A DNA stretch of 47,584 bases from a virus, in the IMG/VR virus record IMGVR_UViG_3300043331_001135, positions 1-47,584 of that record, one strand, 5' to 3'. Shown here piece by piece: positions 1 to 47,584 of this stretch. The translations under genes and the position numbers were made by a program. Every line of letters begins with the position of its first letter. The first letter of the stretch is position 1. Below the pieces are notes generated by a model, which had not been told where the DNA came from, made no database searches, and saw nothing but the letters and a program-made list of their open reading frames with translations.

Positions 1-309
1 CTGCCAGCCGAGGGAGAGGAAGGCGCCGAGCGCCTCGGCCACCCCGCGGCCCTCGGTGAACATGTCCTCGTAGATCTCGGTCGCGGCGGCGGCGTAGTAC
101 GCCTGCTCGCCACCGGGGCAGGTGAGCACGAGGAAGGCGGCCAGCGAGGCGCGCAGCGCCATCGAGGCCGCCGCGTGGGCGTCGGCGTTCACTGCGGTGC
201 CGTTGCCGTCCGAGCCGCCGTTGATGGCGTCCACGAGGCGAAGAGCGCCGACGGCGGTCTCGTACGCCTGCACGGCCTGCTCGGTCGGCGACACAGTGGT
301 GTGGGTCAT
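1..309 (-). CDS. Hypothetical protein, 3' end cut by window edge
   Basis: The first 103 codons are present (MTHTTVSPTEQAVQAYETAV...) and the frame is open to base 1, so the C-terminus lies outside the window. The ATG at 309 follows CGGAGGGACC, a good ribosome-binding site. The protein is alanine-rich and probably helical, with one internal Cys and no recognisable motif. It is the first gene after the operator-promoter at 342-380, which leaves a leader of about 25 nt. Function unknown. Confidence 0.75.
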   Translation of the reverse strand, partial: MTHTTVSPTEQAVQAYETAVGALRLVDAINGGSDGNGTAVNADAHAAASMALRASLAAFLVLTCPGGEQAYYAAAATEIYEDMFTEGRGVAEALGAFLSLGWQ

Positions 310-341
310 GGTCCCTCCGGTTGGTCGGCGTGTCTCCTGAA

Positions 342-380
342 ACACTACACCCCCTTGAGCAGGTACTCAAGGGGGTGTAG
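342..380 (-). promoter_or_regulatory. Palindromic operator-promoter 1
   Basis: Perfect 15-bp arms (345-359 and 366-380, CTACACCCCCTTGAG and its complement) flank a 6-bp spacer. Read on the minus strand it contains -35 TTGAGT (370-365), a 17-bp spacer and -10 TAGTGT (347-342), directed at the gene starting at 309. The other side reads TAGGGG, so this copy fires in one direction only. Confidence 0.8.
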
Positions 381-392
381 GGGGCGAGTCGG

Positions 393-701
393 TCAGCGGG
401 CGGCCGAGGCGCGCAGCTCGGCCATGCTCTCTCGGGAGAGCTCGACGTCCGGCTCGACCACGTGCAGCACGACATCGAGGTAGTTCACGCGGTGCGGGAA
501 GGCGAGCAGCTCGCGCAGCGCGTCCCGCGTGCGGCCGGGCGCCGCCGGAACGACGGTCTCGCGCGGGCCGGGCGCCGCCGGAACGACGGTCTCGCGCGGG
601 CCGGGCTTGCAGCACTCGCACCCGGTCGTGATGGAGAAGATCACGAAGAGCGCGCCCTCGGCGAGGGTGGCCTTGCGGGTAGCGGTCGCGGTGCGGGTCA
701 T
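393..701 (-). CDS. Hypothetical protein with an 11-residue tandem repeat
   Basis: 102 aa. The N-terminus has a hydrophobic stretch (ALFVIFSITTG) followed by a CECC cluster. Next come two copies of PRETVVPAAPG encoded by a 33-bp DNA duplication, and then a helical C-terminal half. The start at 701 is preceded by GAGAGGA. It is alone in its transcription unit, behind the operator-promoter at 750-788. The duplication looks recent because the two DNA copies are identical. The hydrophobic segment is too short to call a membrane anchor with confidence. Function unknown. Confidence 0.7.
   Translation of the reverse strand: MTRTATATRKATLAEGALFVIFSITTGCECCKPGPRETVVPAAPGPRETVVPAAPGRTRDALRELLAFPHRVNYLDVVLHVVEPDVELSRESMAELRASAAR
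533..605. repeat. 33-bp tandem duplication inside a coding sequence
   Basis: Two identical 33-bp units (533-565 and 566-598) plus 7 bases of a third. The length is a multiple of three, so the host gene (393-701) stays in frame and gains an 11-residue repeat. Confidence 0.9.
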
Positions 702-749
702 GGCTGCCGTCCTCTCGTTGGTGTTTCCGGGGCCTTGCTTGATGACTCA

Positions 750-788
750 ATACTGCACCCCCTTGAGTACGATGTCAAGGGGGTGCGG
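750..788 (-). promoter_or_regulatory. Palindromic operator-promoter 2
   Basis: 14-bp arms (753-766 and 775-788) with one mismatch. On the minus strand: -35 TTGACA (778-773), 17 bp, -10 CAGTAT (755-750). It drives the gene starting at 701. The bases after the -10 (TTGAGTCATC) are shared with site 9 at 8785-8813, so the two sites appear to be copies of one another including flank. Confidence 0.78.
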
Positions 789-804
789 TAGTCCGAACGG
801 GCGA

Positions 805-1620
805 TCATTCCTCCGCGTATCCGTGATTGATCAGCTTGGTACGGCAGAACCATCCGCCCGGAGCTGCCCACATCGGCCTCCCGTGACACTCCGGAACGGA
901 CTCGTCCGGCTCGTGTGTCTGTCCGCACGGAGCGGGCCGGTGGTTGTGCCAAAACGGGTTGCGCAGTCCATAGTCGCTGTAGGCGTTGATCAAGACGTAT
1001 GCCTCATCCGGAAGCTTCTTGATCTCGGTCGCGGTTCGACATCCGTCCGGAGTGTCGTCGGCACCGACACAACCGGCCTCGTCGAGATACGTCCAGTCGC
1101 GTCCGAGCGCGTCCGGCACCCTTCGCAGGGGTACGCCGCACGTTCCCCGCGACGCACGTTCCGCGAGCGCGAAGGTCTCCGGGCGAGGATCATCGATCAT
1201 CGCCACGATGTGTCCACCGGGGATCTCGACGCCGCACCGGTAGGGCACGCCGCAGGTGCAGGCGCCCTCGTCGCGCTCCGGGCGCGCCAGCGACCCGGCC
1301 GGGGCGCAGGGGGCGGCTTGTGCGGCAGCCTCTCCGGCCAGCCGCGAGACGCGCTCGACGACCCTGCGCGCGTATTCGCCAGCACGTTTCGCGTCGCCGC
1401 CGACGATGTGCCGGACACCGGGCCAGCCGTCGTGCAGCCAGATCGAGAGCGCGGCGTGCAGCCGATATGCCTGGTCACGGTCGAGCACGAACGACCGTGA
1501 CCTGCCATCGACGTGGCCGATAGTGGCGATGATCTCGTCGCTACACGGACGGACATGGCGAGGTCCGATCTTGAGATACTCCCTGCCGTCGCCATCCTCG
1601 AAGATCTTGTAATCTGTCAT
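805..1620 (-). CDS. Hypothetical cysteine-containing protein
   Basis: 271 aa. The ATG at 1620 is preferred over the in-frame ATG at 1626 because GGAGG lies 7 nt before it. The N-terminal third (roughly residues 1-90) looks like a small alpha/beta domain. The remainder carries scattered Cys/His groups (CTCGVPYRCG, CGQTHEPDESVPECHG, GGWFCRTK) that could bind one or two zinc ions. It is the last gene of the operon that starts at the leaderless gene 2776. No family recognised. Confidence 0.7.
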   Translation of the reverse strand: MTDYKIFEDGDGREYLKIGPRHVRPCSDEIIATIGHVDGRSRSFVLDRDQAYRLHAALSIWLHDGWPGVRHIVGGDAKRAGEYARRVVERVSRLAGEAAAQAAPCAPAGSLARPERDEGACTCGVPYRCGVEIPGGHIVAMIDDPRPETFALAERASRGTCGVPLRRVPDALGRDWTYLDEAGCVGADDTPDGCRTATEIKKLPDEAYVLINAYSDYGLRNPFWHNHRPAPCGQTHEPDESVPECHGRPMWAAPGGWFCRTKLINHGYAEE

Positions 1621-1635
1621 CGCCATTCCTCCAAT

Positions 1636-2052
1636 TCAGTCGACCGGCCAGACGTAGGGCAGGTCGCCGGTCACGCCGGGCCATAGCTGGGCGTAGTGCT
1701 CGGGCAGCTTGCGGACCAAGTTCGAGCGGTGCGAGAGGTGGAACGCCTCGTTTCCGAGCCACCACGGCGCCCCAAGGTCCGGGATGCCGACGACGAGCGC
1801 CTCGATCTTCGCCCCGCAGGTGTCGCGGTAGCCGCGCGACGTCCACTCGGCGACCACGGCCAGCCCGTAGCGCGCGAGCGCCCGCTCATGGCCGCGCCAC
1901 ATCTTCGCGGCCGGGTGGTTGACCCACCCGGGGCGCTGGCCGGTGAGCGCCCCGAGCAGTTGCAGCACCTCGACCCGCTGCTTGCCGAGACGCTGCCGGT
2001 CGAGCACGGCCGCCGACTCGGCGAAGTCCGGGAGCGGTAGGAAGGTCTGCAC
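1636..2052 (-). CDS. Pyrimidine-dimer DNA glycosylase-like protein (MSMEG_6728-type)
   Basis: 138 aa. The sequence matches the pattern of a small actinobacterial/phage family related to pyrimidine-dimer excision proteins: MQTFLPLPDF at the N-terminus, LDRQRLGKQRVE, then NHPAAKMWRGHERAL and EWTSRGYRD. Proteins of this type are annotated by homology to UV-damage glycosylases (T4 endonuclease V-like). The enzymatic activity is inferred from family membership, not seen. It starts 2 bp after the upstream gene stops (2055), so the two are co-transcribed. A role in UV-damage repair or nucleotide excision would suit a phage early gene. Confidence 0.7.
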   Translation of the reverse strand: MQTFLPLPDFAESAAVLDRQRLGKQRVEVLQLLGALTGQRPGWVNHPAAKMWRGHERALARYGLAVVAEWTSRGYRDTCGAKIEALVVGIPDLGAPWWLGNEAFHLSHRSNLVRKLPEHYAQLWPGVTGDLPYVWPVD

Positions 2053-2054
2053 GG

Positions 2055-2489
2055 TCAGATCACCTCAATACGGACCACACGGCCCACCCCGAGCGCGGCG
2101 ACGATCTGCCGGACCGCGGTCGTGAGGCCGTCGGCCGACCGGGTGTCGGCCCACCGGCCGAGCGAGCGCCTCGACAACAGCGTCGTCGTCTCGCGGGTGA
2201 GCAGCGTCGGGCCGTCCGACAGCACCTCGTCGAGCCGGTCCTGCGCGGCACCGTGCACCATCCTCACGACGTCGCGGGCCTCGCGGCAGGCGATGACGTG
2301 AGGATCGGCACCGGGCTCGTCGTAGCCGCTATCGCGCAGCGCGTCCTCATACGCGGACTGCGCCGCTTCGAGCGCGAGCCGCGTCGACTCGACCGCGTGA
2401 GCGAGCTCGCGCAGTCTGGCGAGGTCGGGGTGCTGCTCGCCCGCCTCGCCGGTGACCGGGGCGACCGGCCGGTTCGGAATCGTGGTCAT
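2055..2489 (-). CDS. Hypothetical helical protein
   Basis: 144 aa. The ATG at 2489 overlaps the stop of the upstream gene as ATGA, which decides the start over the in-frame ATG at 2501. Residues about 25-100 are rich in Ala/Glu/Arg and likely form a coiled coil (LARLRELAHAVESTRLALEAAQ). The C-terminus (TAVRQIVAALGVGRVVRIEVI) is a short alpha/beta element. No known domain recognised. Translationally coupled to its neighbours. Confidence 0.68.
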   Translation of the reverse strand: MTTIPNRPVAPVTGEAGEQHPDLARLRELAHAVESTRLALEAAQSAYEDALRDSGYDEPGADPHVIACREARDVVRMVHGAAQDRLDEVLSDGPTLLTRETTTLLSRRSLGRWADTRSADGLTTAVRQIVAALGVGRVVRIEVI

Positions 2490-2776
2490 GGCTGTACCCA
2501 CATCGGATCAGACGGACGGTACGAGCCACAGAGGGTGTCCGTCAGGCGGGCTCCGTCGGCCTTGCGGAAGACGAAGATGAACGAGTAGGGGGTCGTCGCC
2601 GAGTTGCGCTCGCGACGGCAGCGCCGCTCCGCTGTCGGGAGGTCGTTCGTGCGAAGGATCACCTTCGCCTCGGCGTCCGGGCCTCGCCCGAGCGTCGCGA
2701 CCACCACGTAGAGTTTGTTCGCCCGAGTGCTCACCTTGGCGCCCTGCGGAGTTGTGAAGGTCTTCGATGTCTGCAT
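2486..2776 (-). CDS. Small basic hypothetical protein, probably leaderless
   Basis: 96 aa (MQTSKTFTTPQGAKVSTRANKLYVVVATLG...). The ATG at 2776 lies exactly 7 nt after the -10 box TAGTGT of operator-promoter 3, so the transcript would begin at or next to the A of the start codon and no Shine-Dalgarno sequence can exist. The protein is beta-rich and basic (RRCRRERNS), with no recognisable motif. First gene of a four-gene operon (2776 to 805), coupled to the next gene by ATGA. Confidence 0.72.
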   Translation of the reverse strand: MQTSKTFTTPQGAKVSTRANKLYVVVATLGRGPDAEAKVILRTNDLPTAERRCRRERNSATTPYSFIFVFRKADGARLTDTLCGSYRPSDPMWVQP

Positions 2777-2783
2777 GGGGAAA

Positions 2784-2823
2784 ACACTACACCCCCTTGA
2801 GTAAAACGTCAAGGGGGTGTAGT
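2784..2823 (-). promoter_or_regulatory. Palindromic operator-promoter 3 (leaderless)
   Basis: Perfect 15-bp arms (2786-2800 and 2809-2823) with an 8-bp spacer. Minus strand: -35 TTGACG (2812-2807), 17 bp, -10 TAGTGT (2789-2784), then 7 nt to the ATG at 2776. Confidence 0.82.
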
Positions 2824-2841
2824 AGTTCGGTCGGCGAACGG

Positions 2842-3105
2842 TCACAGCGTCCACTCGGGGCAGGTGAGCTGAGTCCACGACTCGGGCGCGAACTCGATGT
2901 CGTCGGCCTCGTCCGGCTCGACGTCGCTCACGTCCGCGGGCAGCCCCTTCCCGAACAGCTCGGGAGCGGGTACGTCGGCGATGAACCGGCCAGCCATGAT
3001 GAGCGCGACAAGGCACGATTCCTGGCATTTCATGTCAGGGCCGCCGCGTGCTTGCATGCAGCGCCCCGGCGGGCAGGCCGAGGTCTCGCGGTAGCGAGCG
3101 GTCAT
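2842..3105 (-). CDS. Hypothetical Cys-rich small protein
   Basis: 87 aa (MTARYRETSACPPGRCMQARGG...). Five cysteines lie in the first 50 residues (CPPGRC, MKCQESC, plus one near the end), followed by an acidic tail (DVSDVEPDEADDIEF). Possibly metal-binding. The ATG at 3105 lies 4 bp after the upstream gene's stop. Last gene of the operon starting at 3758. Function unknown. Confidence 0.65.
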   Translation of the reverse strand: MTARYRETSACPPGRCMQARGGPDMKCQESCLVALIMAGRFIADVPAPELFGKGLPADVSDVEPDEADDIEFAPESWTQLTCPEWTL

Positions 3106-3109
3106 GGCG

Positions 3110-3448
3110 CTACCGCCCGTCGGGGTCGAGCTCGAACCGCGGGGCCTCCCACGATGAGCACAGCACCCGCACACGGGCCTCGGTGACGTACCGGCGCACG
3201 ATCGGGTGGCCGCTCGCCTCGTCGATCGGGTCGTCGACCAGGCCGAGCCACACCTCGCCGGGCTTGGTCGGATTAAGCCGCACTCGGGCCACCTCGCGCA
3301 CCCGGCCCTCGAAGGCGATCAGATCGCCAATCAGCAGGTCAGTGATCCGGCGCAGGACGTCAGCCGGGCCGGGCGCCTCATAGCGGCTTCCCACGGTCGT
3401 GCTCGCATCGGTCGCGGGAAGGGCGGGGGCCGATGGACGGTCAGACAT
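3110..3448 (-). CDS. Hypothetical protein
   Basis: 112 aa. The ATG at 3448 is preceded by GGAAGATCAA and lies inside the end of the upstream gene (8-base overlap), so the start is supported by both RBS and coupling. The middle reads ITDLLIGDLIAFEGRVREVARVRL, a strand-rich pattern consistent with a small beta-barrel such as a PRC- or SH3-like fold, but no family was recognised. Middle gene of a three-gene operon. Confidence 0.68.
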   Translation of the reverse strand: MSDRPSAPALPATDASTTVGSRYEAPGPADVLRRITDLLIGDLIAFEGRVREVARVRLNPTKPGEVWLGLVDDPIDEASGHPIVRRYVTEARVRVLCSSWEAPRFELDPDGR

Positions 3449-3758
3449 TTGATCTTCCCTTCCAGTACGCCTCGGCACCCGCAAGGGTGGCGAAGTCCTC
3501 GATCGTGCTCGCAGATTCAAGATCGTCGAGCAGCGGAACGACGAGCAGCAAATGGCCGGGAGCGAGGGCGATCACCTGCGTGCGACACTCGCGCGCCGTG
3601 CCGGGGAACGCCACGATCTCGGTCCACACGGAGCCCGTGTCGGAGATGCTCCACCCGGACGGGTCCGGGGTCGGGTCCCGCTTGTTCATGAGGAGAACGA
3701 GCGCCTTGCTCCTGATCACTTCGTGTGGGTGGCGCGCTCGGTGCGGCGTCTCTGCCAT
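3441..3758 (-). CDS. Hypothetical protein
   Basis: 105 aa. First gene after operator-promoter 4, with about 35 nt of leader. Central residues form a likely beta-sheet (WTEIVAFPGTARECRTQVIALAPGHLLLVVPL) followed by an acidic helix and a C-terminal TLAGAEAYWKGR. No catalytic motif or membrane segment is evident. Function unknown. Confidence 0.68.
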   Translation of the reverse strand: MAETPHRARHPHEVIRSKALVLLMNKRDPTPDPSGWSISDTGSVWTEIVAFPGTARECRTQVIALAPGHLLLVVPLLDDLESASTIEDFATLAGAEAYWKGRSNV

Positions 3759-3800
3759 CGGTCGGCCTCTCGTCGGACGGACATCGGACCTACCCGAGAA

Positions 3801-3841
3801 ACACTACACCCCCTTGCGCACATACGCAAGGGAGTGTAGTG
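3801..3841 (-). promoter_or_regulatory. Palindromic operator-promoter 4
   Basis: 17-bp arms (3802-3818 and 3825-3841) with one mismatch. Minus strand: -35 TTGCGT (3829-3824), 17 bp, -10 TAGTGT (3806-3801), upstream of the gene at 3758. The inner bases are TTGCG rather than TTGAG, and the change is matched on both arms, so the palindrome has been conserved by compensating change. Confidence 0.8.
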
Positions 3842-3850
3842 CCTGCCCGC

Positions 3851-4249
3851 TTAGTTGAGCAAAGCGGTACTGCGATGTTGCGCGGCGACCACGCGCTCGG
3901 CCACGGCCGACCAGGAGATGCCGCCGATGAGCGCGGTCGCCATCACATCGATCAGGTCCCACGCGATGTGATGCGGGGGCCAGTCCTGCGGCCAACCGTT
4001 TACGGTGAGGACGCACAAATCCTCCGGCGCGAGCCGGGAAAGGTCGGCACCCTCATCGGTCAAGATCTCACCGATACGCTCGGCGCTCGCAAGCATGGTC
4101 ACTCGACGGCCGTCGTCGACCCTCGTCGACAAGATCAGTGCCAGCGGGCCGTGGTACCCGCACGGCATGAGGGTGAAGCCCTGTGGGTCCATCACGACGA
4201 CTTTCGGACGCTGCATCTGTGGACGGATGTTCGGCAGCTCGCGTGCCAT
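3851..4249 (-). CDS. Hypothetical protein
   Basis: 132 aa (MARELPNIRPQMQRPKVVVMDPQGFTLMPCGYHG...). Single-gene unit behind operator-promoter 5. The ATG at 4249 is preceded by a purine-rich AAGAAG. The pattern suggests an alpha/beta protein: a strand-rich N-terminal half (KVVVMDPQGF, LALILSTRV), then an acidic segment (LTDEGADLSRL), then a hydrophobic helix (HIAWDLIDVMATALIGG). No family recognised. Confidence 0.68.
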   Translation of the reverse strand: MARELPNIRPQMQRPKVVVMDPQGFTLMPCGYHGPLALILSTRVDDGRRVTMLASAERIGEILTDEGADLSRLAPEDLCVLTVNGWPQDWPPHHIAWDLIDVMATALIGGISWSAVAERVVAAQHRSTALLN

Positions 4250-4277
4250 CACCACTTCTTTCTCTCGATTGCCTAAA

Positions 4278-4317
4278 ACACTACACCCCCTTGCGTACCT
4301 GCTCAAGGGGGTGTAGT
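4278..4317 (-). promoter_or_regulatory. Palindromic operator-promoter 5
   Basis: Perfect 14-bp arms (4280-4293 and 4304-4317). Minus strand: -35 TTGAGC (4306-4301), 17 bp, -10 TAGTGT (4283-4278), directed at the gene starting at 4249. Confidence 0.8.
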
Positions 4318-4354
4318 TAGGACTGTGTACCTCGATCGAACGCGCGGGCCGAGC

Positions 4355-4729
4355 CTAGCTCAGTAGGTACAGCACGACCCCGATCAGGACACTGATGATG
4401 ATCCCGGCAAAGATTACCCAAATCCCGATAACAGCGAGCCCTTCCGGCCACGGCGCGAAGAGGATCGGGACCTTGGCGCGATGTCGTCTGCGCTGCACAG
4501 AGTCGTCGAGATACTTGCGCGGTGGCAATGCCTGTGGCGGTTCGACCGGCTCATCGTCCGCGAGCATGACTGCGTCATCGGTGCGCGGTCCGCCGTCGTC
4601 GAGCCGCACTATGCCACCGATGACGCAGTAGTAGCCCTCGGGTGCCGATGAGTCCGCCACGAGGCTGTGATGGCACACCGTCCCGTTGCTCGCATGGCGC
4701 CACACCATCGAGCCCCCAGGGCCGCTCAT
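4355..4729 (-). CDS. Hypothetical C-terminally anchored membrane protein
   Basis: 124 aa. Residues about 96-124 form one strongly hydrophobic helix that ends the protein (IGIWVIFAGIIISVLIGVVLYLLS), which is the layout of a tail-anchored membrane protein with the N-terminal domain in the cytoplasm. The N-terminal part is hydrophilic, with a basic patch (RKYLDDSVQRRRHRAK) just before the membrane helix. The start at 4729 is coupled by ATGA to the small zinc-ribbon gene upstream. Function unknown. Confidence 0.68.
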   Translation of the reverse strand: MSGPGGSMVWRHASNGTVCHHSLVADSSAPEGYYCVIGGIVRLDDGGPRTDDAVMLADDEPVEPPQALPPRKYLDDSVQRRRHRAKVPILFAPWPEGLAVIGIWVIFAGIIISVLIGVVLYLLS

Positions 4730-4860
4730 CGAGTCATCGCCCCGCCACGATCCGTGCCGCCCCCGGCGGCACGGCGCTCGCACGGTACGCACAGCACCTT
4801 GCTCCCGGCCGGAATCGGCCAATCACTCGGCAGCTCGAAACCGCACCCCTCACACGTCAT
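4726..4860 (-). CDS. 44-aa zinc-ribbon-like microprotein
   Basis: Read from sequence: MTCEGCGFELPSDWPI... with CEGC near the start and CVPC about 20 residues later, a CxxC-x(n)-CxxC zinc-ribbon layout. The start at 4860 lies 3 bp after the preceding stop (4864) and the stop overlaps the ATG of the next gene at 4729, so it sits in a continuous coupled operon. Possibly nucleic-acid or protein binding. Confidence 0.65.
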   Translation of the reverse strand: MTCEGCGFELPSDWPIPAGSKVLCVPCERRAAGGGTDRGGAMTR

Positions 4861-4863
4861 CAG

Positions 4864-5034
4864 TCATCCACCTTCGACCACACCGAGTGGGGGCGACCAA
4901 GCGCTGCAACCGATCTTTACCTTGAGCGAGCCCCCGTCATCCGCAACACGGACGGACTGTTCAGTCGCCTCGGCGAGGCTCAAATTATCAATGATGAGGT
5001 TGAGCTCGTCAGGACTCAGCAAGATGACTCTCAT
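4864..5034 (-). CDS. 56-aa hypothetical protein
   Basis: Read from sequence: MRVILLSPDELNLIIDNL... followed by a strand-rich half ending GVVEGG. The ATG at 5034 has GGGAGA about 10 nt upstream. Base composition is less GC-rich than its neighbours. It is joined to the next gene by a 3-bp gap. Function unknown. Confidence 0.55.
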   Translation of the reverse strand: MRVILLSPDELNLIIDNLSLAEATEQSVRVADDGGSLKVKIGCSAWSPPLGVVEGG

Positions 5035-5062
5035 GAGCAAGGTTCTCCCTTCGGGGGATCAA

Positions 5063-5089
5063 TCTCACGGCGTCCGCTGCGCCGTGAGA
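5063..5089. terminator. Short intergenic hairpin
   Basis: Perfect 10-bp arms TCTCACGGCG/CGCCGTGAGA with a 7-nt loop between the genes ending at 5107 and starting at 5034. There is no T-run, so it may attenuate or stabilise the transcript rather than terminate it. Confidence 0.4.
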
Positions 5090-5106
5090 AGGCCGTGATT
5101 TGGGTA

Positions 5107-5514
5107 CTACTCGATCGGCTCGTCGCCGGTCCTCTCGCCGGTCGGCTCGGTGGCGACGGAGTGCTCCCAAACCCCGGTACCGCCCGGCAAGCGGGCCGCG
5201 CCGACAACCTCGGCGACCGGCACCGTGCCGGATGTCCTGCGGGTGAAACGCACGAGCAGCACCTGCCCGGTGGTCTGGCCGTCCGGGTGCGCCCACAGCT
5301 CGATAGCCTCGGCGCCCTGCGTCCGGGCCAGCGTCACCCCGGCCGTGGTGTTGGCCGACCAGGCGGCCAAGGGGCGTCCGCCCCGCCACAAGAAGGCGTT
5401 GAACTCGGCCTGCCGGTCGCGATAGCCGATCAATACGCCATTGACCGGAACGAAGATCTCATCCGACCCGGCGGTCTTGGCCGCCTTGCTCATGGGGCGT
5501 GCGGTGCCTGCCAT
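5107..5514 (-). CDS. Hypothetical protein
   Basis: 135 aa. The ATG at 5514 is preceded by GAGGGAGAGTCG. It is beta-rich throughout (EIFVPVNGVLIGYRD, AFLWRGGRPLAAW, QVLLVRFTRR), suggesting a small beta-sandwich or barrel. It has no cysteines and no membrane segment. It is the first complete gene behind degenerate operator-promoter 6, with an unusually long leader of about 120 nt that holds no convincing reading frame. Confidence 0.68.
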   Translation of the reverse strand: MAGTARPMSKAAKTAGSDEIFVPVNGVLIGYRDRQAEFNAFLWRGGRPLAAWSANTTAGVTLARTQGAEAIELWAHPDGQTTGQVLLVRFTRRTSGTVPVAEVVGAARLPGGTGVWEHSVATEPTGERTGDEPIE

Positions 5515-5593
5515 CGACTCTCCCTCGTGAGGTGGCCCGGTACTTCGTCCGCGCCGGGCCGGTCGCGGTTGCCGCTTGCCTGCGGCGCCCCCA

Positions 5594-6316
5594 TCACCCC
5601 TTGGGGAGTTCACCAGCCGGGGGCTTGCTGACAGGTGAGACACTACTCGCACCCCCGGCAGTAGTCAAGGGGGTGGAGTAGTTCGTTCGGGTGATGTTCT
5701 CGACCGGCGCCGTCCGCGGCTCGGCGAGCTTGCCGCGCAGCCCTTGGGCCAGCAGGACGACGAGACCGAGCACCACGAGAGCGCCGGTCGCGACGACGAG
5801 CGCCGGAACCAGCGTGGCGGCGTCCGGCACGTACGGGTCGGCGGCGCGCAGCCCGAGGAAGGCCGCGAGCGCGAGCGCCCCGACCACGACCGCACCCCAC
5901 ATCCCGAGCCGGATCACGAGCCGGACGGCACCGATCGTGAACAGCACGATCGCCCTCGTCACGACGAAGACGCCATAGCCGACGATCAGTAGCGTCTTGC
6001 CGACGTCGCCCGCCGCCTGCGCGAGCTGCACGGTCTGCGACACCGGGGCGTCGGCCAGCACGGCGCCGGGCGTCCCGATCAGCAAACCGTCCGGCCCGTG
6101 GCACAGACCGGACCCGACCGGGCGCACCCGGCCGGGCAGCTCATAGCGAGAGCTCGCGTTCGCGAGCTGCACGGTCTTGGCCGCCATCGCCGAGGTCTTG
6201 AAGGGCCCGGCCCACCTCGACCCGCAGGTCTCGCACGAGGCGTAGTGGACATCTGCCGACTCAACCTCGGCCACGAGAGTAAGTGGATGGATCACGCCCT
6301 CGTCATCGATGTGCAT
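5594..6316 (-). CDS. Membrane protein with N-terminal Cys pair
   Basis: 240 aa. The cytoplasmic N-terminal region has CETCGSRW (about residue 28). Around residues 105-185 there are two to three hydrophobic helices (LLIVGYGVFVVTRAIVLFTIGAV, GAVVVGALALAAFLGL, LVPALVVATGALVVLGLVVLLAQGL). The last 35 codons run through operator-promoter 6, giving the tail TNYSTPLTTAGG. This suggests the original stop was lost or that the operator arrived inside the gene's end. The start at 6316 lies about 83 nt after the minus-directed half of the symmetric site at 6406-6453. Confidence 0.72.
   Translation of the reverse strand: MHIDDEGVIHPLTLVAEVESADVHYASCETCGSRWAGPFKTSAMAAKTVQLANASSRYELPGRVRPVGSGLCHGPDGLLIGTPGAVLADAPVSQTVQLAQAAGDVGKTLLIVGYGVFVVTRAIVLFTIGAVRLVIRLGMWGAVVVGALALAAFLGLRAADPYVPDAATLVPALVVATGALVVLGLVVLLAQGLRGKLAEPRTAPVENITRTNYSTPLTTAGGASSVSPVSKPPAGELPKG
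5640..5683 (-). promoter_or_regulatory. Degenerate operator-promoter 6 inside a coding sequence
   Basis: The promoter is intact on the minus strand: -35 TTGACT (5668-5663), 17 bp, -10 TAGTGT (5645-5640). One palindrome arm is disrupted (5642-5656 reads ACTACTCGCACCCCC against TCAAGGGGGTGGAGTAGT at 5665-5682). The site is translated as part of the upstream gene's C-terminus. Weaker repressor binding is expected. Confidence 0.7.
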
Positions 6317-6405
6317 ATTCCTTGATCCTTTCCGGTGGAGCGAACCGGGAGATCAGTCTCATCTCAACTTCCGATCACGTGATAAAGCGATTAGTCCCTG
6401 GTAGG

Positions 6406-6453
6406 ACCATACGCGCACCCCCCTTGCATACTCAAGGGGGGTGCGCGTATGGT
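6406..6453. promoter_or_regulatory. Symmetric bidirectional operator-promoter 7
   Basis: Perfect 21-bp arms (6406-6426 and 6433-6453) around a 6-bp spacer. The arms extend through TATGGT on both sides, so there is a promoter each way: plus -35 TTGCAT (6424-6429), 18 bp, -10 TATGGT (6448-6453); minus -35 TTGAGT (6435-6430), 18 bp, -10 TATGGT (6411-6406). It feeds the HTH gene at 6518 and the membrane-protein gene at 6316. Longest and most symmetric member of the family, as expected for the autoregulatory site. Confidence 0.8.
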
Positions 6454-6517
6454 AGGGAACATCATGTATTCCCGGCGACAGGGCCCGGGGTTCAGAACGT
6501 GAGGGGATGGCGGGAGG

Positions 6518-6787
6518 ATGACCACACAATCGGCGCGAGACGCGCTCGTTCGGCAGCTCGGCCTCGACGCCGAGGGGCAGGCCATGCTCGACCGGGTGAT
6601 CACCACGCAGCAGAAGATCGACAGGAAGCAGCGAGAAATCGACGCCTTGCTCGCGGTCCGTCGCCCGGACGTCCTCGGCCTGCACGGCCGCTACCGGGTG
6701 ACCAAGTACCGACTCGCGAAAGTGCTCGGCGTCTCGCAGACCACGGTCGGCAACATCACGCGAGAGCAGCCCGAGACGTCCGGCTGA
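6518..6787 (+). CDS. Small HTH DNA-binding protein, candidate repressor of the palindrome regulon
   Basis: 89 aa and the only plus-strand gene in the first 17 kb. Residues about 20-45 look like a coiled-coil dimerisation helix (MLDRVITTQQKIDRKQREIDALLAV). Residues about 60-82 fit a helix-turn-helix (YRVTKYRLAKVLGVSQTTVGNI), with the usual Ala and Gly positions. It is expressed from the symmetric palindrome 6406-6453 and insulated by the perfect terminator at 6812-6851. A dimeric HTH protein expressed from the strongest copy of a dispersed palindrome is the layout of an immunity or early-gene repressor. That role is inferred. GGAGG lies almost against the ATG, with a second purine run (GAGGGG) 11 nt upstream. 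Confidence 0.75.
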   Translation: MTTQSARDALVRQLGLDAEGQAMLDRVITTQQKIDRKQREIDALLAVRRPDVLGLHGRYRVTKYRLAKVLGVSQTTVGNITREQPETSG

Positions 6788-6811
6788 GACCCCTCCCGCC
6801 CACCGGACGCA

Positions 6812-6851
6812 GAAGGCCCCCACCTCGACAGGTTTCGAGGTGGGGGCCTTC
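6812..6851. terminator. Strong bidirectional terminator
   Basis: Perfect 17-bp stem (6812-6828 and 6835-6851) with a 6-nt loop between convergent genes: the HTH gene ends at 6787 and the minus-strand gene ends at 6940. The arms end in GAAGG and CCTTC, so a short T-containing tract follows each way. Confidence 0.85.
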
Positions 6852-13738: not shown

Positions 13739-13750
13739 CACGCCGTTCTC
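13679..13750. repeat. 27-bp perfect inverted repeat at the origin edge
   Basis: Arms 13679-13705 and 13724-13750 are perfectly complementary with an 18-nt loop that contains GCAGGTCAG. Each arm contains one iteron. It starts 17 bp after the prim-pol stop, so it could terminate that transcript as well as form a cruciform. Confidence 0.8.
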
Positions 13751-13766
13751 GGTAAAGATCTTGCGA

Positions 13767-16535
13767 CTACACCTCGATGTCGTCCTCATCCCCGCCGATG
13801 GCCCACTCGCCGTCCCCCGCGCCCGCGAGAGCGGCCTCAGCCCGCCGGATGGACTCGGCGACGCCGTTGTCGTCGTCCGGGTCCTCCTCATCGCCCTGCG
13901 CCCACACGGGCGGCACGAACGGCACACCGATGCTCTTGCAGCCTTCGGGCGAGAGCACGAAGCGCGCGGCCGTCGGGGTCGGGCGCAGCAGCCACCCGGC
14001 CGCTTCCATCTCCGTGATCACTTTATAGAGCGTGCTCTCGGGCGCGAGCTTGCCCGCCGGGAGCATGCCCGCCTCGGTGAGGGCCGCCGAGTACGCCTTG
14101 CGCAGCTCGGTCCTCGTGCCACCAAGCCCGCCGCCGAACGTGGCGGCCAGTACCCGGGCCACGCCGTCGCGCCTCTTGTCGGCCGCGAGCGCCTGCACGT
14201 CGAGCGCGGTGTCGACCTGCTTCGCCTGCTCTTCGGGCGTCACGGTCTCGGCGTCGACCAGGGCGACCGTGATCGAATCTCCCGATTCGATCATCTGTAA
14301 GCGGCCGGTCTCGCCCCGCTCGGTTTCTTTCTGTCGGGTCACGGTGTACTTGAGTACCCGGTCGCCGTCCGGCTCGACCAAGACCTCGGTGTCGATGCCC
14401 GCGTAGGCGGCCGACGAGCCACGCCCGCGGCGCGAGGACACGCCCCGGTTGCTGTCGTGCCCGGTGTGGTGCACGAGCACGACGCAGGCGCCGGTCTCCC
14501 GGCGCAGGCGCTCGGCCGCGTTGATCCACTTGCCGGTGTCCGTCGCGGCGTTCTCGTCGAGCCCGAGCGTGACCTTGGCCTGTGTGTCGAGCACCACCAG
14601 GGCCGCCCCGAGCTGCTTGCAGGCGGCCACGAAGGCTGGCCACTCGGGGCCGACGGTCTGCACCGGCCGCGTGATCACGTGCAGGTCACGGGTCGGCATG
14701 AGGCCGTAATGCCGCTCGAACGCCCGGATGCGCTGAGCGGCACCGCTCTTGCTCTCGGCCATCACGTACACCACCGGGCCGGGCTTGGTCGCGAAGCCGA
14801 ACCATGGGATGCCCCGGGCGACGCACGAGGCGATCGAGAGCATGAGGAAGGTCTTGTAGGTGCCCCCGGCGCCGATGACGCGCGTCACGGTCTCGCGGTA
14901 GAACAGGCCTCGACCCTTGAGGTTCTCGTCGTTCGGGTCGCCGCCGACGAGCCATTCGGGGGGGTCGGTCTCGTCGAGGTCGGCCGCCGTGATGAACTCG
15001 CTCATCAGCGCGGCCACGGCCTCGGCATCGGCGACCCGGGCGGCCTCTTCCTCGTCGAGAATGACCTTGGCCTTGCGGCGCAGGCGCTCGGTCGTGAGGA
15101 TCTGTGCGAGCTGCTCGGCCTCGGCTCTTTCGCGCTTCTCCCGGCGGCGCTGCTCGCGCAGCACGAGCATCGCGTCGATGTCGGCCCGGCCGTTCGGGCC
15201 GTGGCGATCAGCCGATGACACGGCCGACGCTGCCCCACTCGAAGCCACATCGTTCGATGATGCGCTCGGCCTCGGCGCGTCCCAATCGTCGACCTCGGTC
15301 GGATCGTTCTCGTCGTTCGTCTGCGCCGGGTCCGCCTCGGCCGGGGGCGTCGTCGCCACCGGCGAGGCGGGGGCTTTTCCCGGGCCCGCCATCGGCTCGT
15401 CGTCCTCGTCAGGTACGGCAACCCACCACAGCCCGAACTTGACCTGCGCGGGCACGTATGAGGTGACCGTGTGATCGATCGTCCGATTGGCCTGGTGGTA
15501 GTCGCCGTTGTCCTTGCCGCCCGAGGCGACCCACGCCTGCCGCTGCGCCTCGACGAGCAGGGCCCGCGCGACGTCGGCCGTCAGGAAGTGGGGCACGAAG
15601 TGCCACAGGTGTGAGGTCGCGTCCTTGAGCACGTCGTTGATCCGGCCGCGCCGGGCCTTGCGCAGGTGGGCGAGCCACTGCTCGATCTCGGTGTCGGCGC
15701 CCTCACGGGAGAACAACCGGGTAGCGGCGTCCGCGACGTCGATTCCGAGCTCGACGAGCTCGGAATCGAACGGGTCGGCCGTCGCGCGCCCTGCCGTCTG
15801 CACCCGCGCCCTCGTGGCCCGGTCAGCGTTTTCGCGGTCACCCCCGGCCGGACCGGTGAGCAGGTCGGCCCACGCCGCCGGAAGCTCGGCGACCATCGCC
15901 CGGTCCGGTACGCCGTCGATCGGCTCGACCCGCCACGTACCGTGGGGGCTTCCCGCCTGCACGTACCATCGATAGATCCGGGGCGCACCGTCCTCGTCGA
16001 GAGCTTCGGGGTTGATCGAGGGCCACGCGACGACGTAGCGGTAGCTCTGCGAGATCACGTCGATGTCGGCGCCGAACCGCGAGGTGAGCCGCTCTTCGGC
16101 CTTCGGGTCGAGCCGCGAGCACCCGTCCGGAAGCCGGAACACCCGGATGCCGGACATGAGGGGGTCGGGCCGCGCCGACGAGATGAGGGTCGGGGGAAGC
16201 GGCCCGAGCTCGGCCTCGGCCGCCGCGAGCGAGCTCGCGCCGTTCTTGTCGTCGTAGGTGTCGACGTCGATACCGACGAACGGGTGCAGCAGGTGCAGTG
16301 CGACGTTGCCCGTCGCACCCTTGGGGTTGCGCGCCCATTGTCTGATCGTCTGAATCGAGCCGATGAGCTTGCCGTCGGCGCCGGTGTAGCCGGACGGTGG
16401 CGCGTACTTGCAGCCCGGGGGGAGTGGGAGGGGCTGCCAGCCTGCGCGGAAGTAGTCGGGGGCGGCGGCGCCGTACACCTCGGCGCGGGTCGTCCCGCGG
16501 TCGTCACCGGCCGGTGACATGTCGTCGTTGCTCAC
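13767..16535 (-). CDS. Bifunctional prim-pol / RecA-like replicative helicase
   Basis: 922 aa. The N-terminal 230 residues match the bifunctional primase-polymerase fold: FVGIDVDTYD (metal-binding acidic residues), SSARPDPLMSGIRVFRLP, and DIDVISQSYRYVVAWPS. A variable, low-complexity linker follows (about 380-470). The C-terminal part is a RecA-like ATPase of the RepA/DnaB group: Walker A GAGGTYKT near residue 555, Walker B ALVVLDTQ near 642, then VLVHHTGHDSNRGVSSRRGRGSSA. The last 150 residues are likely a winged-helix tail. The GTG start at 16535 has AGGTGA upstream. The gene abuts the iteron array, so it probably initiates replication there: it would recognise or melt the origin, unwind and prime. 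Confidence 0.88.
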   Translation of the reverse strand: MSNDDMSPAGDDRGTTRAEVYGAAAPDYFRAGWQPLPLPPGCKYAPPSGYTGADGKLIGSIQTIRQWARNPKGATGNVALHLLHPFVGIDVDTYDDKNGASSLAAAEAELGPLPPTLISSARPDPLMSGIRVFRLPDGCSRLDPKAEERLTSRFGADIDVISQSYRYVVAWPSINPEALDEDGAPRIYRWYVQAGSPHGTWRVEPIDGVPDRAMVAELPAAWADLLTGPAGGDRENADRATRARVQTAGRATADPFDSELVELGIDVADAATRLFSREGADTEIEQWLAHLRKARRGRINDVLKDATSHLWHFVPHFLTADVARALLVEAQRQAWVASGGKDNGDYHQANRTIDHTVTSYVPAQVKFGLWWVAVPDEDDEPMAGPGKAPASPVATTPPAEADPAQTNDENDPTEVDDWDAPRPSASSNDVASSGAASAVSSADRHGPNGRADIDAMLVLREQRRREKRERAEAEQLAQILTTERLRRKAKVILDEEEAARVADAEAVAALMSEFITAADLDETDPPEWLVGGDPNDENLKGRGLFYRETVTRVIGAGGTYKTFLMLSIASCVARGIPWFGFATKPGPVVYVMAESKSGAAQRIRAFERHYGLMPTRDLHVITRPVQTVGPEWPAFVAACKQLGAALVVLDTQAKVTLGLDENAATDTGKWINAAERLRRETGACVVLVHHTGHDSNRGVSSRRGRGSSAAYAGIDTEVLVEPDGDRVLKYTVTRQKETERGETGRLQMIESGDSITVALVDAETVTPEEQAKQVDTALDVQALAADKRRDGVARVLAATFGGGLGGTRTELRKAYSAALTEAGMLPAGKLAPESTLYKVITEMEAAGWLLRPTPTAARFVLSPEGCKSIGVPFVPPVWAQGDEEDPDDDNGVAESIRRAEAALAGAGDGEWAIGGDEDDIEV

Positions 16536-16567
16536 GCGGGGTCACCTGCTACCGTGAAGTTGGACAT
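16532..16567 (-). CDS. Possible 11-codon leader peptide of the prim-pol gene
   Basis: ATG at 16567, MSNFTVAGDPA, stopping at a TGA that overlaps the GTG start of the prim-pol gene. GAAGGG lies 5 nt before the ATG. The overlap would couple prim-pol translation to this short frame. It could be chance. Confidence 0.3.
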   Translation of the reverse strand: MSNFTVAGDPA

Positions 16568-16590
16568 CGGAGCCCTTCGTGCATCATGCG

Positions 16591-16618
16591 GACTCCCCGG
16601 CGTCGGACCCGGGGAGTC
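16591..16618. terminator. Hairpin between the RHH-like gene and prim-pol
   Basis: Perfect 10-bp GC-rich stem GACTCCCCGG/CCGGGGAGTC with an 8-nt loop, 13 bp after the stop of the gene at 16631. No T-run follows in the leftward direction, so it may be an attenuator or I-shaped terminator. Confidence 0.5.
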
Positions 16619-16630
16619 TTGCTTTGTCCG

Positions 16631-16840
16631 CTACTCTCCGCGTTGGATCTCGGCATAGAGCTTGAGCCGGTTCGTCGGGCTCATCCGCGCGAGGATCGGC
16701 AGTCCCTCTTGCAGAGCCGCTCGGATCACGTCCGCCTTGCTCGCCCGACCGTGCTCACGGTCCTCATTGAACAAGGCAATGATCGTGTCTTCCTGCCCTT
16801 GCGGAATCTGTGCACTGAGCTGCGCGTCGAAGGTCGCCAC
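16631..16840 (-). CDS. Small ribbon-helix-helix-like protein
   Basis: 69 aa from a GTG at 16840, after GGAGCGGA. A short N-terminal strand (FDAQLSAQIP) is followed by two helices. The second, SKADVIRAALQEGLPIL, matches the pattern of a ribbon-helix-helix or Arc-like regulator (SxADVIRxAL). The first helix (EDTIIALFNEDREHG) fits less well. It divides rightward early genes from the replication module, so it may regulate the divergent region 16841-17034. That is inference. Confidence 0.6.
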   Translation of the reverse strand: MATFDAQLSAQIPQGQEDTIIALFNEDREHGRASKADVIRAALQEGLPILARMSPTNRLKLYAEIQRGE

Positions 16841-16860
16841 TCCGCTCCCCCCTCTCCCTC

Positions 16861-16914
16861 TCGTAGTCGGTTCCTACTAGGTGCTGGTAGCATGGTACCG
16901 CACCCGATGGAGCA
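16861..16914. promoter_or_regulatory. Divergent promoter region
   Basis: The 194-bp gap between divergent genes holds CTACTAGGTGCTGG followed by TAGCAT (16888-16893), very like the 18147 promoter (CTAGTAGGTCCTGG then TAGCGT), so a plus-directed -10 is likely. On the minus strand CCTAGTAGGAACC matches the second motif class. GGTACCGCACCCGATGGAGCAA (16895-16916 region) resembles the 13115-13144 promoter. No clear -35 is visible for the plus promoter. Confidence 0.45.
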
Positions 16915-17034
16915 ACCGACAGCGGGGCGGCGTCCGACTACGGCGGTGCCGGTCAGTATCCACCCCGGGACCGCCAGCAGCATCGAGCCTGATCACGTTG
17001 CGTGTCCGCATTGTCCGACGAAAAGGATCTTCCG

Positions 17035-17568
17035 ATGTCCGAGCACCTGCCCGACCCGGTTTACTGCGCGAGCTGCAACACCTACACCTGTGAGTCAGCC
17101 AACCGCCATGACGCGAAGTCTGAGCCGGTCGAGCGCGTCGACCCCCGCGACTTCCTCGACCCCACGGCCCGCGCCGTGGCCTACCTCGACCTCGACGAGG
17201 TGGATAGCGCCCGCGCCGTGCTCTTGCGGGTATCCCTCGCGCGCCTGCGGCGGCTCGGCGAACACTATGATCGGCTGTCGATGATCTGCTTCGAGCTCGC
17301 GTCGGCGGCCCACCACGTCGCCGACAACGCCGTCGACCCGTCGGCGTTCCGGCCCGGCCCGGACGACGAGGGCATCGCCGAGCACCCCTCGGGCCCGGCG
17401 ATGCCCGGCCGGACGCCCGCTCCCGTGGTCGAGTTCGAGGTCGACGACCTCGACGAGCTCGGCGCCGCGGACACGAGCGAGAGGAACCTCGACGGACTGC
17501 CCGGCATGTGGGAGGCATCCGACCTGAGCGGCGGCGCCACGGACGTGAGTGAGAGGAACCTGCCGTGA
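17035..17568 (+). CDS. Hypothetical protein, first gene of the rightward early operon
   Basis: 177 aa. The ATG at 17035 is preceded by AAAAGGA and is preferred over the GTG at 17002. The N-terminus carries CASCNTYTC (possible zinc site). The middle is helical (SARAVLLRVSLARLRRLGEHYDRLSMICFELASAAHH) and the C-terminal third acidic and disordered. A short duplication (TSERNL and VSERNL) arises because the DNA around the RBS of the next gene is repeated. Coupled to the next gene by GTGA. Confidence 0.72.
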   Translation: MSEHLPDPVYCASCNTYTCESANRHDAKSEPVERVDPRDFLDPTARAVAYLDLDEVDSARAVLLRVSLARLRRLGEHYDRLSMICFELASAAHHVADNAVDPSAFRPGPDDEGIAEHPSGPAMPGRTPAPVVEFEVDDLDELGAADTSERNLDGLPGMWEASDLSGGATDVSERNLP

Positions 17569-18113
17569 GCATCGCCGAGGTCAACCTGCACGAGTGGCGC
17601 CACGTACCCGTCGGGGCCTGCATCCGGCTCAAGTCCGGCATCTGGCACGTGATCGAGCGCGACGTGTCGGCGGCGGACGTGATCACGATGCGGAACATCA
17701 AGACCGGACGGGAGTCCACCGGCAGCCCGCCGCCCGGAAACCTCGTCACCGTGCTGCAACCGGGCGACCCGCTCTATGTGGCCCCGGCCGACGAGGCGGC
17801 GGCGCAGGTCCGGACCGCCGGGCTCAGCGAGCCCGCGGCGGCCAGCCTGGCGAGTGCCCTCGTGCAGATCCACCTCGGGATGCACGTCGTCGGCGAACGC
17901 GACCTCGACCGGCCCGGCGACCCGATGCGCTGCCCGCCCGTCGAAGGGATGGCCCCGGCCCACCTCGCCGCGCACCTGATCCTGTTCCACCGGCTCGACA
18001 ACGACGACCCGGTCTCGGCCGCCGCCCCCGACGACCCGGCCGTGCTGCTGGCCCTGCACGCCTCCCGGGTGGCCTCGGCCGAGCACGTCCACATCGCTAC
18101 CCAAGGGGGTTGA
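17565..18113 (+). CDS. Hypothetical protein
   Basis: 182 aa from a GTG at 17565 overlapping the upstream stop. Residues 10-70 are strand-rich (CIRLKSGIWHVIERDVSAADVITMRNI), and the rest is helical and His-rich near the end (AHLAAHLILFHRL, ASRVASAEHVHIAT). No family recognised. Its last codons and stop (18111-18113) contain the -35 box of the next gene's promoter and a CAAGGGGGT half-site. Confidence 0.7.
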   Translation: MSIAEVNLHEWRHVPVGACIRLKSGIWHVIERDVSAADVITMRNIKTGRESTGSPPPGNLVTVLQPGDPLYVAPADEAAAQVRTAGLSEPAAASLASALVQIHLGMHVVGERDLDRPGDPMRCPPVEGMAPAHLAAHLILFHRLDNDDPVSAAAPDDPAVLLALHASRVASAEHVHIATQGG

Positions 18114-18139
18114 CTAATACTAGTAGGTCCTGGTAGCGT
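18102..18139 (+). promoter_or_regulatory. Leaderless promoter with a half operator
   Basis: -35 TTGACT (18110-18115), 18 bp, -10 TAGCGT (18134-18139), then 7 nt to the ATG at 18147. Immediately upstream of the -35 is CAAGGGGGT (18102-18110), one half of the leftward operator palindrome. The only trace of that operator I see in the rightward early region. Confidence 0.65.
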
Positions 18140-18146
18140 TTCTTCT

Positions 18147-18596
18147 ATGGACACCGCCTACTCTGCCGAAGAGATCAACAGATACGCCGCGGAATCGTCG
18201 TCGGGTTGGCGCACCGACCACCCGATGACTGCCACCGAGTTGATCGCCATCGCGGACGAACGGGGGTGGTGTGAGGAGTTCAACGAGTTGTTCAACCTGC
18301 TGACCGGCATCCCCTGCATCGAGCGGGCCGACGGGGACCGCGAGTGGTACCGGGACGGCAAGCTCCACCGCGAGGACGGTCCGGCGGTCGAGCTGGCCGA
18401 CGGCTCTCGCGAGTGGTACCGGGACGGCAAGCTCCACCGCGAGGACGGTCCGGCGGTCGAGCGGGCCGACGGGGACCGCGAGTGGTACCGGGACGGCAAG
18501 CTCCACCGCGAGGACGGTCCGGCGGTCGAGCTGGCCGACGGGGACCGTTGGTGGTACCGGGACGGGAAGCCCCATCGCGAGGACGGTCCGGCGTGA
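18147..18596 (+). CDS. DGPA-repeat protein, probably leaderless
   Basis: 149 aa. Residues 1-58 form a helical N-terminal domain (MTATELIAIADERGWCEEFNELFNLLTG). Residues 59-149 are four tandem 23-residue repeats containing WYRDGKLHREDGPAV. Such repeats are known from many phage and bacterial hypothetical proteins and resemble MORN-type beta-hairpin repeats. Repeats 1-3 are nearly identical and the fourth has diverged (RWWYRDGKPH). The start is 7 nt after the -10 box. The stop overlaps the WhiB start (GTGA). Role unknown; repeat surfaces of this kind often bind proteins. Confidence 0.78.
   Translation: MDTAYSAEEINRYAAESSSGWRTDHPMTATELIAIADERGWCEEFNELFNLLTGIPCIERADGDREWYRDGKLHREDGPAVELADGSREWYRDGKLHREDGPAVERADGDREWYRDGKLHREDGPAVELADGDRWWYRDGKPHREDGPA
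18321..18593. repeat. Four tandem 69-bp repeats in coding sequence
   Basis: Units of 69 bp encode 23 residues each, and the last lacks its final codon. Units 1-3 differ at only a few bases, so they can expand or contract by slippage without changing the frame. Confidence 0.88.
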
Positions 18597-19306
18597 CGAT
18601 CAACGAGGCGGACACCCCCGCGCAGCAGCAATCATCTAGGCACCCGCCGACCCGTCGCCGGACCGTCTTCGGGCGGCCCGCCGAGGACGACTGCGGGTGG
18701 CGCACCCGTGGTAGCTGCACCGAGCACGACCCCGAGCTGTGGTTCTCGCCCCTTCCGGCGCAGCGCATCGAGGCGGTCACGATCTGCGAGGGCTGCCCGG
18801 TGCGCGGGCAGTGCCTCTCGTGGGCCCGCGAGACCGACCAGCGATTCGGCATCTGGGGCGACTTCGAAGTCGATGCCGCCCCAGATGCCGACAACGGGGT
18901 GGTCGACGAGGCGCAGGCGCTCGCCGCCACGGTGGCGCGCCTACCGCTCGTGGACCGGGTGCGTCGCCTGTTCGACGAGTTCCCCGGCTCGGTGATGGCC
19001 GAGGTCGCCGATCGACTCGGGTACTCCAGCGCGGGCAGCCTCGAACGGGCGCTGTACCGGCGGGGCGATGACGGCAAGGCGCTGATCCGGGTGCTCAAGC
19101 CCGGAAGCAGGTCCCGTGAGCAGGTCAAGGCCGAGAAAGTGACCCTCAAGGGCTTGGCGACAGACCGTGATCACCCATGGATCGTCGAACCGGCCCTGCC
19201 CGTCAACGAGGCGGGCACCAACGTGCAATACCGCAAGACCGGCAAGCCGGGCCGCAAGGTTAAGGACCCGACGTCATCCACCGAGTCGAAGGAGAACGCA
19301 GCATGA
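18593..19306 (+). CDS. whiB: WhiB-family transcription factor with extended C-terminus
   Basis: 237 aa from a GTG at 18593 (GTGA overlap). WhiB iron-sulphur ligands are Cys42, Cys65, Cys68 and Cys74 (spacing C-x22-CxxC-x5-C), followed by FGIWGDF at 85-91, the glycine-tryptophan turn of the family. Beyond the usual WhiB length there is an HTH-like segment (LVDRVRRLFDEFPGSVMAEVADRLGYSSAGSLERAL) and a basic tail. Phage WhiB proteins such as that of TM4 can act on host WhiB targets and sigma factor. Here it may redirect host transcription or control late genes (inference). First half of a coupled run into the Cas4-like gene. Confidence 0.9.
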   Translation: MTINEADTPAQQQSSRHPPTRRRTVFGRPAEDDCGWRTRGSCTEHDPELWFSPLPAQRIEAVTICEGCPVRGQCLSWARETDQRFGIWGDFEVDAAPDADNGVVDEAQALAATVARLPLVDRVRRLFDEFPGSVMAEVADRLGYSSAGSLERALYRRGDDGKALIRVLKPGSRSREQVKAEKVTLKGLATDRDHPWIVEPALPVNEAGTNVQYRKTGKPGRKVKDPTSSTESKENAA

Positions 19307-19602
19307 GCAGCGAATCGACGGGCCTCGGCTGGCCCGAGACTGCGGATGAATCGACTACAGATCACCTATGTCCTTACCGGTCGGTTCTTGACGAACTGCG
19401 GGCGCAAATCACGGATGAAATCTCCCGCGTCGGTTCCGCCGCCGAGCGAGCCGCAGATAACGGTCGCCAGGCATCGGCGACCGCTCTCGGTGGAGTTGCG
19501 GGTGGCCTCCTCCTGGCCCGCCGCCTACTGAATTCGCTACACCCGGACGGCGCGGGGGTTGACTTTCCGGGGGCCTCGAAGAACAGTGAGGTGCAGGAAT
19601 GA
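19303..19602 (+). CDS. Small hypothetical protein
   Basis: 99 aa, coupled at both ends (ATGA with WhiB and ATGA with the nuclease gene). A helical segment (LDELRAQITDEISRVGSAAERAADNG) is followed by a Gly/Ala-rich moderately hydrophobic stretch (ATALGGVAGGLLLARRLL), too short and too small for a sure membrane helix. Function unknown. Confidence 0.65.
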   Translation: MSSESTGLGWPETADESTTDHLCPYRSVLDELRAQITDEISRVGSAAERAADNGRQASATALGGVAGGLLLARRLLNSLHPDGAGVDFPGASKNSEVQE

Positions 19603-20687
19603 GCGCCCTCGACGTGAGCCGCGACGTCGGGGTAGAGGTGTACGAGTGCGATTTCGAGCCCACGGACCTGCACGACCCGCTCGACTTCGACGACATCGAG
19701 GTGGCACCGGCGCGCCCGGCCAAGCCCTATGACCTGCTCGACGAACTCGGCGTTCCGCGTGATCAGTGGGGCCGCCCGCTGCTGCTGCCCGACCCGGCAT
19801 GGGGCCTCGCCCCGGCCGCCTGGCCCGACGGCAAGGTCGAGAAGCGCCAGTCGGCCGACGGCCGCCGCCACTTCGCCCGGGTGAGTACTGCGTCCGGGTG
19901 GAACGACGTCGCCCACGGCCTCTCACTGTGGCGGCAGCGGATGGCGCTGCTCGCGCTCGCCCGGCGCCCCGACTTGCAGGCCGAGCTCTGCGGGCTCGTC
20001 TACTCCGACGGCAAGCGCATCGACGCCATCACGGATGAGCTGCTCATCCGGGCGGCCGACGACGGCATCGACATCGACGAGGCGATCAAGGTCAAGCCCG
20101 GCGAGACGCACGTGCCGATGGGAGGCACGCTGTCGGCGGCCAGCCGCGGTACCGCGTGGCACGCCTTCACCGTGCCCGGCGCGCCGGTCATCGACCCCAC
20201 CTTCGGGCCGACCCTCGCGCAGTACGACATCACGGCGAAGGCGTTCGCCGAGGCGCTCGAACGGTGCGGCCTCGAACTGCTCGTGCACGAGCGCTTCGGC
20301 GTCGACTACGCCCGGCGGCTCGCGGGCACCGTCGACCACCTCGCCCGCGTGGTCAAGGCGACCAAGTTCTCGGCCGCCGCCGGTCTCGACGTCGGCGCGG
20401 TGATCGTGCTCGACAAGAAAACGGGCAAGATGCAGTGGATCACGCACGCGACGCAGCTCGCGATGTACTCGCGCTGCCGCCCGCACGACTGGCGCACCGG
20501 CGAAACGCAGGACTGGCACGCCGACCTCGTGCCGGACGTCGGCGGCCTCGCTGCCGCCTCGATCGAGACGGGCAAGGTCAAGATCTACCCGGTGAAGACG
20601 CCCGCCTACCTCGCCGACTCGGCGGTCGAGCGGTACCGGCTCAGCCTGAGCGACCACGTGAACAGCCTCGTCGGAAAGGGGTTCTGA
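19599..20687 (+). CDS. Cas4/RecB-family exonuclease
   Basis: 362 aa. PD-(D/E)XK nuclease motifs in order: GTAWHAF with His188; AGTVDHL with Asp246; VLDKKTG with Asp272 and Lys274; then QLAMY with Gln286 and Tyr290, the QxxxY motif of RecB/Cas4-type nucleases. I do not see the Cas4 iron-sulphur cysteine set, so it is closer to RecB-type single-domain exonucleases. The first 180 residues are a phage-specific extension. Likely used in recombination or end processing during replication. Its last 12 codons are part of a 39-bp direct repeat shared with the next gene. Confidence 0.88.
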   Translation: MSALDVSRDVGVEVYECDFEPTDLHDPLDFDDIEVAPARPAKPYDLLDELGVPRDQWGRPLLLPDPAWGLAPAAWPDGKVEKRQSADGRRHFARVSTASGWNDVAHGLSLWRQRMALLALARRPDLQAELCGLVYSDGKRIDAITDELLIRAADDGIDIDEAIKVKPGETHVPMGGTLSAASRGTAWHAFTVPGAPVIDPTFGPTLAQYDITAKAFAEALERCGLELLVHERFGVDYARRLAGTVDHLARVVKATKFSAAAGLDVGAVIVLDKKTGKMQWITHATQLAMYSRCRPHDWRTGETQDWHADLVPDVGGLAAASIETGKVKIYPVKTPAYLADSAVERYRLSLSDHVNSLVGKGF

Positions 20688-20689
20688 TG
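20651..20689 (+). repeat. 39-bp direct repeat, left copy
   Basis: Identical to 21346-21384. It covers the last 12 codons and stop of the Cas4-like gene and the ATG of the methyltransferase (both proteins end DHVNSLVGKGF). The two copies bracket the methyltransferase gene exactly, 695 bp apart. Confidence 0.95.
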
Positions 20690-21382
20690 CGCGTCCTTGA
20701 TCTCTTCTGCGGGGCCGGGGGCGCCGCACGCGGATACGCCGACGCTGGGTTCGAAGTGGAGGGATGGGACATCGATCCGCAACCCCGCTACCCCTTCGCG
20801 TTCCATCGAGGCGATGTCCTCGACGTGCTGCGCGATATCGACTACGTTCGTTCGTTCGACTTCGTGCACGCCTCACCGCCGTGCAAGGTGCACACCGTAG
20901 CGCGGCACGTCATCCGGCCCGGGGCGAATCGCAAGCACGCCGTTGATCTGATCCCACAGACACGCGATGCCCTGCTCGTGGCTGAGGTGCCGTTCGTGAT
21001 CGAGAACACCCCGGGAGCGCTTCTCGTCGACCCCGTGATTCTGTGCGGATCGATGTTCGGTCTCGGTGTCCGCAGGCATCGCCTCTTTGAGGCGCATGCT
21101 ATTGAGCTGCCACAGCCGGAGTGCCAGCACGCGAAACAGGATGCGGCCGGGAAGATCTATCCGGTGCGTCGGTACCACAGCGGGGAGCCGGTCATCACGA
21201 TGTCGTCGGTCGTTGGCGTGTTCGGTCATGGGCAGGGGCTCGGTCCTGGCGAGGTCGATCTCTGGCGCCAAGCAATGGGGATCGAGTGGATGACTCGCGA
21301 CGAGCTCGCTCAAGCGATCCCGCCCGCCTACACGCGGTGGATCGCCGACCACGTGAACAGCCTCGTCGGAAAGGGGTTCTGA
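20687..21382 (+). CDS. Short DNA C5-cytosine methyltransferase (cassette)
   Basis: 231 aa. Motif I is LDLFCGAGGAARG at the start (S-adenosylmethionine binding), followed by GWDIDPQP (motif II), then ASPPCK with the catalytic Cys66 (usual PCQ replaced by PCK), PFVIENTPGA (the ENV motif) and RRHRLFE. It is much shorter than typical Dcm enzymes and has almost no target-recognition domain, as in several actinophage homologues. Likely modifies phage DNA against host restriction (inference). Start at 20687 by TGATG overlap. The C-terminal DHVNSLVGKGF is encoded by the direct repeat. Confidence 0.88.
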   Translation: MRVLDLFCGAGGAARGYADAGFEVEGWDIDPQPRYPFAFHRGDVLDVLRDIDYVRSFDFVHASPPCKVHTVARHVIRPGANRKHAVDLIPQTRDALLVAEVPFVIENTPGALLVDPVILCGSMFGLGVRRHRLFEAHAIELPQPECQHAKQDAAGKIYPVRRYHSGEPVITMSSVVGVFGHGQGLGPGEVDLWRQAMGIEWMTRDELAQAIPPAYTRWIADHVNSLVGKGF

Positions 21383-21384
21383 TG
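21346..21384 (+). repeat. 39-bp direct repeat, right copy
   Basis: Identical to 20651-20689. It covers the last 12 codons of the methyltransferase gene, its stop and the ATG of thyX. Recombination between the copies would leave a perfect Cas4-TGATG-thyX junction. Confidence 0.95.
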
Positions 21385-22131
21385 ACCGACTGCGCACAGC
21401 CGCGGTTCGCGCAGGCCGAGAAGAGCGTCGTCGTCCTGCGGTCCGACATGCGGGTCGAGCTCATCGACTCGATGGGCAACGACGCCTCGGTCGTCCGGGC
21501 CGCGAGGGTCTCGACCGCCGGTCAGTCGGCCGCCCGCTACGTCGAGCACGAGCGCGACACCGGGCTCGTGCACTACCTCATGCGCAACCGGCACGGCTCG
21601 CCGTTCGAGCACGCGGTGTTCACGTTCTACGTCGAGGCGCCGATCTTCGTCTGGCGCGAGATCATGCGGCACCGCATCGCCTCGTACAACGAGGAATCGG
21701 CGCGCTACCGCAAGCTCGAACCGGTGTTCTACGTGCCGGACAGCTTCCGGAACGTCCGGCAGGGCGGCACGTCGGCCCACCCGCGGCTGACGGCCGGTAC
21801 GGCGGCTCAGCACGAGGCGGTCGAGGATGAGCTCATCCGGTCCTCGACGGCGGCCTACAGCGCCTACGAGCGGCTGCTCGCGGCCGACATCGCCCGCGAG
21901 GTGGCCCGGATGGTGCTGCCCGTCAACATCTACAGCTCGGCCTACGTGACCATGAACGCCCGCGCGCTGATGAACTTCCTCTCGCTGCGGGTCGAGGATG
22001 AGGGCGCGACCTTCCCCTCGCACCCGATGCGCGAGATCGAGCTCGTCGCCCGGAAGTTCGAGGCGATCTTCGCCGAGGTCATGCCCACGACGCACGCGGC
22101 GTTCCTCGGCAACGGCCGCGTCGCGCCGTAG
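21382..22131 (+). CDS. thyX: Flavin-dependent thymidylate synthase
   Basis: 249 aa. The ThyX signature RHRIASYNEESARY is at residues 96-109 (RHRxxSxNxxSxRY form), preceded by HGSPFEHAVFTFY and followed by a helical C-terminal half (AREVARMVLPVNIYSSAYVTMNAR) with the usual ThyX pattern. It converts dUMP to dTMP using methylene-tetrahydrofolate and FAD, supplying thymidylate for phage DNA synthesis. The start at 21382 overlaps the upstream stop as TGATG. Length is normal for the family. The 256-bp gap after it holds a promoter and a structured leader. Confidence 0.96.
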   Translation: MTDCAQPRFAQAEKSVVVLRSDMRVELIDSMGNDASVVRAARVSTAGQSAARYVEHERDTGLVHYLMRNRHGSPFEHAVFTFYVEAPIFVWREIMRHRIASYNEESARYRKLEPVFYVPDSFRNVRQGGTSAHPRLTAGTAAQHEAVEDELIRSSTAAYSAYERLLAADIAREVARMVLPVNIYSSAYVTMNARALMNFLSLRVEDEGATFPSHPMREIELVARKFEAIFAEVMPTTHAAFLGNGRVAP

Positions 22132-22169
22132 TCGGCGGTACGCTCGGGCACCCGGGACGGCCTACCGGC

Positions 22170-22198
22170 TTGCACCACCCGGTTAAGCATGGTAGGTT
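22170..22198 (+). promoter_or_regulatory. Promoter upstream of the SSB-like gene
   Basis: -35 TTGCAC (22170-22175), 17 bp, -10 TAGGTT (22193-22198). Transcription would start near 22205, giving a leader of about 180 nt that contains the inverted repeat at 22215-22323. CCAAGTAGGAACC (22208-22220) is shared with other non-palindromic promoter regions. Confidence 0.5.
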
Positions 22199-22214
22199 CT
22201 AACCACACCAAGTA

Positions 22215-22323
22215 GGAACCGGCCCGGTTCACGGGCCGTGGGGGGAGCACCCGCCCCGGAAAGGCGACGCTCCCGTCGAGTACGGATCATCAGGCCCCAC
22301 GGCCCGCAATTCGGGCCGGTTCC
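22215..22323 (+). promoter_or_regulatory. Structured leader with nested inverted repeats
   Basis: 29-nt arms 22215-22243 and 22295-22323 pair at 25 of 29 positions around a 51-nt loop. Each arm alone also forms a local hairpin, GGCCCG(GTTCA)CGGGCC and GGCCCG(CAATT)CGGGCC. All four mismatches of the long stem fall in these local loops. Inside the loop GGGAGC and GCTCCC pair again. Two mutually exclusive folds are possible, which suits a regulatory RNA or a cruciform-forming site. Confidence 0.6.
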
Positions 22324-22387
22324 GAGTGACAGCAAGATCCCAACCCAACCGAGCTCAGCTCAACCCGATCCGAAGGGGATCACGCGC

Positions 22388-22897
22388 ATGGCGAAGAACG
22401 TTTCGATCGCGGTCAATACCGGTGACGAGAGTTTCGACGACAGCTTCGAGGACGACATCGCTCTCGCGACCGGCAGTTCGTTCCCGCGGATGGAGGACAT
22501 CGAGGGCTGCCTGCTCCTGATGCGCCCCTACGAGCAGGGCACCCGCCAGTCGAAGAACGGTGACGGCAAGGAGTACCCCTGGGTCGAGTGCGACGTCGTG
22601 GTGCTCCAGGCGCCCGGCGGCGAGGGCGACCTGCCGACCGACTTCTTCGAGGGCGAGGACCTGCCGTTCGAGCTGGAGGGCTTCCAGTTCACCGGGCAGC
22701 AGGTGACCTCGTTCCTGATCCAGAAGATGAAGCGGGGCAAGCGCGGCCTCGGCGTCCTGGTCAAGGGCGTGCCGAGCCAGCGCGGGCGCAACGCCCCGTG
22801 GGTGCTGGAGGCTCCCACGGCCGAGCAGGTCAAGCTCGCGAAGGACTACGCCCGCGCGGCGGCGGCCAAGGCGGCGGCGAGCAATCCTTGGGAGTGA
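22388..22897 (+). CDS. SSB-like single-stranded DNA-binding protein candidate
   Basis: 169 aa. A strand-rich centre (IEGCLLLMRPYEQGTR, PWVECDVVVLQAP, VTSFLIQKMKRGKRGLGVLVKGVPSQRGRNAPWVLEAP) fits a phage OB-fold-like ssDNA-binding or DNA-replication accessory protein. It ends in a flexible alanine-rich tail closing with SNPWE, reminiscent of SSB-type short C-terminal tips. The N-terminus is acidic. Its own promoter, leader and terminator suggest high, separate expression, as for an SSB. No exact family recognised, so the role is inferred from pattern and context. Confidence 0.6.
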   Translation: MAKNVSIAVNTGDESFDDSFEDDIALATGSSFPRMEDIEGCLLLMRPYEQGTRQSKNGDGKEYPWVECDVVVLQAPGGEGDLPTDFFEGEDLPFELEGFQFTGQQVTSFLIQKMKRGKRGLGVLVKGVPSQRGRNAPWVLEAPTAEQVKLAKDYARAAAAKAAASNPWE

Positions 22898-22916
22898 CGC
22901 CCCGCCAGTAGTGACC

Positions 22917-22958
22917 AACGGCCGGGCGCTTCGGGCGAGTCCGAAGCGCCCGGCCGTT
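22917..22958. terminator. Strong terminator after the SSB-like gene
   Basis: Perfect 18-bp GC-rich stem (22917-22934 and 22941-22958) with a 6-nt loop, followed by TCCCTTG on the plus strand. It closes the unit that begins at 22170. Confidence 0.85.
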
Positions 22959-23011
22959 CCCTTGCCCCACCTCATCCCGAACCGAGAACAGATAACCGGA
23001 GTGATCAAGTC

Positions 23012-23260
23012 ATGGCGATGAAGAGCGAAACCGTGGTCGAGAAGGTCGAGCGGCTGCTCGGCCTGTACGGCGCCACGGCGAAGGCCGTCGCGAAGCACGC
23101 CGCCCGGTACAAGGCGGCCAGGGGCAAGCTCGACGACATCGCGGGTGATCTGGAGATGTACGCGCAGCACCGCGCGGTCAACGACGACCTGCGCGAGAAG
23201 GTCTCGAAGGCGCTCGCCGCCGAGTTGCCGGACGTCGAGGACGACGGCGCCGACGCCTGA
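23012..23260 (+). CDS. Small helical hypothetical protein
   Basis: 82 aa, ATG at 23012 with CCGGAG upstream. Almost entirely helical and alternately charged (VVEKVERLLGLYGATAKAVAKHAARYKAARGKLDDIAGDLEMYAQ), ending in an acidic tail (ELPDVEDDGADA). Likely a small dimeric coiled coil. Function unknown. It lies between two hairpins. Confidence 0.65.
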   Translation: MAMKSETVVEKVERLLGLYGATAKAVAKHAARYKAARGKLDDIAGDLEMYAQHRAVNDDLREKVSKALAAELPDVEDDGADA

Positions 23261-23273
23261 CGTCGGCCACCAT

Positions 23274-23331
23274 CGAGCGGCCCTCGCCCTGCCCTGGGGC
23301 CATCGGGCAGAGTGGGGGCCGCTCCCGTTCC
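23274..23331. terminator. Imperfect GC-rich hairpin
   Basis: GAGCGGCCC...CTGCCC pairs with GGGCAG...GGGCCGCTC with a few mismatches in the middle of a 20-bp stem. It lies between the genes ending at 23260 and starting at 23345 and probably attenuates read-through. Confidence 0.5.
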
Positions 23332-23344
23332 ACCGGGAGAGGGC

Positions 23345-24109
23345 ATGACCACGAAGGGCAAGGACGGACCACCGCGGATCACCAACGCCAGGAAATGTCG
23401 CGCCCGCATCGTCATCAACAAGGAAGACGTCGGGCCCTGCACCGAGCCGACGATCGACCCGCGGTCACCCTATTGCACATGGCACCGGCTCGACCGCACC
23501 ACCTACCCCGGGCAGGGCCGCGCCGCCGAGCTGCGCCTCGCCGCCGCCCCCGTTCCGCACCGGCAGCGAGTGCCGCCGACCGAGTGGCCTCCCGGCTACC
23601 GGTGGTGCTCGGGGTGTCAGTCGTTCGTGCCGGTGTGGTACTGCCAGGGGACCAAGTGCAAGGCGTGCAAGCGGGCCGACGCGCAGGCGGCCCGGCGCCG
23701 CGATGTCTACGGCCTCGCCGACGCCGCGTGGCAAGCGATCATGGAGTTGCAGGGCGGTCGGTGTGCGATCTGCCGGAACCGTTCGCGCGACCGGGCGCCC
23801 GCGGTCGAGCACGACCACGGCACCGGTAAGGTCCGCGGGGGCTGCTGCAAGGGCTGCAACCATGACCTGCTCGGTGGCGCGCACGACTCGCCCCGGATGC
23901 TCGCGGCGGCCCTACTGTACCTGCTGGCCCCGCCGACATCCGGCCGGTGGGTCCGGCCCGAGGAAGGCGCCGACGCCGTGCTGCGAGCCGTCGGCGAGGT
24001 GATCGAGGCGCTCAATGCGGAGGGACGGGCGCGCAGGCTGGCCGACGAGGCGCTCGCGCTGCTCGACCGGTCCTCGCTCGATGATGAGGATGAAGGGACT
24101 GATCTGTGA
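23345..24109 (+). CDS. HNH-type recombination endonuclease VII
   Basis: 254 aa. The endonuclease VII domain spans about 130-185: WQAIMELQGGRCAICRN, then VEHDHGTGKVRG with His156-Asp157-His158, then GCCKGCNHDLLGG. This is the zinc-binding, H-N-H-like Holliday-junction resolvase core of the T4 gp49 group. Two further zinc pairs (CSGC and CKAC) lie before it, and the N-terminal part is basic. Expected to resolve branched replication intermediates before packaging. ATG at 23345 with GGGAGAGGGC upstream. The stop overlaps the next gene (TGATG). Confidence 0.85.
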   Translation: MTTKGKDGPPRITNARKCRARIVINKEDVGPCTEPTIDPRSPYCTWHRLDRTTYPGQGRAAELRLAAAPVPHRQRVPPTEWPPGYRWCSGCQSFVPVWYCQGTKCKACKRADAQAARRRDVYGLADAAWQAIMELQGGRCAICRNRSRDRAPAVEHDHGTGKVRGGCCKGCNHDLLGGAHDSPRMLAAALLYLLAPPTSGRWVRPEEGADAVLRAVGEVIEALNAEGRARRLADEALALLDRSSLDDEDEGTDL

Positions 24110-24819
24110 TGTCGCGGCCACGCCTGCTTAATCTCTGCTGCTGTGGTGGTGGATCATGCGCCGGATACGAACGCGCCGGATTCGAGGTATGGGGGGTCGA
24201 CATCGACCCACAGCCAAGTTATCTGAATCCGGAAAGGTTCATTCGGGCCGATGCCCTCGAAATCATCGCCGATACGTCATTCATGAAAAGTTTCTCGGCC
24301 GTTCACGCCTCGCCACCATGCCAGTCGTACTCTCCCCTTAACGCCTACAACAAGAAGTCATATTCACGGCTCATCGAGCCGATCAGGGAAGCCATTCTCC
24401 GACATGATATGCCAGGTGTGATAGAGAATGTACCAGGCGCCCCTCTCCGGTCTCCGATAACACTGTGTGGGTACATGTTCGATGGGCTGATGGTGGAACG
24501 GCATCGTCTGTTCGAAACGATCGGCTTCGACGTCGAGCAGCCGCCTCATCCCGTTCACTCACTACGGTGTACGCGGAACGGGTATCTTCCGACCGATGAC
24601 GCCCCGCTCATGTCGATCCACGGCGGGAAGCATTCGAAAGCATGGCAGAGAAGGGCATGTGAGGTCATGGGCGTTCCCTGGCTCGCCGTCCCGGAGGCAT
24701 CTTCGACGGAGCGGACCAGGCGGGGGATTCGCGAGGTCTGCGAGGCTATTCCTCCGGTCTACGCCGAGTTCATCGGAAAACACTTGATGCGTCAGGTCAC
24801 TAACGAGGCGACATCGTGA
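24109..24819 (+). CDS. Second short DNA C5-cytosine methyltransferase
   Basis: 236 aa. Same layout as the methyltransferase at 20687 but with a divergent motif I (LLNLCCCGGGSCAGY instead of LDLFCGAGG). GVDIDPQP, ASPPCQSYSPL with catalytic Cys71, GVIENVPGAPL and ERHRLFE are all present, and a recognition domain is nearly absent. The reading frame is visibly less GC-rich than endonuclease VII and DnaE on either side, suggesting a separate origin. Overlaps both neighbours (TGATG and GTGA-type). Confidence 0.85.
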   Translation: MSRPRLLNLCCCGGGSCAGYERAGFEVWGVDIDPQPSYLNPERFIRADALEIIADTSFMKSFSAVHASPPCQSYSPLNAYNKKSYSRLIEPIREAILRHDMPGVIENVPGAPLRSPITLCGYMFDGLMVERHRLFETIGFDVEQPPHPVHSLRCTRNGYLPTDDAPLMSIHGGKHSKAWQRRACEVMGVPWLAVPEASSTERTRRGIREVCEAIPPVYAEFIGKHLMRQVTNEATS

Positions 24820-27800
24820 CCGGCTCGGGCTTCGTGCATCTGCACAACCACACCGAATACTCGATGCTCGACGGCGCCGCCCGGATCGGCGACCTGATGA
24901 CCGCCTCGGCGCGGATGGGCATGGACGCGCTCGCCATCACGGACCACGGCACGCTGTTCGGGGCCTACGAGTTCTGGAAGAAAGCCACGACGAGCGGCAT
25001 CAAGCCGATCATCGGCGTCGAGGCGTACCTCACCCCGGGCACGAGCCGGTTCGACAAGACGCGCGTGAGGTGGGGCACCGGCGGCCGGGCCGACGTCTCG
25101 GGCGGCGGCGCCTACACCCACTTCACGATGTGGGCCGAGAACACCGCGGGGATGCACAACCTCTTCCGGATGAGCTCGATCGCCAGCATTGAGGGCTACT
25201 ACTTCAAGCCGCGCATCGACCGCGAGCTGCTCGCCATGTACGGCAAGGGCATCATCGCGACCACCGGGTGCCCCTCGGGTGAGGTGCAGACGCTCTTGCG
25301 GCTCGGGCAGTACGAGCGCGCGGTCGCCTCGGCCGCCGAGCTGCGTGACATCTTCGGGCCAGGCAACTACTTCTGTGAGCTCATGGATCACGGCCTTGGC
25401 ATCGAGCGCGAGGTACGCGCCGACCTGCTGCGGCTGGCCCGCGCCCTCGACCTGCCGCTCGTGGCGACCAACGACCTGCACTACGTCGAGCCGGGCGACG
25501 CCGCGCCGCACGCGGCCCTGCTGTGCGTGCAGTCCGGCTCGACCCTGGACGACCCGCGGCGCTTCAAGTTCGACGCCGACGAGTTCTACCTCAAGAGCCC
25601 GGCGCAGATGCGCGACTACTGGCGCGACGTCCCGCAGGCGTGCGACAACACGCTGCTCATCGCCGAGCGGTGCGACGCGCAGTTCACCGAGGGCGCGGGC
25701 CTCATGCCCCGGTTCCCCGTGCCGGACGGCGAGAGCGAGGAATCGTGGTTTCTGCGTGAGGTCGAACTCGGCCTTGCCCGGCGCTTCCCCGGCGGCCTCC
25801 CGGCCGACGTCCGCGAGCGCGCCGACTACGAGACGTCGATCATCTGCAAGATGGGCTTCCCCGGCTACTTCCTGGTGACCGCCGACCTGATCGGGTGGGC
25901 CAAGGCACGGGGCATCCGGGTCGGCCCCGGCCGCGGGTCGGTCGCCGGTTCCCTGGTCGCCTATGCGATGGGAATCACCGAGCTCGACCCGCTGCGGCAC
26001 GGCCTGCTCTTCGAGCGGTTCCTCAACCCGGACCGTATCTCGATGCCCGACATCGACATCGACTTCGACGAGAGCCGCCGCAACGAGGTGATCAAGTACG
26101 TGACCGATCGCTACGGCGACGAGCGGGTTGCGCAGATCGTCACCTACGGCACCATCAAGGCCAAGCAGGCGCTCAAGGACGCCGCCCGGGTACTCGGCCA
26201 CCCGTTCGCCGTCGGCGACCGCCTCACGTCCGCGCTGCCCGCGCCGGTGATGGGCAAGGACATCCCACTCACGGGCGCGTTCGACCCGCGGCACGAGCGG
26301 TACGGCGAGGCTGAGAAGTTCCGCGAGATCTACGAGACCGACGACGAGGCGCGCGAGGTGGTCGACCTCGCCCGCGGGCTCGAAGGGCTCAAGCGGCAAT
26401 GGGGCGTGCACGCCGCGGGTGTGATCATGTCGCGCGAACCGCTCATCGACCACATTCCGATCATGCGGCGTGACGTGGACGGCGCCACGATCACGCAGTT
26501 CGACTACCCGGCGTGCGAGACCCTCGGTCTGCTCAAGATGGACTTCCTTGGGCTGCGCAACCTGACGATCATCGACGACGCGCTGCGCGCCATCGTCCGC
26601 AACGGCAAGGCGCCGGTCGACCTCGACTCGATCTCGCACGACCTCGACGACCCGGCAACCTTCGAGCTGCTCGCGCGGGGCGACACGCTCGGGGTCTTTC
26701 AGCTCGACGGCGGCCCGATGCGTGGCCTGCTGCGGACGATGCGGCCCGAGCACTTCGAGCACATCTCGGCCGTGCTCGCGCTGTACCGTCCGGGCCCGAT
26801 GAGCGCGGGCTCGCACACCAACTACGCCTTGCGCAAGAACGGGTTGCAGCCGATCGAGCCGATTCACCCCGAGCTCGCCGAACCGCTCGACGACATCCTG
26901 AGCACCACCTACGGACTGATCGTCTACCAGGAGCAGGTGATGGCGATTGCCCAGCGGGTGGCCGGTTACAGCCTCGCCCGTGCCGACCTGCTGCGCAAGG
27001 CGATGGGCAAGAAGAAGCGGGAGATCATCGACCACGAGTTCGGGCCGTTCCGGGACGGCATGCGCGCGAACGGCTACAGCGACAACGCGATTGACACGTT
27101 GTGGCAGATCCTCGTGCCCTTCTCCGATTATGCCTTCAACAAGGCCCACACCGCCGGTTACGGCCTCATCTCCTATTGGACCGCCTACCTCAAGGCCAAC
27201 TACAAGACTGAGTACATGGCCTCGGTGCTCACGAGCGTGAATGGCGAGAAGGACAAGACGGCGGTCTACCTGAGCGAGTGCCGCCGGATGGGCATCAAGG
27301 TCTTGCCGCCCGACGTCAATCTCTCCGATCCCGAGTTCACAGCGTCCGGCGACGAGATCAGGTTCGGGCTGTCGTCCGTGCGCAACGTCGGCGAGACCGC
27401 AGTCGCGGCCATCATCGCCACCCGCGAGGACGGGGGCCGGTTCGCCTCGTTCGGCGACTTCCTGCGCCGGGCACCCAGTGCCGTCCGGAACCGGAAGGTC
27501 GTCGACTCGCTGATCAAGGGCGGGGCGTTCGACTCGCTCGGGCACACCCGCCGCGGGCTGGCCGAGGCCGCAGACGAAGCGCTCGCGCTGTCCGCGGGCA
27601 GCCGTGGGGCACCGGGGCAGCTCTCGCTCTTCGAGGCCCTCAATGGCGAGCAGGACGCCGCAGGCGAGCGCGAGGCGGTCGTGCCCGAGGGCGAGTGGGG
27701 CAAGCACGAGATGCTCACCTTCGAGCGCGAGATGCTCGGGCTCTACGTCTCCGACCACCCGCTGTCGGGGTGCGAGGGGACGCTCGCCCGGATCGCCGAT

Positions 27801-28319
27801 TGCACGGTCGCCTCGATCCATGGGCCCGACGGCCGGGCGGACGGAGCCGAGGTCACCCTCGCGGGCATCATCTCGGTGCTTGACCGCAAGGTCACCAAGA
27901 GGGGTAAGCCGTGGGCCACGGCCACGGTCGAGGACACCACGGGCGGTATCGAGGTGCTGTTCTTCCCCTCGACCTACGAGCTCGTCACGGACCTGCTCGG
28001 CAAGGACCGGGCGGTAGCCGTCCGGGGCCGGATCAACCGGCGCGACGAGACCCCGGTCTTGTTCGCCTCGGACGTGACGTCGATCGACCTCGACGAGCCG
28101 GGCGGCGCCGTCCGGCTGTTCGTCGAGAGCTCGCGCTGCACGCCCCCGGTGGTCGCCCGGCTGGCCGAGATCCTCGCCCGCCATCCGGGTGATGCGCCGG
28201 TGCTGCTCGCCGTCCGCACCGGCACCTCGTCACGGACCCTGGCGCGGCTGGCCGTCTGCGCCCCGTCACCGGACCTGTTCGCCCGGGTGCGGGCCCTGCT
28301 CGGCCCGACGTCCTGCTGA
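24816..28319 (+). CDS. dnaE: DNA polymerase III alpha subunit
   Basis: 1167 aa, full bacterial length. N-terminal PHP domain (VHLHNHTEYSMLDG at 7-20, ITDHGTLFGAYEF, IIGVEAYL), then the polymerase palm with GPGRGSVAGSLVAY and MPDIDIDFDE, where Asp412 and Asp414 are the catalytic metal ligands. Fingers and tandem helix-hairpin-helix follow. An OB domain near 1010-1090 (VTLAGIISVLDRK) leads to the C-terminal region. It copies phage DNA. I see no obvious C-terminal beta-clamp motif. The GTG start at 24816 overlaps the upstream stop. Last gene of the rightward operon, closed by a terminator. Confidence 0.96.
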   Translation: MTGSGFVHLHNHTEYSMLDGAARIGDLMTASARMGMDALAITDHGTLFGAYEFWKKATTSGIKPIIGVEAYLTPGTSRFDKTRVRWGTGGRADVSGGGAYTHFTMWAENTAGMHNLFRMSSIASIEGYYFKPRIDRELLAMYGKGIIATTGCPSGEVQTLLRLGQYERAVASAAELRDIFGPGNYFCELMDHGLGIEREVRADLLRLARALDLPLVATNDLHYVEPGDAAPHAALLCVQSGSTLDDPRRFKFDADEFYLKSPAQMRDYWRDVPQACDNTLLIAERCDAQFTEGAGLMPRFPVPDGESEESWFLREVELGLARRFPGGLPADVRERADYETSIICKMGFPGYFLVTADLIGWAKARGIRVGPGRGSVAGSLVAYAMGITELDPLRHGLLFERFLNPDRISMPDIDIDFDESRRNEVIKYVTDRYGDERVAQIVTYGTIKAKQALKDAARVLGHPFAVGDRLTSALPAPVMGKDIPLTGAFDPRHERYGEAEKFREIYETDDEAREVVDLARGLEGLKRQWGVHAAGVIMSREPLIDHIPIMRRDVDGATITQFDYPACETLGLLKMDFLGLRNLTIIDDALRAIVRNGKAPVDLDSISHDLDDPATFELLARGDTLGVFQLDGGPMRGLLRTMRPEHFEHISAVLALYRPGPMSAGSHTNYALRKNGLQPIEPIHPELAEPLDDILSTTYGLIVYQEQVMAIAQRVAGYSLARADLLRKAMGKKKREIIDHEFGPFRDGMRANGYSDNAIDTLWQILVPFSDYAFNKAHTAGYGLISYWTAYLKANYKTEYMASVLTSVNGEKDKTAVYLSECRRMGIKVLPPDVNLSDPEFTASGDEIRFGLSSVRNVGETAVAAIIATREDGGRFASFGDFLRRAPSAVRNRKVVDSLIKGGAFDSLGHTRRGLAEAADEALALSAGSRGAPGQLSLFEALNGEQDAAGEREAVVPEGEWGKHEMLTFEREMLGLYVSDHPLSGCEGTLARIADCTVASIHGPDGRADGAEVTLAGIISVLDRKVTKRGKPWATATVEDTTGGIEVLFFPSTYELVTDLLGKDRAVAVRGRINRRDETPVLFASDVTSIDLDEPGGAVRLFVESSRCTPPVVARLAEILARHPGDAPVLLAVRTGTSSRTLARLAVCAPSPDLFARVRALLGPTSC

Positions 28320-28324
28320 CGCAC

Positions 28325-28379
28325 GAGAGCCCCGGTCGGTGCGGTCTCCCTCGCGGGTGACGGGCCGACCGGGGCTCTC
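28325..28379. terminator. Terminator between convergent early and late operons
   Basis: Perfect 15-bp stem (28325-28339 and 28365-28379, GAGAGCCCCGGTCGG) with a 25-nt loop. It lies 5 bp after the dnaE stop and 17 bp from the end of the leftward holin gene. Confidence 0.8.
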
Positions 28380-28396
28380 ATGCGTACGGTACCGGG

Positions 28397-28840
28397 TCAG
28401 GCGGCCCGGGGCAGCGATTCCTCGGACTGGCGAGGCAGGATGCGGCGCAGGCCGACCGACTCGGCGGGCAGGACTTCGAGCAGCCACATGACCAGCGCGG
28501 TACCGGCGGCCCCGGTCGCTGCGAGGCCGATCGCCCGCCAGTCGGCCGCGAGCGCCCCGGCGAGGTCGGTCGGCCACAGCGCCAGCACGGCGCCGACGGC
28601 CGCCGGGCCCACCCGGTCGAGCAGGCGCAGCAGCAGCCCGGCGTCGGGCCCGGCGCGCCAGTTGAGCGCGCTCTTGCCGAGCGAGGCGACGAACGCGAGG
28701 GCTGCCGCGACCGAGACCGCGAGCGCGTCGGCGCTCGTGATGGTGCCAGCGGACACGAGGGCCAGCAGGGGCACGAGCACCTGCACGGCATTGCGCGTGG
28801 CCTTGCCGAGGGCGTCGGCGAGGGTAGTGTTCACGATCAT
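28397..28840 (-). CDS. Holin-like membrane protein
   Basis: 147 aa. Three to four hydrophobic helices (AVQVLVPLLALVSAGTI, ALAVSVAAALAFVASLG, GLAATGAAGTALVMWLLEVLP), a charged C-terminus (LRRILPRQSEESLPRAA) and a position in the lysis cluster downstream of the amidase gene fit an actinophage holin. It would form the membrane lesion that lets the amidase reach the wall. Assigned by topology and location, not by a conserved motif. Coupled to the small gene before it (ATGA). Confidence 0.72.
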   Translation of the reverse strand: MIVNTTLADALGKATRNAVQVLVPLLALVSAGTITSADALAVSVAAALAFVASLGKSALNWRAGPDAGLLLRLLDRVGPAAVGAVLALWPTDLAGALAADWRAIGLAATGAAGTALVMWLLEVLPAESVGLRRILPRQSEESLPRAA

Positions 28841-28971
28841 TCCTTCGGTAGAGCGTCAATGATCGACTTGGGTCGTACGGTAGTTCGCCGGGTGGTGTAA
28901 CGGTGCCAGGCGCCGAGCCGTCGCATCACGATCATGCCGCCCCACCGGCCCGGCAGGGTGAGGGCGGTCAC
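28837..28971 (-). CDS. 44-aa basic protein in the lysis cluster
   Basis: GTG at 28971, VTALTLPGRWGGMIVMRR..., ending at a TGA that overlaps the holin ATG. It is very basic (RRLGAWHRYTTRRTTVRPK), with a short hydrophobic start. GAGAGAACC lies upstream. The overlap supports a real coupled gene, but it is short and no family was recognised. Confidence 0.5.
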   Translation of the reverse strand: MTALTLPGRWGGMIVMRRLGAWHRYTTRRTTVRPKSIIDALPKE

Positions 28972-28988
28972 CTACGTGGTTCTCTCGG

Positions 28989-30248
28989 TCAGGCCTTGAG
29001 CGCGTTCATGAAGTCGACCCACGCCTGCGTGGAGTTCCGTGAGAACTCCCACAGGAAGAACTTGCGGCACTCGTAGGTGTCGTGGGCGTACTGCGCCCAC
29101 CGCTTGCACTCGGCCAGCGACCATACCGACGAGTCGCCGGTCATCATGCCGAGACCGAGTTGCCCGGAGCTCAGCTTGCCGTCCCGCAAAAACCCCTTGA
29201 AGACCGTATCGACCTCGACTCGTCCCCATCCGGTGTAGTAGCACTGGAAGGCGAGCTCATCAACCACGTCAGGCGCATTGATGAGGGCGTCGCGATAGAG
29301 CCACTTCGTCGTGCCGTCCGGAGACCACGAGACGTAGAAGCCATCGCCCCGGGCGTTCTTGAGCGTGCGGCTCTGTCTGATGGCCTTGTTGATCTGGAAG
29401 CCGTGCCGCTCGTCGTCCCAGTTGATGCCGCCGATCGGCACCTGTAGCCGGTCTTCGGCCGCTGCGACAACGCCTGCCACGTCGTTGACGATCGAGTCAG
29501 TGGTGTAGCCGCCGCCTCCGAACGAGAGCGAGACGCGCTTGCCGAGCGACACAAGGTGCTGCAACTCGCTCTGCAAGGTGGCGAGGCCGAAAGGCCCGTT
29601 GCCGACGATCGGGTTGCCCCGGTCGTTCGAGAACGCGAGGCGCACCTCGTCGAAGTCGATCGCGGGCTTGGTGTTGACGTGCACGGCCGGGGAGTCGCCC
29701 CAGATCATGTACCACGTCGAGGTGTTGCCCGGCCCGCTGGATGGCGGAGGCGGGGGCGGCTCGCTCCTGGTCGAGAACTCGACCACCTCGCCGATCGTGG
29801 CGCCGCGCAGGAAGTCGGCTGCCTGGTCGTGGCCGGACAGCACCGCGCCGTCGGCGGGGATCGCCGTCCCGGTAGTGCTACCGGTGGCGAGCCGGTCGTT
29901 CACGGCCAGCACCGCGCGGTCGGCGTCGATCTGCACTTCGACGCCGTAGTGGTTGGTCACGGTCGCCGGGCCGCTCGCCGCGGTGTAGGCGACGAGCTGA
30001 TTCGTCCCCCGGAAGCCCGGGTAGATCCCCGTCTCGGGCGGCAGGGGCGCCGTCGGGTCGATGCCCGCGAGCGGGTAGTCGTCGCCGCCGAGGGTGACCG
30101 TGGTCGTGTCGGCGGGCACCACGTCGTCACCCGGGGGCGGCGGGGGCGGCGGCCCTTCGGTGTACTCGGTGATGTTGCCACCGGACAGTTGCAGGGTGAC
30201 GTCGGCGCCGTCGTCCACGCGAACGGCAGGCCACCGGTAGCCGCTCAT
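28989..30248 (-). CDS. GH18-fold (chitinase-like) protein with proline linkers
   Basis: 419 aa from the ATG at 30248, overlapping the upstream stop. An N-terminal region to about 180 is beta-rich and bounded by two proline runs (PPPPPPP and PPPPPP), which look like flexible linkers. Residues about 190-419 follow the glycoside hydrolase 18 barrel pattern: VRLAFSND, VSLSFGGGGYT (SxGG), IGGINWDDE in the place of DGhDhDhE, then LAFQCYYTGW and FFLWEFSRN. The catalytic Glu and the Asp two residues before it remain; the first two Asp are replaced by Gly and Asn. It may cut host surface sugars or be an inactive glycan binder. It sits between the amidase and the holin, so it could be part of lysis or the virion. 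Confidence 0.72.
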   Translation of the reverse strand: MSGYRWPAVRVDDGADVTLQLSGGNITEYTEGPPPPPPPGDDVVPADTTTVTLGGDDYPLAGIDPTAPLPPETGIYPGFRGTNQLVAYTAASGPATVTNHYGVEVQIDADRAVLAVNDRLATGSTTGTAIPADGAVLSGHDQAADFLRGATIGEVVEFSTRSEPPPPPPSSGPGNTSTWYMIWGDSPAVHVNTKPAIDFDEVRLAFSNDRGNPIVGNGPFGLATLQSELQHLVSLGKRVSLSFGGGGYTTDSIVNDVAGVVAAAEDRLQVPIGGINWDDERHGFQINKAIRQSRTLKNARGDGFYVSWSPDGTTKWLYRDALINAPDVVDELAFQCYYTGWGRVEVDTVFKGFLRDGKLSSGQLGLGMMTGDSSVWSLAECKRWAQYAHDTYECRKFFLWEFSRNSTQAWVDFMNALKA

Positions 30249-30565
30249 GGCCGGGTGATCCTTTCGATGTAGACCGGGTGCAGCATGCCGTCGGGCACCT
30301 CGTCGTCGAGGTGCACCGGTGTGCCAAAGAAGGCGTTGCGGGGCGGGACGCCGAAGCCGCCAGGAGCGGCCGTCGTTGCTCGCGTGCGTAACTGTTCGAG
30401 GGTCGTGCGGTTGACGGCCCACCCCCGGGTGCGCAGGGCCGCGAAATCGGCTTCTACGCCCTGCGCGTCCGGGGCACCGTGCGCGTGGAAGCCTGCCTCG
30501 TCGTCGAGGGCCACGTCGGCGCCCGCGGGCACCATCCGCAGGCCGAGCTCGGCGAGGGTGCTCAC
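30245..30565 (-). CDS. Hypothetical protein of the lysis/tail-tip region
   Basis: 106 aa. The start at 30565 overlaps the amidase stop and the stop overlaps the GH18-like start (both ATGA). It is hydrophilic, with LGLRMVPAGADVALDDEAGFHAHG and a C-terminus FGTPVHLDDEVPDGMLHPVYIERI. No membrane segment or known motif. Strong coupling suggests a role beside the GH18-like protein. Confidence 0.65.
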   Translation of the reverse strand: MSTLAELGLRMVPAGADVALDDEAGFHAHGAPDAQGVEADFAALRTRGWAVNRTTLEQLRTRATTAAPGGFGVPPRNAFFGTPVHLDDEVPDGMLHPVYIERITRP

Positions 30566-31512
30566 GGGGTGCCGCCAGTGCCTTCGGTGAGCACCTCGCG
30601 CACGGCGTCCTTGATCGCCTCGGGCGCGAGGGTGAGCGTCACGTTGAGCTGCCCACCGCCGAGCTTGGCGACCACGGCGTCGGCCACGGCCTCGACGAGC
30701 GGGCCCCCGGTAAGGGCGGCCACGGCGGCGGCGTTGGCCTCAGCGGCGCTCTCGGGGTGCGAGGCGGCCCACAGCCGCCAGTCGGCGTACTCGCTCTCCC
30801 CGTCCTGCCGGGAGCCGCCCCACCCGACCCGCCATACCGCATTGGTCACAGCGGCCCGGAACACCGGGCTCGCCGCGAGAGCTGCGATGTCCTCGTTGGT
30901 CAGTGTGCGTGCCATCGTGCTTCCCCTCGCGAGAGCGATGATCCGGGCGGCGTCGAGTGCCCCCGGGTCTCCATGATCATTCTCGGGTACGTGCTGATGC
31001 CCGAGGACGCCCCGGAAGGCGTCCCAGGTGGCGCCGGACATCCGGGCCCTGGTCTGGCCGTAGCTCGCCGGGTACGGCAGCCATAGCGGCGCGGCATTGA
31101 GCGCGAGCGCCCACTCGGCGTGCAGCCATTCCACGAGCTCGGCGACGCCAGCGAGCGCCCAATCGGGCGCGTTGGGCCAGTAAAGGCCGGGGCCGCCCTT
31201 CTCGCAGGTGCCGACGAGCTCGACCTGCACCACGTGGTCGGTGTTCGTCGGCACCCCACCGGCAAGATTCCTGAGTGCACGGCTCGACATGTTGATCGGG
31301 AAGTGGTGCCGCCAGATGAGCCGCTGGCCCGCGACGTCCGGAAGGGCGGTCAGGTTCGGCGCGACGGCGCCGCCCGAGTAGCCCGGCCAGCCCGAGCCCT
31401 CGGTCGTGTGCAGGCAGAGCTTCTCGATCAAGTCGAAGGTCGTCCCGGGATACTCCGAGGCGTACCACTGCGCGGTGCGATTGGCGGGAGGGAACAGCGT
31501 CGCTCTCGTCAT
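30562..31512 (-). CDS. Endolysin: N-acetylmuramoyl-L-alanine amidase (Amidase_2 type)
   Basis: 316 aa. The amidase fold spans about 15-190: LCLHTTEGSGWPGYSGG with zinc ligand His35, then HHFPINMSSRAL, HVVQVELVG, and GHQHVPENDHGDPG with the second His ligand and the final Asp/Glu region. It hydrolyses the bond between muramic acid and the stem peptide. Residues 200-316 (LTNEDIAALAASPVFRAAVTNAVW...) are helical and probably bind the wall or regulate activity. Start MTRATLFPP at 31512. The longer frame upstream lacks support. Confidence 0.88.
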   Translation of the reverse strand: MTRATLFPPANRTAQWYASEYPGTTFDLIEKLCLHTTEGSGWPGYSGGAVAPNLTALPDVAGQRLIWRHHFPINMSSRALRNLAGGVPTNTDHVVQVELVGTCEKGGPGLYWPNAPDWALAGVAELVEWLHAEWALALNAAPLWLPYPASYGQTRARMSGATWDAFRGVLGHQHVPENDHGDPGALDAARIIALARGSTMARTLTNEDIAALAASPVFRAAVTNAVWRVGWGGSRQDGESEYADWRLWAASHPESAAEANAAAVAALTGGPLVEAVADAVVAKLGGGQLNVTLTLAPEAIKDAVREVLTEGTGGTP

Positions 31513-31591
31513 GTCACGCCCTCCGGTGGCCTGCGGATCACGATACCGACCGGAGTGTCGCACCTCCGGATCGTTCCTGCAGGCCACTGGA

Positions 31592-31948
31592 TCAGCCCGC
31601 AGAGATCCCCCACGGATCAGTGTCGGTCTGCGAGAATTGGTCTGTTTGGCGATGTTCGACGAGGTGACGTCCGAGAGAGTCCGTCAAGGCGGCCAGTTGC
31701 TGCTCATGGCGCTTCGACCGCTTGGTGAGCTCGGCGAAAGACTGCACCATCGAGTCAGCAAAACCGTTCGAGATCGGTTCCGTGTTCGCCTTGGCCGCCG
31801 TGGCCTCGTCGCGGGCGGCCTCGGCGGCGTCCGCACTGCGCTTGACCTGTCCTCGCTGACTCGTGATCAAGGCGACGGCGACGGCGCTCGTCACGGCGCC
31901 GACAGTGCCGACGATTGCCGAGATCGCCTGCCACGCTTCCGGCGTCAT
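31592..31948 (-). CDS. Small membrane protein with coiled coil (DUF2746-like)
   Basis: 118 aa. Residues 7-28 are one transmembrane helix (AISAIVGTVGAVTSAVAVALI), followed by a charged coiled coil (SADAAEAARDEATAAKANTEP...FAELTKRSKRHEQQLAALTDSL). This layout matches small actinophage proteins (DUF2746-like) found next to lysis or tail-tip genes, possibly a second holin or spanin-type component. The assignment is by layout. ATG at 31948. Confidence 0.62.
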   Translation of the reverse strand: MTPEAWQAISAIVGTVGAVTSAVAVALITSQRGQVKRSADAAEAARDEATAAKANTEPISNGFADSMVQSFAELTKRSKRHEQQLAALTDSLGRHLVEHRQTDQFSQTDTDPWGISAG

Positions 31949-32046
31949 CCGATCCGTATCCTCTCGCCCGCGCCCCGGCCGGATAGTAACGACTACCGTG
32001 CCAATAGTAGTTGCTTCATGTAAGCGGCCGATCGGGCGACATGCCG

Positions 32047-32523
32047 CTACAGCGAGTAATATAGCGGAATAATCCGAATTGTGGCATAGTTGCATACTTG
32101 TGTTCCGCTCGCGCTGTCACGAAGTGCCTGCATCGTGAATGTCGCGGCGGTTGCGGACGCCGGGAGGGAATATGTTGCCCCGCCCATGCACTGCTGCGGA
32201 TTCGCGTCGTTCCCGGCGAGCGGGACCTCCCCCCATCCGAGAGGACCACCCGCGCCGATTCCCGCCGCGATGGTCGTCGAACCAGATACCCGCGGGCAGC
32301 ATCGTACCGAGTTGGCAGTAGCACTCATCCATGCCCCGAACTTGACAAGACAGATAAGGCTTGCGGTCGGATGTGGATTGGTAATAACGGCCACGCACGA
32401 GGTTGTCGGTAAATCCGTGAATGTTGTCGCAGTGATGGTGTTCGTTCCGTTGCCGAAGGCGGTCACGATGTCGGGCAACTGGAAGTCGTCGGCGAGCACC
32501 TTCGAGCCTGCAAGGCGGGTCAT
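32047..32523 (-). CDS. Tail-tip domain paralogue C
   Basis: 158 aa, start MTRLAGSKV at 32523. Aligns along its length with the gene at 32528 and with the C-terminal 170 residues of the minor tail protein: DFQLPDIVTAFGNGTNTITATTF, then ITNPHPTASLICLVKFGAW, GGPLGWGEVP, and a final IRIIPLYYS. It is a beta-rich domain, probably a jelly-roll or fibre tip. Third copy of a tandem triplication. It may be a free receptor-binding or assembly partner. Composition is less GC-rich than neighbours. Confidence 0.75.
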   Translation of the reverse strand: MTRLAGSKVLADDFQLPDIVTAFGNGTNTITATTFTDLPTTSCVAVITNPHPTASLICLVKFGAWMSATANSVRCCPRVSGSTTIAAGIGAGGPLGWGEVPLAGNDANPQQCMGGATYSLPASATAATFTMQALRDSASGTQVCNYATIRIIPLYYSL

Positions 32524-32527
32524 CGGC

Positions 32528-33028
32528 TCAACTCCTACCCTGGTCATAGAGGTAGCGAAGGGGTACGACGCGCACGACCGGGTAGTTGCACTCGACGGTT
32601 CCCGAACCGTTACGCATCGCATAGAACGCAAAAGTGGCCGCCGTGGCGCTTACCGGGAGTTCGTATGTGCACGCGGCCCGATGCTGTTGGTATCCGGTCG
32701 CGGTCGCGTAGAGCACCTCACCCCATCCGATCGGTCCACCGCCACCAACGCCCGCGCTCACAACGAGGGAGCCGCTCACATTGAGACACACCCGGACATC
32801 CCCGGTCGCTCCGTTGCCGATGAGCCACGCCCCGTATTCGGCCAGCACGAGCAGGCGGGCAAACGGGTGCGGGTTGGTCATGGTTGTGCTGCACGTGGTC
32901 GTTGGCAGCACCGAGAAACCGCTTGCGGTGACCGCGTTCGTCCCGTTGCCATAGGCGCTGGCAATGCCCGGGAGTTTCCAGTCGGTACCGTCGACCACGG
33001 CACCGGCCCGAATTCCTCGGTTGCTCAC
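32528..33028 (-). CDS. Tail-tip domain paralogue B
   Basis: 166 aa from a GTG at 33028. Same domain as its neighbours: DWKLPGIASAYGNGTNAVTASGF, MTNPHPFARLLVLAEYGAW, GGPIGWGEVL, and VVRVVPLRYLYDQ at the end. No signal or membrane segment. The near-identical order of blocks in the three copies shows they came from duplication of one domain. Likely virion-associated (inference from the fused copy). Confidence 0.75.
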   Translation of the reverse strand: MSNRGIRAGAVVDGTDWKLPGIASAYGNGTNAVTASGFSVLPTTTCSTTMTNPHPFARLLVLAEYGAWLIGNGATGDVRVCLNVSGSLVVSAGVGGGGPIGWGEVLYATATGYQQHRAACTYELPVSATAATFAFYAMRNGSGTVECNYPVVRVVPLRYLYDQGRS

Positions 33029-33042
33029 GGTGTGCCCCTCCC

Positions 33043-36000
33043 TTACAGTCCAACATGCCTGAGTGGGATCAGGCGTAGCGTTGCGTAGCGAACGTCGACC
33101 GTGGCCGCCCCGTCCGACCTCATCGCGTAGAACTGGAAGACGTAGGGTACTGGGCTCGGTTCGAGCTCGCACGTGAACGTGGCGAATTCGTGGGTTAGGA
33201 CGGTCAAGGCCGAAGCGGGAATCTCGCCATAGCCCGCCGAGCCGCCAAGGGCAACACCTGTGCCGATATACTCCTGTTCGCTACGCTTGATCCGGATCGA
33301 GCACCGCCAGTCTCCCACGGACGCGGAGCCCCACGCGCCGAAGTTGACGAGTACGAGCATCGACGCTTTCGGATGTGGATTGATGATTGTCGCCTCGCAG
33401 GGGAACGAGGGCAGTGCGGCGAAATTCGTTGCCGTGATGGTGTTCGTACCATTGCCGTACTCGGCCACCACGTCGGGCAGTGAGTAGTCCATCGCCCGGA
33501 ACAGGCGGCCCTCGTCGACATCGACGTGCAAGCCGGTGCCATAACTTGCCCCGAGGGCGTAATAACTCGGTTCGAACAGTCGGACGTTGGCGCCGGTGGT
33601 ATGGCTCGCAACAATGCCGTTCACGCTACGGGTGACCGTGAATGTCTGTGTCCCGCCCGAGCCGCTCACCCCCGTGACAGTCATCCGCTCGCCGTTGATC
33701 ATGATGTCGTAGTCGCCATCGGCGTGTGTCCAATCGGGCCCCGCCGAGTAGATGATGTTGATGCCGGTCTCGGTGGTGTCGAGTGCCTCATTGGTGACCG
33801 TGTTCTCGTTGCTGTAGCGCGCGAGGTGGTCCGGGTGGCCCTCGTACACAGCAGCCCGGTACGGGGCCGCAGGGGCACAGTTGAAGGCGATCGTGTGCTC
33901 GAACTGTGCGATCGTCTCGTGGTAGCCCTGTACGATCTGCCCGATTGCCTCGGGTGGTAGCCACACGGGCGGGTCCGTGATCTCGATGCGGTCGCCGACG
34001 TCGAGCGAGAGGATCTGTCGCGTGAGCGCCTGGTCGGTAGCGAAGTCCGGGTGCGCGAGGTTGATCTCGACCGTTGGGTAGCGGGCCTCGTCGACCGTTC
34101 CGAGTCGGACACGCCAGCAAGCTTGATGCACGGCCTGCTCGTCGCTGTAGAGCGAGATCGTGGCCGACTCGTCATAGATTCCCACGCCGTCGGGTGGGTC
34201 GTTCGTTGACAGCACGCTGTCGGTGTCCTCGATCGTGGCGGACTGTCCCGAGTCGCGCTGTACGGTCACCTTGTTCCGGGTGCGCTGGTCGTCCTCGACC
34301 GGCTCGAAGCTCTGTAGGTTGTTGTCGCTGTAGGCGATCGAGGCGCGGGCGGGTTGGTTGTAGACCGATTCGCGCGTGCGATAGTAGAGCGCATCGGCGT
34401 CGCGCTGTTCGATGAGGAAGCCCCCGTCGGCAGCGGCCGATTCGCGCAGTAATGTCACGAGGTCACCACGCCCCTGGTAGCCGAGGAACTCGGCGTCCTC
34501 GCCGCCGCCGCGCAGGTTGATCGGTATGTCGTTCTCGTCGCAGAGCCGCTCGATCCGGTAGTGCGCCGCCTCGCCCCGGTAGGCCCGTTCGAGGGCGTGC
34601 GCCGAGTCGAACACGCTCGTGATGTTCTTCTCGACAGTTACGTGTCCGATGGCGAAGTCGCCAAGGTCGGCGCCGTTCGGGTTGATCAGTAGCGAAGTGC
34701 ACGAGCCAAGGGTGATCGAAGCGTTCGTTTCGCTGTACGTGAGACCACTGTCTTCGCCAATAGGCAGGGCAACGATTTTAAGATCAACTCCCGTGCCATT
34801 TTTATTGAATTCCAATGAGATCCTGGCATCTTGACCATTGACTTGATCGGTGATGTCGAAGCTCGCGGTCGTGAGCGACAGAATCCCGAGATTGGTGTAG
34901 GTCTCGAAGAGAACGATATCGCCGGTCTGGTAGATCCAATCAATCCACCCGAGTGAGCTGTTCGTCTTGATGCGCATCAAGACCGTATTGTTCGGGATGG
35001 TGTTCGGCGGCACGTGCATGACGAACCGCACTTGAAACTCGTCGGTATTGGTGTAGTGGGGCACCTGCAAGTAGAGCCGCCCCGTGCCGACACTCGGTAC
35101 ATCGTCCGAGGCGATGAAGTTTGAATAAGACGAGAGCGTCGGCCTGCCGATGATGCGGCCGTTCGAGACCCCGGTGATGCCGGGCGCGAGCGACGTCGCG
35201 TCGAGCCCGTCTTCGAGCGGCCAGTAAGCTACGAGATCGGACCCAATTGCCGGGATACCTCGGCGCATGGCGCTCTTGAGTGGTGTCGACCCCTGTCCGA
35301 GGCGGCGCGTCATGCCATTGCACGTGATCTGCGTGTAGACGTCGTTACCGGACCGATCCCACTTGACCGGCCACGCCGAGGCGTCGCCCCAGAATCGATA
35401 GTGCTTGTTGTCGAGAAACAATCCGGTTCCGGCTCGGGTCCAGGTATTACCAGTACCATCATTGAACGATGTAGTTCCGCTAGCCTGTGCGGTAAATATA
35501 GGGTTTGCTGCTACCGATCCGGCGATTCCATTGCGAATTTCGATCGCGTTAATTTCGGTGCCATTCATGTGAGTAACTGTTCCGAGCGACTCTGTCGAGT
35601 TAAAAATTGAAGTCGTTCCGGCACTGGTTATGGTTGAAAACAGAATCCATGTCCCGGACATGGTGTCATCACTGGAATGATAAAAGGATGCCGTTTTCCC
35701 GCCGGAACCATTATTGACATCAAGTGTCACGCGGACGGCTTTACGCCCCGTGGTTGCCCCTGGAACCGGCTGGTCACTCGTAATCTTTGACGCAGTCGAC
35801 CCGCCGCCGGAAGTCCATTCAAATGTAAGTTCGCCGGTCGGTTCAAGTGCAAGCCGATAAGAAACATTGACAGTGCCCTTATATATTCCAAGATACGCCG
35901 TTGTGGCAACGCTCGAACTGTCACTACTTGGCCTCCATGTCGGCAGCGTGATATCTGAACGCAAATCGATATCTCCTGTAATGGAGATTCCAGCGGTGTC

Positions 36001-36318
36001 AGGCATGTAGAATTGATTCGATCCGGACCCGCTCTCGAATCTCAGGCGCGGCTCTCCGTTCGCGACCCAGTACCGAATCTTGGTGTTCCGGCCGATCTGT
36101 CCGAAGTAGATCCCGGCCGGGTTGCGTGGACTGTAGTTGCCGCTGCGGTTGTCGAGCGTGAGTTGCATCTCGGCGGGATCGATCGCCTGGCCCTCGTCGG
36201 ACCGGCCACGGGTGATCGTGATCTGATCGCGGCTGTAGACGTCCGGGGCAATGCCGGTCCATGCGCCATTGACGTAGATCTCGACGCCCATCGAGAGCGC
36301 GGTCTGCGGGAAAGCCAT
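33043..36318 (-). CDS. Minor tail protein with C-terminal paralogue A
   Basis: 1091 aa. The N-terminal 90 residues (MGVEIYVNGAWTGI..., ITRGRSDEGQAIDPAEMQLTLDNRSGNYSPRNP) are the usual start of actinophage minor tail/baseplate proteins. A central region (residues about 100-560) is carbohydrate-binding-like and clearly poorer in GC than the rest, with a LamG-like look (FRFESGSGSNQFYMPD, FYHSSDDTMSGTWILFS). Residues about 840-910 carry a small beta-module (INGERMTV...VTRSVNGIVASHTTGANV) also seen in the head-tail connector at 43079. The last 170 residues are the domain repeated in the next two genes. Likely the host-contact protein. TAATG overlap with the tape-measure stop. Confidence 0.85.
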   Translation of the reverse strand: MAFPQTALSMGVEIYVNGAWTGIAPDVYSRDQITITRGRSDEGQAIDPAEMQLTLDNRSGNYSPRNPAGIYFGQIGRNTKIRYWVANGEPRLRFESGSGSNQFYMPDTAGISITGDIDLRSDITLPTWRPSSDSSSVATTAYLGIYKGTVNVSYRLALEPTGELTFEWTSGGGSTASKITSDQPVPGATTGRKAVRVTLDVNNGSGGKTASFYHSSDDTMSGTWILFSTITSAGTTSIFNSTESLGTVTHMNGTEINAIEIRNGIAGSVAANPIFTAQASGTTSFNDGTGNTWTRAGTGLFLDNKHYRFWGDASAWPVKWDRSGNDVYTQITCNGMTRRLGQGSTPLKSAMRRGIPAIGSDLVAYWPLEDGLDATSLAPGITGVSNGRIIGRPTLSSYSNFIASDDVPSVGTGRLYLQVPHYTNTDEFQVRFVMHVPPNTIPNNTVLMRIKTNSSLGWIDWIYQTGDIVLFETYTNLGILSLTTASFDITDQVNGQDARISLEFNKNGTGVDLKIVALPIGEDSGLTYSETNASITLGSCTSLLINPNGADLGDFAIGHVTVEKNITSVFDSAHALERAYRGEAAHYRIERLCDENDIPINLRGGGEDAEFLGYQGRGDLVTLLRESAAADGGFLIEQRDADALYYRTRESVYNQPARASIAYSDNNLQSFEPVEDDQRTRNKVTVQRDSGQSATIEDTDSVLSTNDPPDGVGIYDESATISLYSDEQAVHQACWRVRLGTVDEARYPTVEINLAHPDFATDQALTRQILSLDVGDRIEITDPPVWLPPEAIGQIVQGYHETIAQFEHTIAFNCAPAAPYRAAVYEGHPDHLARYSNENTVTNEALDTTETGINIIYSAGPDWTHADGDYDIMINGERMTVTGVSGSGGTQTFTVTRSVNGIVASHTTGANVRLFEPSYYALGASYGTGLHVDVDEGRLFRAMDYSLPDVVAEYGNGTNTITATNFAALPSFPCEATIINPHPKASMLVLVNFGAWGSASVGDWRCSIRIKRSEQEYIGTGVALGGSAGYGEIPASALTVLTHEFATFTCELEPSPVPYVFQFYAMRSDGAATVDVRYATLRLIPLRHVGL

Positions 36319-38936
36319 TAGCGCGCACCGCCTTTTCCGAGTACGAGTTGTACGTTACCCCCGCGCGTCCGGATTGAGCGGCGCAGGATCTCGATAATGA
36401 AATCGTCAACCTTGGAACCGGATGTTTGTAGATAGAGGGTCGCCTCGGCCTTGACGATATCCGGACGGTATCGCGACTCGGCCGCCTGTGTGCCGAGAGA
36501 TGTGCCCGCCTTCGCGAGTTCGCGTTGTAGGTCGACCACCTGGCGGATACCACTCGTTCCGGAGGAGAGGATGGAGCGCGCCGACGCAAGCCCGAGGTCT
36601 GAACCCTGTGCCACGAGCTGCGAAATCGAGGTCGAGTCGAGTCCGGCCGTGCGCAGCTTTGCGAGTACGGAAGCGAATTGCTTGGTCGAAGTGACCTGGC
36701 TCGATAGATTGCCGACGATCTGCTGAAAAGTCTGATTGCCGCCGATGGCGCCGGATGAGATGACGCTGTCCCGTACGGAGTTGACGAGATCGACGTAGTT
36801 CTTCCGGGCCTCGGTAACCACCTGCCGCAGAGGTGCCAGTACCGCCTCACGCTTCTTGGCGATGTCGAGAAATCGTTCCCTGAAGGCCGTGACGATGCCC
36901 TGCGCGCCACGGTCGCCGGATTTCTTCATGGCGGCCATGAGCTTGTCCATCGCGGCGGTGACGTCCCGAGTTGATCCGGCGATGGCCCCGGCCAATCCGG
37001 ATCGCAAACCGGAGAGCATCTTGCGCCGGGTCTGCGGGGCACTGTGCACCATACTGCCCGGTGCGAGATTGACCAGCTCGGGACCATGCTCGCCGACGAG
37101 CACTGCGCCGCCGCGGGCTCCACCGGTCGCGGCTCGCGCGAATCCGCCGACGACACCACCGGTGGCTTTCTTTAGTACCCCGAGTCCGGCGCCAGCTCCA
37201 TAGGCGCGGAAGATGTCACCCGACCCGGGTGTGAACCGGGCACCAAAGGTGACGGTCACGGTCTTGCTCTGGAGACTGCCGAGCCGGTCCCGCAGTCCCT
37301 CGACTTTGGTCGCCGCCGCTTGCGAGTCCTTGCCGATCTTCTGCATCTGGCGGCCGATCTCCCCTGCTTTACCGGGAAGGGTCGACATCGACTCGCCGAT
37401 CTTCTCCATCATCTGCCCGAAGGCCCGGATCACGGTCGCGACTGCGCCCAGTACGCCACCGACGAACGTGCCGAGCAGCCACGCCAGTGCCCCGGCCAGT
37501 CCGCCGACGATGGCGCCGACCGCAAGTGCGGTCGCGACCTGCATTGCGATGAAGGCTGCGGCCAGCGCGGCGATACCGAGGGCGATGGTCTTGATTCCGG
37601 CGATGACGTTCGGGTTCTCCAGGAACTTGGCGATCAAGGGGGCGGCCTTGTCCCATGCCTGCTTGAGACTCTGGCCGAACCGCTCGATGTAGGGTCGGGC
37701 GGTTTCGAACGCATCCTGCAGATCTTCCTTGATGGCACGGGCGATCCTCATCACGGCGGCCCAGATCATTTGAACGCCAGGATCGTTCGCGATTCCGCTC
37801 CAGATCTTCGATACACCTTTTTTGATCAAGTCGAAGTGATTAAGGATCAGGGTCGCGGCACCGGCGATAACGGCTATCCAGTTGCCGGACGCTGCGCCGA
37901 TGGCGATCGAGGTAACAGCGAGTGCGTCCGAGATCCCGGTGAGCATGTCCTTGTGCTCACCGAGCCAGATGACCGCGTCCTTGATTTTGGTCAGTTTGCC
38001 GAACAGCCCTTCCCCTGCGTCCTTGGCTTTGGTCAGGGCGTTCTCGATATCGGCCTTACTGACGCTGTTCATTAGTTTAGTCGCCTTGTCGGCGGCCTTG
38101 CCGAGCAGGTTCGCAAGTGAGCTGATCGCCTTGTCGCCCGCCCGATCGACCAGCCGCCCGAGAGCGATTGCTGCGCGCGAGAATTTTGGTGCGAGCTTGT
38201 CGGCGGCGTCCGCGGTGGCCCACGTGATGGTGCGGATGAGGTGTTGCCCCTCGATCGAGTTGAGCCACTTGCCAGTGCTTACCACTACCTTGTTGATATT
38301 GGTAGCAATCCCGGCCATACCTTCCTCGATGGCCGGTAGATTCACCTTCACGAATTTCTTGGCGAGGTCTTGAAGCCCGACGCTGGCGAGTCGCTGTACG
38401 GTCTTGGTGACCGCCCCGACCTCCTTGTCGGTATTGGCGAACTTCTTCGTGAGTGGCTCGATAGCCCTGAGCATCCCCGGTCCGGCGAGCATTAATGTGC
38501 CCTTGAGCAAGCCCGCGCTCGCCACTATCGAGGGTAGGAAGGCGGCGAGCGGGGCAAGCTGTGCAGACGCCTTACCGAGGGCGGTCACGGCCTTGGCCGC
38601 GCCGAGGATGCCTGTCACGACCGGGCCTGCGAACACCGCGCCGACCGAGGTCGCCATACTGGCGGCTTTACCGAGCGTGCGCAGGATGTCCGGCAGGAGT
38701 TCGCGCACCTTGGCTCGGAGTTTTTCAAGGCTCCAACCCGTACGCTCGTTGGCCGCAATGAATCGGCCCGAGGCGTCGTGCCAGCGGCCCGAGGCGTCCT
38801 GCCAGGCACCACTGACGGCTGTCGCGTCGCGGACGATCGAGGAACGCATCTTGCGGGCGCTGTCGGCAACGCGCGAGAAGACGCGCCCGGCGCCCGTCTC
38901 ACGCGCCTTGACGACGATCGTTACCTCATTGCCCAC
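36318..38936 (-). CDS. Tail tape-measure protein
   Basis: 872 aa from the GTG at 38936, which has GAGGAGT 8 nt upstream and is preferred over the longer frame to 39017. Long helical stretches, a hydrophobic block near residues 440-505 (ALGIAALAAAFIAMQVATALAVGAIVGGLAGALAWLLG) and Gly/Ala-rich segments are typical of tape measures. It sets tail length and helps DNA entry. A short repeat DASGRWHDASGRF lies near the N-terminus. Follows the tail chaperones as expected. Confidence 0.92.
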   Translation of the reverse strand: MGNEVTIVVKARETGAGRVFSRVADSARKMRSSIVRDATAVSGAWQDASGRWHDASGRFIAANERTGWSLEKLRAKVRELLPDILRTLGKAASMATSVGAVFAGPVVTGILGAAKAVTALGKASAQLAPLAAFLPSIVASAGLLKGTLMLAGPGMLRAIEPLTKKFANTDKEVGAVTKTVQRLASVGLQDLAKKFVKVNLPAIEEGMAGIATNINKVVVSTGKWLNSIEGQHLIRTITWATADAADKLAPKFSRAAIALGRLVDRAGDKAISSLANLLGKAADKATKLMNSVSKADIENALTKAKDAGEGLFGKLTKIKDAVIWLGEHKDMLTGISDALAVTSIAIGAASGNWIAVIAGAATLILNHFDLIKKGVSKIWSGIANDPGVQMIWAAVMRIARAIKEDLQDAFETARPYIERFGQSLKQAWDKAAPLIAKFLENPNVIAGIKTIALGIAALAAAFIAMQVATALAVGAIVGGLAGALAWLLGTFVGGVLGAVATVIRAFGQMMEKIGESMSTLPGKAGEIGRQMQKIGKDSQAAATKVEGLRDRLGSLQSKTVTVTFGARFTPGSGDIFRAYGAGAGLGVLKKATGGVVGGFARAATGGARGGAVLVGEHGPELVNLAPGSMVHSAPQTRRKMLSGLRSGLAGAIAGSTRDVTAAMDKLMAAMKKSGDRGAQGIVTAFRERFLDIAKKREAVLAPLRQVVTEARKNYVDLVNSVRDSVISSGAIGGNQTFQQIVGNLSSQVTSTKQFASVLAKLRTAGLDSTSISQLVAQGSDLGLASARSILSSGTSGIRQVVDLQRELAKAGTSLGTQAAESRYRPDIVKAEATLYLQTSGSKVDDFIIEILRRSIRTRGGNVQLVLGKGGAR

Positions 38937-38940
38937 GACT

Positions 38941-39533
38941 TTACTCCTCGGGGTTCTCCCGCTTGGTCCCGAGCGCCTCAATGGTGAGGAGTCGGACCAA
39001 TTCGGGATCTTCGGCAAGGACCGTGCTCGGCAACTGTCCGAACCGCTCGCAGATGCCGAGCACGGTCTTGGCGTACCTTAGTTCGTCCGGTTCGACGACA
39101 ACGCTTCCATTGGCGGCAAGGGCACCGGGGAAGTCACGGTAGAGGGCGAGCCTTTTCCCGTGTCCGCGTCCACCCCGCCCACGGCGTCGATCCACACCCC
39201 GATGACCTCCATCACGAGATCGAGGTCCTGAGAGAGCAGACCTTCGAACGTGGGCGGCACCGGGATGTCATTGCCGTTCTCGTCCTCGTCCATGAGGTTC
39301 CACGAGCGCAACACCTTGGCGAACAACCCGAACAACTTCTCGATCGTCGCCACGTCCTCGGCCGTGAACTTTGACTCATCGCCACCGAGCGATTCCAGTC
39401 GCGTTGCGAGAGACACGATCTTGAGGAACTGTCCGGTGTTGACGCTGCGCGCCTCGACTTCGAGCCCTTCGTAGTCCGCGAACTCCACGAGCTTGAAAAT
39501 CTTGCGTTTCGGCTTGTATCCGCCTATCGCCAT
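38941..39533 (-). CDS. Tail assembly chaperone, -1 frameshift product (GT-type)
   Basis: Predicted 197-aa product: 127 codons from 39533 to the slip site, then 70 codons in the -1 frame to the stop at 38941. The downstream frame reads RLALYRDFPGALAANG after the shift and ends KRENPEE, so it makes sense only as an extension. The frameshift signal GGGAAAA is in the correct X-XXY-YYZ phase (ACG GGA AAA). As in lambda gpGT, the long form would bind the tape measure while the short form coats it. The next gene (tape measure) starts 5 bp beyond. Confidence 0.88.
39078..39533 (-). CDS. Tail assembly chaperone, unshifted product (G-type)
   Basis: 151 aa. Starts MAIGGYKPKRKIFKLVEFADYEGLEVEARSV, the usual opening of actinophage tail chaperones. 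It is helical in the middle and ends in a disordered Ser/Pro tail after the slip site. Made without frameshift, in larger amount than the 197-aa form. Confidence 0.88.
   Translation of the reverse strand: MAIGGYKPKRKIFKLVEFADYEGLEVEARSVNTGQFLKIVSLATRLESLGGDESKFTAEDVATIEKLFGLFAKVLRSWNLMDEDENGNDIPVPPTFEGLLSQDLDLVMEVIGVWIDAVGGVDADTGKGSPSTVTSPVPLPPMEALSSNRTN
39153..39159 (-). other. Programmed -1 ribosomal slip site GGGAAAA
   Basis: On the minus strand the bases G GGA AAA lie in frame 0 as (AC)G-GGA-AAA, a canonical heptamer. Slippage by one base joins the two tail-chaperone frames. I could not identify a clear pseudoknot downstream by eye. Confidence 0.88.
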
Positions 39534-39584
39534 TGCCCCGGCCCTTTCTGTCGTCTCCGGTGGTGATTGGTCGTCAGTAGTTGA

Positions 39585-39998
39585 TCATGACCAGGTCGGC
39601 ACGACGCCGTTGGCGAGCACGCCGGGTGCCGTCCACGTCAGCTCGCCCGCGTCGGAGCGGGTGAGCGCGTAGTCGGTGTAGAGGATCTCAGGCGCGAGGG
39701 TCTGCCCCGAGACGGTCATCGTGGTGGTGCGAGCCACGCTCGTGCTCGACACGGTCTTGAACACCGCGTGCGAGAAATCGGCCGCGTCATTGAAGACGCC
39801 GGTCGGGTTGACCGTGCAATCAGCCAGCCCGAGCAGGCGCTCGAACGCGCTCTTGTCCATGCCGGTGACGTCGAAAACGGCGCGCGGCGTTGCGATCTCC
39901 AGCGACCGCACGTCGTTGACGATTGTCTTCGCCGCGCCGCCCGAATCGTCCACTGTGAATGCGGTCCACCCGAGCCCGGTTTCCTTCAATCGAATCAC
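39585..39998 (-). CDS. Tail tube-like protein
   Basis: 137 aa from the GTG at 39998, with GAAGGAGAT immediately upstream. Beta-rich: LGWTAFTVDDSGG, VRSLEIATPRAVFDVTGMDKSAFERLLGLADCTVNPTGVFND, TTTMTVSGQTLAPEILYTDYALTRSDAGELTWTAPGVLANGVVPTW. This pattern matches small actinophage tail-tube (major tail) proteins and the position before the chaperones fits. A second candidate tube protein lies at 41486-42223. Confidence 0.75.
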   Translation of the reverse strand: MIRLKETGLGWTAFTVDDSGGAAKTIVNDVRSLEIATPRAVFDVTGMDKSAFERLLGLADCTVNPTGVFNDAADFSHAVFKTVSSTSVARTTTMTVSGQTLAPEILYTDYALTRSDAGELTWTAPGVLANGVVPTWS

Positions 39999-40027
39999 AT
40001 CTCCTTCGGTTGGTGTATACTGGTTAC

Positions 40028-40789
40028 ATGACGAGTAGCACCTGCGAGTGTGGCTGTGGATCTTCCGTACCGGAGGGAAGACGGTTCACGCACGGGCATA
40101 ACCGACGTAAGCCTGTCACTGACCCGCCGCTGTGCGGCTGCGGTTGCGGCGAGCGAACCACCCCCAATGAGTACGGCAAGATGCGCGCCTACGTACCCGG
40201 GCACTATGCGCCAAGTGCGCAGACTCGGGAACGAATCGGGCGGGCACAGCCGAACAGGAGAACTCGTCCCCCATTGCAATCCCTGTTGTGTGGCTGTGGC
40301 TGTGGTGAATATGCCCCTGTCGACGAGCGACGGAATAGGGTCAGTAAGTTCTTGGCAGGCCACAACTCGCGAGTCTCGCATCCCATGCAAGGAAAGATGC
40401 ACAGCGTCGAGGCGAAAGAAAAGATCAAGGTCAAGCGTGCCGCGCAGGGGCCGACTCGCTCGGTAAGAACCGAGCGGGAGCGATCGAACTACAGCACGTG
40501 GCGTTCGTGGATGTCGATGCTGTGGCGCGTTGATGATCCCGGCTGCGCCTCGTACGCACTTTACGGAGGGCGAGGCATTACGGTCTGCGACCGCTGGCGC
40601 GACTTCTCGGCATTCCTTGCCGACATGGGGCCACGCCCGGACGGAATGACCCTTGATCGAATCAACAGTAACGGGAACTACGAGCCCGGTAATTGTCGCT
40701 GGGCGACCCGGGCCGAGCAGAGCACCAACCGTCGCGACGCGTGGGTGACCCGTCGAGCCAGGTATGGGCCAACGGGGCGTCGCGACTAG
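40028..40789 (+). CDS. HNH homing-type endonuclease, opposite strand to the tail operon
   Basis: 253 aa. The N-terminal half has three CxCGCG zinc clusters (CECGCG, CGCGCG, CGCGCG). The C-terminal HNH-like core is YGGRGITVCDRWRDFSAFLADMGPRPDGMTLDRINSNGNYEPGNCRWATRAEQ, with the DRINSNGNY and NCRWAT pattern of phage homing HNH enzymes. It interrupts the leftward tail operon between the Acb2-like gene and a tail-tube gene. The ATG is 6 nt after TATACT (40016-40021), so it probably has its own leaderless promoter. Mobile by nature. Confidence 0.85.
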   Translation: MTSSTCECGCGSSVPEGRRFTHGHNRRKPVTDPPLCGCGCGERTTPNEYGKMRAYVPGHYAPSAQTRERIGRAQPNRRTRPPLQSLLCGCGCGEYAPVDERRNRVSKFLAGHNSRVSHPMQGKMHSVEAKEKIKVKRAAQGPTRSVRTERERSNYSTWRSWMSMLWRVDDPGCASYALYGGRGITVCDRWRDFSAFLADMGPRPDGMTLDRINSNGNYEPGNCRWATRAEQSTNRRDAWVTRRARYGPTGRRD

Positions 40790-40801
40790 CGCCATGTACA
40801 G

Positions 40802-41020
40802 TCATCCCTTTCCAGATCTAGCGATGGCGGCGTTTCCCCAGAACATGACCTCTTCGAGATGCGTGATGGCGAGCGACTTCTCACGCCCTTCCGGCAATCT
40901 TTCGTTGAGAAGGTCGGCCAGCGCGCGACAGCTCAGCCTGATACCGTCGTGCGCCTTTCGCCTTTCTTCTGTCCAGGCCGGATGAAAGGCGAATCGCTGC
41001 TCGATGTCTTCCGGGGTCAC
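40802..41020 (-). CDS. Acb2-like anti-CBASS cyclic-nucleotide sponge
   Basis: 72 aa from the GTG at 41020 (GAGAGG 9 nt upstream). The sequence follows the Acb2/Tad1 hairpin-domain pattern closely: IEQRFAFHPAWTEERRKAHD, IRLSCRALADLLNERLPEG, REKSLAITHLEEVMFWGNAAIAR. The family forms compact helical-hairpin oligomers that bind cyclic di- and trinucleotides made by CBASS defence systems, so the effector is not activated. Function here is inferred from these residues. The gene sits in the tail operon rather than the early region, next to an HNH endonuclease. Confidence 0.8.
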   Translation of the reverse strand: MTPEDIEQRFAFHPAWTEERRKAHDGIRLSCRALADLLNERLPEGREKSLAITHLEEVMFWGNAAIARSGKG

Positions 41021-41024
41021 TGAT

Positions 41025-41486
41025 CTATCCTCTCTGGACGAGCCGAGACAACATGTCCTGGTGCTCGGCGAACTCTTCGACCCAGTGCTCGGGTCGCGTA
41101 TGGCGACGGACCGCGCTCGGCCCATCGGGATTACCCCGCCAGTCGCCCGGCCGGACGACGAGGATCTCGGGGCGGTCGATACGGGTCCGGTGGCTGTCTG
41201 CGTTGAAACAGCTCTGCCCCGCCTCGAAATTGAAGATTGTCAGCCCGCGCTCGTCGCGGGTCTCGCGGAACCGGCGGCCGGACTGCTTGCGGATGTAGTA
41301 CGCCTGCCCCTGCCCCTGCTGCGTGCGCTCGTCGATGGCGAGGGTGAAGCCGTTGCGGTACGCCCAGCACTCCACCTCGTCACAGGTCGCCCTGCGCCAG
41401 TGCGTAGCGGACGGCGCCGAGATCGAGAACGTCTGGTAGGCACCGACCGGGAACACCGGCTCGGGGCGGAACACCTTGCGGCCCAC
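41025..41486 (-). CDS. Hypothetical protein in the tail operon
   Basis: 153 aa from a GTG at 41486, sharing one base with the upstream stop. Begins MGRKVFRPEPVFPVGAYQTFSISAPSATHWRRATCDEVECWAYRNGF; two Cys near residue 40 and a later one. The middle (AYYIRKQSGRRFRETRDERGLTIFNFEAGQSCF) is basic then aromatic. No family recognised. Its position between two tail-tube candidates suggests a tail or assembly role. Confidence 0.7.
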   Translation of the reverse strand: MGRKVFRPEPVFPVGAYQTFSISAPSATHWRRATCDEVECWAYRNGFTLAIDERTQQGQGQAYYIRKQSGRRFRETRDERGLTIFNFEAGQSCFNADSHRTRIDRPEILVVRPGDWRGNPDGPSAVRRHTRPEHWVEEFAEHQDMLSRLVQRG

Positions 41487-42223
41487 TAGAACACCACCGC
41501 GCTCTCGTTTTTGATCAGCACCACGGCGAAGGTCGCCGAGGTGAAGGTGCCCGAGGTGATCGCCCGGACGTAGCGCCGGACGGTGGCGGTCCCGCTCGCC
41601 GCCTGCAACCGCTGCGTGCCGTTCGTCGTGAACGCGGTGAATGCGGCGCCGCTCAGGGTTGCCCATGCGGCATTGTCAACGGAGTCCTCGATCGTCACCG
41701 TGCAGCTCGTGCCGGTCAGCGCGAATGCCTGCAAGTACGCCTGCCAGCCGAACGACACCGATGCCGTGGTGTCGAGGCTGGCACCGTTGGTGGCCGTGGT
41801 GTCGGTGCGCTTGCCCGCTGTGAGCAACTGCCCCCACTCCAAGCCGTAGGCGTTCGCCGTGGCCTGCACCGCGATGGTCAGCGAGCCGTCGTCACCGCGG
41901 GTCGGGTCGTAGTTGATCTGCTTCGCGCGCAGACATGCCGCCGCGCTGCCGATCGTCGTCCCGCGGCAATAGGTGATGTCGATGTCGGTCGTCGGCAGCG
42001 CCTTGAGCACCGGGTGTGCACGGCCGGTATCGTCATTGAAGAACGATGACCACTCAATCATGCCGTCGCGCTGGCCGCCCCGGCGCTCGTAGGCGCTCTG
42101 CGAGATGTCGGTGACGTCGATCGTCCCCTGCGGGCAGGCGACGTTGCCGATCGAGCCGACGTCGCCCGAGAGGTCGTACCCAGCGAGGTAGAAGTTGTCG
42201 CCGAGCCCGGTCTGCTTTGTCAC
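41486..42223 (-). CDS. Major tail protein candidate
   Basis: 245 aa. Starts MTKQTGLGDNFYLAGYDLSGDVGSI. The first 150 residues have the strand pattern of a phage tube protein (DVTDISQSAYERRGGQRDGMIEWSSFFND, HPVLKALPTTDIDITYCRG). The last 90 residues look like a separate Ig-like decoration domain (CTVTIEDSVDNAAWATLSGAAFTAF...RRYVRAITSGTFTSATFAVVLI). It lies directly after the tail-terminator-like gene, the usual place of the major tail protein. Confidence 0.75.
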   Translation of the reverse strand: MTKQTGLGDNFYLAGYDLSGDVGSIGNVACPQGTIDVTDISQSAYERRGGQRDGMIEWSSFFNDDTGRAHPVLKALPTTDIDITYCRGTTIGSAAACLRAKQINYDPTRGDDGSLTIAVQATANAYGLEWGQLLTAGKRTDTTATNGASLDTTASVSFGWQAYLQAFALTGTSCTVTIEDSVDNAAWATLSGAAFTAFTTNGTQRLQAASGTATVRRYVRAITSGTFTSATFAVVLIKNESAVVF

Positions 42224-42227
42224 CGGT

Positions 42228-42686
42228 TCACGCTCCCTGCGTCCACAAGTCGTTGATGATCAATGGCAGGGTCACGTCCATGACTCGGTAGAGCGAGCCG
42301 GACATGGTGACGTAACCCGCCTGCGCGCGCAGCGGTACGCCGTGCTCGCCGAGCAGGTCGACGTTGCGCACCCGGGCGCCGAGATCGAAATCGCCCGAGT
42401 AGGCCGCGAACAACTTGTCGACAGCGGTCACCACTTCAGGATCGATGCCGTCCTGAGGCTCGGCGAGCATGTTCGTGAAGATCCGGATCATGAACACTAC
42501 GCGGCCCGCGGTGGCGGCCATCCCGGACGCCCGCGGCACCGGGTCAATCGAGTCGACCCACATCGCGCAGGTGATCCCGCTGCCCGGCGAGCTCTTTGGC
42601 TCGTGCCCGTTCACCCGGGCGAACAGGCCCGAGGCGAGCGCGTGATCCTTCACGCCGGTGAACAACCCAGCGATGTCGAGCGCCAT
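42228..42686 (-). CDS. Tail terminator / completion protein
   Basis: 152 aa. Order of genes (head-tail connector, HK97 gp10-like, this, major tail protein) and the pattern (IAGLFTGVKDHALASGLFARVNGHEPKSSPG..., VVFMIRIFTNMLAEPQDGIDPEVVTAVDKLFAAYSGDFDLG) fit phage tail terminators, which form a ring that ends tail growth and joins the head. No catalytic motif expected. Confidence 0.7.
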   Translation of the reverse strand: MALDIAGLFTGVKDHALASGLFARVNGHEPKSSPGSGITCAMWVDSIDPVPRASGMAATAGRVVFMIRIFTNMLAEPQDGIDPEVVTAVDKLFAAYSGDFDLGARVRNVDLLGEHGVPLRAQAGYVTMSGSLYRVMDVTLPLIINDLWTQGA

Positions 42687-42690
42687 CGCC

Positions 42691-43077
42691 TCAGCCCCCC
42701 ATCCTCGGCAGGAACCGGCGCATCACTGCGTCGGTAACTCGCTGTGCGTCCCGCTCGGTCTGTTGTGCGGCCCGTCGGAAACTGGCGTAGCCCTTGAACC
42801 GCGTTGTCCGGTTGCGCGAGCCGGTACCTTCCAGCCACGGCCCGTAGACAATTCCGCGGTCGTGCACGATCGCAGTCAGCGGCATCGGACGGTCGAGAGT
42901 GACCTGCGTCTCGTAGTACGGGGTCGGGTTCCTCAGTGAACGATCGAGGTTGGCGTGCACGTGTGCGCTGGCCTGCGCGCCGATCTGCCCAATGGCCTCT
43001 TCGGCGGCTTGCTCGGCGGCACGAGCCGCGAGCCCGTTGAACATCGGACCGTCGATCCGGATCACGACGTCGGTCAC
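42691..43077 (-). CDS. HK97 gp10-like head-tail joining protein
   Basis: 128 aa from the GTG at 43077. Pattern matches small gp10-type proteins: VVIRIDGPMFNGLAARAAEQAAEEAIGQIGAQASAHVHANLDRS followed by PYYETQVTLDRPMPLTAIVHDRGIVYGPWLEGTGSRNRTTRFKGYASFR. Likely a ring at the head-tail joint. The long frame continuing to 43257 is antisense-like noise. Confidence 0.75.
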   Translation of the reverse strand: MTDVVIRIDGPMFNGLAARAAEQAAEEAIGQIGAQASAHVHANLDRSLRNPTPYYETQVTLDRPMPLTAIVHDRGIVYGPWLEGTGSRNRTTRFKGYASFRRAAQQTERDAQRVTDAVMRRFLPRMGG

Positions 43078-43078
43078 G

Positions 43079-44134
43079 TCACACCGTCCGGAATCTGGCC
43101 TGCTGGCCGTAGTTGCCCTGCACTCGGGCGCGCAGGTCCGGCAGGCCGACGCCGAGCTTCGTCCCGGACCCCTGCGGCCCGTACTCGCGGGCGTAGCCCG
43201 CCCGGCCCGAGAGCAGGCTCGTGACGGCCGAGGCGATGGCGAGCTCGCGGACGTCACCCGGCACGAGGTGGCGCTCGACCGAGACCGTGTCGAGGTGGCT
43301 CGCGGCCGTCGAGCCGCGGGCGCCCCGCTCGACCGTGCAGCCGCGCCGGGCGTAGACGTCGGCGCCGGTGGTATGGACGGCCAGCACCGAGCCGTCGGCG
43401 GCCCGCTGCACCGTGAGGTTGTTGCCCGCCACGTCGAGGATCAGCATGCGCTCGCTGTCGATGAGCAGCAGCTCGCCCGCGGTGTACTCACTGCCGGTCG
43501 ACACGGCCACGGTGCGGGCCGCTTCGCTGGCCGCGAGGTCGGCGCCGATGTTCTGGCTCGTGTCGACCCACGACTTCGCCGTGACGATCATGCGCTCAGT
43601 GCCGATGATCAGGTGATCGCCGACACCCACCTTCGAGCCGTCAGTCACGGTGAGCGCGGTCACGCTGTCGTTGATGGCTCCGTCAAGCGCTCCGGCCGCC
43701 TCGCGGTCGTCGCCCTGCCCCCACAACCCGGTGACCGCGACCGCGCGCTGTGGGGTGGCGTCGGTGTAGTCGAAGGACGACGAGCCTCCGCGGTCGAGCT
43801 CGATCCGGTCGTAGGGCGGGCCGTACGCCTGCGGTTCGAGGAAGTAATCGGCGGCGGTGATCGTCATGCCGCCCGAGGTAAGGGCTGAGATCGAGATGAG
43901 GGCGTTGCCGTCGAGCCATAGCCGCCAGCGGTGCGCGGTCTGCTCCGGTGGCCACTCGAAGTAGCGGGTTTCGGCGATGGGCCGGAAGTGCCCTTCGTGC
44001 TGCTGAATGACGTCGTCAACGTCCTTGGTCGCGCCCTCGATGGCCGAGGCGATGCGGCGCTCGTCATGGGCGCTCGCTTTTGATTCGAGGGCGTCGCGGA
44101 CGTCCTCGATCGTGCAGTAGTACAACCCGGGCAT
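43079..44134 (-). CDS. Head-tail connector (adaptor) with inserted beta-module
   Basis: 351 aa. N-terminal helical adaptor part (YYCTIEDVRDALESKASAHDERRIASAIEGATKDVDDVIQQ) and C-terminal helix (ELAIASAVTSLLSGRAGYAREYGPQGSG) match gp6-type connectors that dock under the portal. Between them (about residues 150-270) is a beta-rich insertion with two similar halves (GDHLIIGTERMIVTA and GELLLIDSERMLILD...LTVQRAADGSVLAVHTTGADV). The second half resembles a module in the minor tail protein at 33043. Confidence 0.78.
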   Translation of the reverse strand: MPGLYYCTIEDVRDALESKASAHDERRIASAIEGATKDVDDVIQQHEGHFRPIAETRYFEWPPEQTAHRWRLWLDGNALISISALTSGGMTITAADYFLEPQAYGPPYDRIELDRGGSSSFDYTDATPQRAVAVTGLWGQGDDREAAGALDGAINDSVTALTVTDGSKVGVGDHLIIGTERMIVTAKSWVDTSQNIGADLAASEAARTVAVSTGSEYTAGELLLIDSERMLILDVAGNNLTVQRAADGSVLAVHTTGADVYARRGCTVERGARGSTAASHLDTVSVERHLVPGDVRELAIASAVTSLLSGRAGYAREYGPQGSGTKLGVGLPDLRARVQGNYGQQARFRTV

Positions 44135-44245
44135 TCGATACCCTCCCTGTCCCTTGCTTTCTTGGCGTCGGCCCGCCGGACCGGCGCGCCGTGGGGAGTG
44201 CTATGGGGCTATGCAGTTGTGAGCAAAACCGGGTTTTCGGGCGGA

Positions 44246-44377
44246 TCAGGCAGGCGTCGGGTCCTGGCGCTCAGCCAGGGCGGCGTGTAGCTGAGCGTTC
44301 TCCGCCTCGGCCTTGGCGAGCCTGGCCGTCAGATCCGAGATCAGCGCCAGGATTACGGCAGGATCGATACCAATCAT
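44246..44377 (-). CDS. 43-aa coiled-coil microprotein
   Basis: Read from sequence: MIGIDPAVILALISDL... continuing as an uninterrupted heptad-like helix (LTARLAKAEAENAQLHAAL) and ending DPTPA. Its ATG overlaps the stop of the fibre gene as TGATG. A short trimeric or dimeric coiled coil next to a fibre gene could be a fibre cap, chaperone or anchor. Role inferred from place only. Confidence 0.6.
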   Translation of the reverse strand: MIGIDPAVILALISDLTARLAKAEAENAQLHAALAERQDPTPA

Positions 44378-45726
44378 CACGCGACCGCCAGTGTTGTCAC
44401 GGTGCCGGAGCTGCCACGCCATTTAAGCGCGCCACCTTCGGAGTAGAGCACGCCGCCCCCGGTGGGGTTTGTGGTGGGCGCCGTGGCCGCATCGGGGATA
44501 CCGATTACCTTCGACCCTCCACCGAATGCCGTCGTGCCAGCTATCCCCACGTTCTGCGTCGAGTTGTGCAGCAGCAGCAAATCCTTGTTGGCCGCCCCTG
44601 CGTCGGTCCTAGACTGAATCGCAAGATATCCGCTGGAGTGAGACATGCGGAATCTACGAGCACCAGACACTCCGCTGGTATCGTAGATCCCAATCCATGT
44701 ACCGGGCGCCTGCGCCAGGACCGCATTGGAGATACTGTTCCCGCTCTTGTCGATGCTGGCTACCGTGCCAGTACCGGAAACCGTCCAATCTTGAAGATTG
44801 GCCGTTTGGCCGCTGGTGCCCGTGACCGTGAGCGGTACGACTGCCGGGTTCGCAGCGTCGGTTCCAGCGGCAGCGTTGGTAAGCGTCGTCGACGTATCGA
44901 CGACCAGATCTCCAGACGATTTTACGTACATCGCGACGGCGCCAGCCGTCGGACTTGCCGTACTCGGCTTCTTCCATTCCACCAAATGGTCATTTGCGCT
45001 TCGCACCTGATAGGCGAAGAAAACACAGATCGGCGTCGAGTAAGCTTCACTCTCGCCGTCCTGCTGCATCCACACCCCCGGAGACTTTGCAGCACCACCA
45101 GTGACGAGCATCCCATAGTTGCGGGTCGCGGTGATCCCCGCATCCTGGTCGACCAGGATGCCAACGCCGCCACCATGCTCGTAGTGATTGTGGACGTACA
45201 AGCCTACGCGGTTGGAGTCGACGCCAAGCCCAATGAGACGCGCGGCGCCGAGGTATGACGATGCCCTCGACGTTGCCGTCAGATGCAGGAGATACCCGCC
45301 CGATGCATCATCATGAGCCCACTCCAGGGGATGGCGAGTCGGATCAGATCCATTCGGTCGGGCGATAAACGAATCAATCGTATCGCCGCGGAGCTTCATG
45401 GGCACTGGGAAGAGGTTGGCGCCAGTGCTGGTGTCGGCGATATGAACGAAAGTGGCAGACCCGGCGGCCGGAAGCGACGCAACCGACGTTGCTCCGTCGC
45501 CGATACGAGCGATCGTCGTGTCGGTCTCGTAGACCAAGATGCCGGGTCCGGGAATGCCGCGGGCCGCGAGTTCGGCGGCGGTGCCGTACCACCGGGCCGG
45601 GACGACGGCGCCGGACTCAGTGCCTCTGATCCACTCAGCCGCTGTGATGTTGGCCGGGCCGATGGCGTCGCCCGCTTCGTACTGACGGCTCGCGGTAGGG
45701 AATGCCCGAGTCGTGTAGTACAGCAT
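44377..45726 (-). CDS. Fibre-like structural protein encoded beside the capsid genes
   Basis: 449 aa from the ATG at 45726 (TGATG overlap; the GTG at 45729 is less likely). The N-terminal 70 residues (GPANITAAEWIRGTESGAVVPARWYGTAAELAARGIPGPGIL) could be the virion anchor. The rest is low-complexity beta-structure with fibre-type repeats, ending GGGVLYSEGGALKWRGSSGTVTTLAVA, a common end of phage fibre and head-fibre proteins. Because it lies between decoration-like genes and connectors, a head fibre is more likely than a tail fibre. Confidence 0.72.
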   Translation of the reverse strand: MLYYTTRAFPTASRQYEAGDAIGPANITAAEWIRGTESGAVVPARWYGTAAELAARGIPGPGILVYETDTTIARIGDGATSVASLPAAGSATFVHIADTSTGANLFPVPMKLRGDTIDSFIARPNGSDPTRHPLEWAHDDASGGYLLHLTATSRASSYLGAARLIGLGVDSNRVGLYVHNHYEHGGGVGILVDQDAGITATRNYGMLVTGGAAKSPGVWMQQDGESEAYSTPICVFFAYQVRSANDHLVEWKKPSTASPTAGAVAMYVKSSGDLVVDTSTTLTNAAAGTDAANPAVVPLTVTGTSGQTANLQDWTVSGTGTVASIDKSGNSISNAVLAQAPGTWIGIYDTSGVSGARRFRMSHSSGYLAIQSRTDAGAANKDLLLLHNSTQNVGIAGTTAFGGGSKVIGIPDAATAPTTNPTGGGVLYSEGGALKWRGSSGTVTTLAVA

Positions 45727-45896
45727 CACTTGATCCCTTCGTAACGCCAGCCGTCGAACCGGCAGAAGAGCTGCCCGTCCGGCCCAGTCAAGAGCGGCTC
45801 ACCATCGTTCGGGCAGGCGATCGGCGGCGTCGAGGCATCGGTGTGAGCCTCGTCTGCGCTTTCTCTGATGATCGAGATGAGCTGCTCCCACGACAT
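45726..45896 (-). CDS. 56-aa zinc-finger-like structural-region protein
   Basis: Read from sequence: MSWEQLISIIRESADEAHTD... then CPNDGEPLLTGPDG... and FCRFDGWRYEG. The CPNDGxPL and FCRFDGWRY patterns recall a small zinc-ribbon family found between capsid and connector genes in actinophages. Only two Cys plus Asp/His are available, so zinc binding is uncertain. Its stop overlaps the fibre gene's start. Confidence 0.65.
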   Translation of the reverse strand: MSWEQLISIIRESADEAHTDASTPPIACPNDGEPLLTGPDGQLFCRFDGWRYEGIK

Positions 45897-45899
45897 CGG

Positions 45900-46286
45900 T
45901 CAGCCCCGGGCCGTCCTGCGCTGCACGGGCGTCTTCGGGGCCGTCGCGGGCTTGCCATCTGCGGGTGCGTTGTCCGGTCCGGTGGCGCCATCCGAGACCG
46001 CCACGGCGTCGTCTTCGGCGATGCCCTCACTGGTCTCGGAAGTTTCCGGCGCCGGAGCGATCTCGCCTGTGGACGACGCCTCGGCCGCGGGAGTCTCGTC
46101 GGGCGCGGCCACCGGCGGAGCGGCCTCGGCCCTGCTCGGGTCCGGCCCGCCCGTCGTCGGACCCTGCGCCTTGCTGATCTTCGGCATCGTGCCTTCCTCC
46201 ACGGAGTCAGATGATCCACACTGCGGGCACCTCGGGAGCCCGACGGCGTAGACCGTCGAGCACCCGAGGCACATCCACAAAGCCAT
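45900..46286 (-). CDS. Zinc-ribbon protein with acidic disordered tail
   Basis: 128 aa. Begins MALWMCLGCSTVYAVGLPRCPQCGSSDSVEEG, a classic CxxC-x(n)-CxxC zinc ribbon. Residues 34-128 start with MPKISKAQG and continue as an Ala/Pro/Glu-rich tail to RRTARG. In some phages the ribbon and the MPKI part are separate genes; here they are one. Stop at 45900, ATG at 46286, 3 bp from the next gene. Confidence 0.72.
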   Translation of the reverse strand: MALWMCLGCSTVYAVGLPRCPQCGSSDSVEEGTMPKISKAQGPTTGGPDPSRAEAAPPVAAPDETPAAEASSTGEIAPAPETSETSEGIAEDDAVAVSDGATGPDNAPADGKPATAPKTPVQRRTARG

Positions 46287-46288
46287 GA

Positions 46289-46777
46289 TCAGGCCGCCGT
46301 GACCGCGGCGCCGTCCTCGATCGGCACGTACGTGAGCGTCCACGCGATGACGCCGTCGGGGCCGGTACCGGTCGTCACCTGCTGGATCACCCCGGCCGCG
46401 ATGTAGAGCCCCTTTGCCCCGCCCTGCGTGACGGTGACGTCCTCGACCGGGAATAGGCGGACGGCACCGATCCCGGACAGGACCGAGCCGGTCGGCATGC
46501 CCGAGATCGACAGGAGGTTGCCCGCCGGGGTGTCGGTGGTACCGAGGTCGGTCGCCGCGCACAGGTCCGAGCTCGTACCGGTGGTCGGGTTGCTCACGAG
46601 CTTGACCGAGTTCGCGACGGTCATCGCCGTGGTGACCTTGCCGACGAGCGAGGTCACGAGTACGAGGCCCGAGACCGTGAAGAGCGACGCAGTCTCGGCC
46701 GCGATGGTGTACGTCTTGGTCGCCCGGATGCCGAGGATGGACGTCCGGACACCGTTGGGGTCGATCCACACACTCAC
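46289..46777 (-). CDS. Beta-rich capsid-region protein
   Basis: 162 aa. Strand-rich and low in charge (TKTYTIAAETASLFTVSGLVLVTSLVGKVTTAMTVAN, GMPTGSVLSGIGAVRLFPVEDVTVTQGGAKGLYIAAG). Position right after the capsid and a decoration-like gene suggests a capsid cement or head-completion protein. No exact family recognised. Confidence 0.68.
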   Translation of the reverse strand: MSVWIDPNGVRTSILGIRATKTYTIAAETASLFTVSGLVLVTSLVGKVTTAMTVANSVKLVSNPTTGTSSDLCAATDLGTTDTPAGNLLSISGMPTGSVLSGIGAVRLFPVEDVTVTQGGAKGLYIAAGVIQQVTTGTGPDGVIAWTLTYVPIEDGAAVTAA

Positions 46778-46781
46778 GAGA

Positions 46782-47213
46782 TCAGACTCCGATCGCGGTC
46801 AGGTTCGACGGCTTGCGCTGCACATTGAGGCCGGTCTGCATGGCGATGACGATGCCCGCGCCGGTCGAGGTGACCTTGACGTAGTCGTAGCTGTCGGACA
46901 GCTCGGTACCGTCGACCTCGAACCACGCGCAGTTCTCGGTCGCGGCGGCAGCGGTGACCACGGTCGCGGCAGCAGCCTGCGTGTGCAGGGTCCAGGCGTC
47001 CGAGCCGTTGCCGGTGTTGGTGTGATAGCGCGTGATGGTGGCGAGGTTCTGCGCGCTCGTGCCCGAGGCGTCCTTCGCCTCGACGAGGGTGTACGTGTCG
47101 CCCGCGGCACCGGTGAGGTAGCACAGGAACGCCACGGACTGGCAGTCCTTGAGACTGACGTAGCGGCCATCCATGAGGTACTGAGCGTTGACGGTGCGCC
47201 CGAGGGCTTCCAT
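46782..47213 (-). CDS. Capsid decoration-like protein
   Basis: 143 aa, first gene after the major capsid protein. Compact beta-rich sequence (YLMDGRYVSLKDCQSVAFLCYLTGAAGDTYTLVEAKDASG, ENCAWFEVDGTELSDSYDYVKVTSTGAGIVIAMQTG). GGAAAGGATCAAGG precedes the ATG. A decoration or head-stabilising role is inferred from position; a terminator-like hairpin separates it from the capsid gene and may lower its expression. Confidence 0.68.
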   Translation of the reverse strand: MEALGRTVNAQYLMDGRYVSLKDCQSVAFLCYLTGAAGDTYTLVEAKDASGTSAQNLATITRYHTNTGNGSDAWTLHTQAAAATVVTAAAATENCAWFEVDGTELSDSYDYVKVTSTGAGIVIAMQTGLNVQRKPSNLTAIGV

Positions 47214-47257
47214 CCTTGATCCTTTCCTGGCAGGGGTTTCAATGCCTGCCGCTCATG

Positions 47258-47291
47258 GCCCGGGACTGGGGGTCGAGTGCCAGCCCCGGGC
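47258..47291. terminator. Hairpin after the major capsid gene
   Basis: GCCCGGGACTGG pairs with CCAGCCCCGGGC at 11 of 12 positions with a 10-nt loop, 20 bp after the capsid stop. A second small hairpin (GGCAGG/CCTGCC) is at 47229-47250. Probably reduces read-through after the most expressed gene. Confidence 0.6.
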
Positions 47292-47311
47292 AGATCGTGC
47301 CGACCGGACAA

Positions 47312-47584
47312 TTAGCTACGGGTCGCGAGCTGCACGAATGGCGACAGCGTGCTGCCGCTGTTCTGGGGGGTGATGGCGGACTGGAGCCACGGCCGACCAT
47401 CCACCCGCTCGATGATTCGATAGGCGGTCTGGTCATTGGCGAATTTGTAGTGCGGGCTGCTCGACGCGCTCATGACCTGCCGGTCACCGATCAGGTAGTA
47501 GGAGAAGTCGACGAACGAGATGTCGCCCTGCGTGCCGAGCGCGGCCGTGCTCTTCTCGGTGAAGACGACGGGGCGACCGAGGAT
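47312..47584 (-). CDS. Major capsid protein, C-terminal 90 residues (5' end cut)
   Basis: The frame is open to the window end. It reads ILGRPVVFTEKSTAALGTQG, then ISFVDFSYYLIGDRQ, then HYKFANDQTAYRIIERVDGRPW and ends in ITPQNSGSTLSPFVQLATRS. LGRPVVFTE, the GDISFVDFS..LIGDRQ block and the RIIERVDGRPW block are characteristic of the C-terminal A-domain and P-domain of HK97-fold capsid proteins. The N-terminus lies beyond the window. Confidence 0.85.
   Translation of the reverse strand: MLGRPVVFTEKSTAALGTQGDISFVDFSYYLIGDRQVMSASSSPHYKFANDQTAYRIIERVDGRPWLQSAITPQNSGSTLSPFVQLATRS

Follow-up and report, generated by a model that had tools for sequence, protein, structure and literature searches.

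The window analyzed here, a 47,584-nt stretch of virus record IMGVR_UViG_3300043331_001135, carries a gene of foreign composition for a predicted C5-cytosine DNA methyltransferase between two replication genes, an exonuclease gene and thyX, and bracketed by two exact 39-bp copies of the exonuclease 3' end. This arrangement was probably produced by a recent illegitimate or short-homology insertion of a horizontally acquired methyltransferase, which would have duplicated the end of the upstream gene. The host of the virus is probably a member of the soil actinobacteria. All features described at this locus lie on the plus strand.

The direct repeat, CGACCACGTGAACAGCCTCGTCGGAAAGGGGTTCTGATG, is present without mismatch at positions 20651-20689 and 21346-21384, with a spacing of 695 bp between the two copies. 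The first-pass annotation had reported that such repeats bracket the methyltransferase and encode the same 11-residue C-terminus, stop and next ATG, and our analysis agrees on both points: the DHVNSLVGKGF-stop-ATG unit joins the exonuclease C-terminus to the methyltransferase start in copy 1, and the methyltransferase C-terminus to the thyX start in copy 2. The 3'-end DNA of the exonuclease and methyltransferase genes is identical in the same frame at 39 of 39 nucleotides. Each copy is a complete gene junction: it holds 11 final codons, a Shine-Dalgarno-like ribosome-binding site, and a TGA stop that overlaps the ATG of the following gene by one base (TGATG). The Shine-Dalgarno-like stretch, GGAAAGGGG, is located at 20673-20681 in copy 1, where it would serve the methyltransferase, and at 21368-21376 in copy 2, where it would serve thyX. 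Its calculated duplex with the 16S tail has an energy of -12.5 kcal/mol, which beats 500 of 500 random 20-mers. The next-best match to the 39-mer on both strands of the window has 16 mismatches, thus excluding chance as the source of the repeat. The 20-mer core is not closely matched elsewhere in the ~69-kb genome IMGVR_UViG_3300036844_000071, where the next-best site has five mismatches; a genome-wide repeated element is ruled out, since the 39-mer and its core are confined to these two sites.

The repeated 3' end belongs natively to the upstream neighbor, a Cas4/RecB-like exonuclease of 362 aa (19599-20687), identified from its ORF, its orthologs, and its matches to PHROG 466 (E = 4.7e-22) and PHROG 298 (E = 1.5e-5). 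The protein had no match in Pfam, and its structure model, with a pLDDT of 32, was too poor for use. The downstream neighbor, thyX (21382-22131), encodes a flavin-dependent thymidylate synthase of 249 aa (Pfam Thy1, E = 4.3e-51; PHROG 85). Orthologs of the exonuclease total only three; none was found in cellular genomes or named phages, and no further ones in viral contigs. The 12-residue tail of the protein is kept in three phages with a single change.

The inserted gene (20687-21382) encodes a protein of 231 aa whose final 11 codons are derived from the exonuclease. It matched PHROG 363 (E = 6e-35) and contains motifs I (DLFCGAGG), IV (SPPC), VI (EN), and VIII (RHR), in which C8, G11, G12, S63, P64, P65, C66, E106, N107, R130, H131, and R132 are invariant or nearly so across 42-45 family members. 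Comparison of its AlphaFold model (pLDDT 90) with the PDB by Foldseek gave M.HaeIII (1dct, E = 6.9e-9) as the best match, with M.HaeIII and DNMT3A as the closest structures (E values of 7e-9 to 3e-8). The score for Pfam PF00145 was 20.0 bits against a curated cut-off of 22, and the protein belongs to a short, divergent phage subfamily. By its motifs and modeled fold, it is a predicted C5-cytosine DNA methyltransferase. Phage methyltransferases are usually read as a protection from restriction, and an anti-restriction role is plausible for this one as well.

Both the composition and the C-terminus of the methyltransferase set it apart. Its GC3 of 0.77, compared with 0.94 for the exonuclease and 0.97 for thyX, marks the gene as foreign. 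Nearly all of the ~84 family members surveyed have an IPPAYTxxIGxQ-like end followed by unrelated tails of variable length, whereas the methyltransferase of the window ends in IPPAYTRWIADHVNSLVGKGF. Its residues 221-231 match the exonuclease C-terminus, making the tail a chimeric one, borrowed from the upstream gene; in the model, a C-terminal helix (213-228) is predicted to extend through the first part of the borrowed residues. At the other end, the family-typical start, Met followed by RxLDLFCGAGG, is intact, which places the left join at the ATG itself. The closest relatives of the methyltransferase are ~45-50% identical in protein, and none is near enough to be the donor or to reveal what the native tail was.

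A second record of the phage, IMGVR_UViG_3300036844_000071, is identical to the window across the region, including both repeat copies and the gene, and where the two records differ over 43.6 kb, they do so close to the ends of the alignment. It may come from the same population, in which case it is not independent evidence. A form of the locus without the cassette, which the first-pass annotation had suggested looking for in related phages, was found in contig 3300044265_000021 (L009), where the exonuclease, with 93% DNA identity to that of the window and ending in SEHVNSLVGKGF-stop, is followed directly by thyX. In contig 3300044210_000034 (L008), an exonuclease with the same C-terminus is present with neither the methyltransferase nor thyX. 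The outcome that had been named as evidence against the cassette, namely that all relatives carry the methyltransferase without repeats, is thus not what these genomes show. Both have a single copy of the repeat sequence at the exonuclease end, and the occurrence of the same C-terminus in these two methyltransferase-free phages identifies the repeat as the native end of the exonuclease. The exonuclease 3' junction is therefore a site where gene content varies between relatives. The sibling G001 was left out of this comparison because its contig ends inside thyX. The exonuclease gene of the window shares 91% identity with that of L008, against ~70% for most of the L008 genome, so that it was probably exchanged between these phages.

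The junction reads TGATCATGGCTGAC in L009 and TGATGACCGAC in the window. Relative to L009, both copies in the window carry the variants of the window lineage (GAC for GAG, GGG for GGA, and TGATG for TGATC), indicating that the duplicated piece originated in that lineage. The copies show zero differences over ~37 sites; had both existed since the divergence from L009, the chance of this would be 6%, so that a recent date for the insertion is only moderately supported.

We propose that a horizontally acquired methyltransferase ORF entered the exonuclease-thyX junction through two illegitimate or short-homology joins, or through a double template switch. The left join would have been made at the ATG start codon, and the right join at GACCACGT of the exonuclease, inside the part of the methyltransferase ORF that encodes its C-terminal helix. 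On the target, the right join would lie 39 bp further upstream than the left one, so that the exonuclease 3' end would have been duplicated and not deleted; joins in the opposite order would have deleted the exonuclease end, and such a lineage would be lost to selection. In this way the methyltransferase would have acquired its C-terminal tail from the exonuclease, along with a ribosome-binding site and the TGATG overlap, with thyX retaining its own. The repeat would then be a scar, kept since only in-frame, non-destructive outcomes survive, and it would secondarily render the gene precisely deletable via homologous or annealing recombination. The polarity of the change, an insertion and not a loss, rests on few genomes, given that only three exonuclease orthologs are available. 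Other members of the PHROG 363 family occupy differing sites in the window and a sibling, which points to mobility of this methyltransferase family among these phages. What counts against an insertion of this kind is that, when the window is compared with its siblings, ~20 other insertion borders have no repeat of >12 bp; a duplicated gene end is thus not the usual outcome in these phages, and such repeats were rejected as a general trait of their insertions.

The same structure could reflect repeated gain and loss of the gene by recombination at the 39-bp repeats, a circle or donor that bears one repeat copy restoring the gene, although we regard this as unlikely. When the repeats were collapsed in silico, the product (...GGGGTTCTGATGACCGAC...) kept both the exonuclease and thyX frames intact, as had been predicted for a recombinational loss that leaves the TGATG coupling in place. 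A predicted product that would be fully functional, repeats that are exact over 39 bp, the existence of the empty relatives L009 and L008, and a phage exonuclease encoded next to the site are all in keeping with such cycling, and RecA is not needed in E. coli for deletions between short direct repeats (PMC5426353). However, the empty junction of L009 reads TGATCATG-thyX and not TGATGACC. The difference suggests a never-inserted or separately diverged allele rather than the exact product of a deletion, although an old product could have drifted, the exonuclease gene of L009 being ~7% diverged. Moreover, the predicted product was in none of the viral contigs searched: an exact 38-base pattern matched only the second record, at both copies, and a degenerate pattern matched only the three known phages. 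The gene is also present in both records of the phage. Of the clean gain and loss that the first-pass annotation had envisaged, we therefore retain the part concerning potential, that the gene is deletable in principle with its neighbors unharmed; actual gain or loss along this route is not documented by L009 or by the contigs. It is still less probable that the common ancestor had the gene and its repeats, and that L009 lost the gene and changed its junction later. A repeat-mediated loss would be mechanically easy, yet additional junction changes would be required in L009, L008 likewise has no methyltransferase, and both copies share the variants of the window lineage; the foreign composition of the gene and the zero divergence of the copies favor a recent gain.

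Two further explanations concern the repeat itself. If the tail were a selected C-terminal peptide common to the exonuclease and the methyltransferase, such as a docking tag for the replication machinery, its conservation over 12 residues in three phages with one change would be expected, and in the model it appears to continue a helix; nevertheless, the identity also takes in synonymous sites together with the stop and the following ATG, a pattern that peptide selection does not account for, and the tails of other family members are unrelated. We consider this explanation highly improbable. A direct repeat around an insert also resembles a target-site duplication made by a site-specific element or a transposase, to which we give almost no credence: the insert consists of the methyltransferase alone, with no recombinase; its ends, CGCGTCCTTGAT and GCGGTGGATCGC, are not terminal inverted repeats; the repeat is unique in the genome; and a second and a third methyltransferase have no repeat. 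On the same grounds of a single-gene insert with no recombinase and no inverted ends, a transposon or insertion sequence was ruled out. 

An event of this kind is already known in mycobacterial phages. In Island3, the C-terminal 18 residues of gene 68 match those of the upstream gene 67, and Brujita has one copy (Pope et al., 2011; PMC3029335). On re-checking these genomes, we found that the ends of genes 67 and 68 share 54 of 60 nt with a one-base TGATG overlap, and that Brujita, at gene 66, has one copy. As in the window, the 3' end of the extra gene repeats that of the upstream gene, the gene-free relative is single-copy, and the stop/start overlap is the same. Two things set the cases apart. 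Mismatches between the copies number 6 of 60 nt in Island3 and none over the 39 bp in the window, and the extra gene of Island3 is an 85-aa orphan, whereas that of the window belongs to a known methyltransferase family, from whose members its tail clearly departs. The window thus has the same architecture as the published Island3 case, and is a cleaner example by virtue of its exact repeats and the family-level view of its insert. In mycobacteriophage LRRHood, a 1.35-kb insert lies between 29-bp direct repeats that are single-copy in relatives (Cali) (PMC3029335). It resembles the window in its exact flanking repeats, one copy of which is within the end of the upstream gene, but it comprises four genes plus intergenic space and not a one-gene in-frame junction.

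Gene-boundary repeats that could serve homologous shuffling of modules are also a feature of phage boundary sequences and of the T4 PeSL cassettes, as cited in two papers (PMC3029335, PMC4503421). Unlike these elements, the window 39-mer is unique in its genome and contains no promoter-terminator hairpin. Like a moron in the published definition (PMC3029335), the methyltransferase lies between two shared genes and is missing from a relative; unlike one, it is translationally embedded in the operon, and its one-base overlaps with both neighbors leave no room for a promoter or terminator of its own, so that it is not a moron.

Long flanking repeats were rare among related methyltransferases. Across 90 loci of the family, the only other flanking repeats of >14 bp were found in Streptomyces phage Nesbitt (L014; 29 bp), L081 (19 bp), and L051 (17 bp). 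Short ones flanked ~6 of 80 methyltransferase loci compared with 5 of ~334 other ORFs, and also 11 of 326 ORFs in thyX contigs. Flanking repeats were therefore rejected as a general trait of the family, the long ones being rare and the short ones modestly more common. In Nesbitt, the repeat (2429-2457 and 3138-3166) brackets a methyltransferase, starts at about the stops of the upstream primase and of the methyltransferase, and runs into terminator-like hairpins; it is apparently a repeated terminator. In L051 (860-1620), two methyltransferase genes, one of which may be a remnant, lie in tandem and have a nearly identical C-terminal segment in common.

We also scanned 1.53 Mb of viral DNA for neighboring ORFs with the same stop-anchored 3' end. 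The scan recovered the window case, Island3, L103 (ATCAAAGGAGAGCAGAAGTGA), and L116 (CGTGGGGAGGCGTCGTGA). In each of L103 (~6800-7400) and L116 (~5000-6300), about four small genes in a row have one 3' end in common, which includes a Shine-Dalgarno stretch and a GTGA overlap; the genes sharing a junction look unrelated in L103 and related in L116. This suggests that such junctions may be reused. An apparent second case in sibling G004 was dismissed, as it was a 204-bp repeat covering a dispersed hairpin, reached via ORFs on the apparently wrong strand. A speculative extension, which we consider doubtful, is that gene ends (C-terminal codons, ribosome-binding site, and stop/start overlap) are copied between genes as portable junctions, allowing phages to insert, delete, or shuffle single operon genes with translation unbroken. 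If so, the window locus would exemplify this process, and the gene runs of L103 and L116 would represent a different stage of it. The window opens no new mechanism, and its value is that of an unusually clear snapshot of a phage taking a single foreign gene into a tight operon, with the neighbors unharmed and the empty site known. Selection for intact neighbors would leave duplicated gene ends behind, and such inserts may be easily lost again.

Further features were noted in the window and its relatives. A second, divergent methyltransferase of the same family (~40% identical) is encoded at 24106-24819 on the plus strand; it is specific to the window lineage and not present in the siblings. 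Another member of the family, at 2333-3019 of L009, is found only in that sibling. Both genes tightly overlap their neighbors and have no flanking repeats. The L009 exonuclease is interrupted at a DKK|TGK site by an intein (5823-6797). Its first residue is Gly, W follows the DEH block, Cys precedes ...THN, and the +1 residue is Thr; in these features it resembles the class-3 inteins. In G001 (contig 3300025980_000030), dnaE is interrupted by an intein with an HNH-type nuclease region (FNK|CTAGDTV...THN|SHTAGYG), and this intein is missing from the window dnaE. A 69-bp in-frame tandem repeat at 18319-18593 of the window, which did not align to sibling G004, encodes a weakly MORN-like 23-residue repeat (REWYRDGKLHREDGPAVE). 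Finally, a near-perfect inverted repeat, ACTACACCCCCTTGAGC-N4to8-GCTCAAGGGGGTGTAGT, recurs about ten times, dispersed across the 69-kb genome, including 345-380, 2786-2823, 4280-4316, 8528-8565, and 9968-10011 of the window, and also occurs in G005, G003, G004, and G001; it looks like a shared family of terminators or operators.
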